A DNA stretch of 64,000 bases from Gammaproteobacteria bacterium. Its GTDB lineage: Bacteria; Pseudomonadota; Gammaproteobacteria; CAIRSR01. The stretch lies in the NCBI GenBank assembly GCA_963575655.1, contig CAUYTY010000011.1, forward strand, positions 1 through 64,000, written 5' to 3'. A program made the translations under genes and the position numbers. The notes beneath the pieces are model-generated. The model saw nothing but the letters and a program-made list of their open reading frames with translations, made no database searches and was not told the origin of the DNA. Below, in pieces: positions 1 to 64,000 of this stretch; position 1 is the stretch's first letter, and every line of letters begins with the position of its first letter.

Positions 1-1
1 A

Positions 2-124
2 ACGAATTTCGAGATTAGTGAGAAAATCATTGTCATTTTCAAAAAATTAGCCAATTATATTGCGGTAATTTGGTATTTTATCCATCACTATAATGCCACG
101 CTTCCTGTCAATAAAAAGGGATAA
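2..124 (+). CDS. C-terminal fragment of an unidentified protein
   Basis: An open frame enters from the left edge and stops at TAA 122-124, giving about 40 residues that end in NATLPVNKKG. The visible part is rich in Ile, Lys and aromatic residues and is more AT-rich than the rest of the window. The start lies outside the window. I do not recognise the family. The position beside a repeat array and the AT-rich composition would suit the end of an insertion-sequence or accessory gene, but that is only a guess. Confidence 0.35.
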   Translation, partial: TNFEISEKIIVIFKKLANYIAVIWYFIHHYNATLPVNKKG

Positions 125-305
125 CTTCTCATGAGATCCTATAGATTGGGGCACTACCATCGCAATGAAAGAGGTGCTGCGACACCAGTCGATCACCGTC
201 ACAGAACGCTACCGTTCTCCGAAACTTACCCATCTATCACGATGACAAATGGTGTTCGGTTCCTGCTTCATCGAGGCTGCCCAGGGAATGGCTTGGTTTT
301 CGCCA

Positions 306-334
306 GTAAGACTCCCCTTAGCGGGGAGTCTTAC
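306..334. other. Perfect 12-bp stem hairpin, present in each 795-bp unit
   Basis: GTAAGACTCCCC pairs with GGGGAGTCTTAC across a five-base loop. The same hairpin recurs at 1101-1129 and 1896-1924. It has no T-tract and so is not an obvious intrinsic terminator. It may be a structural part of the repeated unit. Confidence 0.7.
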
Positions 335-658
335 GCGGATTGCGCCGCAGCCGACAACTCCCCCAGGTCTCACGACCTCTCCACAGGCTCAAGATTCCGT
401 GGAACTCACGGTACGTTGATATTGTTGACTATCCAGTTTGGTTTAGCAAACGAGCCGAGGTGGGTAAAAACATCCCGTGGTCCTATGTCAAGGGGGGTAT
501 TTGTGAGTGTATGTCCATAAAAGAGCACATACCTGACACCAGTCGACTACCCCCAATCCGGTTGCGTAATGTAATGGAGCAGGGAACGCGAGGGCAATTC
601 TAAAGCCGCTGTTGTTGAGGTTCAGCCTGCCCGCCGGCCTTTGACATTTCTGTAAAAA

Positions 659-921
659 TGTCGGTCTTTCCCGGCTGTCAACCCGTAAGGGTAACTTGGC
701 TTACGCCAGTTAAAGTCTCCTCGCCCAGAGCAGGAAGGTCGTTCAGACTAAGGATTGGGTCTTGTCCCGTCTCGACCGTCATTCCTTTCGTCGTCAGAGC
801 CTGGGACTGGAGAAGCATCCCTGGGTGACTCGCTTTCGCTGCACTTCTTGTCAGCTGCCTTTCGGCGGGCTGGTTGAATCTCAAACTTCTCAGTCAGCGG
901 AATGGATTCCGCTAGGTTGAA
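659..921 (-). ncRNA. Diverged HEARO/omega-RNA-like module inside the 795-bp unit
   Basis: Read on the plus strand, this part has the same order of blocks as element A: the hairpin CGGTCTTTCCCGGC, CTGTCA, an ACCC-GTAA-GGGT hairpin, a GGGACTGGAGAAGCATCCC block, GGGCTGGTTGAATC, then a terminal hairpin AGCGGAAT/ATTCCGCT followed by AGGTTG. The stems differ from elements A-D at paired positions, so pairing is kept. An identical copy lies at 1454-1716. The strand follows the convention used for A-D, in which the ATGA-proximal end is 3'. Transcription is not shown. Confidence 0.5.
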
Positions 922-2217
922 AAGTTAGGCGGCGACTCAACGAGACGATGAGCACCAGACGTGGGGAGGCTATAACACATCGGGGCATACTACGCTGGAG
1001 CACTCACCGTTCTCCGAAACTTACCCATCTATCACGATGACAAATGGTGTTCGGTTCCTGCTTCATCGAGGCTGCCCAGGGAATGGCTTGGTTTTCGCCA
1101 GTAAGACTCCCCTTAGCGGGGAGTCTTACGCGGATTGCGCCGCAGCCGACAACTCCCCCAGGTCTCACGACCTCTCCACAGGCTCAAGATTCCGTGGAAC
1201 TCACGGTACGTTGATATTGTTGACTATCCAGTTTGGTTTAGCAAACGAGCCGAGGTGGGTAAAAACATCCCGTGGTCCTATGTCAAGGGGGGTATTTGTG
1301 AGTGTATGTCCATAAAAGAGCACATACCTGACACCAGTCGACTACCCCCAATCCGGTTGCGTAATGTAATGGAGCAGGGAACGCGAGGGCAATTCTAAAG
1401 CCGCTGTTGTTGAGGTTCAGCCTGCCCGCCGGCCTTTGACATTTCTGTAAAAATGTCGGTCTTTCCCGGCTGTCAACCCGTAAGGGTAACTTGGCTTACG
1501 CCAGTTAAAGTCTCCTCGCCCAGAGCAGGAAGGTCGTTCAGACTAAGGATTGGGTCTTGTCCCGTCTCGACCGTCATTCCTTTCGTCGTCAGAGCCTGGG
1601 ACTGGAGAAGCATCCCTGGGTGACTCGCTTTCGCTGCACTTCTTGTCAGCTGCCTTTCGGCGGGCTGGTTGAATCTCAAACTTCTCAGTCAGCGGAATGG
1701 ATTCCGCTAGGTTGAAAAGTTAGGCGGCGACTCAACGAGACGATGAGCACCAGACGTGGGGAGGCTATAACACATCGGGGCATACTACGCTGGAGCACTC
1801 ACCGTTCTCCGAAACTTACCCATCTATCACGATGACAAATGGTGTTCGGTTCCTGCTTCATCGAGGCTGCCCAGGGAATGGCTTGGTTTTCGCCAGTAAG
1901 ACTCCCCTTAGCGGGGAGTCTTACGCGGATTGCGCCGCAGCCGACAACTCCCCCAGGTCTCACGACCTCTCCACAGGCTCAAGATTCCGTGGAACTCACG
2001 GTACGTTGATATTGTTGACTATCCAGTTTGGTTTAGCAAATGAGCCGAGGTGGATAAAAACATCCGGTGGTCTTATGTCGAGGGGTGTATTTGTGAATGT
2101 ATGTCCACAAAAGAGCACATACCTGACACCAGTCGATTACCCGTCACCTCGCGCCGGAGACGGCGAGAAAGGCGTTAGGATCCCTCGAGAAGAAAACCAA
2201 TGAACGGCGGTAATCAT

Positions 2218-2612
2218 CGGTGTCCCCGAGAAACCCCGCCCTTCAGGGCGGGGAGGAAAGGGGACGGTTTTCTCCGCCCCTTTGGATAGCAAAAACTTTA
2301 GAAGTTGCCGGTCTTTCCCGGCTGTCAGCCCGTAAGGGCCTAGTGACGCACACCTTGCGGTGTGGCTCCCCTCGCTCGCTTATTCGTGGGTTTTTGTACC
2401 CTTTCGGGTCCATCCTTGGCAGCAGCACTGGCTTCGACCCCGTATGCCTGTTTAACCACTGACCGCAGTGTCCGGAACTGAGGAAGCATCCCGGAGTGCC
2501 TATTGCACCGCTTGCGCGGATTCCACGATAAGGTCTCGTCGCAAAGCGACGGAGCTGGTCAACTTCAAGACTTGCTTTCACAAGCCTCGCCCTTTAGGGC
2601 GGGATAGTTGAC
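2218..2612 (-). mobile_element. Element A: ORF-less HEARO/omega-RNA-like IS200/IS605-type element
   Basis: The plus strand reads TCAT (2214-2217), then a CCCCGCCC/GGGCGGGG hairpin, hairpins at 2307-2339 (CCGG/CCGG and GCCC/GGGC), ACACC/GGTGT, the block GGAACTGAGGAAGC, a CGTCGC/GCGACG hairpin, and a terminal hairpin ending in TTGAC at 2608-2612. On the minus strand the element therefore runs from GTCAA to a point directly before ATGA. There is no transposase or nuclease ORF. The GTCAA end lies 24 bases from the 3' end of tRNA-Met. Assignment to HEARO/omega-RNA rests on the ATGA junction, the subterminal hairpins and recalled motif similarity, not on a database search. Confidence 0.65.
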
Positions 2613-2636
2613 ACTGGAGATTGAGCATCCTGAAGA

Positions 2637-2713
2637 TGGTGGCTATGGGTGGACTCGAACCACCGACCTCAGCATTATGAGTGCCGCGCTCTAACCAGCT
2701 GAGCTACATAGCC
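2637..2713 (-). tRNA. tRNA-Met (CAT), elongator type
   Basis: The reverse complement folds as a complete tRNA: acceptor GGCTATG with CATAGCC, a D-arm, an anticodon loop CTCATAA giving CAT, a T-loop GTTCGAGTC, and an encoded CCA at 2637-2639. The CTCATAATG anticodon arm resembles elongator tRNA-Met. A CAT anticodon could in principle be modified to lysidine for Ile, but the body fits Met better. A good promoter lies directly upstream. Confidence 0.93.
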
Positions 2714-2747
2714 GTACTGCGAAGACTTCGACTTGCTAGGGACGGTA

Positions 2748-2776
2748 AGTATGCCGATGGGGGATAAAACCGTCAA
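2748..2776 (-). promoter_or_regulatory. Sigma70-type promoter of tRNA-Met
   Basis: On the minus strand, TTGACG (2771-2776) and CATACT (2748-2753) are separated by exactly 17 bases. They are followed by a C-rich segment before the tRNA at 2713, as expected for a stable-RNA promoter. Confidence 0.65.
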
Positions 2777-2819
2777 CTGTTTTACTCCGCGTACCACCTA
2801 AGTACGTGGAATTAGATGA

Positions 2820-3308
2820 TTACAGATCCCTCATTTTCTCCAACTCGGCGGCACGCTCGGTGGTGGCGGTGAGTGCACAGTCCGCAGCCTCGGCACTGCC
2901 TTGGACCCCGACGTACAAAAGCGCGTAGAAACTGCACTGAGCATCACGATATTTGACCCACTGGCGTTGAGCCTCTTGAAATCTGGCCTTTGGTCTTGGT
3001 TCTAGGGTGGCTGTTGCCTGTTTGTAGGCTCGATCCATACGAACTTCCTGACGCTTGGTCTCAGCTAAGACGCACTTCACCTTGGCATCTTCTGCCTCTG
3101 TCAATTTATTCAAGCATTCTGCAAATTCTTGCGAGAAATCAGTTTCTTCTTTTGCTGCATCCTTATTCTTGTCTTTATCCTTAGATTCGGCAGGAGGCGA
3201 CGTAGAGATAGTCGCCGCTACCGCAGGGGCAGATGTCACGAGGACCGACCATACAAAGGTTATGGTGAGCAGGGCAGTCAGAAAACTCACAGGAAAGATG
3301 GGTTTCAT
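2820..3308 (-). CDS. Secreted LprI/DUF1311-like protein
   Basis: A 162-residue protein with an N-terminal signal peptide (Met-Lys, hydrophobic stretch, APAVAA). A Lys/Asp/Glu-rich linker follows, then a C-terminal region with QWVKYRDAQC, a later Cys (AADCAL) and TERAAELE. That W..YRD.QC...C...RA.EL pattern is typical of the LprI/DUF1311 family, whose members include lysozyme inhibitors. The start at 3308 is chosen because AGAGAG sits just upstream and the signal peptide then begins correctly. The gene is monocistronic, downstream of hemG on the same strand. Periplasmic or lipid-free surface location is likely. Lysozyme inhibition is family-level inference. Confidence 0.7.
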   Translation of the reverse strand: MKPIFPVSFLTALLTITFVWSVLVTSAPAVAATISTSPPAESKDKDKNKDAAKEETDFSQEFAECLNKLTEAEDAKVKCVLAETKRQEVRMDRAYKQATATLEPRPKARFQEAQRQWVKYRDAQCSFYALLYVGVQGSAEAADCALTATTERAAELEKMRDL

Positions 3309-3397
3309 GGTATTCTCTCTGGTAAATAGTGATGAATATTGTTGCATGGATGGTTCCCGGAAAACGATTCATCTCGTTGAACTACATAGTGATTATA

Positions 3398-4825
3398 TCA
3401 ACGCTTGGTCGTTTGTGGTGTTTGTTCTACTGTGGTGACCTGGGCATGGGGGCCGCAAGTCATTGCAAGGGTGCGGGCGTTACGCACACAATCGGCTACC
3501 GAAATACCCTCCCGCCAATTGGCCCGCGTGTAAAGTCCGGGGAATCCAGCAAGGACCTGGTCGATTACGGCAACCCGCCCAAGGTGTCCAATTTCATATT
3601 GTGGGATCGCCCGAGGCCACACCGTTACCGCACGTAATACCGGTATCCCTTTGATTCCTAACACTGGTCCGATATCTCGTAACACCTGACGGACCAACAT
3701 TCTTTCGTCCCATTCGCGGATCTCAGGATGGCGCGCCCCACCGAGAAATGAAGTGAGCAGTACGTGTCCCTTGGGTGCCCGCTCGGGAAACAACGACGAA
3801 GAAAACAAGGTACCTAACGTTTCTACTGCACAACGCCGTGGAATCAAGAAACCAAAGCCATCCAGGTGGTGATGTACCTGCTCGCGTCGGAATCCCAGTG
3901 CTACCGAAGCCACAACCGGATACGCAATGGCCCGCAGGGCAGTGGCGGCACTAGGGGCTAGTGGGGCCAGCAGCTCGGCGGCTTTATCGGCAGGTAGGCA
4001 GAGCACTACCGCGTGCGCTGTTACTTCCTCTCCAGATGCCAAACCTAGACGCCAAATGCCATCGACGCTGCGTTTTAGGCTCGTCACTTGGGCCTGAGTC
4101 CGCACCCCTCCTGGTCCCAATGCTGTTACTACCCCATTGGCGAGGGTCTGCATACCTCCGGCAAAGGCGATCAAACGTCCCGACGGGGCGGGGCCACTCT
4201 GCTGCCCTTTCAGGAATTTTCTGACCATTCCAACGATTAGGGAACGGTGCTCCGCCTCGAGTGCATAGACCTTGGCTGTGGCGGCTTGGACCGAGAGACG
4301 TTCTGGGTCACCCGCGTAGACCCCGGAGATAAAGGGATCAATTGCCCAGTCGAGAAATTCCTGCCCGAGTCGGCGACGTACAAACGCGGCCACCGATTCT
4401 TCCACCGCTGCTCGTCCGATAAAGGGTTCGACGAGCATGCGCAGCTTACCCAAGACCGAGAATAGGGGGGTGCGCAGAAAAGGTCCAGGCCCCAGGGGAA
4501 GTGGTTCAAGATGCTGGTTTTTCAGGATATAACGCTGTTTTCCGGCGGGGCTGGCGGCCTGCAATGCCTCCGTGAGATGGATCCCCTCGATCAACTCGCG
4601 TAACGCGTCGGTATTTTCCAACGTGGAATTGGGACCCTGTTCCACTAGAAAGCCATCGACCACCCTACTACGCAACGTTCCGCCACACTCGGCAGCGGCT
4701 TCTAGGACCTGTATGGAATGTCCGCGTTGTCGTAAAAACCACGCACTTGCCAATCCTGAAATACCACCTCCAACGATGGCGTAATCTAGTATTTCCGTGT
4801 TCTTCTCAGTATTTTTTGCCATCAT
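3398..4825 (-). CDS. hemG: Protoporphyrinogen oxidase, HemG/HemY-type FAD enzyme
   Basis: The product has 475 residues and opens with the FAD-binding motif VGGGISGL (about residues 18-25). LEAAAECGGTLRS, a substrate-domain region, and a C-terminal LYTRANWREGISVADCVRNA follow, where the family usually has GN rather than AN. This is the oxygen-dependent enzyme that oxidises protoporphyrinogen IX to protoporphyrin IX before iron insertion. The start is set at 4825, five bases after the AMMECR1 stop. A longer frame extends upstream into AMMECR1 but lacks family sequence. It is co-directional with the Memo and AMMECR1 genes and probably cotranscribed with them. Family length is normal. Confidence 0.88.
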   Translation of the reverse strand: MMAKNTEKNTEILDYAIVGGGISGLASAWFLRQRGHSIQVLEAAAECGGTLRSRVVDGFLVEQGPNSTLENTDALRELIEGIHLTEALQAASPAGKQRYILKNQHLEPLPLGPGPFLRTPLFSVLGKLRMLVEPFIGRAAVEESVAAFVRRRLGQEFLDWAIDPFISGVYAGDPERLSVQAATAKVYALEAEHRSLIVGMVRKFLKGQQSGPAPSGRLIAFAGGMQTLANGVVTALGPGGVRTQAQVTSLKRSVDGIWRLGLASGEEVTAHAVVLCLPADKAAELLAPLAPSAATALRAIAYPVVASVALGFRREQVHHHLDGFGFLIPRRCAVETLGTLFSSSLFPERAPKGHVLLTSFLGGARHPEIREWDERMLVRQVLRDIGPVLGIKGIPVLRAVTVWPRAIPQYEIGHLGRVAVIDQVLAGFPGLYTRANWREGISVADCVRNARTLAMTCGPHAQVTTVEQTPQTTKR

Positions 4826-4830
4826 CTTGA

Positions 4831-5439
4831 TTATGGAAATGATTCTGTGGTGTAGCGCGCCACGCGCACGGTCTGGGACCAATGATTAGGGGGCAATCCG
4901 GCCTTGAGTTTGAGATGGCTCAGAAAATCCTGGGGGTTAGAGAGGCTTTCCCAAACTGAGGGAAGGAAGGTCCCGCGCCGTCCCTGTTCCTCCAGGACCA
5001 GCCCGTCCACGCCGGGACGGATCTGCGCCAGCAGGTCAGACTCCGAGCGGAAGGTCATAGGAACCGGGAGACTCAGGATCGAGATGTGGATATCGAGTAA
5101 TCCTAGCTCTCGTGAGGTAATCGGGGTGAAACGATGGTCTAGGAAGGCGGCGGCGTAGGCGTTATGGGCCACATCCGCCGCCAAAGGGCGATGCGGCTCC
5201 AGGCTTCCGATACAACCGCGCAGTCGCTCCTTGATGTGCAGGGTTACGAAGGTGGCGCGCGCCTCCCTCAAGAGTGGCGGATATTCCTGAACCACTACCA
5301 CCAACGGTCGACCATGGGTCAGACCAAAGTCAATGGCCGTCCTGGCCAGGTCTAGCAAGATGCGTCGGGGCTCCGGGCCTAATTCCTCTGGGAGTGACGC
5401 CTCGCTTGGGATTGTGTTGTGTGTCTGTCCAGTAGCCAT
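4831..5439 (-). CDS. amrA: AMMECR1-domain protein (AmmeMemoRadiSam system protein A)
   Basis: The 202-residue protein matches the AMMECR1 domain: a region resembling LLDLARTAIDFGL, then FVTLHIKERLRGCIGSLEPHRPLAADV (split motif at about residues 63-88), NAYAAAFLDHRF, and a C-terminal WESLSNPQDFLSHLKLKAGL. AMMECR1 proteins co-occur with Memo and a radical SAM enzyme in many bacteria and archaea. The trio is named computationally and its reaction is unknown. The gene lies 39 bases downstream of the Memo gene and its stop is five bases from hemG, which indicates an operon. The symbol is provisional. Confidence 0.88.
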   Translation of the reverse strand: MATGQTHNTIPSEASLPEELGPEPRRILLDLARTAIDFGLTHGRPLVVVVQEYPPLLREARATFVTLHIKERLRGCIGSLEPHRPLAADVAHNAYAAAFLDHRFTPITSRELGLLDIHISILSLPVPMTFRSESDLLAQIRPGVDGLVLEEQGRRGTFLPSVWESLSNPQDFLSHLKLKAGLPPNHWSQTVRVARYTTESFP

Positions 5440-5478
5440 GTCATAACCCTATGTCGAGGATCCAGATGTTAAACGAAA

Positions 5479-6276
5479 TTAGGTGGGTGCTGACAGGAAG
5501 GTATACGCACCATAGCCAACCACCCGATCACGAGGCCCGGCAGTGTCGCCCGAGTTGCGTAGGTCCAGTGTCCGCGCCGACATCTTGTAACGACGGGCTA
5601 TGGTTAACAACCCATTGATGGGATTACGTCCACAGGCATGTTCGTGGTGGATCGCCTCGGGCATGAGGTCTTCGATCGCGTGCGAGGTCGCGGCATCTAA
5701 GCGACGAGCCGTTGCATAGTCGTGGTAGTGACTGAGATCCGAACTAATCACGATCAGTGTCTCGGGTCCGCCCCAGAGCTGTTCGAGCACCTCTGCCACC
5801 GATTCAGGGTCGGCGTCGCCGACCACCAGTGGGATTAGGGTAAATTTCCCCAGGACCTCTTGCAGAAAGGGCAGATGGACCTCCAGGCTATGCTCTTGGA
5901 GGTGGGCTTGATCCAAAACTCGTACCTGGGGCAGATCTGCGAGGGTCTCGCGGGCGGAGGGGTCGAGGGCGATCTTACCAAGGGGGGTTACAAAAAACGC
6001 GGCGCTGGACAGAGCCAACCCCGTAAAACCCACGCGATGAGATGGCCCCAATAGGACCACACGCTTGTATATGCCCCGTGCCCGCACCAGCGGGGCGTAG
6101 GCGGTTGCCGCAATTGGACCAGAATAGATATAACCAGCATGGGGGGCAATCAATGCTTTGGGAATCTCTTCCGAGGAATCCGCCTCCTGCAACAAATCAA
6201 CGACCATGTTATGTAATTCGCGAGGATCGGCCGGATAAAACATGCCAGCCACAGCCGGGGAACGCACCATGCCCAT
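5479..6276 (-). CDS. amrB: Memo-family protein (AmmeMemoRadiSam system protein B)
   Basis: The product has 265 residues and begins VRSPAVAGMFYPADP. It carries the Memo hallmarks LIAPHAGYIYSGPIAA, GPSHRVGFTG, EHSLEVHLPF and SSDLSHYHDY, which supply the conserved His/Asp metal-site residues of this fold (related to class III extradiol dioxygenases). It ends VVGYGAYTFL. The start at 6276 has a strong AAGGAG eight bases upstream. It is the first gene of a minus-strand set, Memo-AMMECR1-hemG. The radical SAM partner lies divergently at 6783. The biochemical role of bacterial Memo proteins is not settled. Confidence 0.9.
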   Translation of the reverse strand: MGMVRSPAVAGMFYPADPRELHNMVVDLLQEADSSEEIPKALIAPHAGYIYSGPIAATAYAPLVRARGIYKRVVLLGPSHRVGFTGLALSSAAFFVTPLGKIALDPSARETLADLPQVRVLDQAHLQEHSLEVHLPFLQEVLGKFTLIPLVVGDADPESVAEVLEQLWGGPETLIVISSDLSHYHDYATARRLDAATSHAIEDLMPEAIHHEHACGRNPINGLLTIARRYKMSARTLDLRNSGDTAGPRDRVVGYGAYTFLSAPT

Positions 6277-6782
6277 GATTCACTCCTTCGGCGGCAATCG
6301 TCATCGTTTCGCGTCTATCCGTGCGACCGTTCCGGTCATAAAAGAAAAATTGTTTAAAGTATCTTTCTTTTACAATTAGCACCAAACTCGCCAGTGGCGG
6401 TTGGTTCTTCTTGCAGGAAAAGCGACGCCAACGATAGTACGATTAGAGACCGCCCTTTGTTCGAGGATAGGGATATTGCCTGAGGTAGTCATTAGACATT
6501 ATTTGGAAACTTTCGGAAATCTCGTCATCATTCCGGCAGAGATTGCCGGGGTCCGGGGCGCAAGGACGTAAGTCATCGACCCAGCCCTATATTCGTAATC
6601 GTTCACCCCCTCCCAACGGGAGGGGGCAGGGAGAGGGCGATCAAAAATAAAATACAGCGAATAATTAGCTGGTTGGATTACTAATTTTTTTGGTCGCCCT
6701 CCCCCCAACCCCCTCCCGTTGGGAGGGGGAGTGAACGATTACCTATATTCTTTCAATCCGCGCCGCTTATGTAGAGGTTCAA
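6277..6782. other. Gap between Memo and the radical SAM gene: repeats and hairpins
   Basis: No gene is seen here. The region holds an AT-rich hairpin at 6339-6372 (TAAAAGAAA/TTTCTTTTA), a single end of the AGACATTATCGGAAAC repeat family near 6490-6520, an ATTCCGGCA..TGCCGGG dyad at about 6531-6551, and a 148-bp inverted-repeat element at 6595-6742. Divergent promoters for both neighbours must lie here, but I cannot place them. Confidence 0.6.
6595..6742. mobile_element. MITE-like inverted-repeat element, family 2
   Basis: The left end reads GTAATCGTTCACCCCCTCCC and the right end is its near-perfect reverse complement. The arms extend about 55 bases and include AACGGGAGGGGG and GGCGATCAAAAA. 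The centre is AT-rich and non-coding. A diverged copy of similar length lies at 31828-31972 and a short palindrome with the same ends at 53331-53376. The 6595 and 31828 copies both end about 30-40 bases before a start codon. Confidence 0.75.
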
Positions 6783-7886
6783 ATGAACAACCCCATTATT
6801 ACCGATACGGTACCCACTCGATACTGGCAGTTACGCGAGGATGGGCGGGTGCAGTGCACGCTATGCCCGCGTGAGTGTACGCTCCAAGAGGGACAGCAGG
6901 GCCTGTGCTTTGTGCGGGCCAATCAGGGGGGGCGCATCGTCCTCACGACCCACGGTCGCTCTAGCGGTTTCTGCATTGACCCAATCGAAAAGAAGCCGCT
7001 CCACCATTTTCTCCCAGGTACGCCGATCCTGTCTTTTGGCACGGCGGGTTGCAACCTCACCTGCAAGTTTTGCCAAAACTGGGATATTAGCAAGTCGCGG
7101 GAGATGGATACCCTCGCCGACGCCGCGACCCCTGAGACCATCGCCCATGCCGCGCAACGTCTGGGCTGCCGTAGCGTGGCATACACCTATAACGACCCGG
7201 TGATTTTCCATGAGTATGCCATCGATGTGGCGGTGATCTGTCGTGAGCTAGGGATTCGTTCGGTAGCGGTCACGGCGGGTTACGTCTGCCCGGAACCCCG
7301 CATCGAGTTTTACCGCCACATGGATGCGGCCAATGTTGATCTAAAAGCTTTTTCCGAGGACTTCTACCACCGACTCACCGGTGGCCACCTGCAACCCGTC
7401 CTAGAAACCCTGGAATATCTGAAACACGAGACCTCCGTTTGGTTTGAGATTACCACCCTGCTCATCCCCGGCGAGAATGATTCGGAGCCGGAGATCGAGG
7501 CCCTGACCACATGGATACGGGAACATCTGGGGGTGGAGGTTCCGATCCATTTCAGTGCCTTCCATCCCGCCTGGAAGATGCAGGGTAGGCCCTCGACCCC
7601 ACCCAAGACTCTGTTTCGTGCCCGAGAAATTGCCCGTCGCAACGGCCTGCGCTACGTCTACACTGGCAACATCAGCGACTCCGCGAGTGGGTCTACCTAC
7701 TGCCATCAATGTGGCCAGTGCCTCATCGGTCGCAGTGGTTATCAACTTTCCACCTGGAATCTCACAGCGGATGGTCACTGCAACCGCTGCCAAGCCCCCT
7801 GCGCGGGCGTCTTCGAACCCCAGCCCGGCCACTGGGGGGCTCGACGCCAACCGGTATATCTACGAGATGTCGTCAAACCGGCTTAA
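6783..7886 (+). CDS. amrS: AmmeMemoRadiSam system radical SAM enzyme
   Basis: A 367-residue radical SAM protein. Cys90, Cys94 and Cys97 form the CxxxCxxC cluster motif in [13 protein letters not shown]. An N-terminal Cys-rich segment (CTLCPREC) resembles that of pyruvate formate-lyase-activating enzyme relatives. A C-terminal segment has four more Cys pairs (YCHQCGQC and HCNRCQAPC), probably binding metal. This is the third member of the AMMECR1/Memo/radical SAM set, placed divergently from the other two. It starts about 40 bases after a MITE-like element. The substrate is unknown. Confidence 0.9.
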
Positions 7887-7954
7887 CCACTGGTGAGCGG
7901 TATTTGCGTTCGGGGATTGACGAGCCTCAAGCCTCGAGATGTTATTATCGCCCG

Positions 7955-9289
7955 ATGAATAGTGAATCCAATTCTCCTCCTAAAGTGGGTCTAGTCAGCC
8001 TTGGTTGTCCTAAAGCCTTGGTGGATTCTGAGCGAATTGTGACCCGGCTTCGCGCCGAAGGCTACCTGCTCTCCCCGGACTATCGGGGTGCTGATTTGGT
8101 GGTGGTTAACACCTGTGGTTTTATTAACGCGGCGGTGGAGGAATCACTGGAGACCATTGGCGAGGCCCTTGCCGAAAATGGTCGAGTAGTGGTCACTGGT
8201 TGCCTGGGGGCGCAAGCGGGAAGGGTGCAGGCCGCTTATCCCCGTGTCCTCGCCGTGACCGGACCCCACGCCTTGGAAGAGGTGATGACCGCCATCCACA
8301 CCCACCTTCCACCGCTGCACGACCCCTATCACTCGTTGATCCCCCCGGCTGGGCTCAAGCTCACCCCCTCCCATTATGCCTATCTGAAGATCTCCGAGGG
8401 CTGTAACCACCGCTGTACCTTTTGCATTATCCCGAGTTTGCGTGGTGACTTGGTGAGTCGTCCGATTGGGGAGGTGCTGGCCGAGGCCGAGCGTCTGGTG
8501 GATGCTGGGGTACAGGAGCTGCTCGTGATCTCCCAAGATACCAGCGCCTATGGGGTGGACCTCAAATATCGTCGCGGCTTTTGGAACGGGCAGCCGTTGC
8601 GGAGCCGACTACCGGAACTCAGTCGTGCGTTGGGAGAAATGGGGGTATGGGTGCGCTTGCACTACGTCTACCCCTATCCCATGGTCGATGAGGTTATTCC
8701 TCTGATGGCAGAGGGTAATCTTCTGCCCTATCTGGATGTACCCCTCCAGCACGCCAGCCCGACCTTACTCAAAGCGATGCGCCGTCCCGCAGATAGCGAG
8801 GATACCCTCGCCCGCATTCGCGCTTGGCGGGCAACTTGTCCCGATTTAGTTTTGCGTAGCACCTTCATAGTCGGTTTTCCTGGCGAAACGGAAGACGATT
8901 TTAATCGCCTGCTTGGTTTTCTGGAGGAGGCCGAATTGGATCGGGTCGGTTGTTTTACCTATTCCTCCGTAGAGGGAGCCGCTGCCAATAACTTTCCCGA
9001 TCAGGTCCCGGAGGAGGTCAAGGAAGAACGGCAAGAACGCCTTATGGAACTCCAGACCGCACTTTCCGCTAAGCGCCTGGAGCGCTATCTCGATACGCGG
9101 TTGGTAGTATTGGTAGATGAGGTAGACGAGGATGGTGCGATTGCGCGTAGTGCGGGTGATGCCCCGGAGATCGATGGCGTGGTTTATATTGATAATGGTC
9201 AAACGCTGACCGTCGGGGAATTCTATGAGGTAGAAATAACCGATTCCGATGAGCACGACTTGTGGGCTGTACCCATTCCAGTAGAGTAA
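7955..9289 (+). CDS. rimO: Ribosomal protein uS12 methylthiotransferase RimO
   Basis: A 444-residue MTTase. The N-terminal UPF0004 domain has [16 protein letters not shown] and NTCGFI. The radical SAM core has [13 protein letters not shown], with CxxxCxxC at about residue 150. [10 protein letters not shown] and [11 protein letters not shown] are RimO-type signatures, and a C-terminal TRAM-like domain ends the protein. It adds a methylthio group to the conserved Asp of ribosomal protein S12. The frame is open upstream to 7709, but the family N-terminus begins at ATG 7955. It follows the radical SAM gene by 68 bases and precedes hemW by 15, so the three may be cotranscribed. Confidence 0.95.
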
Positions 9290-9304
9290 GTCAGAAGAAA
9301 TTTC

Positions 9305-10522
9305 TTGAATTTTCCTGTCTCACATTTACCCCCGCTGAGTCTCTATGTGCATGTACCGTGGTGTGTGCGCAAATGTCCCTATTGTGATTTCAATTCCCAC
9401 GCCCTCGATAGTAGTACCCCGCCTTATTTCTTGCGTCAGGAGATACTTCCAGAGACGGCCTATCTAGAGGCGTTGGTGACGGACCTGAAACAAGAATTGC
9501 CGTACATCCGGGGGCGGCAAGTTTCGAGCATCTTCATCGGCGGAGGTACACCGAGTCTTATCTCTCCAAGGGGAATCGAACGACTGCTGACCGATATACA
9601 CAGCCATCTGTCGATCGCGGCCAATGCCGAAATAACCCTAGAGGCTAATCCTGGTACGGTGGATGCGATGCGTTTTTCAGGTTTCAAGGTGGCTGGTATT
9701 AATCGAATCTCGCTGGGTATCCAGAGTTTCGATGACGGTTGTCTGGCGCGTCTTGGTCGTATCCATGATGGCGCTGAGGCCCGGGTTGCTTTTGAGAGGG
9801 CACGCCAAGCAGGCTTTGATAATATCAATCTCGATTTGATGTTTGGCCTCCCAGACCAAACGCTGGAAGGGATTCAAGTCGATCTTTCTACTGCTTTTTC
9901 TCTCGGACCTGAGCATATCTCTTATTACCAACTCACCCTGGAACCTCATACCGCTTTCTACCACAATCCGCCACCATTGCCCGATGATGATGTCCGCTGG
10001 ACCATGCAAGAAGAAGGGCTGACATTGCTAGATGCAGCGGGTTATACCCAATACGAGATCTCAGCCTACGCCCAACCGGGCCGACGTTGTCGTCACAATC
10101 TTAATTATTGGGAATTTGGGGATTATCTAGGTATTGGCGCGGGTGCCCATGGAAAAATTACGGGCGAGGATGGTATCAGTCGTCGCTGGAAGTTGCGCAA
10201 CCCACGCAACTACCTGGCAGGAATACAAAACCATCCAACAATTAGTAACCAACATGTAGATGGCAATGAATTGGTAACCACTGCCGACTTACCCGTGGAG
10301 TTTATGCTCAATGTGTTGCGGCTAATAGAGGGAGTTCCAACGCCATTTTATACTCAGCGTACTGGGCTGGCGCTAGCCAGTATCGAGGAAAAACTCACCA
10401 TAGCTCGCGCCTGGGGTTGGTTGGAAGAACAGAAAGATCGGTTAATACCGACAGCGAGGGGGCGACGTTTTCTAAACGATCTTCTGGAACTCTTTTTACC
10501 AAACAATAATAATGAATCATAG
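9305..10522 (+). CDS. hemW: Heme chaperone HemW (formerly radical SAM coproporphyrinogen oxidase-like)
   Basis: A 405-residue radical SAM protein with SLYVHVPWCVRKCPYCDFNSH near the N-terminus (Cys20, Cys24, Cys27), followed by FIGGGTPSL, LEANPGT, NRISLGIQSF and a C-terminal HemN-like domain. HemW proteins bind haem and help its insertion into targets. They lack the authentic HemN residues, and the length here fits HemW. A TTG start at 9305 is chosen because AGAAGAAA precedes it and no ATG fits before the essential HVPWC segment. It is closely linked to rimO. Confidence 0.9.
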   Translation: MNFPVSHLPPLSLYVHVPWCVRKCPYCDFNSHALDSSTPPYFLRQEILPETAYLEALVTDLKQELPYIRGRQVSSIFIGGGTPSLISPRGIERLLTDIHSHLSIAANAEITLEANPGTVDAMRFSGFKVAGINRISLGIQSFDDGCLARLGRIHDGAEARVAFERARQAGFDNINLDLMFGLPDQTLEGIQVDLSTAFSLGPEHISYYQLTLEPHTAFYHNPPPLPDDDVRWTMQEEGLTLLDAAGYTQYEISAYAQPGRRCRHNLNYWEFGDYLGIGAGAHGKITGEDGISRRWKLRNPRNYLAGIQNHPTISNQHVDGNELVTTADLPVEFMLNVLRLIEGVPTPFYTQRTGLALASIEEKLTIARAWGWLEEQKDRLIPTARGRRFLNDLLELFLPNNNNES

Positions 10523-10534
10523 CGAATTTTAATA

Positions 10535-10553
10535 AACCCAAGTTGCCACCTAT
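10535..10553 (+). repeat. Isolated terminal repeat of MITE family 1
   Basis: AACCCAAGTTGCCACCTAT, followed by AACCCAT, lies 13 bases after the hemW stop. It matches the ends of the complete elements at 10692-10860 and 15571-15722. Confidence 0.7.
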
Positions 10554-10691
10554 AACCCATTCAACCTGTTAGGCCGTCAGTCGAGCAAAACAGACCTCGA
10601 AAGTCCCACCGTTATGGTTTGGTATTGTCTTTGTCTCTCACCTTGACTTCCCTTTAGTGGTAAAGCATGGGACACTGGGCGTTGGTAACTT

Positions 10692-10860
10692 AGCTCAAGT
10701 TGCTACCCATAACCCGTTACATCATCCGCTCGGCAGGGATTGCCAGAATCCAATACACTGGGACGTGAGTCACTGACCAAGCCATCCATGGCATCTGGAT
10801 TCCGGTATTCCCTGCCGGAATGACGATTGGATTGAGCGATAGGTAGCAACTTGAGTTATA
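10692..10860. mobile_element. MITE-like element, family 1
   Basis: Left end AGCTCAAGTTGCTACCCATAA pairs with right end ATAGGTAGCAACTTGAGTT. The interior contains a second dyad built on CGGCAGGGATT and CCCTGCCGGAATG. It has no ORF and sits 55 bases before the aminotransferase start. Confidence 0.75.
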
Positions 10861-10914
10861 CCTTCCTAAAACATAACCGATCACCCCCCAATGAAAGGGG
10901 GTAAAGATAAGCCT

Positions 10915-12102
10915 ATGTCTAACAGCACACAACCAATATTTCCAACCTGGCCAAGTTACACGGACGCAGAGATCGAGGCCACCGTTAATGTTTTACGGTC
11001 TGGTCGAGTTAATTATTGGACGGGGAAAATTGCTCGATCGTTCGAACGCGAATTCGCCGAATATACGGGGGTTGCGAACGCAATAGCGGTTTGCAACGGT
11101 TCTGTGGCGTTGGGCGCAGCGCTTCGGGCGATGGGAATTGGTCAGCGCGATGAGGTGATTGTCACCCCACGTACCTTTGTGGCATCGGCCAGCGAGATAG
11201 TGCTGGCAGGTGCGGTACCCGTATTTGCTGACGTAGACTCCGACTCGCAAAATATTACGCCTGCAACGATTGAGCCTCTTATTACCTCGCGGACTCGCGC
11301 TATTTTGGCGGTGCATCTAGCGGGATGGCCGTGCCCAATGCCAGAGATTATGAAGCTGGCGACACAGTATGGTTTAGGGGTTATTGAGGATTGTGCGCAG
11401 TCTCATGGCGCGGCAATTGATGGTCGTAAGGTTGGTTCGTGGGGTAACGTTAATGCGTTTTCCTTCTGCCAAGACAAAATCATTACCACCGGGGGCGAAG
11501 GTGGAATGATTACTACGGACAATTCTGGGCTGTGGCAGACTCTTTGGTCGATGAAGGATCATGGCAAGAATTACGAGATCTCTAATGCTCCCAGTAATGG
11601 GGTGCGCTTTAAATGGATGACCCATAGCTTTGGGACAAATTGGCGGCTTACCGAAATGCAGGCAGCGATTGGACGGCTTCAGCTTAAGATGCTCGATGAT
11701 TGGCTACAGTTGCGGCGCAGAAACGCCCATGCGTTACTCGCGCAATTGGAGGGAGAACCAGCGCTGCGTATTCCACGTCCGGCGGCGGGCATTGAACACG
11801 CTTATTACAAGTGCTACGTATTTGTGCGGCCCGAGATGTTGAAGAGTGATTGGAATCGCGATCGCATTCTCGATGAATTGGTCGCGCATGGTATTCCCTG
11901 TGGAAGTGGGGCTTGCCCTGAGGTTTATCGGGAGGCTGCCTTTGCGAAACATCCCTCTCGCCCCCAGAATCCTCTACCGATTGTGCAAATGCTCGGTGAG
12001 ACCAGCATGATGTTTCCAGTGCATCCGACGCTCACCCTGAAGCACATGGAAATGATTGGCGATATGGTAAAGTCGATATTGGCGCAGGCTACGAAGGTCT
12101 AG
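10915..12102 (+). CDS. DegT/DnrJ/EryC1/StrS-family PLP aminotransferase
   Basis: A 395-residue fold-type I aminotransferase. It has the substrate/PLP segment GSVALGAALRAMG, the DVDSDSQNI region, IEDCAQSHGA, and the Schiff-base lysine in SFCQDKIITTGGEGG (about residue 190), followed by NWRLTEMQAAIGR. Such enzymes aminate nucleotide-linked keto-sugars used in surface polysaccharides and glycans. No sugar-pathway neighbour is visible, so the substrate is unknown. A start at 10891 is also possible. I prefer 10915 because the first eight residues of the longer form look non-native. The gene is flanked on both sides by MITE-type repeats, which is unusual for a core gene. Confidence 0.88.
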   Translation: MSNSTQPIFPTWPSYTDAEIEATVNVLRSGRVNYWTGKIARSFEREFAEYTGVANAIAVCNGSVALGAALRAMGIGQRDEVIVTPRTFVASASEIVLAGAVPVFADVDSDSQNITPATIEPLITSRTRAILAVHLAGWPCPMPEIMKLATQYGLGVIEDCAQSHGAAIDGRKVGSWGNVNAFSFCQDKIITTGGEGGMITTDNSGLWQTLWSMKDHGKNYEISNAPSNGVRFKWMTHSFGTNWRLTEMQAAIGRLQLKMLDDWLQLRRRNAHALLAQLEGEPALRIPRPAAGIEHAYYKCYVFVRPEMLKSDWNRDRILDELVAHGIPCGSGACPEVYREAAFAKHPSRPQNPLPIVQMLGETSMMFPVHPTLTLKHMEMIGDMVKSILAQATKV

Positions 12103-12156
12103 TTATTGCGTTTGGTTGAATTCGGAATTTGGTGAATTCTAACCAACCCCAGTGGC

Positions 12157-12229
12157 TAGCTACCGCTCAATTCAATCGTCATTCCGGCAATCTCCGCCGG
12201 AATGACGGATCGGTGGTGGCTTGAGTTAG
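12157..12229. repeat. Degenerate MITE family 1 fragment
   Basis: It starts GCTACCGCTCAATT, contains the internal CATTCCGGCAATCTCCGCCGGAATG hairpin (given split: CATTCCGG with CCGGAATG) and ends GGCTTGAGTTAG. It lies between the aminotransferase stop and the argB stop and could act as a convergent terminator. Confidence 0.5.
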
Positions 12230-12237
12230 GTAATCGA

Positions 12238-13433
<1,196 letters not shown>

Positions 13434-13685
13434 TTAGTCCAGGGCGCAGGAAGGGCACGAACCAGTGCCACAAACGGGGGGGGCACTCTCCTCGCTGCGA
13501 GAGCTACCTCTGGATTCGGGTCGATTCCAACCGCCCCCCTTAAAGACGATGCCAGTGGCCGAGATGAGTTTCTTGAGTGTCGGCTGCTGGCACTCGGGGC
13601 AGAGGGTGAGTGGGGCATCGGTTATTTTCTGCACCGCCTCGAAGCGGTGGTTACAAGCGTTGCAGGAATAATCGTAGGTGGGCAT
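13434..13685 (-). CDS. FmdB-family zinc ribbon protein
   Basis: An 83-residue protein starting MPTYDYSCNACNHRFEAVQK, with a second CPEC pair about 24 residues later, which makes a four-Cys zinc ribbon. LISATGIVFKGGGW follows, and the tail contains CGTGSCPSC. This matches the FmdB/regulatory zinc-ribbon family (CxxC...CxxC). The extra C-terminal CPSC is common in family members. The function is unknown; roles as small regulators have been proposed. Its start is well supported by the family N-terminus. Confidence 0.85.
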   Translation of the reverse strand: MPTYDYSCNACNHRFEAVQKITDAPLTLCPECQQPTLKKLISATGIVFKGGGWNRPESRGSSRSEESAPPVCGTGSCPSCALD

Positions 13686-13939
13686 GGTGGAAAATCTCCA
13701 TTACTCCCGCAGTCGTGTGCGGGTTTTGGGAAGGCTCAACAAAAGTTTGGTAAAGAGCTGTTAAGAATTCTACGAATGAACATCTAAGCCTTTCAGATCT
13801 GCGACCTTTTCCGACGGGGGGAGGGACCTGCAGAGGAAGCTAACTGGTTACATTCGTAAGAGTTCCGTAAGATTGAGGGTAGTGGCTGAGATTTTCAAGG
13901 GCTGTCAATTTCGACGGTAAATGTACCGCTGTAGGTTCT

Positions 13940-14737
13940 CTAGTATAAAACCGAATATTTGTGTCGTCTTGGCTCTTCGATGGCTAGATGCTCTACTAGG
14001 GTGGACAGAACCGTATCTCGGTGGGTGATGAAGGGTAGGTGACCGGTGCCGGGTAGGCACTCGATCCGCCAGTCTGGTCGGAGTCGGGCGAGGTCTGTGG
14101 CCACTGCGGCGGGTACCAGCGTATCCCGTTCTCCCAACAGTACTAGGGTCGGACAGGTGATGGTCGATAAGCGTGGACGCAAATCAGTCTCTTCCAACAC
14201 TGACAGTCCCATGGCCAAGGCGCTGGGGTCAGGGGGGAGGGCGAGCATGGTGGCCCGCAGCTGGCGCACCGTTTGGCTCGCAACTGTCCGGGTCTGGAGG
14301 GCTAGGAAGCGTAACAGTGTGGCACGCCAGTCCTCTCTCAGCCCGCGACCAAAGTCGGTCAGTAGTTCGTGGGCAACCGCTGCAGGCCAGTCAGGCCCGC
14401 GTACGAAACGTGGTGATGCTCCTACTGCTACCAGCGTCCGAACCTCCTCTGGGTATTGTGCCGCAGCAGCAATGGCTACCATCCCCCCTAATGACCAGCC
14501 CATCCAGGCTGACCCTGACGGTACCACTTTCCGCACGGCTGCCGCGAGATTATCCACGTTGAGAGGCTCAGTGGGGGAGGGGCTGTGTCCGTGACCGGGC
14601 AGATCCACTACGTGGATGCGTTGCCCGTACTCTGCCAGGGTTGTGGCCAGATCATCCCAGATTCCACCGTGAAAACCCCAGCCATGCAGAAGTACGAGGT
14701 CGGGACCCACACCAAAGGAGCGAACGAATAAGGACAT
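13940..14737 (-). CDS. bioH: Pimeloyl-ACP methyl ester esterase BioH
   Basis: A 265-residue alpha/beta hydrolase. It has the oxyanion-region LLHGWGFHGGIW, the nucleophile elbow GWSLGG, an acid in GERDTLVP and the catalytic His in PGTGHLPF. These features, particularly LLHGWG with GWSLGG, match BioH, which removes the methyl ester from pimeloyl-ACP in biotin synthesis. A longer frame reaches 14797, but the family N-terminus MSLFVRSFG begins at 14737. No other bio genes are present. A generic alpha/beta hydrolase is the alternative. Confidence 0.8.
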   Translation of the reverse strand: MSLFVRSFGVGPDLVLLHGWGFHGGIWDDLATTLAEYGQRIHVVDLPGHGHSPSPTEPLNVDNLAAAVRKVVPSGSAWMGWSLGGMVAIAAAAQYPEEVRTLVAVGASPRFVRGPDWPAAVAHELLTDFGRGLREDWRATLLRFLALQTRTVASQTVRQLRATMLALPPDPSALAMGLSVLEETDLRPRLSTITCPTLVLLGERDTLVPAAVATDLARLRPDWRIECLPGTGHLPFITHRDTVLSTLVEHLAIEEPRRHKYSVLY

Positions 14738-14982
14738 GGTGGCACGGTAATGGTTGAGTGGTAGGGTGAGAGGCCGGGCTCTTGGTCCTAACCTCACCAG
14801 GATCGAGAGTGGGATTGTGCCCCGAAGTCGTCTCGGTTAGCCGCTAAAAATAACATAACGTTGGACATCATGCGGTATCCACGGCATTTTGTGTGAAGCA
14901 GATTGAATTTGTTTTGGTAGATTATTTTCTGTTAGCATCTTCCCGTTTGATGGGTTCTACTAAATTCCGAGAAGGTTCTTTC

Positions 14983-15486
14983 ATGAGTTATCGTTATGCC
15001 ACCACTCTGGCGGTGCTACTACTTGTTACCGTAACCACGTCGTTTTCGGAATCGGTGGCTCCTTCCCACAACGGTATCTCCCTACCTGTTGACTATAGAG
15101 ACTGGCGAATTATTACCGTGTTACACCGTACCGATAATAATAACCTACGGGTTGTCGTTGGTAACGATATAGCTATTAACGCAGTGCGTCAGGGAAAAAC
15201 TCAACCCTGGCCAAATGGGGCGATTCTGGGAAAGCTTGCATGGCGGACTAAAATCCGCGCTAACTGGGGAAATGCTGTGATCCCAGATAAGTTCCAGGAG
15301 GTCGGTTTTATGATTAAGGATACTGAGAAGTTTGCTACGACCGGCGGATGGGGCTTTGCACAGTGGATGGGTAAAACGCAGAAACCCTATGGAGATGACG
15401 CGAACTTTGTCCAGGAATGTTTTGGTTGTCACACCTTGGCCAAGGAAAGCGATTATGTTTTTGTCGAACCGGCATCTCTGCCATAG
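14983..15486 (+). CDS. Cytochrome P460-family c-type haem protein
   Basis: A 167-residue exported protein. A signal peptide (hydrophobic residues 6-19, then SFSES) is followed by DYRDWRIITVLHRTDNNNLRVVVGN (split motif), WPNGAILGKLAW, a GGWGFAQWMG segment and the haem attachment site CFGCH at residues 146-150 near the C-terminus. This layout is the cytochrome P460/cytochrome c'-beta family, which oxidises hydroxylamine or binds nitric oxide in the periplasm. ATG 14983 is chosen because GAAGG lies just upstream and the signal peptide then starts correctly. Downstream, after a MITE-like element, lies a YeeE/YedE permease. Confidence 0.85.
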   Translation: MSYRYATTLAVLLLVTVTTSFSESVAPSHNGISLPVDYRDWRIITVLHRTDNNNLRVVVGNDIAINAVRQGKTQPWPNGAILGKLAWRTKIRANWGNAVIPDKFQEVGFMIKDTEKFATTGGWGFAQWMGKTQKPYGDDANFVQECFGCHTLAKESDYVFVEPASLP

Positions 15487-15570
15487 TAATTAGGACAAAT
15501 ACCTAGTCCGTAGCTGTAGACTTCCAATCGAGATGGTAATGTGAAACAGCATAGATTTACCGGAGAATAT

Positions 15571-15722
15571 TTTAACCCAAGTTGCCACCTACTTGCCCCC
15601 TCCCCAGCCCCCCGTAAACGGGGAGGGAGTAGGCCGCAGACCTCCCCCCGTCTACGGGGGGATTGAGGGGGGACGATTGGATGCGATCCCGAATTTTGAA
15701 TAGGTGGCAACTTGGGTTATTT
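15571..15722. mobile_element. MITE-like element, family 1
   Basis: The left end TTAACCCAAGTTGCCACCTA and the right end TAGGTGGCAACTTGGGTTA are exact inverted repeats over about 19 bases. The interior carries GC-rich palindromes built on CCCCGTAAACGGGG and CCCCCGTCTACGGGGG. It has no ORF and sits between the P460 and permease genes. Confidence 0.85.
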
Positions 15723-15782
15723 TATGTGTCTTGTGAATCTCGAGTTAATTGCTTCTTTACGTTCGAAAGGGGTTATGCTGCA

Positions 15783-17159
15783 ATGACCGTGATACCATTT
15801 AAGAATTTTATTACCAAACAATGGCCGTTTTGGTTGGGCGGGCTTTTTGTGGGATTGTCTGAGATTCTATATTATTATAATTATAACGACTTTATTGGGG
15901 TTACTACTGGGTTCGCCCAGATGTATGTCGTTAGCGAAAAATACATATTCCATCTGGATTGGGTGGGCAGGGTATACGATCCGGGGATCCATTGGGTCAT
16001 TCTGGGGGCAATTTTGGGCGCACGCTTGGTAGCTATTGGTGAAAAGGAATCGCGGGCGTGGGTTCAATATCATTGGTTGATGTTGCTCCTTGCCTTTGTC
16101 GGTGGCTTTCTCTTTTCTTTTGGTACCCGTCTTGCCAAGGGGTGTACAACCCACCATTTTATTGGTGGCCTCGCTTCCATGAGTATTGCGAGCTGGGTGG
16201 TGCTCTTGACCGGGATTCCTTTTGCATTTCTGGCCTTCAGAATTTCTATTTGGGCAGGGATGGGGGGATATTATCGTCACCAGGAAGTCAAAGAGATCGC
16301 CTGCCGCTACCACAATGATCCTGAACAACCGCAACCTGGATATAATCCAGACTATCGTCCTGGCAGAGATCTATTGCGCTGGTCGCTGAATCTCTTTTTT
16401 GCGATGTTTATATTGGTGCCACTCTATTTTGCGCTATTTACTAACAAGATTGAATATGGAGTCAGCGATATTGGCTGGAACAAGATATTCTTGTGGGCTG
16501 TATCAGGATTGTTGCTTGGGATTGGGATTGCGAAATGTGGTTTTGGTACGGAATGTTCGGTGATGGCGCCTGAATCGATATTGACCAAACCAGAATTCTA
16601 TCGTAGAGCAGGAGTGCCACTTGCTACCTATCGTATGTTTCGCGGCTTACTGCCACTGCAGGGATTTATGATGGCGATAGTGAGTTTTAACCTTTTCATT
16701 TTAGTATCCTGGCTGACGGGACATGGCAGAATTCCGAATGCTGCGGGAGGGACGCAAGGCCTGTATTGGGGGCATATTCTGGGTGGACCTTTATTAGCGA
16801 TGGGCGCAGTATTCATGTTGGGTTGTGAAGTTCGTACCTACGCTCGTTTAGGTCTAGGTTATGCCACTGCGCTGGCGGCATTGCCGGGATTCTATTTTGG
16901 TTATCTACCCTATACCTTCTTTAAGAAACAGATTGATACGGTAACCTTCGGGCAAGGGCTAACGAGTTTTACAACGATTCCCCGATGGGCCGCAGGTACC
17001 CTGGGGGGGACTGAAGTAATTTGGAATATTATCTATAGCCTGTTGCTGATTAGCATATTAGTCTTTTCCTTTGAAGGTGGACGTAGGTTCTTACAAACGA
17101 GCTTGGGCAATTTGCTGCGTGGCAATACCGATGATTTAATTTATCGCCCATTGATATAG
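15783..17159 (+). CDS. YeeE/YedE-family sulfur-compound permease
   Basis: A 458-residue polytopic membrane protein with about ten hydrophobic segments. It has the conserved Cys motifs of the YeeE/YedE family: GTRLAKGCTTHHFIGG in the first half, KCGFGTECSVMAPES in the middle, and MLGCEVRTYARLGLGY near the end. TsuA-type members import thiosulfate through relays of such Cys residues; other members act on related sulfur species. ATG 15783 is chosen because AAAGGGG precedes it and the longer frame enters the upstream MITE. The two family halves are fused in one chain. No TusA/YeeD partner is visible nearby. Confidence 0.85.
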   Translation: MTVIPFKNFITKQWPFWLGGLFVGLSEILYYYNYNDFIGVTTGFAQMYVVSEKYIFHLDWVGRVYDPGIHWVILGAILGARLVAIGEKESRAWVQYHWLMLLLAFVGGFLFSFGTRLAKGCTTHHFIGGLASMSIASWVVLLTGIPFAFLAFRISIWAGMGGYYRHQEVKEIACRYHNDPEQPQPGYNPDYRPGRDLLRWSLNLFFAMFILVPLYFALFTNKIEYGVSDIGWNKIFLWAVSGLLLGIGIAKCGFGTECSVMAPESILTKPEFYRRAGVPLATYRMFRGLLPLQGFMMAIVSFNLFILVSWLTGHGRIPNAAGGTQGLYWGHILGGPLLAMGAVFMLGCEVRTYARLGLGYATALAALPGFYFGYLPYTFFKKQIDTVTFGQGLTSFTTIPRWAAGTLGGTEVIWNIIYSLLLISILVFSFEGGRRFLQTSLGNLLRGNTDDLIYRPLI

Positions 17160-17304
17160 GGTTCTGGTGAAGCTGTTTAGAACACTCCGGGAGTGTGGGC
17201 ATCTTGATCGCACAAGAGCGGGCGAGACGCTCGCACTTCCAGGGGGGAGTGAACGCTCACATGCAATGCGTACTCTACTCGAACAGACAGTTACCAGAAA
17301 TTCA
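17160..17304. repeat. Short GC-rich palindromic repeat near the permease 3' end
   Basis: ACACTCCGGGAGTGT is a hairpin directly after the permease gene (about 17181-17195), followed by GCGGGCGAGACGCTCGC, a second imperfect dyad. These may terminate transcription of the permease gene, but no T-tract follows. Confidence 0.35.
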
Positions 17305-17709
17305 TTAATTATTGGGATCTATTTTTCTTAATATTGAACCAAGTCTTTCGCATAATTCAACGCCGTTGAATGGTTTTAATATGTAATCATCCACTTTGAG
17401 ACCTCGGGCTGATTCCACCATCTTCTTATCGCTGGCTGATGTAATCATCAGAAAACGCGCTAGTCTGATTCGTTCATGTTCGGAGGAACGAACCACCTCA
17501 AGTAGTTCCAGTCCATTCATCCCAGGCATATATAAATCGCACAAAATGATATCAATCTTATTTGCCAGTAATTCACGCATAGCACGCATCCCATCACAAG
17601 ACTCAATGATCCCAATTTCTGGGAATTGATGACGTAGGATTGTGCCGACTAACTGACGCATATTTTGATCATCGTCAACGACTAGGGTTTTAATAACTCT
17701 TGGGTTCAT
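17305..17709 (-). CDS. Single-domain (CheY-like) response regulator
   Basis: A 134-residue receiver domain with the acidic triad in VVDDDQ, the phospho-acceptor Asp in IILCDLYMPGMNG, Thr/Ser in MITSAS and the conserved Lys in YILKPFNG. No output domain follows, so it probably acts by protein contact, as CheY does, or in a phosphorelay. No kinase gene is adjacent. The start lies immediately next to an isolated family 1 repeat end, which could supply or disturb its promoter. Confidence 0.9.
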   Translation of the reverse strand: MNPRVIKTLVVDDDQNMRQLVGTILRHQFPEIGIIESCDGMRAMRELLANKIDIILCDLYMPGMNGLELLEVVRSSEHERIRLARFLMITSASDKKMVESARGLKVDDYILKPFNGVELCERLGSILRKIDPNN

Positions 17710-17711
17710 AT

Positions 17712-17735
17712 TATTTAACCAAAGTTGCTACCTAG
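17712..17735 (+). repeat. Isolated terminal repeat of MITE family 1
   Basis: TTTAACCAAAGTTGCTACCTA lies directly upstream of the response regulator start codon. No partner end is visible before tRNA-Ser. Confidence 0.55.
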
Positions 17736-17985
17736 CGCGTTTTTCTCCCTCAAACCCTTGAAAAGAAAAAAGCCGGATAAGGTACGCATTACGTACTCTA
17801 CACGGCTCTACTTCTGTCTAGATCAACGAACGGAAGGAACAGACTCATGGTAAGAGCGGGGATGGACGGCACCGCGCTGATGCTCCACTGTAGTGGGCGA
17901 CCAATGTGCATGGGGGGCTGACTGGGGATCGCTAGACGCCTGCGTTGCGCAAGCATTTGATGAAAAACAAACCTGATTTTAGGTG

Positions 17986-18078
17986 TGGCGGAGAGAGAGG
18001 GATTCGAACCCTCGATGGAGCTTTTAACCCCATACTCCCTTAGCAGGGGAGCGCCTTCGGCCTCTCGGCCATCTCTCC
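17986..18078 (-). tRNA. tRNA-Ser (GCT)
   Basis: The reverse complement is a class II tRNA: acceptor GGAGAGA with TCTCTCC, anticodon stem CTCCCCT, anticodon GCT, a long variable arm, the T-loop GGTTCGAATCC and an encoded CCA at 17986-17988. Its place downstream of csrA is the usual gammaproteobacterial order. Confidence 0.95.
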
Positions 18079-18192
18079 AATTCGGAACCTTTGGATACTA
18101 CTACACGCCATCTGAACATCTATCCAATTCGGTGCGCGGGACAAGACCCCAATCGCAGGTTTTTCCGAATTGGTTTATTTCTTTGATAGGGA

Positions 18193-18249
18193 GCGGCCTG
18201 TCGGTCCCTGACTCTACCTTCAATCTGTCCCTGAATCCAACAGGCCGCT
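18193..18249 (-). terminator. Possible hairpin downstream of csrA
   Basis: GCGGCCTGT pairs with ACAGGCCGC across a long internal segment that holds a second repeat (TCGGTCCCTGA and TCTGTCCCTGA). It has no T-tract, so terminator status is uncertain. Confidence 0.3.
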
Positions 18250-18298
18250 AGTCTACCAGAATGTTACGAGAACGGTAACTATTCTGAGTCAGTTCCCG

Positions 18299-18520
18299 TC
18301 AACCATCACTCTCGTGATTATCTGACGGCTGTGTCCCAGCCCGTGCCTGCGCCTCCTTCTCACGTTGGATACGCTCATAGATTTCCTCTCGGTGAACCGT
18401 GATTTCCTTCGGTGCGTTGACGCCGATCCGCACCTGATTGCCTTTGACGCCCAGTACTGTGACTGTGACATCATCGCCAATCATCAAGGTTTCCCCTACT
18501 CTCCGCGTTAAAATAAGCAT
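18299..18520 (-). CDS. csrA: Carbon storage regulator CsrA
   Basis: A 73-residue RNA-binding regulator starting [16 protein letters not shown], with [16 protein letters not shown] and [11 protein letters not shown]. It binds GGA motifs in mRNA leaders to control translation of carbon-storage, motility and biofilm genes. The start is set at 18520, where the family begins and an AAGGAG lies nine bases upstream. The track frame is longer but reads through that Shine-Dalgarno. The tail after about residue 55 is Ala/Gln/Ser-rich, as is common. It sits between lysC and tRNA-Ser, the conserved order. Confidence 0.97.
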
Positions 18521-18652
18521 TTTCGTCTCCTTGTTAAACAAGCTCTTGGATCCGCTGCAGGGTCTCTCTTGACCCTGACGGGCTGTTTATCGGATGGCCT
18601 TGCCGGAACTGTGGAGTCCAGCCTTGTGTAAACAACTCCTGGGTTGGTCCAC

Positions 18653-19888
18653 TCACCCCTGGGAGGGTGGTTGGTCCAAGCGGAAGGCCTCGTGCAAGGC
18701 ACGGACCCCCAGCTCCATGTACTTCTCTTCTACTACCACGGATATCTTGATCTCCGAGGTGGAAATCATTCGGATGTTGATACTCTCGCTAGCCAATGCC
18801 CGGAACATACTACTGGCAATGCCCGCGTGAGACCGCATCCCCACCCCGACCAGTGAGATCTTGGCGATCCGTTTGTTACCAGAAACCTCTCGTGCACCTA
18901 GAGCAGAGGCGTTGCGTCGCACAATCTCCAGGGCCTGCTCATAGTCGTTACGATGTACCGTGAACGTAAAATCAGTGGTGGTGCCATCTGGTCCAACGTT
19001 CTGGACGATCATGTCTACTTCGATATTGGCGTCGGCCACGGGTCCTAATATCCCGTAGGCAATCCCCGGTTGATCCGGGACCCCGAGTACCGTGATCTGG
19101 GCCTCGTCGTGATTGTGGGCAATCCCAGAGATGATGGGCTCTTCCATCGCTTTTTCCTCTTCGGAAACAATGAGCGTACCCGGCCCCTCCTGGAAAGAGG
19201 ACAATACGCGCAGGGGAACATGGTATTTTCCGGCGAATTCGACGGAGCGGATTTGGAGTACCTTGGAGCCAAGGCTCGCCATTTCCAACATTTCTTCGAA
19301 GGTAATGCGATCCAGGCGCCTGGCCTGGGGGACCAGTCGGGGGTCAGCGGTGTAGACCCCATCTACGTCGGTGTAGATCTGGCATTCATCGGCCTTGAGG
19401 GCCGCAGCCAAGGCCACCCCCGTGGTATCGGATCCTCCTCGACCTAGGGTAGTGATATTGCCTCCCTCGTCTACCCCCTGAAAGCCAGCGACCACCACAA
19501 CCCTCCCTTCATCGAGGTCGCGACGCATCCGTGCGTCATCTACATCGCGGATGCGTGCCTTGGTGTGGACACTATCGGTCAGGATCTGAACCTGCCCCCC
19601 GGTATAAGAACGAGCCGAACAGCCACGTTTTTCCAGGGCGATGGCCAACAGGGCAATGGTGACCTGTTCGCCCGTAGCCATCAGCACGTCCAACTCACGC
19701 GGGCTAGGACGAGGCGTGATATCTTTGGCCAGCTTAATAAGGCGGTTGGTTTCCCCGCTCATAGCGGATACCACTACCACCAATTGATCACCCCGCCGCA
19801 GCGCAGTACAGACTTTGTCCGCCACCGCTTCGATACGTTCGATACTGCCGACCGAGGTTCCGCCGTATTTCTGTACAATTAGTGCCAT
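18653..19888 (-). CDS. lysC: Aspartate kinase
   Basis: A 411-residue aspartokinase. It starts MALIVQKYGGTSVGS, has VVVSAMSGET, LGRGGSDTTGVALAAALKA (split at the nucleotide site) and YTDVDGVYTADPR, and ends with two ACT domains (about residues 265-405) that bind lysine and threonine. It makes aspartyl phosphate, the entry to lysine, methionine and threonine. The length and absence of a homoserine dehydrogenase domain identify the monofunctional type. AAGGAAC precedes the start. It lies between alaS and csrA. Confidence 0.96.
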   Translation of the reverse strand: MALIVQKYGGTSVGSIERIEAVADKVCTALRRGDQLVVVVSAMSGETNRLIKLAKDITPRPSPRELDVLMATGEQVTIALLAIALEKRGCSARSYTGGQVQILTDSVHTKARIRDVDDARMRRDLDEGRVVVVAGFQGVDEGGNITTLGRGGSDTTGVALAAALKADECQIYTDVDGVYTADPRLVPQARRLDRITFEEMLEMASLGSKVLQIRSVEFAGKYHVPLRVLSSFQEGPGTLIVSEEEKAMEEPIISGIAHNHDEAQITVLGVPDQPGIAYGILGPVADANIEVDMIVQNVGPDGTTTDFTFTVHRNDYEQALEIVRRNASALGAREVSGNKRIAKISLVGVGMRSHAGIASSMFRALASESINIRMISTSEIKISVVVEEKYMELGVRALHEAFRLDQPPSQG

Positions 19889-20195
19889 ATCAGTTCCTTA
19901 ACACCCTCACCTTGACAATAACTTTAACTTTTATGTGAGTGGTTCTTAATTAGCCTGAAGGCTACGACCTAGTTTATACCTAACGACTAACCCGCAGGTA
20001 AAATCTAAACAACTCATCACCTAACGAGTCACCTTTCCCTAACCACGAAATATTTATATTCAACCCAATTCGCTACCTTGCAAATTGTTGAGCTGTTATT
20101 CTGGCAAGGATTACCGGAATCACTGAATCCAGAGGCGCGATCCGTCGAGCATATCTTCTACGAGCCTTGGATTCCGACACCCTCATCTCCAAAGG
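19889..20195. other. Gap between alaS and lysC with a repeat remnant
   Basis: A family 1-like end (TTCAACCCAATTCGCTACC) occurs at about 20060-20080, followed by TTATTCTGGCAAGGATTACCGGAAT, a degenerate copy of the same internal hairpin seen at 10.7 kb (arms TTCTGGCA and TACCGGAA). No gene is seen. Confidence 0.45.
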
Positions 20196-22820
20196 CTAAA
20201 TGAGGGCCGAGATTTCCAATCGTTCCCTCACCCAACCCACCGCTGCCGCGAGTGCTCCATCTAATTCTCCGACCTGCGGGCCACCGCCTTGGGCCATGTC
20301 GGGTCGTCCACCACCCTTGCCACCGACCCGCTCTGCCACGAAGGCCATCAGGTCGCCGGCGCGTATTCGCGTCGTTACCGTCTTGGTGACTCCTGCTATG
20401 AGGCTCACCTTGTCGTTTTCCACCGTTCCCAGTATCACCACTGCCTCGCCTAGCTTGTCCTTGAAGCGATCCACCGCAGTACGCAGGGACTTAGCGTCGA
20501 CACCTTCCATGCGCATCGCCAGAACCTTAATTCCACTCATATCCACGGCGGCCAATTCACCACTAGCGCTACCGCCACCCGCAGCGAGTTTCTCTTTGAG
20601 TCGCTCGACCTCCTTTTCCAGGCGTCGAGACCGTTCGGCCAGAGATACCACTCGCTCTTCTACAGTATCGCGACTGCCCTTGACCAATTCTGCGACTCGA
20701 ATCAGGCGTTCCTCGGTATCGCGCACGAAGGCCACGGCAGTTGCGCCGGTCACCGCCTCGATACGACGCACTCCAGCGGCTATGCCACTCTCCGCGATTA
20801 CCTTGATGAACCCGATATCACCGGTGTGGGCAACGTGTGTGCCGCCACACAGCTCGACCGAAAAATCGCCCATTCGCAATACTCGTACCTCGTCGCCGTA
20901 TTTCTCACCAAACAGTGCCATCGCCCCGCTGGCTAGGGCTGTAGCTACCGGCATCAACTGGGTCTCTACGGCGAGATTGGCGCGGACCTGGGCGTTGGTA
21001 AGGTCTTCAATCTCATGAAGTTGGGTTGCAGTAATCGACTGATAGTGGGAAAAGTCGAAGCGCAGTCGGGTCGCATCCACCAGAGAACCCTTCTGGGAAA
21101 CGTGGGAACCGAGCACCCGACGTAGCGCGGCATGGAGTAGATGGGTAGCCGAGTGATTGAGCGCCGTAGCGCGGCGCCGATCCACGTCCACCCGAGCCAG
21201 CAATACGGCGCCTGGTTGGAGGCATCCATGGGTCAGAGTCCCCACATGACCGAACATCTTGCCGGCAAGTTTTACCGTATCTTCAACAACAAAGCGGACC
21301 TCAGCGCCCTCGAGTATCCCCCGATCCCCCGCTTGACCACCCGATTCGGCGTAGAAAGGGGTGGCCTCCAGCACCACGACCCCTTTTTTTCCGACTTCAA
21401 GGGCTGCGACTGGTTGTTGATCGTGATAGAGGGCAAGCACACGCGCTCCGTCCAGGTCCAACTGCGTATAGCCATGGAAGGAAGTATCGAATACTGTCCC
21501 GGCGGCGATGGTTTCACCCACTTGGAATCGACTCGCGGCTCGAGCGCGGTTGCGCTGGGCCTCCATCTCAAGTTCAAAACCGGGGAGATCCACCGTATAG
21601 CCGCGTTCGCGGGCTACGTCTGCAGTGAGATCGACGGGAAAACCATAGGTGTCGTAGAGCCGAAACAACACCTCGCCAGCGATAACCGCGCCAGGGGACA
21701 GAGAGGCCATTTCCTGATGAAGGATGGTCATACCTTGATCGAGGGTCTGTGCAAAGCGTTCCTCTTCCTGGCGCAGCACCTGTTCGACGTGACCACCGCG
21801 CGTCACCAGCTCTGGGTACGCATCCCCCATAACCTGGGTTAGCGGCTGTACCAAGCGATAGAAAAAAGGCTCAACCAAACCGAGTTGGTGGCCATGACGT
21901 AGTGCTCGCCGTACGATGCGGCGCAAAACGTAGCCACGCCCTTCGTTGGAGGGCAGTACACCATCGGTGATTAGGAAGCTCGCGGCGCGGATGTGGTCAG
22001 CGACGACTTTGAGCGAGGTGTGGGATAGGTCCGACACCCCGGCCAACTCAGCGGCAGCACGGGTGAGGGGGGTGAAGAGGTCGGTGTCATAGTTGTTGTG
22101 GACCCCCTGGAGCACTGCAGTAAGGCGCTCTAGGCCCATACCGGTGTCTACCGAGGGTTTGGGCAGAGGGGTGAGGGTGCCATCCCGGGCACGGTCATAC
22201 TGCATAAAGACCAGATTCCAAATCTCGATGTAGCGATCACCGTCTGCATCGGGAGAACCCGGAGGACCACCCGCGATCTCGGGGCCATGGTCGTAAAAGA
22301 TCTCGCTACAGGGGCCACAGGGGCCGGTATCCCCCATCGACCAGAAATTGTCTTTGGCGCCACAACGGGATAATCGATTCGGATCCACCCCGATATCATT
22401 AAGCCATAGATTAGCAGCCTCGTCGTCATCGGTATAAACCGTCACCCATAACCGTGTCGGGGGCAGTTTCAGTACTTGAGTAAGGAAATTCCAGGCGTAA
22501 TGAATCGCGTCGTGCTTGAAATAATCGCCGAAGCTAAAATTGCCCAACATCTCGAAGAAGGTATGGTGACGAGCGGTATAGCCAACATTCTCTAGATCGT
22601 TGTGTTTACCACCGGCTCGCACGCAACGCTGACTGCTGGCCGCTCGCACATAAGAGCGCGATTCCAACCCCAGGAAGACATCCTTAAACTGGACCATCCC
22701 GGCATTCGTAAAGAGCAGGGTCGGGTCATCGCCTGGGACGAGAGAAGAACTCGCCACGAAGGTGTGACCCTGGTTACGGAAATAATCCAAAAAGGCGCTA
22801 CGAATCTCTGCGCTGGTCAT
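20196..22820 (-). CDS. alaS: Alanyl-tRNA synthetase
   Basis: An 874-residue class II synthetase. The N-terminal catalytic domain has [31 protein letters not shown] and [17 protein letters not shown]. The editing domain has [12 protein letters not shown] and [14 protein letters not shown], whose His and Cys residues bind zinc. A C-terminal DHHA1-type domain follows and ends in [13 protein letters not shown]. It charges tRNA-Ala and clears Ser/Gly mischarging. Length is normal for gammaproteobacteria. It lies in recA-recX-alaS-lysC order, with a 271-base gap to recX. Confidence 0.97.
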
Positions 22821-23091
22821 TGCCTGACTCGGATGAGATTATTTACGGGAGGTCCCGGTGTGTCATCTCCCGTTCCCATCCCTACCTAAACGGCAAAATA
22901 CAGACGTCACTCAACACTATCCAAACTCGAAAATCTACCCTACCTTAGCCGCTCCCACTCAGGTTAAGAGTGTAACCACCAATTTTCCTACGTGGGAGAG
23001 GTAACATGTAGGGCACGGTCTGAATGAGACCATCGAATAATGGCGATAAAGACTCTAGTAAACTCTATCCTCTCTGAGCAAAACACTCAAG

Positions 23092-23547
23092 TCATTCATC
23101 AGTGACCGTGAAGGCGGCGCGTATCTGTTCGCTGTTGAATCCACGTTGAGCGAGGAAGCGCATCTGGGCCGCACGCTCTCGGGCATCCGTCGGAGGTTCA
23201 ACACCAAAGCGTCGCTTGCGTACGGTATATGCCGAGTCACGCCAGCGTTGGGCGCTTGTATCAATGGTAGATTCTACCGTCTCTCCAGTCACGCCTCGGG
23301 TACGCAGCTCTGCAGCAATCTTGAGGGGACCCTGTCCGCGCGCCGCCCGCCCCTCTACAAACGCCTCCAGAAATCGGTCATCGCTCTGGAATCCTTTGTC
23401 GGCGAGGTCTGCAATCGCCGTCTCCGCGTCTTCGGCAGAAAACCCCCGAGTACGCAATTTGGTGCGCAATTCTCCGCGAGAATGCTCACGCCGCGCCAGC
23501 AGTTCGAGCGCCTTGGTGTGCGCTGCGGCGCGGTCTTCAGCCGACAT
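23092..23547 (-). CDS. recX: RecA regulator RecX
   Basis: A 151-residue protein with the RecX three-helix repeats: ALELLARREHSRGELRTKL, GFQSDDRFLEAFV, and a C-terminal AQMRFLAQRGFNSEQIRAAF (split motif). RecX binds RecA filaments and limits their extension. The ATG is three bases after the recA stop, with GGGGGG in the recA end acting as ribosome binding site, so the two are translationally coupled. Confidence 0.92.
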   Translation of the reverse strand: MSAEDRAAAHTKALELLARREHSRGELRTKLRTRGFSAEDAETAIADLADKGFQSDDRFLEAFVEGRAARGQGPLKIAAELRTRGVTGETVESTIDTSAQRWRDSAYTVRKRRFGVEPPTDARERAAQMRFLAQRGFNSEQIRAAFTVTDE

Positions 23548-23550
23548 CGA

Positions 23551-24612
23551 TTACCCCCCTACTTCACCCACATCCTCGATCTCATCCGCGTCCGGGAGAA
23601 CCGTAGCAACCGCTTGATCGGGATTGGTGATGGCCTTAGCGCGGACTTTGGCCTCCAGGTCTGCCGCCATTTCGGCGTGTTCGCGCAGATAGTTGCGAAC
23701 ATTGTCCTTGCCCTGACCGATGCGAGTACCGCTGTAACTGTACCAAGCACCAGATTTCTCTACCAATCCAAGGGCTGTCCCCAGATCGATGAGCTCACCC
23801 TCGCGCGAGATACCCTCGTTGTAGAGGATGTCGAATTCTGCCTGCTTGAAGGGCGGCGCAACCTTATTCTTCACCACTTTGACGCGGGTTTCGCTGCCGA
23901 TAACCTCGTCTCCTTTCTTGATGGCGCCGATACGGCGAATATCCAGACGCACCGAAGCATAGAATTTGAGGGCGTTGCCGCCGGTAGTTGTCTCGGGGCT
24001 ACCGAACATGACCCCAATCTTCATCCGAATCTGATTGATAAATATGACCAGGGTGTTGGAACGCTTAATATTGGCTGTGAGTTTACGGAGGGCCTGAGAC
24101 ATCAACCGCGCATGCAACCCAACGTGGGAGTCGCCCATCTCGCCTTCGATCTCGGCCTTGGGGGTGAGGGCCGCCACCGAGTCAATTACCACCACATCAA
24201 TTGCCCCAGAACGAACCAGGGCATCTGCGATCTCCAAGGCCTGCTCGCCAGTATCGGGCTGAGATACCAGCAGTTCCTTGAGATTTACCTTGAGTCGAGC
24301 GGCGTACTGGGCATCCAGGGCGTGTTCTGCGTCGATAAACGCCGCAGCACCTCCCAACCGCTGGGCCTGCGCAATAACCTGAAGGGTTAGGGTGGTTTTA
24401 CCGGAAGATTCCGGCCCATAGATCTCCACCACTCGCCCACGCGGTAGCCCGCCTACGCCAAGGGCAATATCTAACCCTAGAGAACCGGTAGGAATGACTG
24501 CAATGTCGGCAGCAGCAGCGGCATCTCCGAGACGCATCACCGATCCTTTACCGAACTGGCGTTCAATCTGGAGTAGGGAAGCGGCTAGGGCCTTCTTACG
24601 ATTTTCGTCCAT
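23551..24612 (-). CDS. recA: Recombinase RecA
   Basis: A 353-residue RecA. It has [11 protein letters not shown] near the N-terminus, the Walker [10 protein letters not shown] at about residues 66-74, [18 protein letters not shown], the L2 region [17 protein letters not shown] (split motif), and an acidic C-terminus ([13 protein letters not shown]). It drives strand exchange and SOS induction. I could not find a standard gammaproteobacterial LexA box upstream. A CCCCT-N10-AGGGG dyad at 24663-24682 is the only palindrome in the promoter region. Confidence 0.98.
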
Positions 24613-25195
24613 TCACTTAACCTCGTTGATGCGGTATCGAAAGGGATAAATAACCGCCATGTCCCCTCTATGGTACTAGGGGCCGAATTATGACACAAAG
24701 TGGTAAAAATTCACAATTGGATTGCCAACTTTTCCCTCGTAAGCGATAACATGCCACAATGCAGAGACTTATCTCACAGGTGTCAATCACCCTGGGCTAA
24801 AGCCCGTGGCTTGTGAAAGCAAGCCCGAGATTGACCAGCCTTAGTCCGAGAAATCGGACTACGTTGCAACGAAGTACAAGACTCACCTTGGGGCGCTTCC
24901 TCAACTCCAAGCTCTGAAAGCAGCAGAAGCAGACACGCGACGGGTACGCACGAAACGGTCTGCTGCAAGGTTCGCAAGAATCGAAGCTGCGTTGCAACAT
25001 TGGCGAGGGGAGCCACACCGTAAGGTGTGCGTCACTAGGCCCTTACGGGCTGACAGCCGGGAAAGACCGGCAACTTTAAAGATTTTGCTATCCAATGGGG
25101 CGGAAAAAACCGTCCCCTTTCCTCCCCGCCCTCAAGGGCCGGGTTTCTCGGGGACACTGATGACATTTTCGATGACATTTTCGGTCATTTCCCGA
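24613..25195. other. recA upstream region followed by element B
   Basis: The recA promoter region (24613-24781) is followed by element B (24782-25159), then a 12-base direct repeat GATGACATTTTC at 25159-25182 that begins on the last base of the element. No gene is seen. Confidence 0.6.
24782..25159 (+). mobile_element. Element B: ORF-less HEARO/omega-RNA-like IS200/IS605-type element
   Basis: On the plus strand it starts GTCAATCACCC and a CTGGGCT/AGCCCGTGG-type hairpin. It then has GTCCGA/TCGGAC, GCGCTTCCTCAACTCC, ACACC/GGTGT, GCCC/GGGC and CCGG/CCGG hairpins (25039-25071), CCGTCCCCTTTCCTCCCC and a final CGCCCTCAAGGGC hairpin, ending directly before ATGA at 25160. It is nearly identical to element C over the first 220 bases. 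It contains no gene. It lies between recA and the DUF4124 gene, both of which point left. Confidence 0.7.
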
Positions 25196-25648
25196 TTATT
25201 TGCACTCTTTTTGAATCAGTGCCTCGGCCCGTTTCGTCAGTGAGGCGCGTTCGTCGTCGTCGATGCGCCGATATTCCCCCTGGGCATCTTTGACCGCCAC
25301 ACGGGGCGAGTAGTGCAACCCCTCCAGATTAGCGCGAGCCTCTTGACAGCGGCGTGCTCGTGCCTCGCGTTCCTCACGCTCTGCTTTGAGCTTGGCCTGC
25401 TGCTCTTGGTCCTTGATTCGAGCAGCATTACCGGCTGCGGCATCCTTGCGTAGCCCCTCCAAAATGTCCCGAGCCCGTTCTGGACCCACGCCAGGGATCA
25501 CTTGAGGAACAATAGTCTGGGCGTTACCCTGCGAGGGTGGCTCTTGGGTGTAGTGGGTTACCCCCGATGAATCTGTCCATTTATAGACAGGTGCGGCGAT
25601 AACCACTACCGTAAAAAACCATAATAGAATGGTTATTGTAAGGCGCAT
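25196..25648 (-). CDS. DUF4124-domain periplasmic protein
   Basis: A 150-residue protein. A signal peptide (residues 1-18, ending VIAAP) is followed directly by VYKWTDSSGVTHYTQEPP, the hallmark of DUF4124. A long charged, probably helical stretch (residues 65-105, rich in Lys, Glu, Ala and Arg) comes next, then a C-terminal region with RRIDDDERASL and a Cys pair. The function of DUF4124 is unknown. AGGAG precedes the ATG. It is monocistronic and ends near element B. Confidence 0.85.
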   Translation of the reverse strand: MRLTITILLWFFTVVVIAAPVYKWTDSSGVTHYTQEPPSQGNAQTIVPQVIPGVGPERARDILEGLRKDAAAGNAARIKDQEQQAKLKAEREEREARARRCQEARANLEGLHYSPRVAVKDAQGEYRRIDDDERASLTKRAEALIQKECK

Positions 25649-25869
25649 GTAGGGACTCCTGAAACACTAGCGTCTGGATATAGCCCCCTCCCCACGGTGA
25701 TAGAAATAGGGGGGCAGGAAGTAGGAAAAACCCGCAACGACCATAAATCTGAATGGAAAATCGGCCAAGGTTCGGAATTGATGGGTGATTGTCCGGGCAG
25801 GCCATTGTCAACAACCGTTTCTTTTTCTTAATATAATCGCCTGAAAGAATTTTCTTTGGGAGAGTCTGT

Positions 25870-27564
25870 GTGGAATTGACAGGTGCCGAAATCTTCGTCC
25901 GCTGCCTCGTTGAGGAGGGTGTCGAGTACATATTCGGGTATCCCGGTGGTGCCGTACTCAACCTTTACGATGAACTCTACAAGCAGGACCAGGTAAAGCA
26001 TGTATTGGTCCGTCATGAGCAAGGGGCAACCCACGCAGCGGATGGTTACGCCCGCGCCACGGGCCGTCCGGGGGTGGTGCTGGTAACCTCCGGTCCGGGG
26101 GCCACCAATGCCGTCACCGGTATTGCTACCGCTTATTTGGATTCCATTCCACTGGTGGTATTTACTGGCCAGGTACCTACCGCACTCATCGGGAACGATG
26201 CCTTCCAGGAGGTGGATGCGGTGGGCATCACTCGCCCCTGTGTCAAACACAACTTCCTGGTCAAGGATGTGACTGAGTTGGCAGACACTATCAAAAAGGC
26301 CTTTTATGTTGCTACCACCGGCCGTCCCGGTCCTGTGGTGGTCGACATCCCCAAAGACGTTACCGCCAAACGCACCGAGTTCCTCTACCCAAAAAAGGTT
26401 CACATCCGCTCCTACAACCCAGTGACCCGTGGGCACCCGCTCCAGATCAAGAAAGCGGTGGACCTTATGGTGTCTGCACGACGCCCCATAATTTACACCG
26501 GTGGCGGGGTAATCTTGGGCAATGCCTCACCGCAACTCACCGAGTTGACCCGGATGTTGGGCTTCCCGATCACCAACACCCTGATGGGTCTCGGGGGGTA
26601 TCCCGGCACTGACCCGCTGTTTTTGGGGATGCTGGGGATGCACGGGACCTACGAAGCCAATCTGGCGATGCACCACTGCGATGTTCTCATTGCGGTAGGC
26701 GCACGTTTTGATGATCGGGTCACCGGCAACATCGCCAAGTTCTGCCCCCAGGCCAAGATTATTCATGTGGATGCGGATCCGTCCAGCATCTCAAAGAACG
26801 TCAAGGTCGATATCCCCATCGTTGGGCACTGTGAGCAAGTCCTCACTGAGATGATTCATGCGCTTCGTGCGAGTGATGTGCGCCCCGATGCCGAGGCCCT
26901 CTCTCAGTGGTGGGAGCAGATCAAAGAGTGGCGCGCCGTGGATTGCCTCAAATACGATCGGACCGCTACTGTTATCAAACCCCAGTATGTATTGGAAAAG
27001 CTCTACGAATTGACGCATGGACAGGCCTTTGTGACCTCCGATGTAGGTCAGCACCAGATGTGGACCGCCCAGTTTTACAAATTTGATCGGCCACGACGTT
27101 GGATCAATTCGGGGGGGCTGGGGACCATGGGCTTCGGTTTGCCGGCGGCGATTGGTGTCCAACTCGCCTATCCCAACGAGACCGTGGTCTGTGTTACCGG
27201 GGAAGGCAGCATCCAGATGTGTATCCAGGAACTCGCTACCGCCAAACAATTTCATGCCCCTATCAAGATCATTACCCTCAATAATGGTTACTTGGGTATG
27301 GTGCGGCAGTGGCAGGAGTTTTTTTACGGTAACCGCTATTCCCAATCGTACCTGGAGAGTTTGCCCGACTTTGTCAAACTCGCCGAGGCCTACGGCCACG
27401 TGGGAATGCAGATTACCCGTCCCCAAGATGTAGAGGGAGCGTTACGGGAGGCATTGGCCATGAAGGACCGTCTGGTATTCATGAATTTCTTGACGGATAA
27501 GACCGAAAACGTCTATCCCATGATCCCGGCTGGTGCTGGTCAAAACGAAATGCTTCTGGTGTAA
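25870..27564 (+). CDS. ilvI: Acetolactate synthase, large subunit
   Basis: A 564-residue ThDP enzyme. The N-terminal GYPGGAVLNLYDEL contains the segment before the catalytic Glu (HEQGATHAADGYARA). The centre binds FAD (RFDDRVTGN), and the C-terminal VTGEGSIQMCIQELATA with LNNGYLGMVRQW forms the ThDP/Mg site. It condenses pyruvate to acetolactate or with 2-oxobutyrate in branched-chain amino acid synthesis. A GTG start at 25870 follows GGGAG. It is first in ilvI-ilvH-(element D)-ilvC. Confidence 0.95.
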   Translation: MELTGAEIFVRCLVEEGVEYIFGYPGGAVLNLYDELYKQDQVKHVLVRHEQGATHAADGYARATGRPGVVLVTSGPGATNAVTGIATAYLDSIPLVVFTGQVPTALIGNDAFQEVDAVGITRPCVKHNFLVKDVTELADTIKKAFYVATTGRPGPVVVDIPKDVTAKRTEFLYPKKVHIRSYNPVTRGHPLQIKKAVDLMVSARRPIIYTGGGVILGNASPQLTELTRMLGFPITNTLMGLGGYPGTDPLFLGMLGMHGTYEANLAMHHCDVLIAVGARFDDRVTGNIAKFCPQAKIIHVDADPSSISKNVKVDIPIVGHCEQVLTEMIHALRASDVRPDAEALSQWWEQIKEWRAVDCLKYDRTATVIKPQYVLEKLYELTHGQAFVTSDVGQHQMWTAQFYKFDRPRRWINSGGLGTMGFGLPAAIGVQLAYPNETVVCVTGEGSIQMCIQELATAKQFHAPIKIITLNNGYLGMVRQWQEFFYGNRYSQSYLESLPDFVKLAEAYGHVGMQITRPQDVEGALREALAMKDRLVFMNFLTDKTENVYPMIPAGAGQNEMLLV

Positions 27565-27600
27565 CTACTCCCCCACCTGCGGACCCTCTTGGGTATAACT

Positions 27601-28092
27601 ATGCGGCATATCATTTCGCTGTTACTGGAAAACGAAGCCGGTGCTCTGTCCCGCGTGGCTGGATTATTTTCAGCACGGGGATACAACATCGAATCGCTTA
27701 CCGTTGCTCCCACCGATGACGGTACTCTATCGCGTCTCACTTTGGTCACGCGTGGTTCCGACGACATCATCGAACAGATTACCAAGCAGTTGAATAAACT
27801 TATCGATGTGGTCAAGCTAATGGACCTCTCCGAAGGTCCCCATATTGAGCGCGAGATCATGTTGGTCAAGATTCGCGCAGCCGGACCGGCACGCGAGGAG
27901 GTTAAACGCCTAACCGACATCTTCCGCGGCCATATCGTGGACGTAACGGCAGGAAGCTTTATTGTCGAATTAACTGGCGATGGTGAGAAACTCGACGCAT
28001 TTCTCGATTCCCTAGAACGAGGCTCCATCGTTGAAGTGGTACGCTCTGGCGTATCTGGCATCGCTCGCGGCGAAAAGAATTTGGGGGCGTAA
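27601..28092 (+). CDS. ilvH: Acetolactate synthase, small regulatory subunit
   Basis: A 163-residue protein with an N-terminal ACT domain (MRHIISLLLENEAGALSRVA, then ARGYNIESLTVAPT) and a C-terminal ALS_ss_C domain (IEREIMLVKI, DVTAGSFIVELTG). It activates the large subunit and confers valine inhibition. ATG 27601 is the family start; an upstream in-frame start at 27589 is less likely. It is 36 bases after ilvI and cotranscribed with it. Confidence 0.95.
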   Translation: MRHIISLLLENEAGALSRVAGLFSARGYNIESLTVAPTDDGTLSRLTLVTRGSDDIIEQITKQLNKLIDVVKLMDLSEGPHIEREIMLVKIRAAGPAREEVKRLTDIFRGHIVDVTAGSFIVELTGDGEKLDAFLDSLERGSIVEVVRSGVSGIARGEKNLGA

Positions 28093-28099
28093 CAAAGTT

Positions 28100-28126
28100 T
28101 GAGACCGCTGAGAAGGTCTCAATTTA
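28100..28126 (+). terminator. Hairpin after ilvH
   Basis: TGAGACC pairs with GGTCTCA across an eight-base loop and is followed by ATTTAT. It is a weak terminator or attenuator candidate placed directly before element D. The arms are short. Confidence 0.4.
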
Positions 28127-28127
28127 T

Positions 28128-29274
<1,147 letters not shown>

Positions 29275-29302
29275 TACCAGATCCGATATCTTTGCCTACC
29301 TT

Positions 29303-29347
29303 TTGGCATAAAAGAGAGATTCACCAAAGATTTCTCTTTTATGCCAA
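29303..29347. terminator. Long hairpin after ilvC
   Basis: TTGGCATAAAAGAGA pairs perfectly with TCTCTTTTATGCCAA across a 15-base loop. The stem itself holds A- and T-runs. It is likely to end the ilv transcript. Confidence 0.55.
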
Positions 29348-29402
29348 GCCTCGAAGTTGTCCATTTCCTAATTTCGACTAGACCTCCACGGGAGTGAGTG
29401 CG

Positions 29403-30128
29403 GTGATCGTACTCTACACGGATTTCGGTCTTTCTGGTCCCTATCTTGGTCAGGTGAAAGCGGTATTACATCGAGAGGCACCGGGGATTGCCATAGTGGA
29501 TCTATGTGCCGATGCTCCAACTTTCGATCCCTACGCTGCGGCCTATCTGCTCGGCGCCTTAACCCCTGAGTTTCCGCCGGGTAGCATTTTCCTTGGGGTA
29601 GTAGACCCAGGGGTGGGAACGACTCGTGGAGCGGTGGCGATATTTGCCGATGGGCGGTGGTATGTGGGTCCCGACAACGGTTTATTCGAGGTGGTGGCGC
29701 GGCGTGCAAATGAGGTGCAATGGTGGAATATTACCTGGCGCCCGCAACGGTTGTCCGCGAGTTTCCATGGTCGGGATCTATTTGCCCCGGTGGTGGCCGA
29801 ATTGGCAAAAGGTAGAGCGGTGCCAGGGGGAGAATTACGTCCCTGGACGCCTTGCCCCGATTGGCCAGATGACCGACCGGCGTTGATCTATCGAGACCAC
29901 TATGGCAATTGCATGACCGGCCTGCGTATGACGATGTTGCCTGATCATGCCATTTTGGAGGTTGCCGACCAAAGATTATCTTGGGCACGAACCTTTGGCG
30001 AGGTCCCCAAAGGGACCGCTTTCTGGTATGAAAATTCTATCGGCTTGATTGAAGTTGCGGTGAATTGTGGAAACGCCGCGACCCTGCTGGGACTAAAAAT
30101 TGGCGACCCCGTGCAGATCGTCTTCTAG
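29403..30128 (+). CDS. SAM hydroxide adenosyltransferase (DUF62 family)
   Basis: A 241-residue protein beginning [20 protein letters not shown], with [48 protein letters not shown] (split motif) and a C-terminal [18 protein letters not shown]. This matches the SAM hydrolase/DUF62 family, which attacks S-adenosylmethionine with hydroxide to give adenosine and methionine. It is related to fluorinases and chlorinases, but the short length fits the hydrolase. GTG 29403 has GGGAG at the right distance and gives the family N-terminus. Confidence 0.85.
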
Positions 30129-30186
30129 TAATTGTGGCAATCTCCTCATTTTTCGTTCACCACCTAACCCTTCTCAAGGAATCAAC

Positions 30187-31119
30187 ATGCTCATCCAAAA
30201 ATCAAGCGATATCAAACCTTCGGAAATTACCCCTATCCAATTATTCCATGATCGGCGACGCTTCTTACAATTAACGGCGGGCATCACCGCACTGGCCGCA
30301 CTTCCACCTGCCTTTGCGGCTGCAACAAAATTTTCAGATCTAAAGAAGGACGGTTACGTCCTCACCGACAAAACCACACCCTACACCTCAATTACTGGTT
30401 ACAATAATTTCTACGAGTTTGGTACCGACAAAGAGGACCCTGCGAAATATGCCGGCTCGTTAAAAACTCGACCCTGGACCGTAGCTGTAGAGGGTGAAGT
30501 CCACAAACCCAAGGCATTCGACGTTGATGACCTACTCAAACTGGCCCCCCTCGAAGAACGTGTCTACCGATTGCGTTGCGTCGAGGCTTGGTCGATGGTA
30601 ATTCCCTGGGTGGGCTTTCCCCTGGCAGAATTGCTCAAGCAGGTAGAACCTACCGGAAATGCCAAGTTTGTTGAATTTACTACGCTCCACGACCCCGCTC
30701 AGATGCCCGGACAGCGTAGCCATGTCCTCGATTGGCCCTATTGCGAAGGGCTGCGTTTAGACGAGGCGCTGCACCCGCTAACGCTATTAGCCGTGGGATT
30801 GTATGGTGAGGTGCTGCCTAATCAGAATGGAGCCCCGATCCGTCTGGTGGTACCGTGGAAATATGGATTCAAAAGCGCAAAATCTATCGTGCGGATCCGC
30901 TTGACCGAACAACAACCGCGCACTACCTGGAATGACTCGGCACCCACTGAATATGGATTTTATTCCAACGTTAACCCCGAGGTTGACCATCCGCGTTGGA
31001 CCCAGTCCAAAGAGCGCCGCCTCGGCGAATTCCTGAAACGGCCCACTCTATCATTTAATGGTTATGCCGACCAGGTGGCGCAACTCTATACTGGGATGGA
31101 TCTCAAGAGGAACTTTTGA
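30187..31119 (+). CDS. msrP: Methionine sulfoxide reductase catalytic subunit MsrP (YedY)
   Basis: A 310-residue molybdoenzyme. It has a Tat signal ([11 protein letters not shown], then AALPPAFAA) and the SUOX fold, with the molybdenum-ligand Cys in [19 protein letters not shown] (about residue 139), and ends in a C-terminal dimer region. It repairs methionine sulfoxide in periplasmic proteins. AAGGA lies before ATG 30187. The stop is one base from msrQ, a clear operon. Confidence 0.94.
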
Positions 31120-31120
31120 G

Positions 31121-31735
31121 ATGAATACACTATCCTGGCGGAGTCCTCCTCAAAAAACTATCCGTGCGTTTAAGGTTACTATCTTCCTATTGAGTCTGTT
31201 GCCTTTTGCGGGATTATGCTTGGATGCAGCAATGGACGCATTGGGCGCCAATCCTATCGAAAAGATAACGCACACCACTGGCTGGTGGACACTTACCTTC
31301 CTCATGATCGTATTAACCGTGACGCCGCTACGAAAACTATCGGACTGGCCTTGGTTGATGCGATTTCGTCGCATGTTGGGCCTATTCGCATTCTTCTATG
31401 GTTGTCTGCACTTCCTGACCTATTTAGTTTTGGACCAATTTTTTGATTGGAATACCATCGTCCCGGACATTACCAAACGGCCTTACATTACCGTTGGTTT
31501 TTTAGCCTTGGTACTAATGACTGTACTCGCCGTGACCTCCAACAATGCCATAATTCGCCACCTGGGTGGTAAGGCGTGGCACCGATTGCACAAATTGGTT
31601 TATGTTATCGCGGTGGCGGGGGTGGTGCATTTCTGGTGGTTGGTAAAAAAGGACATCAGCGAGCCGGCTACATTTGCGGTGGTGCTCGCGATTCTCTTAG
31701 GTTTCCGGGTTGTCTGGACACTACGTGAGAAATAA
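31121..31735 (+). CDS. msrQ: MsrQ haem-binding membrane subunit
   Basis: A 204-residue ferric-reductase-like membrane protein with six hydrophobic segments and haem-ligand His residues in GCLHFLTYL, RHLGGKAWHRLHKLVY (split motif) and VVHFWWLV. It passes electrons from the respiratory chain or flavin reductase to MsrP. The start at 31121 follows the msrP stop by one base and fits the family N-terminus. Confidence 0.93.
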   Translation: MNTLSWRSPPQKTIRAFKVTIFLLSLLPFAGLCLDAAMDALGANPIEKITHTTGWWTLTFLMIVLTVTPLRKLSDWPWLMRFRRMLGLFAFFYGCLHFLTYLVLDQFFDWNTIVPDITKRPYITVGFLALVLMTVLAVTSNNAIIRHLGGKAWHRLHKLVYVIAVAGVVHFWWLVKKDISEPATFAVVLAILLGFRVVWTLREK

Positions 31736-31827
31736 TGATTGTCGCGCTTTTCCTAACAGTAGTAGGAAGGTTGACCTCCCTTTTCCTGCCCCCTATATAC
31801 CACACACCCATCCACACTATCCTTTTT

Positions 31828-31972
31828 GTAATCATTGCCCCCTCCTAATGGGAGGGGCGCAGGGAAGGCGATCAAAAATAGAATACGACTCATTTAGTCG
31901 AGTGGGTTGAATCAGTGATTTCTTGATCGTCCCTTCCGCCGCCTCCTTCTTGGGAGGAAAGTAAGCGATTGC
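31828..31972. mobile_element. MITE-like inverted-repeat element, family 2 (diverged copy)
   Basis: GTAATCATTGCCCCCTCCTA at the left and GGGAGGAAAGTAAGCGATTG at the right are imperfect inverted repeats. The interior keeps GGCGATCAAAAATA, as in the copy at 6595. It ends 26 bases before the aceE start and therefore forms part of the aceE leader. Confidence 0.65.
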
Positions 31973-31998
31973 CCCTTTACCTACCCGGAGACTTCCGA

Positions 31999-34656
31999 AT
32001 GTCGCCAGTGCCTGATATTGACCCAGATGAGACCAAGGAATGGCTGGAGGCTCTGGATAGTGTACTCGCCGTAGGGGGACGGGAACGTGCTCACTATCTG
32101 TTGGAACGCATGGTGGACAAGGCTCGACGCTCCGGGGCCTATCTGCCTTACAGCGCCAATACCGCTTATCTCAATACCATCCCACCGATTCAGGAGCCAC
32201 GCCGACCAGGGGATTACGCCCTGGAACGTCGGATTCGTTCCATCATCCGCTGGAACGCCATGGCCATAGTCGTCCAGGCCAATAAGGATGTGGCGGAACT
32301 CGGCGGCCATATCGCGAGCTTCGCCTCCTCGGCGACCCTCTACGATGTCGGTTTCAACCACTTCTTCCACGCCCCCACGACGGACCACGGTGGCGACTTG
32401 GTCTTTATTCAAGGCCATTCAGCCCCTGGTATCTACTCCCGTGCCTTTCTGGAAGGACGCATCAGCGAGGAACAGCTCAAACACTTCCGCCAAGAGACCG
32501 AGTCTGGGGGCCTGTCCTCCTATCCCCACCCTTGGTTAATGCCGGAGTTCTGGCAATTTCCCACCGTGTCCATGGGACTTGGACCACTTCAGGCCATCTA
32601 CCAGGCCCGCTTCATGCGCTACCTGGATGACCGTGGCATTCTCAATACCAAGGGACGCAAGGTCTGGTGTTTTATCGGCGATGGCGAGACCGACGAACCC
32701 GAGACTTTGGGGGCCATTTCACTGGCCGCGCGCGAACGGTTGGATAACCTGATCTTCGTGATCAACTGCAATCTCCAGCGTCTGGACGGACCGGTACGCG
32801 GCAACGGCAAGATCATCCAAGAATTGGAGGCACACTTCCGAGGCGCGGGTTGGAACGTCATTAAAGTGATCTGGGGCTCCTACTGGGACCCCTTATTTTC
32901 CAAAGATACCAAGGGATTGCTGCTCAAACGCATGGAAGAGTGTGTCGATGGCGAGTATCAGGCCTACAAGGCCAAGGGTGGCGCCTATACCCGTGAGCAC
33001 TTCTTCGGAAAATATCCAGAACTGCGTGACATGGTCGCCAATCTGACCGACGAAGATATTTGGCGCCTCAACCGTGGCGGCCACGACCCCTTCAAGGTGT
33101 ACGCGGCCTATCACGCCGCAGTCCACCATGAGGGACAACCCACCGTAGTTCTGGCCAAGACCGTCAAGGGCTACGGCATGGGCGAGGCCGGTGAGGGCCA
33201 AAACATCACCCACCAAGCCAAGAAGATGGGCGAACGGGCACTCAAGACCTTTCGTGACCGCTTCAATATCCCCATCCCTGATGAACACATCGCCGATGCT
33301 CCCTTCTATCGCCCAGCCGAGGACAGCCCCGAGGTCCGTTACGTCCAAGAGCGCCGTGCTGCCCTTGGGGGCTATCTACCCAGCCGTCGTCTTCAGGGAG
33401 AGCCGTTACCAATCCCAGACTTTACAGTCTTCGAGCACATCGTAAAGAGCGCCACTGAACGCGAGATGTCGACCACCATGGCGATCGTTCGGGTGCTCTC
33501 CGTGCTCATCAAGGACCGACATATCGGCCGCTATCTCGTGCCCATCGTCCCAGACGAGGCACGCACCTTTGGCATGGAGGGATTGTTCCGCCAGGTAGGG
33601 ATCTATTCCTCGGTTGGCCAACTCTACGAACCGGTAGACGCCGACCAGCTCATGTACTACCGGGAGGACAAAGGAGGACAGATCCTCGAAGAGGGCATCA
33701 ACGAAGCTGGCGCCATCTCTTCTTGGATCGCTGCGGGCACTGCCTACAGCAACCATGGCGTGCCGATGATCCCCTTCTACATCTTCTATTCGATGTTTGG
33801 CTTCCAGCGCACCGGTGATCTGGCCTGGGCAGCGGGAGACCTACGAACGCGCGGATTTTTGGTAGGTGGTACTGCCGGACGCACCACCCTCGCCGGTGAG
33901 GGGCTGCAACACTCCGACGGTCATAGCCACCTCCTTGCCGCTACCATCCCCAACTGCGTCTCCTATGACCCGACCTTCGCCTACGAGGTGGCGGTAATCG
34001 TCCATGCCGGATTGCGTCGTATGTACGTGGACCAGGAACAGATCTTTTATTACCTCACGGTAATGAACGAAAACTACCTCCACCCAGCAATGCCGGAGAA
34101 CGCGCGCGAGGGGATCCTCAAGGGCATGTATCGGTTGTACTCGACGGAGGGGACCCGAGGCCGCGTCCAACTTCTGGGGAGTGGGGCCATCCTCCGCGAG
34201 GTGATGGCGGGCGCAGAACTCCTCGCCGAAGATTTTGGGATAGGCGCCGACATCTGGAGCGTCACCAGCTTCACTGAGTTACGTCGCGAGGGCCTGGAGG
34301 TCGATCGCTGGAACCTACTCCATCCTGACGAGGCGCCACGCATCTCTTACGTAGATCAATGTCTAACGAATCAAGAGGCTGGACCGGTGGTAGCGGCTAC
34401 TGACTATCTGAAATCGTTCGCCGACCAGATTCGGCCCTGGGTTCGTCGTCCCTATCGAATACTTGGCACCGACGGCTATGGCCGCTCCGGGACACGCCGC
34501 CAATTGCGACGCTTCTTTGAGGTGGATCGCCACTATGTCGTCTTGGCTGCTCTCAAGGAATTGGCGGAGATGAAGAAAATTCCAATTTCAACCGTAATCG
34601 AGGCAATCCGCCGTTATAGCATCGACCCCGAGCGACTCGATCCGGCTCATGCCTAG
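31999..34656 (+). CDS. aceE: Pyruvate dehydrogenase E1 component, homodimeric type
   Basis: An 885-residue E1. It has the N-terminal NTIPPIQEP and GGHIASFASSATLYDVGFNHFF (split motif), the ThDP/Mg site GDGETDEPETLGAIS with INCNLQRLDGPVRG, and the C-terminal transketolase-like part with EGINEAGAISSWIAAGTAYS (split motif) and GEGLQHSDGHS. It decarboxylates pyruvate and acetylates the E2 lipoyl arm. GGAG lies eight bases before ATG 31999; the longer frame is rejected. aceF follows after 79 bases. Confidence 0.97.
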   Translation: MSPVPDIDPDETKEWLEALDSVLAVGGRERAHYLLERMVDKARRSGAYLPYSANTAYLNTIPPIQEPRRPGDYALERRIRSIIRWNAMAIVVQANKDVAELGGHIASFASSATLYDVGFNHFFHAPTTDHGGDLVFIQGHSAPGIYSRAFLEGRISEEQLKHFRQETESGGLSSYPHPWLMPEFWQFPTVSMGLGPLQAIYQARFMRYLDDRGILNTKGRKVWCFIGDGETDEPETLGAISLAARERLDNLIFVINCNLQRLDGPVRGNGKIIQELEAHFRGAGWNVIKVIWGSYWDPLFSKDTKGLLLKRMEECVDGEYQAYKAKGGAYTREHFFGKYPELRDMVANLTDEDIWRLNRGGHDPFKVYAAYHAAVHHEGQPTVVLAKTVKGYGMGEAGEGQNITHQAKKMGERALKTFRDRFNIPIPDEHIADAPFYRPAEDSPEVRYVQERRAALGGYLPSRRLQGEPLPIPDFTVFEHIVKSATEREMSTTMAIVRVLSVLIKDRHIGRYLVPIVPDEARTFGMEGLFRQVGIYSSVGQLYEPVDADQLMYYREDKGGQILEEGINEAGAISSWIAAGTAYSNHGVPMIPFYIFYSMFGFQRTGDLAWAAGDLRTRGFLVGGTAGRTTLAGEGLQHSDGHSHLLAATIPNCVSYDPTFAYEVAVIVHAGLRRMYVDQEQIFYYLTVMNENYLHPAMPENAREGILKGMYRLYSTEGTRGRVQLLGSGAILREVMAGAELLAEDFGIGADIWSVTSFTELRREGLEVDRWNLLHPDEAPRISYVDQCLTNQEAGPVVAATDYLKSFADQIRPWVRRPYRILGTDGYGRSGTRRQLRRFFEVDRHYVVLAALKELAEMKKIPISTVIEAIRRYSIDPERLDPAHA

Positions 34657-34735
34657 GGTGCTAACCACCCCGCCCTTATTAAAGTACGGAACAGTTATCC
34701 GGCAATATGGTGGCAAATAACTTGAGGAGACTTTG

Positions 34736-36151
34736 GTGACGATAATAAAAGAGGTCTTCCTACCTGACATTGGAAATTTCAAGGATGTAGATGTCATCGA
34801 GGTTTTAGTTGCCCCCGGCGACCGGGTCCAACGCGAGAGTGGCCTGGTTACGCTAGAGACCGACAAAGCCACCATGGATGTTCCTTCTCCTGACGAAGGT
34901 ACTATTACAACCGTACAGGTCAAAGTGGGTGACAAAATCTCCAAGGGAGGGCTACTGATCACCATGGCGGTGGCCGAGGCTCAGGCAGAGGAATCGCCAC
35001 CATCGCCCATACCGATGACCACTACGCGACCTCCTCAATCTCCCCAGTCGTGGGGACTGGAAAGGCAAATTGCGGCACCTGCTGCGGCCCCCAGTGCTGT
35101 AATACCAGCCACAGATCTTCCTGGGCAGGGTCCGAGACGCCCCCCACCGATAGCCGCGCTCGCCCAAGATACGACGGGTCAACTCGTCCCCCATGCCAGC
35201 CCTTCTGTGCGCCGCTTTGCTCGTGAACTAGGCGTAGCTTTGGCCGAGGTCCGAGGAACGGCTCTCAAGGGACGCATTACTCAAGAAGATGTGCGTGGCT
35301 ACGTTAAAAATATTATGACTGCACCAGCAGTGACGCCTGGTACAGTGCAAGGGGAAAAGGAAACGGGACGGTTGTTTGGATTTCGTTTGCCCGAACCGCC
35401 GACGGTTGATTTTTCTGCCTTTGGTCCGGTGAAAGTTCAGCCACTCTCACGCATCCAACGCCTATCGGGGCCTAATCTGCACCGTAATGCGCTCGCCATT
35501 CCCCACATCACCCAGTTCGATGAAGCCGACATTACTGACCTGGATGCCTTTCGTCAGGCGCAAATCAAGGCTTCCCTCTCTCATCATCAATCCGCTGCCC
35601 GTGCGGAGGGTGGCGCGACCAAGAAACTTACCTTACTTGCATTTCTAATGAAGGCAGCGGTTGCCGCTCTGCAACACTATCCCCAATTCAATGCATCTCT
35701 CGATAAAGGCGCGGAAAATCTCATTCTCAAGGGTTACTTTCATATTGGGATGGCGGTCGAAACTTCTCAGGGATTGGTGGTGCCCATTATTCGAGACGTA
35801 GACCGCAAGGGCCTCTGGGATCTGGCAGAAGAATTGGTTGTAGTAAGCGAAAAGGCCCGTGCGCGAAAACTCACGCCAAGCGACTTGCAAGGTGGTTGTT
35901 TTACGCTCTCCAGTTTGGGTAGCATCGGTGGTGGTCATTTCACTCCCATCATTAATGCACCCGAGGTGGCGATTCTGGGAATTAGTCGAGCCGTTATGAA
36001 ACCGGTTTGGCAGGACAATACCTTTGTACCCCGACTCATGTTACCGCTATCTTTGTCCTACGACCATCGAGTTATCGATGGGGCTGCCGGGGCACGTTTT
36101 ATTACCTATTTTAATCAATTGCTCAGTGATATTCGGCGGCTATTATTGTGA
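34736..36151 (+). CDS. aceF: Pyruvate dehydrogenase E2, dihydrolipoyl acetyltransferase, single lipoyl domain
   Basis: A 471-residue E2. One N-terminal lipoyl domain has the lipoylated Lys in LETDKATMDVPSP. A Pro/Ser-rich linker leads to the E3-binding domain (PSVRRFARELGVAL, GRITQEDV), and the C-terminal catalytic domain ends SLSYDHRVIDGAAGARF with the catalytic His. E. coli AceF has three lipoyl domains; one is common elsewhere. GTG 34736 follows GGAG. No E3 (lpd) gene follows: element C and a broken gene occupy that place. Confidence 0.94.
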   Translation: MTIIKEVFLPDIGNFKDVDVIEVLVAPGDRVQRESGLVTLETDKATMDVPSPDEGTITTVQVKVGDKISKGGLLITMAVAEAQAEESPPSPIPMTTTRPPQSPQSWGLERQIAAPAAAPSAVIPATDLPGQGPRRPPPIAALAQDTTGQLVPHASPSVRRFARELGVALAEVRGTALKGRITQEDVRGYVKNIMTAPAVTPGTVQGEKETGRLFGFRLPEPPTVDFSAFGPVKVQPLSRIQRLSGPNLHRNALAIPHITQFDEADITDLDAFRQAQIKASLSHHQSAARAEGGATKKLTLLAFLMKAAVAALQHYPQFNASLDKGAENLILKGYFHIGMAVETSQGLVVPIIRDVDRKGLWDLAEELVVVSEKARARKLTPSDLQGGCFTLSSLGSIGGGHFTPIINAPEVAILGISRAVMKPVWQDNTFVPRLMLPLSLSYDHRVIDGAAGARFITYFNQLLSDIRRLLL

Positions 36152-36199
36152 TCTCATAATAAGCTTCGATTCACTCTTCATCTTGCAGGAGCAACAGTA

Positions 36200-36456
36200 G
36201 TCAATCACCCCGGGCTAAAGCCCGAGGCTTGTGAAAGCAAGCCCGAGATTGACCAGCCTTAGTCCGAGAAATCGGACTACGTTGCAACGAAGTACAAGAC
36301 TCACCTTGGGGCGCTTCCTCAACTCCAAGCTCTGAAAGCAGCAGAAGCAGACACGCGACGGGTACGCACGAAACGGTCTGCTGCAAGGTTCGCAAGAATC
36401 GAAGCTGCGTTGCCTTTCCTCCCCGCCCTCAAGGGCGGGGTTTCTCGGGGACACTG
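36200..36456 (+). mobile_element. Element C: internally deleted HEARO/omega-RNA-like element
   Basis: It starts GTCAATCACCC with a CCGGGCT/AGCCCG hairpin. It matches element B almost base for base to about 36413, lacks the P1/P2 hairpin block, and resumes at CTTTCCTCCCCGCCC with the final CCCCGCCC/GGGCGGGG hairpin. It ends directly before ATGA 36457-36460. Joining its flanks gives AGGAG, eight bases, then ATG, which strongly suggests a clean insertion between a ribosome binding site and a start codon. Confidence 0.72.
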
Positions 36457-37220
36457 ATGAACTTTCCAACGGTCATCCCATTCAGTGCCTACCTACCGGA
36501 GGGCGAGGATCGCACGCCAATCTGTTGGGTGGGGCGGTTCTTGCCAGTGATCCGGCGGTGGAAGATGCCGGGGTAGATACTGGGTTCTCCCCCCAACCTG
36601 GCACCCTGCGAGCACCAGATGTTGCTGTGGGTAAAATATCCGATGCACCTGGTTGGGTTCGTGGGGTACCGTTACTCGCGGTGGAATACGCTGATTCTGG
36701 ACAAGACGAAACAGCACTTGCCGAGAAAATTGCGGATCTTCTGGACGCGGGAACCAAAATGATTTGGGTTGTGCGTTTGAGCGGTCCGCGACGTGTCGAG
36801 ATTCACCAATCGCGGCAACCAATCCAACTGTGTTTTCCAGGACAGATGTTGGAAGCACCTGGGGTACTCAAGAATCCTATCCCTGTGGAAGCACTCTAGG
36901 ATCGCGATACCGCCAATGCGGCCACGTTACGCAATTTGTTGCAACGTTTGGGATATCCTGATCTTGAAGCCGTTCGCGCCGAAGGAATAACGAAAGGAGT
37001 AGCCGAGGAACGGGCCGAAGGACGAGCCGAGGGACGAGCCGAAGGACAAGTGAGTGGTAGGGTAGCCATATTATCCGAACAACTAACATCAAAATTTGGT
37101 GCCTTGTCTACCGAGGTGGTAACGCAAATTGAGAATGGTTCATTGGAAGAGTTACAACGTTGGGGGAGAAAACTGTTGGTTGCGATCTCCCTCGACGAAG
37201 TATTTAGTGAAATAAAATAA
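36457..37220 (+). pseudogene. Broken Uma2-family (DUF820, PD-(D/E)XK-like) gene
   Basis: The reading frame starts MNFPTVIPFSAYLPEGEDR, shifts by one base in a G-rich run near 36530-36535, and continues with the Uma2 core (APDVAVGK, GVPLLAVEYADSGQD, LLDAGTKMIWVV, GPRRVEI). A TAG at 36897-36899 interrupts it, after which the same frame continues with LRNLLQRLGYPDLEAVRAEG and a run of AEGR repeats. Uma2 proteins resemble restriction-type nucleases and are often multicopy. Loss of its ribosome binding site to element C may have preceded the decay. Confidence 0.75.
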
Positions 37221-37258
37221 GAATCATAGGATCAAGTCTTGATTACTTGTCCATATAT

Positions 37259-37347
37259 TTGGCGGATTCAAACTCGAAGCCCAACTCTTGAGCTAACAGT
37301 TAAGCCCTTGATTCAACCATCCGTTGCACTTCAAGATTGAATCCGCC
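37259..37347. repeat. Inverted repeat at the lysA 3' side
   Basis: GGCGGATTCAAACTCGAAG at the left pairs with ATTGAATCCGCC at the right. A related single end (TTGCACGTTGAGTTTGAATCCGCC, given as the pair TTGCACGTTGAG and TTTGAATCCGCC) lies at 43612-43635, so this is a dispersed family. Confidence 0.55.
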
Positions 37348-37414
37348 CCCTATTTGATGATCCATGTTCCGAGAACTGCCTTAGCATCCACACCAAGAGA
37401 ATGGACCGCTCATA

Positions 37415-38666
37415 TCAGAATGGGAGAATCTGCTCACCAGCATAGAGGCTGTTCACCGTTTCGCGGGTTCGCACACAATAGGCCTCAGTGTTATCTACTA
37501 AGACCTCGGCGGCCCGAGGGCGGGTATTATAATTGGAACTCATCGAGAATCCGTAGGCCCCCGCAGAACGCATCGCCAATAGATCTCCAGCAGCTAGAGA
37601 GAGATGACGTTCACGCCCCAGGAAATCACCGCTTTCACATACGGGTCCCACAACATCGTAGATCTCGGTGGGATGATCCGTGCGGAGTACTACCGGGACG
37701 ATATCCTGCCAGGCGTGGTAGAGCGCAGGACGCACCAAATCATTCATGGCTGCATCGACAATGGCAAAATTCTTGTGGGGCGTGTGTTTGAGATACTCGA
37801 CTCGGGTCAGCAAGACGCCGGCATTCCCTACGATGGCTCGTCCCGGTTCGATAATTAGGGTCAGGGGACGATTGCGCAGGGCGTGAAGAATGGCTGCGGC
37901 GTAGGCATCGGGACCCGGTGGGTGTTCGTGGTGATAGGTGATCCCCAGCCCCCCCCCCCATATCGAGATAAGAAAGCAAAATACCGCGATCTTTCAGGCG
38001 ATCAATCAGATTCAACACCCGCTCCAACGCATCCGTAAACGGCGCAAGCGTCGTAAGTTGGGAACCGATGTGGCAATCCACGCCTAACAGGTGCAGGTGG
38101 GGTAGCGCACCGGCGCGTAGATAGGTCTCCTCGGCCTCCGCCATGGGAATGCCGAACTTACTTTCCTTAAGACCTGTGGCAATGTAGGGATGAGTCCCGG
38201 CATCCACGTCGGGATTGACCCGCAACGACACCGGGGCCACGCAACCCACCTCACCCGCTACTTGGTTTAGCCGCTCCAACTCGGCCAAGGATTCCACGTT
38301 GAAGCAATGGATGCCTACCTCCAACGCGCGACGCATCTCGTCGGTACGTTTACCCACCCCAGAAAAGACCACCTTGTGCGGATTGCCACCCGCCGCCAGC
38401 ACTCGTTCCAATTCACCCACCGAGACGATATCGAAGCCAGAACCCAGGCGTGCCAGTAGGTTCAACACCCCAAGATTGGAATTGGCTTTGACCGCGTAGC
38501 ACAACAAGTGTTCGTGGGCAGCAAGCGGACGAGAAAATGCCTGCCAATGACGCTCAATGGTGGCACGAGAATAGACATAACAAGGGGTGCCAAAACGTGC
38601 CGCAAGCTCGTCGAGTGGTACGGCTTCGCAACACAGCCGTCCCTCTTGGTATCGGAAATGGTCCAT
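37415..38666 (-). pseudogene. lysA: Diaminopimelate decarboxylase gene with a +1 frameshift in a G11 run
   Basis: The first frame has the PLP-enzyme start (LAARFGTPCYVYSRATIE, Lys in CYAVKANSNLGVL) and VDCHIGSQLT. The second frame supplies LTRVEYLKHTPHKN, the substrate Cys region PVCESGDFLG and AGAYGFSMSSNYN. They meet at a run of 11 C on the plus strand (37949-37959), inside the YLDMGGG motif. Ten bases would restore LDMGGGLGIT. Apart from this the gene is full length. It makes lysine from meso-diaminopimelate, is essential in prototrophs, and follows lptM as in other gammaproteobacteria. Sequencing error is a real alternative to loss. Confidence 0.85.
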
Positions 38667-38719
38667 AGGAAAGTCCTATCAGGTCAGGGGCGATGGAAGG
38701 AGATGCACAGTCGAGATGG

Positions 38720-38851
38720 CTATCTTCCCATCGATTTAGCAGGATGGGGTGGATCTGATGGGGATGGTAGGTAGAGCGGTCCCTTCTGGCCACAGCCGAT
38801 AAGGGTCGTACTCAATAGACAGGCCAAGAGCCAAGACAGCACGGTACGCAT
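38720..38851 (-). CDS. lptM: Small lipoprotein LptM (YifL)
   Basis: A 43-residue lipoprotein. Residues 1-19 form a signal peptide (MRTVLSWLLACLLSTTLIG), the lipobox Cys is residue 20, and the mature part starts CGQKGPLYLPSP, the LptM signature. LptM binds the LptD/LptE translocon and helps LptD mature its disulfides. CTCCGGAG lies just upstream. It ends 53 bases before lysA and is probably cotranscribed with it. It is too short for a routine ORF cut-off. Confidence 0.9.
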   Translation of the reverse strand: MRTVLSWLLACLLSTTLIGCGQKGPLYLPSPSDPPHPAKSMGR

Positions 38852-38943
38852 GATATATCTCCGGAGTCATACCATTTAAACACCTAAGTAATTAGGGCAG
38901 AGTTTTCGATAACGTTTACTATACCGTCTGTCCCCATTTCACC

Positions 38944-39798
38944 ATGACCATACTGCCTCCCATGACTTCACTGACTGACGCTGCGTTGATCTGTCTGATG
39001 GAACCAGACCCGGATCGTAAACTCACTCTTACTGCGACCGTAGCGGCTGCTTGGAATGTGGGTGAATTGGTGCTAGCGGGGGGTAATGATGTGCCTTGCC
39101 CCGTCGAGGTGCCCGGTCGTCCTGGTCGGCCGGTGTTGCTTCATCCAAGGAACCTTTCGCGCCGAGGCCCGGGTACTCCCCGAGGCCACGCGGCACTGCT
39201 GCACGCACTCAGCCACATCGAGTTCAATGCTATCAATCTCGCCTGGGATGCGGTACATCGCTTTCCGGGGCTTCCTGCGGAGTACTACGGCGATTGGATA
39301 CGCGTAGCCGCCGAGGAGGCGCTCCACTTTGGCCTGTTACGCGACCGTCTGCGCTGCTTGGGGTATGACTATGGTGACTTTCCTGCCCATGACGGGTTGT
39401 GGGCAACGGCCCAGGCGTCCGCCGCCGACCCCTTGCTACGCATGGCCCTAGTGCCGCGACTGATGGAGGCCCATGGCTTAGATGTAACCCCCGGCATCTC
39501 TCTGCGCCTAGCGACCGCAGGGGATAGTGAATCCGTAGCAATCCTCGCACGAGTTCTCCACGATGAGATCGGTCACGTCGCCGCAGGTGATCGTTGGTTT
39601 CGCTTTTTGTGCGCCCAACGTGACCTCTCCGCCGAAACGGTCTATCGCACCTTAGTTATTCGCCATCTGGGAAATAAATTCCGTGGTCCCTACAATCGCA
39701 CGGCACGCCTTGCCGCTGGTTTCACGGAAGAGGAATTGGATGCGCTTGAAAATGTGTCTGATGTTGTTATACCCGATCCCTCGCTAGCCACAACGTAA
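38944..39798 (+). CDS. DUF455-family ferritin-like protein
   Basis: A 284-residue protein with the carboxylate-His metal motifs of a ferritin-like four-helix bundle: LLHALSHIEFNAINLAWD (about residues 85-102), AAEEALHFGLLRDRL, and LHDEIGHVAAGDRWF. This matches DUF455 (COG2833), relatives of which include diiron enzymes acting on tRNA or amines. The substrate here is unknown. The gene is divergent from lptM. The start could also be ATG 38962. Confidence 0.85.
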   Translation: MTILPPMTSLTDAALICLMEPDPDRKLTLTATVAAAWNVGELVLAGGNDVPCPVEVPGRPGRPVLLHPRNLSRRGPGTPRGHAALLHALSHIEFNAINLAWDAVHRFPGLPAEYYGDWIRVAAEEALHFGLLRDRLRCLGYDYGDFPAHDGLWATAQASAADPLLRMALVPRLMEAHGLDVTPGISLRLATAGDSESVAILARVLHDEIGHVAAGDRWFRFLCAQRDLSAETVYRTLVIRHLGNKFRGPYNRTARLAAGFTEEELDALENVSDVVIPDPSLATT

Positions 39799-39799
39799 A

Positions 39800-39831
39800 G
39801 TTGGGCTTCGCAAAAAGATGCTCAGCCCAAC
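39800..39831. terminator. Hairpin between convergent genes
   Basis: GTTGGGCT pairs with AGCCCAAC across 16 bases just after the DUF455 stop and before the DUF499 stop. The T-tract is weak. Confidence 0.45.
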
Positions 39832-39911
39832 CTTCGTGTTTGAATTAGGTAAACAGGGTGTCGCAGATTAAGTGGATAGCCGTTGTTTTGGCTATGGTGA
39901 ACGAAGAGGTA

Positions 39912-42633
39912 TCATTTTTCCTTTTTATTTCTATCATTAGCAGGCGGTATTGTTGAAATTTCGACGGTGACTCTCACCGTTGCCTGTGGATTCGCAGCGA
40001 GTGCCGCAACGATTTGGTCTGCAAGTTGCGCAAACATTACTGTAGAGACCTCGGCCGTGCCGTGAAATGATGTTGTCGTGGAGAGAGGCGACGGATTGAA
40101 CGCCAAGGAGTTCTGAACGGGTAATACCGCTTCTGTGATTGGATGGTAGGCCTTTTCGTAGGCACGTGCCGCTTTGGGCTCGATCAAGAGCAGGGTTTTA
40201 TCCAATTGAACGGTTCCACTCCCGAGGTGGAATCCTTCGAACTCCCCACCACTCTGTCCGTAGGCAGTGCCGAAAAAGTCACGGCTGGCGGCGCCGCTGT
40301 GGATCGTTTGGGTGAGTACGTCACGATTTCTCAGACGAGGTAGATAGAGATAACGAAGCGTATCCTCCCAAAAGGTTATTGCTCTGGCGGCAGGCTGTTT
40401 TGGTGTCCAATAGAGTTCTTTGAGCCGAGTGCGTAGGTGAATGGGTGACCAACTCGTCAGGACCAATTCATTTTCGATACAAGTACGTTCAATCTCACTG
40501 CTCATAGTGCCGGCCGTCGTATTAAGTGAGAATACGGTAATGGTTGGCAACGGGGCGGTAGGAGTCTCTTGTTCCGGGCAGAGCAACCATCGATAGCATT
40601 CACGAATGATACGCGGGAACGCCTCCTGGATTGTTTGTAATTCTTTTTCGGCCTGTTTCTTTTGTGATGGATCGAGGTCGAGTCTGCCTTCCTTTTCGTC
40701 GTCTACTAGAGAATCCCAGGCGAGCGCAGAACGGGCGGCATCGCTCATTAAGGTGCGCACATTCTGATCTGCTGCCATAAAGATCAGACGATTAGCTCGA
40801 TAGCGTGGTTGGGAACCCTGGCTACGCAGATATTCTTGTAGCAACTCGAAGGCTGGGTGTGGATCCTCTCGCGAATATTCTGGTTGTGGTGGCAAGACTA
40901 CGAGTCGGAGCGCGCTGTCGTCCGGTACCTCTGCGGGTGAAACGAAGAGGTGAATTCCATCGAACAAGGCCATATTTCCGACCATGCGTCCAAAGACCTC
41001 GGCAATTTTATTGCGTTTGGTTTGATCGTCGATGCGGTGTTTACGATTTTCCATCTCGCGGCGCAGATTGGAGCGCGAATCGAACCAGAAACGAATGGCA
41101 TCCTGGTTGCTTGAGTGATTGAGGTAGTGCAGACGTTCAACCAGTTGGGCGAGGACCTCAATATAGATCGACGAGGTTTGCCCGGGTTGTAGGCATCCCA
41201 ACAGGACGTGGGCACGATCGAGGCTACGGATATTCGTTTTGGTCGCCACGGATGCGGGGGCACTGCCAAAAAAGATGGTGCGCGCTACTCGACGCGCGGC
41301 ACTAATCTGACCGAAGTGTTGATCACGATTCTCTAGATCAGTAGTTTCGGCGCGGTCGCCATCAATATCGCGTTCGATTACTACCTCCCAACCGGGAGGC
41401 AAATAACAAGTCAGGTCATTACGACTACAACCATCATAGAGCGGCAAACTGCCGGGTTGAACCATTAGATCTCGATTGTTTTCTTTCCATAGGCGAGCGA
41501 TAACCTTGGCCATGAATTTGAGGATACCGCGTAACTGTGAAAAACCATCGAGGGTGATCCAGTCCTCATAGATGCGGTCGAAGATCTCGGGATGAATGGG
41601 GTAGGCGCGGATTAGTCGGTCGAAATAGCGCCCCTCCTGAGTTTCGCTGGGGAGTTTGTTCCCCTCATCTCCGTAGATTTTGGCGAAGGCCCGGCATACC
41701 GTATCTTGGGCGGCGGGGTCATGGATTGGATCGAACAGACGGCAGCGCACAATATCAAAAGTTTCCTCCATGCTTGCTGGTTTCCACAGTGCCTGTATCC
41801 GCCCCCGTCCAAAGGACTTTTCCAGGGTACGTAGGGCACTCATCCCGCGCCGGCAACCCACCGGTTGTTCGCCTTCTTGCTTGGGGGGGGGGCTCGGGCA
41901 ACGAGGCCAATACGACGGTGGTGGGTACCAGGTTGGCGACCTCGGTGAGGGCCTGTATGAACGAAAGGTTACTGTCGTAGCTCCCACCGCTCAGGGTCTG
42001 TCCTTCTGGGAACTGTCGTACATAGTTGACCAGGTCATCGATGAGAATGATGCACGGTGCATAGATTTCGAGTAGCTCCAGAAGAATGTCCTTACCGGGC
42101 GCAGTACCGGTTGCGTCCGCGTCCAAGACCCGACTGAAACCCTCCTCGCCGCCCAATTGCCAGGCCAGCTCGCCCCACAGGGTTCGGACAATCCGCTGCC
42201 CATGCTTCCAGTGTTGACCGGGGGAGTGGGCTGTACCATCCAATATGGCCACGTGTACCGGAGGAAGTGCCACCAACCCTACTGCTTCAAATAGTTCGGG
42301 GATCCCTATTAATTCGGTGAGTGTGCACTGATGGGTCGCGAGGTGATAAGCGGCGAGTAGGGTATGGGTCTTGCCGCCACCCGAGGCGGTTTGAAGTCGA
42401 ATGACGGACTCACCGCCTAATCCGGCGAGGCGTTGTGCCACTTGCGTGAGCAACCAGCGCATTCCCTCGGTGATGATGGTACGATCGAAAAAGGCAGCAG
42501 CCTCCTGATATTCACGGGTGGCCTTTCCGTTATACACCGCAGTAAGGTCAGCGTTGAATTCAGATTGTCGAAAGGTCTCTTCCAATACGTCACGATGAGG
42601 AGTGGCGATCTCGCGCCAGGGTTTCAAACTCAT
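39912..42633 (-). pseudogene. DUF499-family AAA-type ATPase with a +1 frameshift in a C10 run
   Basis: The N-terminal frame (42633 to about 41890) holds the Walker [10 protein letters not shown] (residues 82-90) and a Walker [13 protein letters not shown]. The second frame continues [14 protein letters not shown], then a long helical body and a C-terminal ANPQATVRVTVEIS. They meet at a run of ten G on the plus strand (41883-41892); nine would restore [14 protein letters not shown]499 ATPases are usually found in anti-phage islands with DUF1156 methyltransferase, DUF3780 and helicase genes. None of these is here, so this is an orphan. The length is otherwise complete. Confidence 0.8.
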
Positions 42634-42682
42634 GAGTTTTATACCTTTCCCGTTATTCGGTAGGTTGGTTTGTTATGGGTAT

Positions 42683-42757
42683 TAGACATTATCAGAAATC
42701 CCACCCTCGCCTCTTGTCACGGAGGGTAGGTTGGGGTGAGGTTTCTGATAGTGTCTA
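42683..42757. mobile_element. Short inverted-repeat element, family 3
   Basis: TAGACATTATCAGAAATC at the left and GTTTCTGATAGTGTCTA at the right are inverted repeats. The centre holds CCACCCTCGC and a TTGGGGTGAGG complement. It is related to the larger element at 58244-58412 and lies between the DUF499 and lipoprotein genes. Confidence 0.6.
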
Positions 42758-42858
42758 TTGATTCCGTAGGACGATTAAGTACGACGTACCTACCGAAACT
42801 AGAGAATTCATCAGTCGCACGATATGAGTACCTCTCTGACCATCTCCATTAATGAAAG

Positions 42859-43416
42859 TTAAGGTTCAGAGGAGGGCTGTTTCTTGGTAAACCAGAATTT
42901 CTGGATCCGTCCGCTTTCTGGATTGTAGGAAAGAACGGCGTTATAGTCTTTGACGGGTCCGTAGAGTGCAGATTCCTTGAGATAGGCATAGGCGGCGGGG
43001 AGCATGAACAATACAGATAATAGAGAACGGGTTCGTGGTTCCATCGTAACGGTGCCGCCACCATCCTGAACAGTATTTAACCAGCGAGTGAGGCGTGGTG
43101 GAATCTGGTTAATAGTTGCGGGAGCAACAAAGGCGATACTGACCGTTCCTTGACTATTCTTGAGTGCGTTAGAAAGTTCTTGATCGAAGGCATCGAGGTC
43201 CGTGAACGATACCGTTGTTATTGCAGGTGGCTCGGTGGAGGTTGTTTCCACCCTGGTGTTCGTCTCATTGGTTGGGGTAAGAGGTTGCGTGTGTGTGGTG
43301 GGGGTTGCCAAGGCAACGGTGCCTCCCGAGTTCTGCGTGGCAACCTGTTCACCGGCACAACCAGCAAGACTCGCAAGGATGATACTCACTACCCAGTTTC
43401 TGTGTGCCATTGTCAT
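42859..43416 (-). CDS. Putative lipoprotein of unknown function
   Basis: A 185-residue protein. A signal peptide ends in the lipobox LAGC (Cys at about residue 20). A Thr/Pro-rich linker (residues 30-65) follows, then a folded part with VSIAFVAPATINQIPPRLTRWLN (split motif) and a C-terminal hydrophobic stretch (LLSVLFMLPAAYAY) and YNPESGRIQKFWF. I do not recognise a family. It lies downstream of mfd on the same strand and is probably outer-membrane anchored. Confidence 0.65.
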   Translation of the reverse strand: MTMAHRNWVVSIILASLAGCAGEQVATQNSGGTVALATPTTHTQPLTPTNETNTRVETTSTEPPAITTVSFTDLDAFDQELSNALKNSQGTVSIAFVAPATINQIPPRLTRWLNTVQDGGGTVTMEPRTRSLLSVLFMLPAAYAYLKESALYGPVKDYNAVLSYNPESGRIQKFWFTKKQPSSEP

Positions 43417-43682
43417 GATATTTTCGCCGTATTAGAGGATGCTCAAGGGAATCATCGTGTCAGTTTCCACCTTCTGGGGGACCCAACGATTATCAGCTTA
43501 AATCCCAGGATATGCGGTACTGTGATGGATGGAAAATCAAACTGTGTCAGAACGATTATTTGAGAATATCATTTCTGATAGTGTTGTCAATGGGGTGCGT
43601 AATTCAAGAGTTGCACGTTGAGTTTGAATCCGCCAGTTGAATGAAATTTGAGTCGGCTCTAAATTTTTGTGCCCCCAAATTC

Positions 43683-46600
43683 CTATCGCCCCCACCCGCC
43701 CCCACGCCCAGAAGGCCGCGTTCCCATTTGTCCTCCCGCGCCAACCCGCCCAGGTGTTTTCGTGCGTCCGGGACGAACCTCGGCGGCGGGTTTCGGAATC
43801 TCAGCCAAAGCGGGAGGCGGAACCAGAGGAGTTTTACGACTAGATGGTGGTGCCAACACCGCAATCAAATACTCCGCCGCCGCAAGCCGACTTACCGTAT
43901 CGGGCAAAACCGCAGTAACACGCAATTTATCTTGCCCATCTAACCGATAGATCTGTGGTTGGACCTGAATAAGTTTGAGCACAGCTCCCGGATCAATGGC
44001 CGGCTCGGGATGGAATAATAGCCGTCCTCCGGTGGGACCCAATTCAATTTTACGTATCCCCAATGGCCGCGCCAGTAGTTTTAGCTCTGTGGTGCGGAAT
44101 AGGATTTGGACCGGTTCGGGCAATAGACCAAAACGGTCGATCATCTCTACTTGTAGTTCGCGCAATTCTCCCTCGGTCGTAGCGTTAGCAATACGTTTGT
44201 ACAAAATCAGCCGGGTATGAACATCCGCCAGATAGTCCTCGGGGATAAGTGCCGGGAGATGGAGATCGACCTCGGAATTTTGTTCCAATGGTCGTTCCAA
44301 TTCTGGGCGGCGACCGGATTTGAGGGCGTTGACCGCGCGTGTTAGCAATTCCTGATAGAGCGTAAAACCCACCTCCTGCATTTGGCCGCTCTGCTCCTCG
44401 CCGAGTAATTCACCCGCGCCGCGAATCTCCATATCGTGGGTGGCCAGGGTGAAACCAACCCCAAGATCCTCCAGCGACTCGATAGCGTCTAGACGTTTGA
44501 TGGCGTCCGGGGTCATCGACTTTTTTTCCGGGACGATCAAATAGGCGTAGGCACGATGATGAGAGCGTCCAACCCGTCCACGCAGTTGGTAGAGTTGGGC
44601 CAATCCGAGACGGTCGGCCCGATGAATGATGATAGTGTTGGCGCTAGGAACGTCGATACCAGTCTCGATGATGGTGCTGCACACCAACACATTGAAACGC
44701 TGGTGATAAAAATCGAGCATCACCCGCTCTAGGTCTCGTTCGCGCATCTGACCGTGGGCAACCTGGACCGTCGCCTCGGGTAGCAACTCCTCTACCATTC
44801 GAGCCATCTTGTCGATGGTGTCCACCTCGTTGTGCAGGAAATAGACCTGTCCCCCGCGTTTGATCTCGCGCAGCATTGCCTCGCGCAGCAGGGTGTTGTC
44901 CCAGGTTCGGACAAATGTCTGGATGGCAAGCCGTCGCGCTGGAGGTGTGGCGATGATAGAGATCTCGCGTAGCCCCGAGACCGCCATGTTGAGGGTGCGC
45001 GGGATCGGGGTGGCGGTTAGGGTGAGAAGGTCCACCGAGGTGCGCAGCGACTTGAGCGCCTCCTTCTGACGGACCCCGAAGCGGTGTTCCTCATCGATGA
45101 TGGCGAGGCCGAGATTCTTGAAGACGATGTCCGCCTGGAGTAGCTTGTGGGTGGCGATGACAATATCCACGCTGCCAGCCGCCAATCCCGCGAGGACCTC
45201 ATCCTGTTGCTTCTTGGTGCGGAAGCGCGACATTACCTCAATCCGCACCGGCCACTCGGCGAAGCGGTCGATAAAAGTCTGGTAGTGCTGCTGGGCAAGC
45301 AGGGTGGTCGGGACCAGCAACGCCACTTGGCGTCCGCTCAACACCGCAACAAAGGCGGCACGCAGGGCAACCTCGGTCTTGCCGAAACCGACATCACCAC
45401 ACACAACCCGGTCCATTGGACGCCCTGCCGCCAGGTCTTTGAGTGTGGCGTCGATGGCGTCTTGCTGGTCGGGAGTAGTCTCAAAGGGAAAACCCGCAGC
45501 AAACGCTAGATATTGCTCGTGTTCCACGGTAAAGGAGTGACCCGCGCGCGCAGCACGACGGGCGTAGAGGTCGAGCAATTCCGCAGCAACATCGCGCGCC
45601 CGTTCAGCGGCGCGGCTTCTGGCCTTCTCCCATTGCCCTGAACCGAGTTTGTGGAGTGGCGCGTGCTCGGGGTCCATGCCGGTGTAGCGGCCAACCAGGT
45701 GCAGCGCCGCGACCGGGACATAGAGTTTGTCGCCACCCGCGTATTCGAGGGTGAGGAATTCGGTGTCTACCCCATCCACAGCTAACCGTTGCAACCCCAG
45801 ATAACGTCCCACCCCGTGAGCTTCGTGGACCACCGGTGCGCCGATGTGGAGTTCGGTAAGGTCGCGGATCACGGCCTCAGCGTCGCGCCCCTTGCGCTCG
45901 CGATCACGGCGGCGGCGTTGCATTGCCTGTTCGCCAAATAATTGATGCTCGGCTACTACCGCCAGCGGGGGCAATCCCTCTTGGAGCAGCCTCGTCAGGC
46001 ATAGCCCTTGCTCTAGGGGCGCGATGGTGATGGCAAGGGGGACCTCACTCCCCAAAAATTCCTGCCAATCCTTCACTGATACCGGGCGAAGGTTGGCTCC
46101 ATGCAGTACCTCGAGCAAGGCCTCGCGCCGTCCGGTGGTTTCAGCGACGATCAGCACTCGTCCAGAGAATTCACCTAGGAAATCCAGTAATCGCCCAAGG
46201 GGGCGAGTGACACGGGCCTCGATGGGCAATTCTGGGGGGGGCTCGGTAGCAAAGTTGGTTGTCCCCGCCTGCGGTTCCTGGGGATCGTGGTGGAAGGTGA
46301 CGCGGGGATGGGTGTTGAGGCCGGCAAAGACCTCATGAGTCTGGAGATAGAGCACACCCGGCGGCAATAACGGTCGCTCTCGGTCATGACGGGCGGACTC
46401 GTAACGTGTCCCCACCTCGCGCCAGAAGGCATCTGCCGCCCCCTCCAATCCTGCCGCACCGATTACCACCCCACTTGGTGGTAGGTAATCGAAGAGCGTG
46501 GCGGTACGTGCAAAAAATAGCGGTAGGTAGTACTCGATACCGGCAGACGCCAGGCCACGGGTCACGTCTCGATAGACCGGGCTGCCCGTATCACCATCAA

Positions 46601-47384
46601 AGGCCCTGCGCCAAGCCTCGCGGAAGCGGGAGATGGCGGCTTCGTCGAAAGGAAATTCACGAGCCGGTAGGAGTCGAATGGATTTGATCGATTCGCGGGA
46701 GCGTTGATTCTCTGGGTCGAAGGTGCGGATGGAATCGACCTCATCGTCGCAGAGATCGATGCGATAGGGCAGCTCCGCCCCCATCGGATAGAGGTCGAAC
46801 AATCCGCCGCGCACCGCGAATTCTCCACGTTCCATCACTGTAGCGACGGCACGATACCCCGCGACCTCTAATCGAGCGCGCAATCCCTCGCGGTTGAGAC
46901 GCTGCCCCACGTCGAGGAGCAACGTAGAGGCGTCGAGGTATTCGCGAGGCGGGAGACGTTGCATCAGGGTCGCCACCGGCACCAGCAGGATGCCTCGCGT
47001 CAGTGATGGTAAACGGTGCAGAGCGGCAAGACGCTCCGAGATGATGTCCTGGTGGGGGGAAAAAACGTCGTAGGGCAGGGTTTCCCAATCCGGGAAGTTC
47101 AACACTGGCAGGTCAGTCGCATTGGATCCGCGTCCTAAATAGAAACGCAGGTCTTGAGCCAGACGGGTAGCACTCGTGGTGTCTTCGGTGACCACCACCA
47201 GCGGTGCGGAACAACTCCGTGCCGCATTGGCCAGTGTTAGTCCCAGGGCGCTTCCATGGAGCTGTCCCCAACTCAGACGTTGGCCGGGACGCTTAGGAAT
47301 GGGGGGGGCAAGAGGACTGGTGAGCGTAGCGAGGTTGGAGGAATTAACGGGATGGACGGCGAGGGTTGGGTTAGGAGCAGTCAT
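43683..47384 (-). CDS. mfd: Transcription-repair coupling factor Mfd
   Basis: A 1233-residue SF2 translocase. The UvrB-homology N-terminus has LPVLNFPDWETLPYD. The RNA-polymerase-interacting CarD-like domain is at about residues 505-575 (GAPVVHEAHGVGRYLGL). The helicase core has Walker A GDVGFGKTE at 663-671, DEEHRFG and QLRGRVGRS, and a TRCF domain follows. It removes stalled polymerase and recruits UvrA. It carries about 45 Pro/Gly/Arg-rich residues at the C-terminus, longer than usual. The start is ATG 47384. Confidence 0.97.
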   Translation of the reverse strand: MTAPNPTLAVHPVNSSNLATLTSPLAPPIPKRPGQRLSWGQLHGSALGLTLANAARSCSAPLVVVTEDTTSATRLAQDLRFYLGRGSNATDLPVLNFPDWETLPYDVFSPHQDIISERLAALHRLPSLTRGILLVPVATLMQRLPPREYLDASTLLLDVGQRLNREGLRARLEVAGYRAVATVMERGEFAVRGGLFDLYPMGAELPYRIDLCDDEVDSIRTFDPENQRSRESIKSIRLLPAREFPFDEAAISRFREAWRRAFDGDTGSPVYRDVTRGLASAGIEYYLPLFFARTATLFDYLPPSGVVIGAAGLEGAADAFWREVGTRYESARHDRERPLLPPGVLYLQTHEVFAGLNTHPRVTFHHDPQEPQAGTTNFATEPPPELPIEARVTRPLGRLLDFLGEFSGRVLIVAETTGRREALLEVLHGANLRPVSVKDWQEFLGSEVPLAITIAPLEQGLCLTRLLQEGLPPLAVVAEHQLFGEQAMQRRRRDRERKGRDAEAVIRDLTELHIGAPVVHEAHGVGRYLGLQRLAVDGVDTEFLTLEYAGGDKLYVPVAALHLVGRYTGMDPEHAPLHKLGSGQWEKARSRAAERARDVAAELLDLYARRAARAGHSFTVEHEQYLAFAAGFPFETTPDQQDAIDATLKDLAAGRPMDRVVCGDVGFGKTEVALRAAFVAVLSGRQVALLVPTTLLAQQHYQTFIDRFAEWPVRIEVMSRFRTKKQQDEVLAGLAAGSVDIVIATHKLLQADIVFKNLGLAIIDEEHRFGVRQKEALKSLRTSVDLLTLTATPIPRTLNMAVSGLREISIIATPPARRLAIQTFVRTWDNTLLREAMLREIKRGGQVYFLHNEVDTIDKMARMVEELLPEATVQVAHGQMRERDLERVMLDFYHQRFNVLVCSTIIETGIDVPSANTIIIHRADRLGLAQLYQLRGRVGRSHHRAYAYLIVPEKKSMTPDAIKRLDAIESLEDLGVGFTLATHDMEIRGAGELLGEEQSGQMQEVGFTLYQELLTRAVNALKSGRRPELERPLEQNSEVDLHLPALIPEDYLADVHTRLILYKRIANATTEGELRELQVEMIDRFGLLPEPVQILFRTTELKLLARPLGIRKIELGPTGGRLLFHPEPAIDPGAVLKLIQVQPQIYRLDGQDKLRVTAVLPDTVSRLAAAEYLIAVLAPPSSRKTPLVPPPALAEIPKPAAEVRPGRTKTPGRVGAGGQMGTRPSGRGGGWGR

Positions 47385-47754
47385 GGTCCAGAGGTCGGTA
47401 GCACTGTAGTGGCGTCGCTAAAGTTTGCGCGATCATATACGGGAACGTTCACGGCCTGGATTATCGTTGCGCCGCAAGCGATAAAACAACTACGGGGTGT
47501 CGTATAACAGATGTTAGGCAGACTCAACCTTGAAGATCGCGTAGGACGCGGTGAGGAACGAATCGTATCATTCGCGGGCTTTTTCGGTTTACAACGCAGG
47601 ACTCGAATTGAACACCGCCGGATAATACCTACCATGCTACCTTTGCTAAATTCTTTACCAGCCTAAGACACAATTCTTGATTTTGCTTATTTCTCTGCGT
47701 TTTCTCGAAAAAGATAGATTGATTAATTAGCGTCCGTTTTTCGGGGTCTACTGT

Positions 47755-47908
47755 AACTCAAGTTGCCACCTATGGACGCCAACCCACAAGAATACGTGGA
47801 ACGCGTAGATTGGGCCGACGAAGGAGGCCCAACATTGGTATCAGCGGAAATGTTGGGCCTCCTTCGTCGGCCCAACCTACGTAATTCTGGATAGGTGCAA
47901 CTGGTTAC
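47755..47908. mobile_element. MITE-like element, family 1, with a large inner palindrome
   Basis: ACTCAAGTTGCCACCTAT at the left and ATAGGTGCAACTGG at the right are imperfect inverted ends. Inside, GTAGATTGGGCCGACGAAGG and its complement CCTTCGTCGGCCCAACCTAC form an arm of more than 30 bases around GGTATCAGCGG. Confidence 0.7.
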
Positions 47909-48110
47909 ATCGTTCCCACGCTCCGCGTGGGAATGCATCCCGCGACGCTCCTGCGTCGCGTATTGGTGGGGATCACGAACAAGCCGGAAGTCATCGCGCT
48001 ATATGACCGTATGGAACGCAATCACCACAATGGATGTGCCGTGTTTCGAGACACGCGACGTGGGAGCGTCGCGGGATGCGTTCCCACGCGGAGCGTGGGA
48101 ACGATGTAAC
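47904..48110. mobile_element. Inverted-repeat element with about 47-bp ends, family 4
   Basis: The left end begins GTTACATCGTTCCCACGCTC. The right end is its reverse complement over about 47 bases with a single difference near base 31. The interior of about 110 bases has no convincing gene. The left end overlaps the neighbouring family 1 element by about five bases. Confidence 0.8.
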
Positions 48111-48129
48111 TAGCCAATCGGAGCCCACT

Positions 48130-48573
48130 CTACGGTTGATTCGGATTAAAATAACGATCCGCGTCGTCGGTATCTACGAGTTGGTTTTTGGCATTCTGTA
48201 GGGGCAATTCGAAATCGTTCCACCCTCGTAATCCCAGCTTGAGTGAACGTATTCGCTGAAAACCCATCAACTGCATAACGTGGCAGGCCAATACGCTACG
48301 GTGGCCCGATCGGCAGATTACGATAACATCCTCCTCTCGGGCAATCGCAAGACGTGGCACAGTCTCTTCGTAACCGGTTTCGCAGGCCTGCTCCAAGATG
48401 CCTCGGGGTACATTGAGAGAATCAGGAACATGAACCACGTTAAATTCATACGGCTCCCGGATATCAAGGAGCAAGATTGGTCGGCCTTCCTTTAACTCAG
48501 GATCCAGATCCCAGGGCAATACCTCTCGTACCAATGGTCGAACCTCTTCTACCAAATCCATGAAGCGCTTCAT
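48130..48573 (-). CDS. Rhodanese-domain protein
   Basis: A 147-residue single rhodanese domain. LLLDIREPYEFNVVHVPDS contains the usual N-terminal motif, and the active loop CRSGHRS has the catalytic Cys at about residue 98. WNDFELPL closes the domain. It probably transfers sulfane sulfur in the cytoplasm. No signal peptide is present. The start MKRFMDLVEEV is preceded by AAGGGGGGATC, a plausible ribosome binding site. Confidence 0.88.
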   Translation of the reverse strand: MKRFMDLVEEVRPLVREVLPWDLDPELKEGRPILLLDIREPYEFNVVHVPDSLNVPRGILEQACETGYEETVPRLAIAREEDVIVICRSGHRSVLACHVMQLMGFQRIRSLKLGLRGWNDFELPLQNAKNQLVDTDDADRYFNPNQP

Positions 48574-48869
48574 GATCCCCCCTTATTGAAAAAGTAGCTT
48601 CACAAGAAAATTAGAAACTGAACGATCAGAGCAAGGAAACTATAATAGTTTCAGTCTCTTGGTATGGTTCTCCGGTATCTTTAGCTCTATGTCATAGATT
48701 GGGCAGCCTGCGTAGGATACAGAGAGGGTGACGCACATGATGCGGTTCGTTCCTCATCGCATCCTATGCGAGCTTGCAATACTGGAATCGAATGAACCGA
48801 ATTAAACGGCTGCTGGTTATGCTGTTCATGCCAAACCAGGCATTCAATCGCTATTGAATGATTATTGCG
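48574..48869. other. Gap upstream of the rhodanese gene
   Basis: It contains a repeat with GATGCGGTTCGTTCCTCATC and CGCATCCTATGCGAG at about 48738-48773; a related copy is at about 49350-49380. No gene is seen. Confidence 0.45.
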
Positions 48870-48959
48870 TTACTTATCTGCTTTACGTGCAGCATCCAGT
48901 GCAAGATAAGTAATAAATGCTGCTACTGCAATAAGAACCAAAGAAATGACGATAACCAT
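48870..48959 (-). CDS. 29-residue single-span membrane peptide
   Basis: The ORF encodes MVIVISLVLIAVAAFITYLA followed by LDAARKADK: one hydrophobic helix (residues 2-20) and a short charged tail, the layout of small membrane proteins. It starts three bases after the stop of the larger small protein at 48962 (same strand), with GAG/TTATAAAG upstream, so the pair is probably one transcript. I know similar two-gene pairs in other bacteria only as unnamed hypotheticals. The function is unknown. Confidence 0.55.
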   Translation of the reverse strand: MVIVISLVLIAVAAFITYLALDAARKADK

Positions 48960-48961
48960 CT

Positions 48962-49189
48962 TTATAACTCATCAAGTGAGGTGATTTTTTCTTCAATGCA
49001 CTTATGAATTTGGTAACCACCAAGGCTGATTATCAACAAGGAGAGCATGGTGGCCAGGGTGAGCAACTAATGTACTAATTGGAAATTTGAAATAAGCCAA
49101 CCTGAGAGACTTATAATAGTGGCGATCAAAATACCTAGCCAAAGCTTTAAGTAGGCAATTTGTTCTTTGGCACGGTCAAGTTTTGACAT
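48962..49189 (-). pseudogene. Small two-span membrane protein gene interrupted by TAG
   Basis: The frame starts MSKLDRAKEQIAYLKLWLGI and has a first membrane span. It reaches TAG at 49067-49069, then continues in the same frame with a second span (LLTLATMLSLLIISLGGYQI) and a charged tail CIEEKITSLDEL to TAA at 48962-48964. In total it would be 75 residues. The matched layout on both sides of the stop argues for a nonsense mutation in a real gene; a true 40-residue protein is the alternative. It is followed at once by the 29-residue peptide gene. Confidence 0.6.
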
Positions 49190-49572
49190 TTACCCATCTC
49201 TTTCAAGAACGATTATTATTAGCTCAAGTAGAACGTGGTGATGAATAAATTGCATCATTCGCGTTATGCCCCACCGTCGATAACCATCTCAGGGCATACG
49301 TCCAATTCGAGTAATACACAACATCGCACCGCATCGAACATAAAATGATACGGTTCGTTTTCCTCGCATCCTACGCATGCCTCTGTCGGAATAACGGATA
49401 GGTAACAGCTTGGGTTACCTATCCAGGTTGGTTTCTTGGTCTGTTCTGTCTAAATCTTGATTTGTATGATTTCTTGGATTTTTGATGATTCTACATCAAG
49501 GAAATCTTCCAATTCTTCTAATCCTAGTTCAGGCACTGTTAGCAAGTTGAATTAGAAAGCAATGTAGAGTCC
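49190..49572. other. Gap with repeat ends
   Basis: It holds a GATACGGTTCGTTTTCCTCG repeat near 49350 and a family 1 end with a small palindrome (GGATAGGTAACAGC...TTGGGTTACCTATCC) at 49397-49424. A TTGATGATTCTACATCAA dyad lies at about 49481-49498. No gene is seen. Confidence 0.45.
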
Positions 49573-50223
49573 CTAGGATTCAGAGTGACGGCAAAGCCCT
49601 TGCTCCACGGCGATGACGGCTGCCTCTACCCGTGAATGGACCCCGAGTTTACGAAGGATGGCCTTAACGTGGAGTTTGACGGTACCGTCTGAGATACCCA
49701 ACTCGCGACCAATAACCTTGTTGCTTTGACCCTCGGCTAGATGGCGAAGGATCTGCTGTTCTCGAGGAGTTAATTCGGCGAGGGGAGTGTTGTGTAGACC
49801 GCTACGGTCATCCCCTTTGATCACCCGCGCCAGAACCCCCGCCAGGTCTGGGGCAACCACCATCCCCCCGGCCACGATCTCGCGCAGGGCATCGACCAAT
49901 TCATCCGGCTCCATATCCTTGAGCAGATAGCCGTTGGCGCCGTTACGCAGGGCGTCGACGAGGTCTTGCTCCTCACGGCTGGTGGTTAGCATTACCACCG
50001 GCACCGTAACACCACGCCGCCGCAGCACTTTGAGGACTTCCCCCCCCTCCATGCGCGGCATCCGCATGTCGAGCAGTATGATGTCCAATTTCAATTCTGT
50101 GGCCAGACGCAGTCCTTCCTCACCGCTGCCTACCGAGCCGACCACCTGGATCGACCGACGTTCCAACAAACTCTCCAGACCAGCCCGGAACAAGGCATGA
50201 TCATCAATTAGCAGTACGCGCAT
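49573..50223 (-). CDS. NarL/FixJ-family response regulator
   Basis: A 216-residue regulator. The receiver domain has LLIDDHALFRAGLESLL, the phospho-acceptor Asp in IILLDMRMPRMEG and Lys in YLLKDMEP. The LuxR-type HTH is at about residues 150-210 (LTPREQQILRHLAEGQSNKV, IGRELGISDGTVKLHVKAIL). It binds DNA after phosphorylation by the adjacent kinase. ATG 50223 is preferred over TTG 50229; the kinase stop is only six bases upstream. Confidence 0.93.
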   Translation of the reverse strand: MRVLLIDDHALFRAGLESLLERRSIQVVGSVGSGEEGLRLATELKLDIILLDMRMPRMEGGEVLKVLRRRGVTVPVVMLTTSREEQDLVDALRNGANGYLLKDMEPDELVDALREIVAGGMVVAPDLAGVLARVIKGDDRSGLHNTPLAELTPREQQILRHLAEGQSNKVIGRELGISDGTVKLHVKAILRKLGVHSRVEAAVIAVEQGLCRHSES

Positions 50224-50229
50224 GGACAA

Positions 50230-52248
50230 CTAGGCCTCTTTGGAATACTGATTCTCTTGGGCGGGAGGGATAGGGGCACAGGTAAGTTCAACCCGAGTAC
50301 CCTCGCCGGGTTCGCCTTCCACCCGTAATGTCCCTCCCAGACGACGTGCCCGCTCCTGCATGATGGACAGTCCCACATGCTCTCCGGGTAGAGGCTGGCG
50401 ATTGGCATTTACCAGGCCATTACCATCATCTTCTACCAGAATGCGGTAACCACTCGCCTTTTCGCACTGCAACAACAGCCGCACATTACGTGCCCCACTG
50501 TGTTTACGAATGTTGGTAAGCGCCTCCTGAACGATATGGAGGACTTGCACCTCTTGATCTGGGCTCAGATTAAGCTGCTGACACTCGTTATGGAAGAAGG
50601 CAGCGATCTGCGTCTCACGGCGGAAACCATCCAACATCTCTTCCAAGGCGGGGATAAGTCCCCGTTCGTCCATGCGAGCACGGAAATGAACCAGTAACTC
50701 TCTCAGTTCGGTGTGGGCCTCTTCCACCCCAGCACGGATGGTGCGCACTTCGCCTAACGCCCCCGCATCTGTTCCTTTCTCCAGTGTCTCCTCCAGCATC
50801 TTCGACTGGAAGCGTAACCCCGCCAGGGTCTGTGCCAAAGAATCGTGGAGTTCGTGAGCGAGCATGGTACGTTCTTGGATAATGGAAAGGCGCTTGGCCT
50901 CCGTGTCCAGGCGCGCTTTTTCCACCGCCATCCCTAGGTGTTTACCGATACTGGTCAACAATTCCTTCATGTCCTCACGTTGGGTGAGCCCCGACGGGTC
51001 GAGGAACAGGTTGTAGATCCCTAACACTCGGTCACGATACATCAAAGGGACTGCAATAACCTCGATGCCCTCAATTGGAAGGAGCGGACGATTATTCAAT
51101 TTGGCGCAGAGACGGATATCAGGTTGGCTCTTCAGCTCCCCCGAGGTCACTGCGCTACCGCACAGGCAACGTGTCATCGGTACCAGGCGTTCGCGCTCGA
51201 CAATATCCGGGTCCAGGCCAAAACTAGCGACTAAGCGCATCTGATTATCACTGGTAACCAAGCGGACCGTTGCTGCCACCGCCCCAACCAATTCGGTAAG
51301 TGTGCGCAAAAAGCGGGTCAACAGATCATCCATATCGCGCGCACTATTAATGCTTGAGGCAATATCGTAGAGAACTTGAAGGGAATGGGTTTTCTGAGCC
51401 AGACGTTCGGTTTGGTGACGGACCTGATTATCCATGTCTCGGGTCAGGACCTGCAGGTCTGATCCCAACGCATTAATATCTCTGGCGAGTTCAGCAAAGT
51501 CTCCGCGTGCGGGGGCGGGGATACGTGCAGAAAGGTTACCACCGCGCATCCGGCTTGCCCAATTACGCAAGTGAGCGAGTGGTTCCAAAAGTTGGTGATT
51601 GACCCGCATTACAATCACCACGGTGGCCATAGCTCCAAGTAGCAATAACATTACCTGAGCCATAAACAGCAGTGAGGATTGGGTACGCACCGCCTCCGTC
51701 GCTTCCTCGCTAATCGAATCTGTCTCCCGTACCAGGACATGGGCGGTTTTGCGCACCTCAAGCCAGATCTGCGGGGTTGTTTCACCAAATAAAGACTGCA
51801 AGCTGGGACGGTATCGGGTCTGCCAATGTTCGGTAAGATTGAGTAGGGCACTCTGGGCCGGCGAAGAACGCCAAGGGACCTCGGTCTCATTGATGGTGAC
51901 TGGCATCCGTAATTCGACCATAAGCCGACGGAGTCGGCTGTCGAATTCGTCTAGGACCGTTCGTAAACGGTGCATATCGGTGGGAGGAGCAGCAAGATCA
52001 AGGATATAACGTGATTGACGCTGGAGATCGCCAACGCCCTCAAAGAGGGAGGAGTGATAGACCGTCTGTTGCATGATTAGCAACCCGACGAACCCCACCA
52101 TAAGCAAAATAATGCCAAGTGCCGCCAATGGTTGCATCAGGGCGCGGTTGGCGCTACCGCGTCTTCCCTTGCGTCGCCATCCATGGGCTGGGGGGGCCAT
52201 CCATAAGGCAAGCGAACGGATACTCTTGGGGTTGGGATCTGGTTTCAC
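50230..52248 (-). CDS. NarX-like sensor histidine kinase with a GAF Cys cluster
   Basis: A 672-residue kinase. TM1 is at 41-59, a periplasmic four-helix-type sensor domain at about 60-190, TM2 at 193-215 and HAMP to about 268. A GAF-like domain at about 300-450 contains Cys361, Cys363 and Cys381 in RCLCGSAV...RLC. The HisKA_3 phospho-acceptor is His468 in AHELHDSLAQ, and the ATPase has EALTNIRKHS and DDGNGL. It signals to the NarL-type regulator whose gene follows at once. The ligand is unknown; the Cys set could bind metal, haem or a cluster. Confidence 0.92.
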   Translation of the reverse strand: MKPDPNPKSIRSLALWMAPPAHGWRRKGRRGSANRALMQPLAALGIILLMVGFVGLLIMQQTVYHSSLFEGVGDLQRQSRYILDLAAPPTDMHRLRTVLDEFDSRLRRLMVELRMPVTINETEVPWRSSPAQSALLNLTEHWQTRYRPSLQSLFGETTPQIWLEVRKTAHVLVRETDSISEEATEAVRTQSSLLFMAQVMLLLLGAMATVVIVMRVNHQLLEPLAHLRNWASRMRGGNLSARIPAPARGDFAELARDINALGSDLQVLTRDMDNQVRHQTERLAQKTHSLQVLYDIASSINSARDMDDLLTRFLRTLTELVGAVAATVRLVTSDNQMRLVASFGLDPDIVERERLVPMTRCLCGSAVTSGELKSQPDIRLCAKLNNRPLLPIEGIEVIAVPLMYRDRVLGIYNLFLDPSGLTQREDMKELLTSIGKHLGMAVEKARLDTEAKRLSIIQERTMLAHELHDSLAQTLAGLRFQSKMLEETLEKGTDAGALGEVRTIRAGVEEAHTELRELLVHFRARMDERGLIPALEEMLDGFRRETQIAAFFHNECQQLNLSPDQEVQVLHIVQEALTNIRKHSGARNVRLLLQCEKASGYRILVEDDGNGLVNANRQPLPGEHVGLSIMQERARRLGGTLRVEGEPGEGTRVELTCAPIPPAQENQYSKEA

Positions 52249-52333
52249 GTTCGGTTGTTTATTTGCTGGTTTGTCTGTTTTTCAATCTGCTCCCAGCGAT
52301 TAAACCGGGAGATTTGATAAATTTCTGAGGAGC

Positions 52334-52777
52334 CTATCCCTCTCCTCCACCTTCCGATGTGGATGGAGCGATGGGCTGCCCTAAAAGCGCAATTTCTCGC
52401 TGGAACAATTCTGCATCGCCTAGGTTGAGTTCCACCAAACGTCGTAGGTGGGTAATGCTATCAAGATCGAGTGCCCGACAGCGGAGACCAACATTCTTCT
52501 CATGCACGTAGGCTACCTCGGTATCCATCGAGATGATGGTATCAACCTCGTCCAGGAGCAATTCCAGCTTGACCCTCTCTCCACGGTTTAGAATTCCGCA
52601 TGTCTTTTCTGTGGGTAGAGGGGAATCAACCTCTGACAGTTCTATCAAGGCTCCTTGCAGGCACAGGTCAAGCAAAATCACCTCAATTACCTGGTCCCTT
52701 CGAGTTATCTGCGCCCGAGTATCGAAGGGTACCCGAGTGAAGCGACGCCGTTCTGATGCACTGCTCGTTTCTTTCAT
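52334..52777 (-). CDS. PilZ-domain protein
   Basis: A 147-residue protein with the c-di-GMP motif ERRRFTRVPFD at about residues 10-20 (RxxxR) and a later LLDLCLQGALIEL segment corresponding to the second PilZ motif (D/NxSxxG, here DLCLQG, so imperfect). A C-terminal extension follows. CGGAG lies seven bases before ATG 52777; the longer frame to 52966 is rejected. It lies upstream of the sensor kinase on the same strand, 86 bases away, and may be cotranscribed with it. Confidence 0.82.
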   Translation of the reverse strand: MKETSSASERRRFTRVPFDTRAQITRRDQVIEVILLDLCLQGALIELSEVDSPLPTEKTCGILNRGERVKLELLLDEVDTIISMDTEVAYVHEKNVGLRCRALDLDSITHLRRLVELNLGDAELFQREIALLGQPIAPSTSEGGGEG

Positions 52778-53330
52778 CAAAATCTCCGGGAAACCCCTGC
52801 CATCAAGTAGGCAGGTGAGAGGAAGAATATGCCGATTTTTCCCGGCGCACTGTCCTAGAAAACTAAGCATCAGTTCCGCAGGGGTAACCTCCCAGAGGGA
52901 GGGGAAAACGGTTAGGTCAGTCCGGTGTAGCCTGAGATACATCAGCCATTTTTGTTTGTTTTTCAAAAGGATATGTTATGGCAGTTGGTGCCTCGCTACG
53001 GAATCCTACCGAAGTGGATGTCAGGAGAAATCCTTGTTGGAACGGTCCAACCTCTGGTTGGACATTATGACAGCCACTAGAACAAACCGCGAGGGGAGTT
53101 CCAATCTGCCAGTCTTAGGCGAAGAGAGTGCGGGATGCACGATATGGTAAACACTTGTAAGTCATCACACCACCTTCCATGGATTGAAATTAGCAGCCAA
53201 ATTTATAAGACGGCTACTATTTGTCACAACGCTGCTCCATCGATATGGTCAGAAATCGTCGGGGAGCTGGCCACCATTCCGACAGAGAGTGTCGGAATTC
53301 AGGCATCATCGGTGGTACACCTGCGTGTAA

Positions 53331-53376
53331 CCATTCACCTCCTCCCAACGGGAGGGTGGGTGAACGGTTATTCCTG
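53331..53376. repeat. Short palindrome with family 2 ends
   Basis: GTAACCATTCACCTCCTCCC pairs with GGGAGGGTGGGTGAACGGTTA around CAAC. It corresponds to the outer arms of the elements at 6595 and 31828 without their centre. Confidence 0.6.
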
Positions 53377-53403
53377 CGTTCTTCCTCATGGTCGAATTAA
53401 GCC

Positions 53404-53424
53404 ATAGGTAATCACTTGAGTTAT
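53404..53424 (-). repeat. Isolated MITE family 1 end at the rnr stop
   Basis: ATAGGTAATCACTTGAGTTAT directly precedes the rnr stop codon on the plus strand. It is an imperfect copy of the family end. Confidence 0.5.
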
Positions 53425-55632
53425 TTATGGGCCTTTCCTTTTCTGCTTTTTTCTTTCGCCGCAGAAAGCGACTGCTGTTGGCATGAAATCGATCTTGCGA
53501 TCGTCCAAATTTACCGCAACGACCTTGACTCGGAGTGGGTCACCTAAACGGAAAATATGCCGAGTGTGTTCGCCGGTAAGACGATGATGGATCGGATCGA
53601 AATGATAATAATCGTTGGAAAGACTGGTAATGTGGACCAATCCTTCTACGTGGATATCCTTGAGTTCTACAAATAATCCAAAAGCGGTTACGCTACTTAC
53701 CACCCCATCAAATTCTTCTCCGACCTTGTCTTGCATATATTCGCACTTGAGCCAACTGACTACATCCCAGGTGGCGTCATCGGCGCGTCGTTCCGTCATC
53801 GAGCAGTGCTCACCGAAACGCTCCATATCGATACCGCTGTAACAGAACTCGCGTGGTAGTTTACCTGCCAAGACGTGACGAATCGCTCGATGAACCAGTA
53901 AATCGGGATAACGGCGAATCGGTGAAGTGAAATGGGTATAGGCGTTGAAGGCAAGCCCAAAGTGGCCTTTATTCTCTGGGCTATAGACGGCTTGGCTAAG
54001 GCTGCGCAACAAGACAGTCTGAATTAGATGAGCGTCGAGACGTCCCGCTACCTGCTCAAGGACATTAGCGAAATCCTTGGGTTGGGGTTCATCCTCACCT
54101 CCCAATGTTAGTCCCAGCGCATTCAGGAATTGGTGTACCTTGTCGAGTTTGACCGGGTCTGGCCCTTCGTGGATGCGATAGAGAAGTGGAATACGGTAAG
54201 AGGTCAAGAATTCTGCTGCGGCCACGTTGGCCGTAATCATGCACTCTTCAATAATGCGGTGGGCGTCATTGCGGATTACCGGTACAATACGCTCAATCTT
54301 GCGATGCTCTCCAAAGACAATACGTGTCTCGAGCGTGTCGAAATCGATAGCTCCGCGTCCATCACGGCGTTTGCGTAGAACTTTGTAGAGGGCATGTAAA
54401 TGGAAAAGATGAGGGACGAGAGTGGAATATCGTTGACGCAACGGGGCATCGCCATCGAGGATCGCCGCTACTGTCGTATAGGTCAGTCGTGCCGCAGAGC
54501 GCATTACCGCTGGGAAGAATCGAAAGGCACGTACTTTGCCGCGTGAACCGATATGCAGCTCGCAGGTCATGCACAATCGATCCACCTCCGGATTGAGTGA
54601 GCATAAACCGTTGGAGAGAACCTCAGGGAGCATGGGAATGGCTCGCTCCGGGAAGTAGACTGAATTGCCGCGATTCAAAGCCTCCCGGTCAAGGGCGCTA
54701 TCGGGGGTCACGTAGGTCGAGACATCGGCAATGGCCACGAGGAGTCGCCATCCCTTTCCCTCGGGTTCGCAATAGACTGCATCATCGAAGTCCCGTGCAT
54801 CCTCACCGTCAATGGTGACCAGAGGCAGTGTGCGCAGATCTTCACGACCACGAGAAGCCTCTGCTGAAACCTCAAAGGGAAAAGCTGCTGCCTCTTGTTC
54901 TACCTCCGGCGACCAGGTGTCCGGTAGCTCGAAGGCGCGGATGGCGATATCAATTTCCATTCCCGGCGCAAGATGTTCGCCCAATATCTCTACCACTTTA
55001 CCAATGGGTTGGCGGTAGCTAGTGGGTTGCTCCAGGATTTCGACCATGACGATCTGGCCCGACTGAGCCTCACCGCGATGCTCGATAGGTATCAAAATAT
55101 CGCGGTGGAGTCGCTTTTCGTTGGGGACCACGAAAGCAATGTTGCGCTCTATCAGGAAACGTCCCACGGCCTTGTGGACCGCGCGCTCCAGTACCTCTAC
55201 TACCGCGCCCTCGCGTCGTCCGCGTTGGTCCACCCCGACGACCTGGGCCATGATCCGGTCTCCGTGCATCAGGGAGGCCATCTGGCGGGCGTGGAGGAAA
55301 AGATCTAGTCCCCCGTTGTCGGGGATGAGAAATCCATAGCCATCGCGGTGGGCAGTCACTCGCCCTTTGACGAGGTCCATCCTCTTGGGTAGGCCGTAAC
55401 CCTCGCGACGGTTGCACACCACTTGGCCGTCGCGCTCCATGGCCCGTAGTCGTCGGCGCAGGGCCTCCTGGTCTTGGTCGCTCGACAGCCCGAGTTCTTC
55501 GGCCAGGGTGGATTCCGTCAGAGGTAGTTGGCGCTCCGCCAAGTGGGTAAGGATGAACTCTCGGCTGGGGATGGGGTGTTCGTATTGCCGCGCTTCCCGT
55601 GTGGCAAAGGGGTCCGATTTTAGTTTTGACAT
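53425..55632 (-). CDS. rnr: Ribonuclease R
   Basis: A 735-residue exoribonuclease. It has an N-terminal winged-helix segment (REFILTHLAERQLPLTESTL), cold-shock domains, the RNB catalytic centre with TIDGEDARDFDDAVY (the metal-binding Asp residues) and HFTSPIRRYPDLLVHR, and a C-terminal S1 domain (GEEFDGVVSSVTAFGLFVEL). It degrades structured RNA 3' to 5'. The family start is ATG 55632; five residues of a longer frame are dropped. The short C-terminal tail ends KKQKRKGP, less basic and shorter than in E. coli. Confidence 0.95.
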   Translation of the reverse strand: MSKLKSDPFATREARQYEHPIPSREFILTHLAERQLPLTESTLAEELGLSSDQDQEALRRRLRAMERDGQVVCNRREGYGLPKRMDLVKGRVTAHRDGYGFLIPDNGGLDLFLHARQMASLMHGDRIMAQVVGVDQRGRREGAVVEVLERAVHKAVGRFLIERNIAFVVPNEKRLHRDILIPIEHRGEAQSGQIVMVEILEQPTSYRQPIGKVVEILGEHLAPGMEIDIAIRAFELPDTWSPEVEQEAAAFPFEVSAEASRGREDLRTLPLVTIDGEDARDFDDAVYCEPEGKGWRLLVAIADVSTYVTPDSALDREALNRGNSVYFPERAIPMLPEVLSNGLCSLNPEVDRLCMTCELHIGSRGKVRAFRFFPAVMRSAARLTYTTVAAILDGDAPLRQRYSTLVPHLFHLHALYKVLRKRRDGRGAIDFDTLETRIVFGEHRKIERIVPVIRNDAHRIIEECMITANVAAAEFLTSYRIPLLYRIHEGPDPVKLDKVHQFLNALGLTLGGEDEPQPKDFANVLEQVAGRLDAHLIQTVLLRSLSQAVYSPENKGHFGLAFNAYTHFTSPIRRYPDLLVHRAIRHVLAGKLPREFCYSGIDMERFGEHCSMTERRADDATWDVVSWLKCEYMQDKVGEEFDGVVSSVTAFGLFVELKDIHVEGLVHITSLSNDYYHFDPIHHRLTGEHTRHIFRLGDPLRVKVVAVNLDDRKIDFMPTAVAFCGERKKQKRKGP

Positions 55633-55634
55633 CG

Positions 55635-55663
55635 TTGACAACACCAATCCTGCTGGATAGAGT
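55635..55663 (+). promoter_or_regulatory. Sigma70-type promoter of tRNA-Leu
   Basis: TTGACA (55635-55640) and TAGAGT (55658-55663) are 17 bases apart. The promoter points at the tRNA at 55697 and starts three bases beyond the rnr start codon, so rnr and the tRNA share a compact divergent region. Confidence 0.6.
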
Positions 55664-55696
55664 GCGCACTGTACTGGTGGTGCGCGGTTGTGACAA

Positions 55697-55783
55697 GCCG
55701 AGGTGGCGGAATTGGTAGACGCGCTAGATTCAGGTTCTAGTGGGGGTAACTTCGTGGAGGTTCAAGTCCTCTCCTCGGCACCA
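55697..55783 (+). tRNA. tRNA-Leu (CAG)
   Basis: Class II tRNA: acceptor GCCGAGG with CCTCGGC, D-loop with GGAATTGGTAGAC, anticodon CAG in GATTCAGGTTC, a long variable arm, T-loop GTTCAAGTC and an encoded CCA at 55781-55783. It is divergent from rnr. Confidence 0.95.
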
Positions 55784-55859
55784 ATTATTCATTGAAGATT
55801 TAAGTTGAAGATGATAGCGGGTATCCGCGATACTTGTACATCTCCCGCATATAAACACC

Positions 55860-55907
55860 AAAAAAAACGGCGGTCCGTCTATTAACGACGGACCGCCGTT
55901 TTTTTTG
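55860..55907. terminator. Strong bidirectional intrinsic terminator
   Basis: AAAAAACGGCGGTCCGTC pairs with GACGGACCGCCGTTTTTT across a seven-base loop, with A- and T-runs on the two sides. It ends the tRNA-Leu transcript and would also work on the other strand. Confidence 0.92.
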
Positions 55908-56004
55908 GCGCATAATAGTGTCGAGCACGCCCCTTTACTGTTCTTGCAACGATGGGAGAGGGGGCTTCTTTTTCGAAACATTGCCCAGTATCGTACAGAG
56001 GTCA

Positions 56005-56817
56005 ATGATGGTAACCATCGCTGAATCGGATCTTACCGCCTTTCAGGGCAACCCTACAGAGAAATGGACGACAGAGCGGGTGGTATCCATTCATCACTGG
56101 ACATCGACGTTGCTATCCTTCCGCATTACGCGCGTGCCCAATTTCCGTTTTACGCCGGGGCATTATGCGCGGTTGGGGTTGGTGATCGACAACGAATTAG
56201 TTTGGCGTCCTTATTCGCTAGTGTCGGCGAGCGATGATGACCACCTCGAATTCGTTTCTGTATTAGTCCCGGGAGGCGTTTTCTCGACCAAACTTGAAAA
56301 ACTGTGCGTTGGAGATGAGATTAAAGTTGATAAATCTTGCTATGGTTTTCTCACTGTCGATCAATTAGCGACCGGGAAGGATCTATGGTTGCTGGCGAGC
56401 GGAACCGGTATTGGACCGTTTGTCTCGATCCTGCGCAGTCCAGCATTGTGGCAGGCGTTTGAACATCTTATTGTGGTCCACAGTGTGCGTTATTCCGTTG
56501 AACTCACCTACCGCGACGAAATCGCTGCTATTCCCAATGAGATAGCATTTGCTGGAGCTAGGGCACGACTGTGTTATCTTCCCGTCATTACCCGTGAACC
56601 CGGTGCCAGCGAACTTACTGAGCACATTCCCCTGCTTCTCATGGATGGTCGATTGGAACAGGCGGCCGCCGTATCGCTCAGTGTCGCTACCTCGCGACTT
56701 ATGGTCTGCGGTAATCCGCAAATGACGCATGAATTACGACAGTTACTAAGTTCGCGGGGATTTGTAACCAGTCGTCGTGGGATACCCGGACAGATGGCCT
56801 TCGAGAAATACTGGTAG
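56005..56817 (+). CDS. fpr: Ferredoxin/flavodoxin-NADP reductase
   Basis: A 270-residue FAD/NADPH enzyme. The FAD site is RPYSLVSAS, the NADP site has LLASGTGIGPFVSIL, and LMVCGNPQMTHELR and a C-terminal KYW are typical of the Fpr type with two-residue aromatic end. It passes electrons between NADPH and ferredoxin or flavodoxin, and often supports oxidative stress responses. AGAGG lies before the ATG pair at 56005/56008; either could be used. It is monocistronic. Confidence 0.88.
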   Translation: MMVTIAESDLTAFQGNPTEKWTTERVVSIHHWTSTLLSFRITRVPNFRFTPGHYARLGLVIDNELVWRPYSLVSASDDDHLEFVSVLVPGGVFSTKLEKLCVGDEIKVDKSCYGFLTVDQLATGKDLWLLASGTGIGPFVSILRSPALWQAFEHLIVVHSVRYSVELTYRDEIAAIPNEIAFAGARARLCYLPVITREPGASELTEHIPLLLMDGRLEQAAAVSLSVATSRLMVCGNPQMTHELRQLLSSRGFVTSRRGIPGQMAFEKYW

Positions 56818-56878
56818 CGGATCTGCCTAACTGCGATTAATCGTGGACGTTCCCTTCGCATAACATTGGGATATTGGT

Positions 56879-57991
56879 TCAAAGGAGATTAGTCAAACGA
56901 CTTGATATTGCTTTTAATCGCTCTTGGATACTGATGTTGGTATTTTCAATGGACATAAAATCTTCAATTCCTTCATTAATAATCTTCAGCAAAAATTCTT
57001 CCTGAGTATCGGTCAGTCCCATGGAGATGAGTGCGGTATTGATTGTGGCATTCAATTCGGAGATGGCTACATAGGTCATAATGTGTTGCCGTTGTTGTTT
57101 CTTCTCAATCTCAGAGAAGATCTCGGCGATTTGCCTAATTACGCTGCGGATGGCCTCGGTTCTGGCTAATGCCATCACCCCGATCTCTACCGTTCCGCAT
57201 AAAATTTCGAGATGCTCGGACAGCCGACGGCAACGATCTGGATCGTTTTTGGGCATATTGTTAATCAACAACGAGACACTTGGATATGCAATCGAGAGGC
57301 GTGACTTATATTGCAGGACGCGATCCATGGATGCCAATAAGCCGATAACAGATAATTCAAGGGGGGTGCTTTCTGCCCGGTTGCTGCGAGTAATCTGTTG
57401 ATCTAAAACACGAAGCTGAACTGTGCCGGTTACCCCATAGTCTGAGATCGCATGTAGCATCGCGTCGGTAAAAGAGGATAGGTCGTTGCACCCTTGAAGA
57501 GACCGCAGGCATTTTGTCAGGATCCCCATTTCCCCCAGCGATGTTTCTGCGGTAATCGCAGTTTGGCTGGCATCTTGGGCCAATATTCTGAGCGTACTGT
57601 GGTCCCAGTATAATTGAAGAAGGTGGGCAACCTTGGCTCGAAGTTCTGCGGCGATAAAAGGTTTCGTAATATAATCAGCACCGCCTGCCTCGTAACCTTT
57701 GATCCGATCTTCAGAGCTATCGCGTCCCGAAACAAAGATCACAGGAATTTCGGCGGTACTTTCCTGGGTCTTGATCATCCTACAAATTTCATAACCATCC
57801 AAATTTGGTAATTGAACATCGAGCAATATCAGATGATGGGGGCGCGCTGCAAGTGCGGCAATGCAATCATGACCACTGCTCGCGACAGTAACCTGGTAGT
57901 CACAGGTAAGTTCCTCGGCAATCAGTTCTTGCATGATGGGTTCGTCTTCAACAACAAGAACTAGTGGTTTACTCATATCCACCATTCTCAT
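56879..57991 (-). CDS. Response regulator with a long uncharacterised C-terminal region
   Basis: A 370-residue protein. The receiver domain (about residues 9-125) has VVEDEPIMQELIAEEL, the phospho-acceptor Asp in LILLDVQLPNLDGYE, FVSGRDS and YITKPF. The remaining 240 residues are mostly helical. They contain a segment LSSFTDAMLHAISDYGVTGT (about 170-190) that could be a small sensor-like fold, then a C-terminal helical part (EIFSEIEKKQQRQHIMTYVA). No DNA-binding, GGDEF, EAL or kinase motif is visible. GGGAG precedes the start. Convergent with fpr. Confidence 0.85.
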   Translation of the reverse strand: MRMVDMSKPLVLVVEDEPIMQELIAEELTCDYQVTVASSGHDCIAALAARPHHLILLDVQLPNLDGYEICRMIKTQESTAEIPVIFVSGRDSSEDRIKGYEAGGADYITKPFIAAELRAKVAHLLQLYWDHSTLRILAQDASQTAITAETSLGEMGILTKCLRSLQGCNDLSSFTDAMLHAISDYGVTGTVQLRVLDQQITRSNRAESTPLELSVIGLLASMDRVLQYKSRLSIAYPSVSLLINNMPKNDPDRCRRLSEHLEILCGTVEIGVMALARTEAIRSVIRQIAEIFSEIEKKQQRQHIMTYVAISELNATINTALISMGLTDTQEEFLLKIINEGIEDFMSIENTNISIQERLKAISSRLTNLL

Positions 57992-58243
57992 TTTGATCTC
58001 CCAAATAATAAACTTTAGGTGTCGGTAGCGATCTTCAAGCTTTGGCTATCGTTTCGTCAGCAGCCACGTCCCTGCGCAATTATCCTTCCCCACGCTAGCA
58101 TCATGACCATCAAGTTAGAGTTTCTCAAAGGCCTGTTTCTATGTAAGGTAAGTCTTGCCCCATCCTCGGCTTAATTATCAGTGGTGACAACTTGATCTAG
58201 GAACCATTGGCGGTTGTTTGCAGGGGACAATTGTTGATAACAA

Positions 58244-58412
58244 TAGACATTATCGGAAACCCAAAACCTCACCCCCCGCCCCCCTCTCCTTAACAGGAGA
58301 GGGGGAGATTTTTTGCCTGTTCCGTTCAGGAGTTAAGCATAACAACGGAATAATTCTCCCCCTCTCCTGTTAAGGAGAGGGGGGCGGGGGGTGAGGTTTC
58401 CGATAATGTCTA
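58244..58412. mobile_element. MITE-like element with long GC-rich arms, family 3
   Basis: TAGACATTATCGGAAAC at the left and GTTTCCGATAATGTCTA at the right are perfect inverted ends. Pairing continues inward through CCTCACCCCCCGCCCCCCTC and TCCTTAACAGGAGAGGGGGA on the left arm (about 60 bases). The centre has no ORF. Single ends recur at about 6490 and 60303, and a short version at 42683. Confidence 0.85.
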
Positions 58413-58589
58413 ATATGTCCTGCGCACATTAATCCTGACGCAGCGCCCACATTCAAGGTTCGTTGTGAGCGGTGAGGTGATAGCGGGAAATAGACTTATC
58501 TTCTGGCGGGGTGCGGGTAGAGGCGAGAATCTTTTATCTAAGACTTTGAGTTTGTCAGTAGTTACTGCTCCAAAGAGGCGCACCCAAAA

Positions 58590-58625
58590 CCAGGAATCCT
58601 TCGGCCTTAGTCGCAGAATTCCTGG
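58590..58625 (-). terminator. Terminator of the small secreted-protein gene
   Basis: On the minus strand CCAGGAATTCT pairs with AGGATTCCTGG and is followed by TTTT. It begins 24 bases after the stop codon of the gene at 58649. Confidence 0.6.
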
Positions 58626-58648
58626 CAATTTATGAACGAACGCTATAG

Positions 58649-58912
58649 CTATTTCCAGCCGGCTTCTTTATCGCATGCTTCCCGCTCAGCGACGTGTTTC
58701 TTTTCCCATTGGGTGATGGACTGGTTTTCATTGTCGTCCATTTTATTATTCATGCAGGTACAATAGGTTTTGACGACTTCCGCAGAGACATTGGCGCCAA
58801 CATTGTCGGCGATGCACTGGTTAATCCATTTGGCATCGTCGCTACCTGCATAGGCGGCACTGTTTGCTATCACGGTAGCGGCTAGGAATAGGGTGCGGAC
58901 AGAAAGTTTCAT
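58649..58912 (-). CDS. Small secreted protein with paired cysteines
   Basis: An 87-residue protein. Residues 1-22 are a signal peptide (VRTLFLAATVIANSAAYAG), and the mature part has four Cys: CIADNVG, CTC in KTYCTCMNN, and REACDK. The even Cys number suggests disulfides in the periplasm. GGAG sits six bases before ATG 58912, the preferred start. I do not recognise the family. It is monocistronic with its own terminator. Confidence 0.7.
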   Translation of the reverse strand: MKLSVRTLFLAATVIANSAAYAGSDDAKWINQCIADNVGANVSAEVVKTYCTCMNNKMDDNENQSITQWEKKHVAEREACDKEAGWK

Positions 58913-58918
58913 CTTCAT

Positions 58919-59285
58919 CTCCAGATAATTTCGTGAAGTGAGCAGTTGCGTTAGAGCGACAACCCAGATGTCTATGGTTCTCGCTGGGTCGCCAAGGTAA
59001 CATTCAAAAAGATTACTGTCAAGATTTAGTGGTAGATCAAATGATCACCGCTAGACTCTTGGCGTTGGCGTTGCGATACAATATTTCACATTTATTCGAA
59101 GATGTTAAATCTCGTTGCGGGTTGTGGCAACGACCAAAATGTTTGTGGGGGAGGCGTAATCTCTGTCCATTGATAGCTATCTAATCAATTTGTTAGAAAA
59201 GAGGACGACACACCGTCGAATCGTTTTTTGCTCGACGTTTCATTATAAAATATTGATTAATATATAGAATATGCTGTGGCGTGGG
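58919..59285. other. Gap between the small secreted gene and the YkgJ-like gene
   Basis: An AT-rich stretch with no recognised gene, repeat family or clear terminator. It must contain the promoter of the small secreted gene at its left end. Confidence 0.4.
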
Positions 59286-59960
59286 CTACCCCTTCCGTGA
59301 AGTGGTGCGACGCTGAAAAATTATCGCCAATAGTATGGCCCCACCAAGCAATGAGAGTACTAGCAATGCCACCTGAGTGGAAAAGCCGAACACTAAGGTT
59401 TCATACCAAACACACGCGGCGGTAAACAATGCGCCACTGAACCAACTTAAGACCGTCTTTACTCGTTGTACAAAAATAGACTTTATATTGTCTTTATAGA
59501 AACCGTTATAGTTATATTTTCTCTCCCTTTTCATGTAATCCAAAAACTCTTCAGGTGTATTAAAAATGATATCGTCATCAAGATCGGTATTTAGACAGCT
59601 ATCCTGCAAATATTCTCTGCAAACCTGTGGTCTTTTCTCATAAATGCTGCAAAGCCCGTCTTTTAATGCTTTACATGGAGTCCGGAATTCAACAAACCAA
59701 ACGTTATCGTCATCGATCCATATAGAAACATTTTCGTGAAGCAAAAACCAGATAATATAATCGCAATCCTCGTCGTTCTCGGGAGCATCAACTTCATGAT
59801 TTATATGCATGCAGCATTTTGCGCAATCATGGCAAAGCATTCTGTTTCTTTCTGGGTCGTCAACCACCAGTCTTCGTTTAATTTCTTTGCCAGGATAAGC
59901 AATGATTGGGAGGGTATCATCGATACGGTCGTCGGGGTATCTTTCATCGATGATTGCCAT
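59286..59960 (-). CDS. YkgJ-type cysteine-cluster protein with C-terminal membrane segments
   Basis: A 224-residue protein. CHDCAKCCMHIN (about residues 43-54) begins a CxxCxxCC metal site, and later Cys residues in TPCKALKDGLCSIYEKRPQVC (split motif) complete the YkgJ/UPF0153 pattern, which probably binds zinc or an iron-sulfur cluster. After about residue 150 come two hydrophobic helices (LSWFSGALFTAACVWY and VALLVLSLLGGAILLAIIF), which YkgJ proteins normally lack. The start may lie at GTG 59984 or at ATG 59972; 59960 fits GAGAAG. Function unknown. Confidence 0.72.
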   Translation of the reverse strand: MAIIDERYPDDRIDDTLPIIAYPGKEIKRRLVVDDPERNRMLCHDCAKCCMHINHEVDAPENDEDCDYIIWFLLHENVSIWIDDDNVWFVEFRTPCKALKDGLCSIYEKRPQVCREYLQDSCLNTDLDDDIIFNTPEEFLDYMKRERKYNYNGFYKDNIKSIFVQRVKTVLSWFSGALFTAACVWYETLVFGFSTQVALLVLSLLGGAILLAIIFQRRTTSRKG

Positions 59961-60419
59961 GGTGCTTCTCATTTTCAATTTCACTTACTCCCAAGATACG
60001 ATGTTGTTCACTGCTCGAATCGGTGCGGAAGGTTTCCTATGGAGCCCTCCAATCGGGAACATCCCAGTATCGTGTTGGCGGTCGAGGCGTCTTTCTCTCT
60101 CATAGACGCAGGGCGATGTAACGGTGTGGGTTGTGGTGGTTAGGCCAATGCCATGTTGTGTCTACGAAGATTATGCCTATGTTACCGTGATAAAAAACGC
60201 AAACCAAGCATTAAACAGTATAACAATAATCCAAGTTGCTACCTATAAGCTGTTCAGTTGTCATGCCGGCAATCCCTACCGGAATGATGGCTAGTTCCCG
60301 AGAGGTTTCCGATAGTGTCTAACACCTAATTGGGGGATTCGTGCCACATACTGTTATTCCTAATAACCCTGGCCCAGTGCGCGGGAACAGAAAGAACAAA
60401 ATACTCAGGAATCGGTTAG
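59961..60419. other. Gap upstream of recB with repeat ends
   Basis: It holds a MITE family 1 end at 60228-60247 with an ATGCCGGCA..TACCGGAATG dyad, and a single family 3 end near 60303-60323. No gene is seen. ORFs crossing this gap on the plus strand lack family features. Confidence 0.5.
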
Positions 60420-63400
60420 ATGAATATTCCAGCAGCACTTGATCCGATCACTTTTCCCCTTCATGGTAATCGACTGATTGAAGCCAGTGCCGGTACTGGT
60501 AAAACCTGGACCATTGCTGCTCTATATGTGCGGCTGGTGCTGGGGCATGGTGATAGTCAGACGGGTTTTGGACGCTCTCTACTACCTACCGAAATTCTCG
60601 TGGTAACTTTTACTGAAGCAGCCACCAAGGAATTACGTGAACGTATCCGTGGGCGTCTGACCGAGGCCTCTCGTTGTTTCCGACGCTTGGCAGCGGGTGA
60701 TTATTTTGGGGAAGAGTCGGCCTATATTTCCAAACTCACAGAAAGCGACCCATTTCTTGCGAAGCTTACCACGCATTACAACGCAGGAGAACGTGCCAGT
60801 TGTGCCCGCCGTTTGGAAATTGCCGCCGAGTGGATGGACGAAGCCGCTATCTATACCATCCATGGTTGGTGCAATCGCATGTTGCGTCAACATGCCTTCG
60901 ATAGTGGGAGTTTGTTTCAGTTGGAGGTTTCTGAGGGCGATAGCAAACTCTTGGATGAGGTGGTTCGCGATTATTGGCGAAAGTTTTTTTATCCGCTAGA
61001 TGAAGAGGCAATTCTCGCACTAGGTACCTTTGTGGATTCGCCCGACACCCTGGCGAGGCAGTTACGAGAATTGTTCCAAGGATTTGACATCCCCCAAGAT
61101 CCAAAGGCTGATTCAGACGTTACCTCAACCCTTGTGGAAATCGAGCCCCGTGCCTTATTGGAAAACTTCTGTCAGTGGGAGATTCACCATCGGAAACTGG
61201 AACAACAGGCGCGTCGTAGTTGGGCGGAGGATCGTGGCAAAATCGAGGAAAAACTACGAGAAACCTCGACTAAAGGCTGGCTGAACGCTACGAACTATCC
61301 GAAGGCGAGTTTTGAGGCGCGTTTACAGTCGCTCGCTGATTGGGCAGAGCGGGGCATCCCGCCCCGTGATAAAAAATGGTTGGAAGGTTTCGGGCAATCT
61401 CATTTCAAGATGACTAAGGCCCACCAGGACAAAGCGCCACAGCATCGGGCATTCGTTTACCTCGACGAACTAAACCGCCACGCAACATCAAAACCAGATT
61501 TCAGTCGTGAATTATTATTTCATGCGGCAGGGTGGGTGAGAGATCGTTACAACCAAGAAAAGCAACGACGCGCCCAATTAGATTTTGACGATCTATTGAC
61601 CCACCTGGATCGTGCGCTCCAACCTCCAAGCGGGGATCGGTTGGCGGAGGTAATCCGTCACCAGTATCCTGTTGCCTTGATTGATGAATTTCAAGATACC
61701 GACCCGGTTCAATACCGAATCTTTGCAAACGTCTACTCAGTGAATGAAAATCGTGAGGATTTAGGTCTGTTTATGATTGGTGATCCTAAGCAGGCCATCT
61801 ATTCTTTCCGTGGTGCGGATATTTATACCTATCTGAAGGCACGCGTCACCACGCAGGGGCGACATTACACCTTGGATTGTAATTATCGTTCAACTGTGCC
61901 TTTAGTTGGAGCCTTGAATCGGGTGTTTGAATATTCTGAAAGGCACGTGGAAGGGGCGTTTCGTTTCAGAAATGTAGAGGGAGAGAACCCTATACCATTC
62001 CTGCCAGTAGCGGCTCGTGGTCGTGCGGAGCAGTTGTGGATCGAGGGGCAATCAGTGGCGGCGCTGACTTTTTGGTGCCTGGCAGGAGAAGAGGGTAAGG
62101 CACTCGCTTTGACGGAATACCGTGAGGCCATGGCAGAATCTACCGCAGCTGAGATAGTTCGGTTGTTGAATCTAGGCTTGGAAGGGAAGGCAGGTTTTCT
62201 TCGCGCGCATGACCTTGTCCCCCTTTGTGCGGCCGATATCGCCATCTTGGTACGGGATCGTCACGAGGCGAGTGCGATTCGTCAGGCCCTAGCAGTGCGA
62301 CAGGTGCGTAGTGTTTATCTCTCCGATCGCGATTCAGTATTCGATAGCGATGAAGCGTCTGATCTCCTTTTTTGGCTCAAGGCGTGCGCTGAACCGGAGC
62401 AAGAACGTGGTGTTCGAGCCGCTTTGGGGTCAGCCACGTTAGACCTCGACTATGAGACATTAGAGATCCTCAATCAGAATGAATTGCGCTGGGAGGCCGA
62501 AATAGAACGTTTTCGCGGCTATCGTGGGATCTGGCGCAATCAGGGTGTATTACCAATGCTGCACCGGCTCTTGGCGGACTTCAGTCTACCCGCACGGTTA
62601 CTGAGAAAAACCGGAGGTGAGCGTGTCCTCACGAATTTATTGCATCTGAGTGAACTTCTGCAAGTTGCTGGGGTTGAATGGGATGGCGAATCCGCTTTAA
62701 TTCGTTATCTGTCCGATGCCATCGTAAATGGTAATCGCGAGGTTCGGGAAAATATTCTACGATTGGAGAGTGACGCGGAATTGGTTCAGGTGGTGACTAT
62801 CCATAAATCCAAGGGGTTGGAATATCCTTTGGTGTTTTTGCCTTTCATCTGTTCATTTAAGGAGGTTAGCGCCACGAGTCAGGGATGGTATCGCTACCAC
62901 ACCCCTAATGGAGAACTACAAATTGATTTTGAAGGAAGGCCAGAAGCCAAGCAACGGGCTGATTTAGAGCGTATACAAGAAGATCTACGTTTATTTTATG
63001 TCGCTATCACCCGCGCCCGTCATGCCTGTTGGCTGGGGGTTGCACCGGTCAAATCGGGTAATGTCAAAGATTGCCAATTGAATAAAAGTGCGATGGGTTA
63101 TCTGCTTGCAGGGGGAAAACCGATATCTGCCTTGGAATTGGGCAGTGTTTTGGCGGACATGAAAGGCGATAGTCCTTTCCTTGATATTGTCCCAGCGCCT
63201 AGTGCAGATAATCAGCAATATCTCCCGAATATTGTAGAGCCATTACTCGAAGAGGCCCGTGCTATTACGGGAAGGGTGGTAGAGCATTGGTGGATCGCAA
63301 GCTATAGTGCTCTGAAACTGGATGTAGAGGGAAAAGGCGAGGCGTCCCAGGTAATCTTTCAGGCAGATGCGCCAGATACTCCCCTTCAGGCCAATCTGGC

Positions 63401-64000
63401 GGAGACGGTCGATGAAGATGAATTACCAGAGGAGTCGTTTTCGGCGGCAACAGGTCTCCATCGTTTCCCTCATGGCCCGCGATCTGGTACTTTTTTGCAT
63501 GGCCTATTGGAATGGGCAGCGGAAGAAGGTTTCGATCGTGTTGCAGAAGATTCGGAACTTCGCGAGGATGCTATTGCGCGTCGTTGTGAACGGCGCGGCT
63601 GGACCCATTGGATTCGATCTCTCAATGAATGGTTGGGTGGTTTATTGATTATGCCCATGGCCTTACCTTCGGGTCCAGTTGCCCTAGCGGATCTAGAAAA
63701 AGACAGTTATCAAAAGGAGCTAGAGTTCTGGTTTGCCGCCCACGAGGCCGATGCCTTGTTATTAGATAAACAAGTTACAGCGGGAACCATGGATGGCCTA
63801 CCTCGCCCCCGATTACTCCCTAATCAGATAAACGGAATGATCAAAGGTTTCATCGATTTAGTATTTCTACATCGTGGTTGTTATTATGTGGTTGATTACA
63901 AGTCAAACTGGCTAGGTGAAAAGGGTATTGACTATACCCGGGAGGCGATGCGCGATGCAGTTCTGGAAAAACGTTATGATCTGCAATACACGCTCTATTT
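60420..64000 (+). CDS. recB: Exodeoxyribonuclease V beta subunit RecB (3' end outside the window)
   Basis: An open frame of at least 1193 codons that runs off the right edge. The N-terminal helicase domain has Walker A EASAGTGKTWTIAA (about residues 20-33) and VTFTEAATKELRERI. DEFQDTDPVQYRIF, GDPKQAIYSFRGADIYTY and NYRST follow, then VVTIHKSKGLEYP in the second helicase half. The C-terminal nuclease motif VVDYKSNWLG is just before the edge. RecB with RecC and RecD unwinds and cuts broken DNA ends up to Chi. CAGGAA lies before the ATG. No recC is visible to the left. Confidence 0.95.
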   Translation, partial: MNIPAALDPITFPLHGNRLIEASAGTGKTWTIAALYVRLVLGHGDSQTGFGRSLLPTEILVVTFTEAATKELRERIRGRLTEASRCFRRLAAGDYFGEESAYISKLTESDPFLAKLTTHYNAGERASCARRLEIAAEWMDEAAIYTIHGWCNRMLRQHAFDSGSLFQLEVSEGDSKLLDEVVRDYWRKFFYPLDEEAILALGTFVDSPDTLARQLRELFQGFDIPQDPKADSDVTSTLVEIEPRALLENFCQWEIHHRKLEQQARRSWAEDRGKIEEKLRETSTKGWLNATNYPKASFEARLQSLADWAERGIPPRDKKWLEGFGQSHFKMTKAHQDKAPQHRAFVYLDELNRHATSKPDFSRELLFHAAGWVRDRYNQEKQRRAQLDFDDLLTHLDRALQPPSGDRLAEVIRHQYPVALIDEFQDTDPVQYRIFANVYSVNENREDLGLFMIGDPKQAIYSFRGADIYTYLKARVTTQGRHYTLDCNYRSTVPLVGALNRVFEYSERHVEGAFRFRNVEGENPIPFLPVAARGRAEQLWIEGQSVAALTFWCLAGEEGKALALTEYREAMAESTAAEIVRLLNLGLEGKAGFLRAHDLVPLCAADIAILVRDRHEASAIRQALAVRQVRSVYLSDRDSVFDSDEASDLLFWLKACAEPEQERGVRAALGSATLDLDYETLEILNQNELRWEAEIERFRGYRGIWRNQGVLPMLHRLLADFSLPARLLRKTGGERVLTNLLHLSELLQVAGVEWDGESALIRYLSDAIVNGNREVRENILRLESDAELVQVVTIHKSKGLEYPLVFLPFICSFKEVSATSQGWYRYHTPNGELQIDFEGRPEAKQRADLERIQEDLRLFYVAITRARHACWLGVAPVKSGNVKDCQLNKSAMGYLLAGGKPISALELGSVLADMKGDSPFLDIVPAPSADNQQYLPNIVEPLLEEARAITGRVVEHWWIASYSALKLDVEGKGEASQVIFQADAPDTPLQANLAETVDEDELPEESFSAATGLHRFPHGPRSGTFLHGLLEWAAEEGFDRVAEDSELREDAIARRCERRGWTHWIRSLNEWLGGLLIMPMALPSGPVALADLEKDSYQKELEFWFAAHEADALLLDKQVTAGTMDGLPRPRLLPNQINGMIKGFIDLVFLHRGCYYVVDYKSNWLGEKGIDYTREAMRDAVLEKRYDLQYTLY

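Follow-up and report, generated by a model that had tools for sequence, protein, structure and literature searches.

Within the 64,000-nt stretch of gammaproteobacterial DNA analysed here (the window), a short repetitive element, element C, separates an AGGAG motif from an ATG in front of a Uma2-type gene. When the element is removed and its flanks are joined, AGGAG (36187-36191) is followed by eight bases (CAACAGTA) and then by ATGAAC, whose first base is 36457. An earlier note on this DNA regarded the joined flanks as the empty site, that is, as the rebuilt leader of a Uma2 gene into which the element had inserted between ribosome binding site and start codon. The letters of that reconstruction are borne out by the sequence; the question is whether the two flanks ever formed one site.

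Element C and its family

By comparison of copies the repeated unit spans 36200-36456, in place of the 36180-36475 given in the earlier note. The features of the locus, and two sister copies in the window, are as follows.

2218-2612, minus strand: sister copy A, of a 395-nt subtype, followed by ATGA on its own strand
24782-25159, plus strand: sister copy B, full length, followed by ATGA
34733-36151, plus strand: upstream gene for a dihydrolipoamide acyltransferase (E2; PF00198, PF00364, PF02817)
36180-36199, plus strand: left flank, from sequence a presumptive omegaRNA guide if transcribed, with AGGAG at 36187-36191
36200-36456, plus strand: element C, of HEARO/omegaRNA type, IS200/IS605-like and non-autonomous (RF02033 match; ends from about 36 copies)
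36200-36253, plus strand: left end, the guide-adaptor region of the omegaRNA, with closing stem 36200-36206/36247-36253 (Rfam alignment, fold)
36211-36224 and 36226-36243, plus strand: left-end hairpins (Rfam alignment, fold)
36413-36414, no strand: junction of a private 121-nt internal deletion (alignment of 25 copies)
36421-36440, plus strand: right-end hairpin CCCCGCCC-TCAA-GGGCGGGG (sequence and fold; kept in sisters)
36447-36451, plus strand: Shine-Dalgarno (SD)-like GGGGA of the right end, 5 nt 5' of the target motif (anti-SD duplex energy)
36457-36460, plus strand: ATGA, the target motif/TAM adjoining the right end and not the Uma2 start (RTGA rule, frame)
36459-37220, plus strand: 5'-truncated Uma2 remnant in a single frame, with a DUF4351-like C-terminal part (PF05685, PF14261, orthologues)

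The family has about 40 close copies in the genome, the full-length sisters aligning over 378 nt at 97-100% identity, and element C, at 257 nt, is 121 nt shorter. The Rfam model RF02033 (HEARO) matches it over model positions 1-211, which is the full model, with 80.4 bits (E = 1.5e-16); this falls slightly short of the gathering score (83), for which the deletion is probably responsible, whereas 102-116 bits is the range for most sisters of the subtype, and two other copies in the window pass the gathering score. The left end is intact to the base (GTCAATC). The deletion, private to element C, has removed the 3' part that full-length copies have, with two stretches able to form hairpins, so that in the 25-copy alignment only element C is without complete 3' scaffold hairpins.

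At two loci a truncated C-terminus of a Y1 TnpA sits immediately inside the family's right end, although no intact TnpA with both ends was seen, and behind a family member on contig C187 there is an IscB gene (RRXRR, 233 bits, plus HNH), located in the genome and not within element C. On this evidence the family is HEARO/IscB with IS200/IS605-type ends. It resembles the HEARO RNA (RF02033)/IscB omegaRNA of the OMEGA group in the whole-model match, in a left flank at the guide position, in RTGA on the right side at the TAM position and in the HNH-bearing IscB that follows a member in this genome; it differs in the absence of a protein gene from element C and most sisters and in the loss of the 3' part from element C. 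With IS200/IS605 elements (Y1 HUH transposase, no target duplication) the family shares sub-terminal hairpins, a fixed target tetranucleotide and a precise, non-duplicating insertion at nrfD (see below), and Y1 TnpA C-termini lie beside its right end, although element C has no intact tnpA. Because these C-termini adjoin the same right end, it is reasonable to infer IS200/IS605-type chemistry for the family from its sequences. The IsrB omegaRNA (PMC9581776) is similar in its 5' guide, guide-adaptor stem and NTGA-type TAM. In that system an SD lies in the terminal hairpin of the omegaRNA, upstream of the isrB gene (PMC9581776), whereas here the SD-like motif is on the outer side of the right end, turned towards the host gene; the partner here, having an HNH domain, is IscB and not IsrB.

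If IscB/IsrB biology (PMC9581776) applies, the left flank of element C is presumptively a guide; no second match to it with three or fewer mismatches was found in the genome. In the IsrB structure study, truncation of SL7/8, the 3' tandem hairpins, reduced nicking by IsrB (PMC9581776), and since the 3' part of element C is deleted it probably no longer yields a working guide RNA. We therefore class element C as a decayed HEARO copy without autonomy rather than as a working omegaRNA.

The Uma2 remnant and the origin of its junction

The gene to the right of element C does not begin at the ATG that adjoins it. PF05685 (Uma2) is matched with 32.9 bits over profile positions 16-160 of 172 in a frame that excludes ATG 36457, and the ORF from that ATG encodes a 39-residue product with no Pfam match. 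The Uma2 frame, GAA CTT TCC AAC GGT CAT (ELSNGH), is offset by two bases from that of the ATG. A scan of the genome contigs gave three Uma2 orthologues (L063, L064 and L065; 81, 66 and 59% identity). They contradict the reconstruction: all three have about 25 coding residues before the junction point that are not in the left flank of element C, and a conserved motif, GPF(R/K)A(D/E)QIR.GD(P/R)YELSDGH, spans the junction position. The PF05685 match likewise enters at profile position 16 in the remnant and at position 10 in L063 and L065. ATG 36457 was rejected as the Uma2 start, being out of frame and having conserved coding sequence upstream of it in the orthologues; in the joined flanks, the 12 open codons 5' of the junction hold no in-frame start codon. 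The decay proposed in the earlier note was a frameshift and a stop. The stop is there (TAG at 36897-36899, where L063 has TAT, Tyr), and the frame is open from the junction up to it; the frameshift is an artefact of starting at ATG 36457. The gene has thus suffered a 5' truncation and one stop, with no frameshift.

Why, then, is there an ATG directly 3' of the element? Among 32 copies of the family with an intact right end in genome G000, the next four bases are ATGA in 31 and GTGA in one, and a fixed target motif is also seen in the elements of genome G002. Because RTGA is common to all 32 right ends, an ATG at this place is to be expected. HEARO elements prefer RTGA, a piece of background that served here as a lead only. 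RTGA stands at the TAM position, and the left flank at the guide position, of IscB/IsrB elements. Nor does the AGGAG by itself carry much weight, as an anti-SD match of at least equal strength lies upstream of 7.7% of all RTGA sites in the window. SD-like 4-mers are in mild excess in the left flanks of the copies (9/32, against 3-7/32 further upstream).

The left flank belongs to the spacer of another gene: the stop codon of the E2 gene lies 48 nt 5' of element C, and no Uma2 homology was found in this flank. Since it is not Uma2 sequence, the joined flanks do not represent an ancestral Uma2 leader, and it is very probable that the two flanks of element C do not come from one Uma2 site. Downstream of E2 in genomes G001-G003 the gene order differs, and no empty site was seen there, none of these relatives being near enough to display an element-free E2-Uma2 region; a comparison of the Uma2 DNA with 56 related genomes gave no match outside G000. 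The apparent empty site at copy C is a false example, resting on a motif common to all copies.

Since Uma2 homology stops at the element edge, the element seems to have taken part in the loss of the Uma2 5' end. The account that we favour, and hold with moderate confidence, is a HEARO element before RTGA with unrelated flanks and a Uma2 5' end lost through recombination between direct copies. On this account element C is a non-autonomous member of a family that inserts directly 5' of RTGA without target duplication, mobilised in trans, presumably, by a TnpA of the family, with IscB as the likely partner of the guide RNA. The right flank is the interior of the Uma2 gene, where the codon context of ..YELS.. 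supplies ATGA, and the left flank is the spacer after the E2 gene. Two directly repeated copies would recombine and delete the stretch between them, so that the 5' end of Uma2 would be lost at the element boundary. This recombination step, the simplest route to the loss, is presumed, and pairs of directly repeated copies, some 3 kb apart, do exist in the genome (contigs C88 and C220); no reciprocal or parental copies of the proposed event were seen. The private 121-nt deletion could belong to the same event or to a separate one.

Two other routes to the junction were weighed, and the choice among the three is much less certain than the separate origin of the flanks. The element might have inserted within Uma2 at a TAT-GAA context, followed by a one-sided deletion, through imprecise transposition or through a nuclease cut and its repair, which removed the 5' part of Uma2 and joined the E2 spacer to the left end. 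The same boundary data fit this route, and a G002 copy at rpsH seemingly lost leader bases at its left end in comparison with genome G003; we nevertheless consider it unlikely, for element C has kept its left end to the base, which a random one-sided deletion need not respect. Alternatively, a short-read assembler could have linked two contigs through near-identical copies, so that the flanks would not be true neighbours. An assembly of 261 contigs with copies 97-100% identical, and a homology that stops exactly at the element boundary, would be compatible with such a joint, which we judge less likely still, given that a 121-nt deletion unique to element C is not readily made by error and that the lost 5' end of Uma2 did not turn up in the rest of the assembly (98% complete), which was searched with a short query and hence with moderate sensitivity. 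Very improbable is the earlier model of precise insertion between the SD and start codon of Uma2 with a later frameshift and stop: AGGAG-N8-ATG does exist after joining, and sister copies show exactly such placement at other genes, but here the ATG is outside a Uma2 frame that has no frameshift, and some 25 orthologue residues upstream of the junction are missing from the left flank.

Sister copies at start codons

As ATGA or GTGA can serve as a start codon, sister copies are often found with a leader directly on one side and the start codon directly on the other. A start was defined as an ORF of at least 100 aa plus an upstream stop within 35 codons, and the RTGA sites of the window and of the fetched flanks were taken as the null. 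By this measure RTGA starts an ORF in 13 of the 32 copies, as against about 5% of RTGA sites (p about 2e-9), and the excess persists when only non-genic RTGA sites (10-13%) are used for comparison (p about 5e-6 to 7e-5). Genes whose starts carry a copy in G000 include feoB, surA, ccoO, pdxA, mamD, thiG, an MFS transporter gene and a GT9 gene. G002, a genome of another genus, has elements that end in TCTCGGAGACAYTG, then ATGA, and that precede rpsH, rpoN, accC, metH, ptsI, nrfD, kaiB and a hemerythrin-GGDEF gene. The rpsH copy has rpsN on its left side, so that the order of the operon is preserved. At nrfD the element is present in G002 and absent from G003 and G000, and G003, aligned through the G002 junction, reads AGGA-N8-ATG with no duplication, an exact empty site. 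Precise insertion without target duplication, which the earlier note had read from the joined flanks at copy C, therefore has its support in this sister and its element-free relatives. The pattern is not universal: in G001 it is weak, with 4 of 26 copies start-like, and the CGGGCATTTG-type ends of that genome prefer GTGA and are hardly ever at starts. What might have been a single anecdote becomes a countable pattern of RNA-guide elements with a target motif that doubles as start codon and an end that resembles a ribosome binding site.

Three of these loci have features of their own. The copy at mamD (L028, G000:C201:30364-30600, minus strand) lies directly before the start codon (NF040916, 157 bits), and the presence of this gene suggests that the genome comes from a magnetotactic bacterium. 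At the start of thiG an element is found in both G000 and G001 (L049, L184) with different end subtypes, GGGGACACCG and GGAGACACTG, representing repeated or shared use of one site. One G002 locus (L087) has two right ends; kaiB follows one of them and a response-regulator-like ORF the other.

The right ends have, a few bases 5' of the target motif, GGGG or GGAG; duplexes with the anti-SD come to -5.7 and -6.6 kcal/mol, and the GGGGA of element C gives -5.7, compared with a mean of -2.65 kcal/mol for 16-nt stretches before RTGA sites. An SD-like right end of this kind is found before rpsH, accC, rpoN, surA and ccoO, and the leader left at rpsH in G002 lacks a clear SD where G003 has GGGAG, as would fit an exchange of the gene's own SD for that of the element. 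Tentatively, the right end (CGGGGA or CGGAG, 5-6 nt before ATGA) might act as a portable ribosome binding site that replaces the host SD at start codons, so that insertion before even essential genes (rpsH, accC) would be tolerated. Since the same bases may be conserved for recognition by the transposase, this role is one that we infer; if true, it would explain tens of copies before housekeeping genes.

Other copies and relatives

HEARO matches number 124 in G001, 37 in G002 and 0 in G003, which is of the same genus as G002, and the expansion is therefore very uneven within one family. Two HEARO-IscB copies in G000 (L006 and L007, at C222:19239 and C195:92980) truncate an IS607-type tnpA and are themselves broken by MITE-like repeats. 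A paralogue of the IS607 tnpA was set aside as their empty site because its sequence there is TCGG instead of RTGA and because the copies are broken by other inserts. A second IS607-like tnpA is interrupted exactly at its stop codon (L002). In the window, two low HEARO matches on the minus strand (709-941 and 1504-1736, 45.9 bits each) form an apparent tandem duplication with a period of 795 bp.
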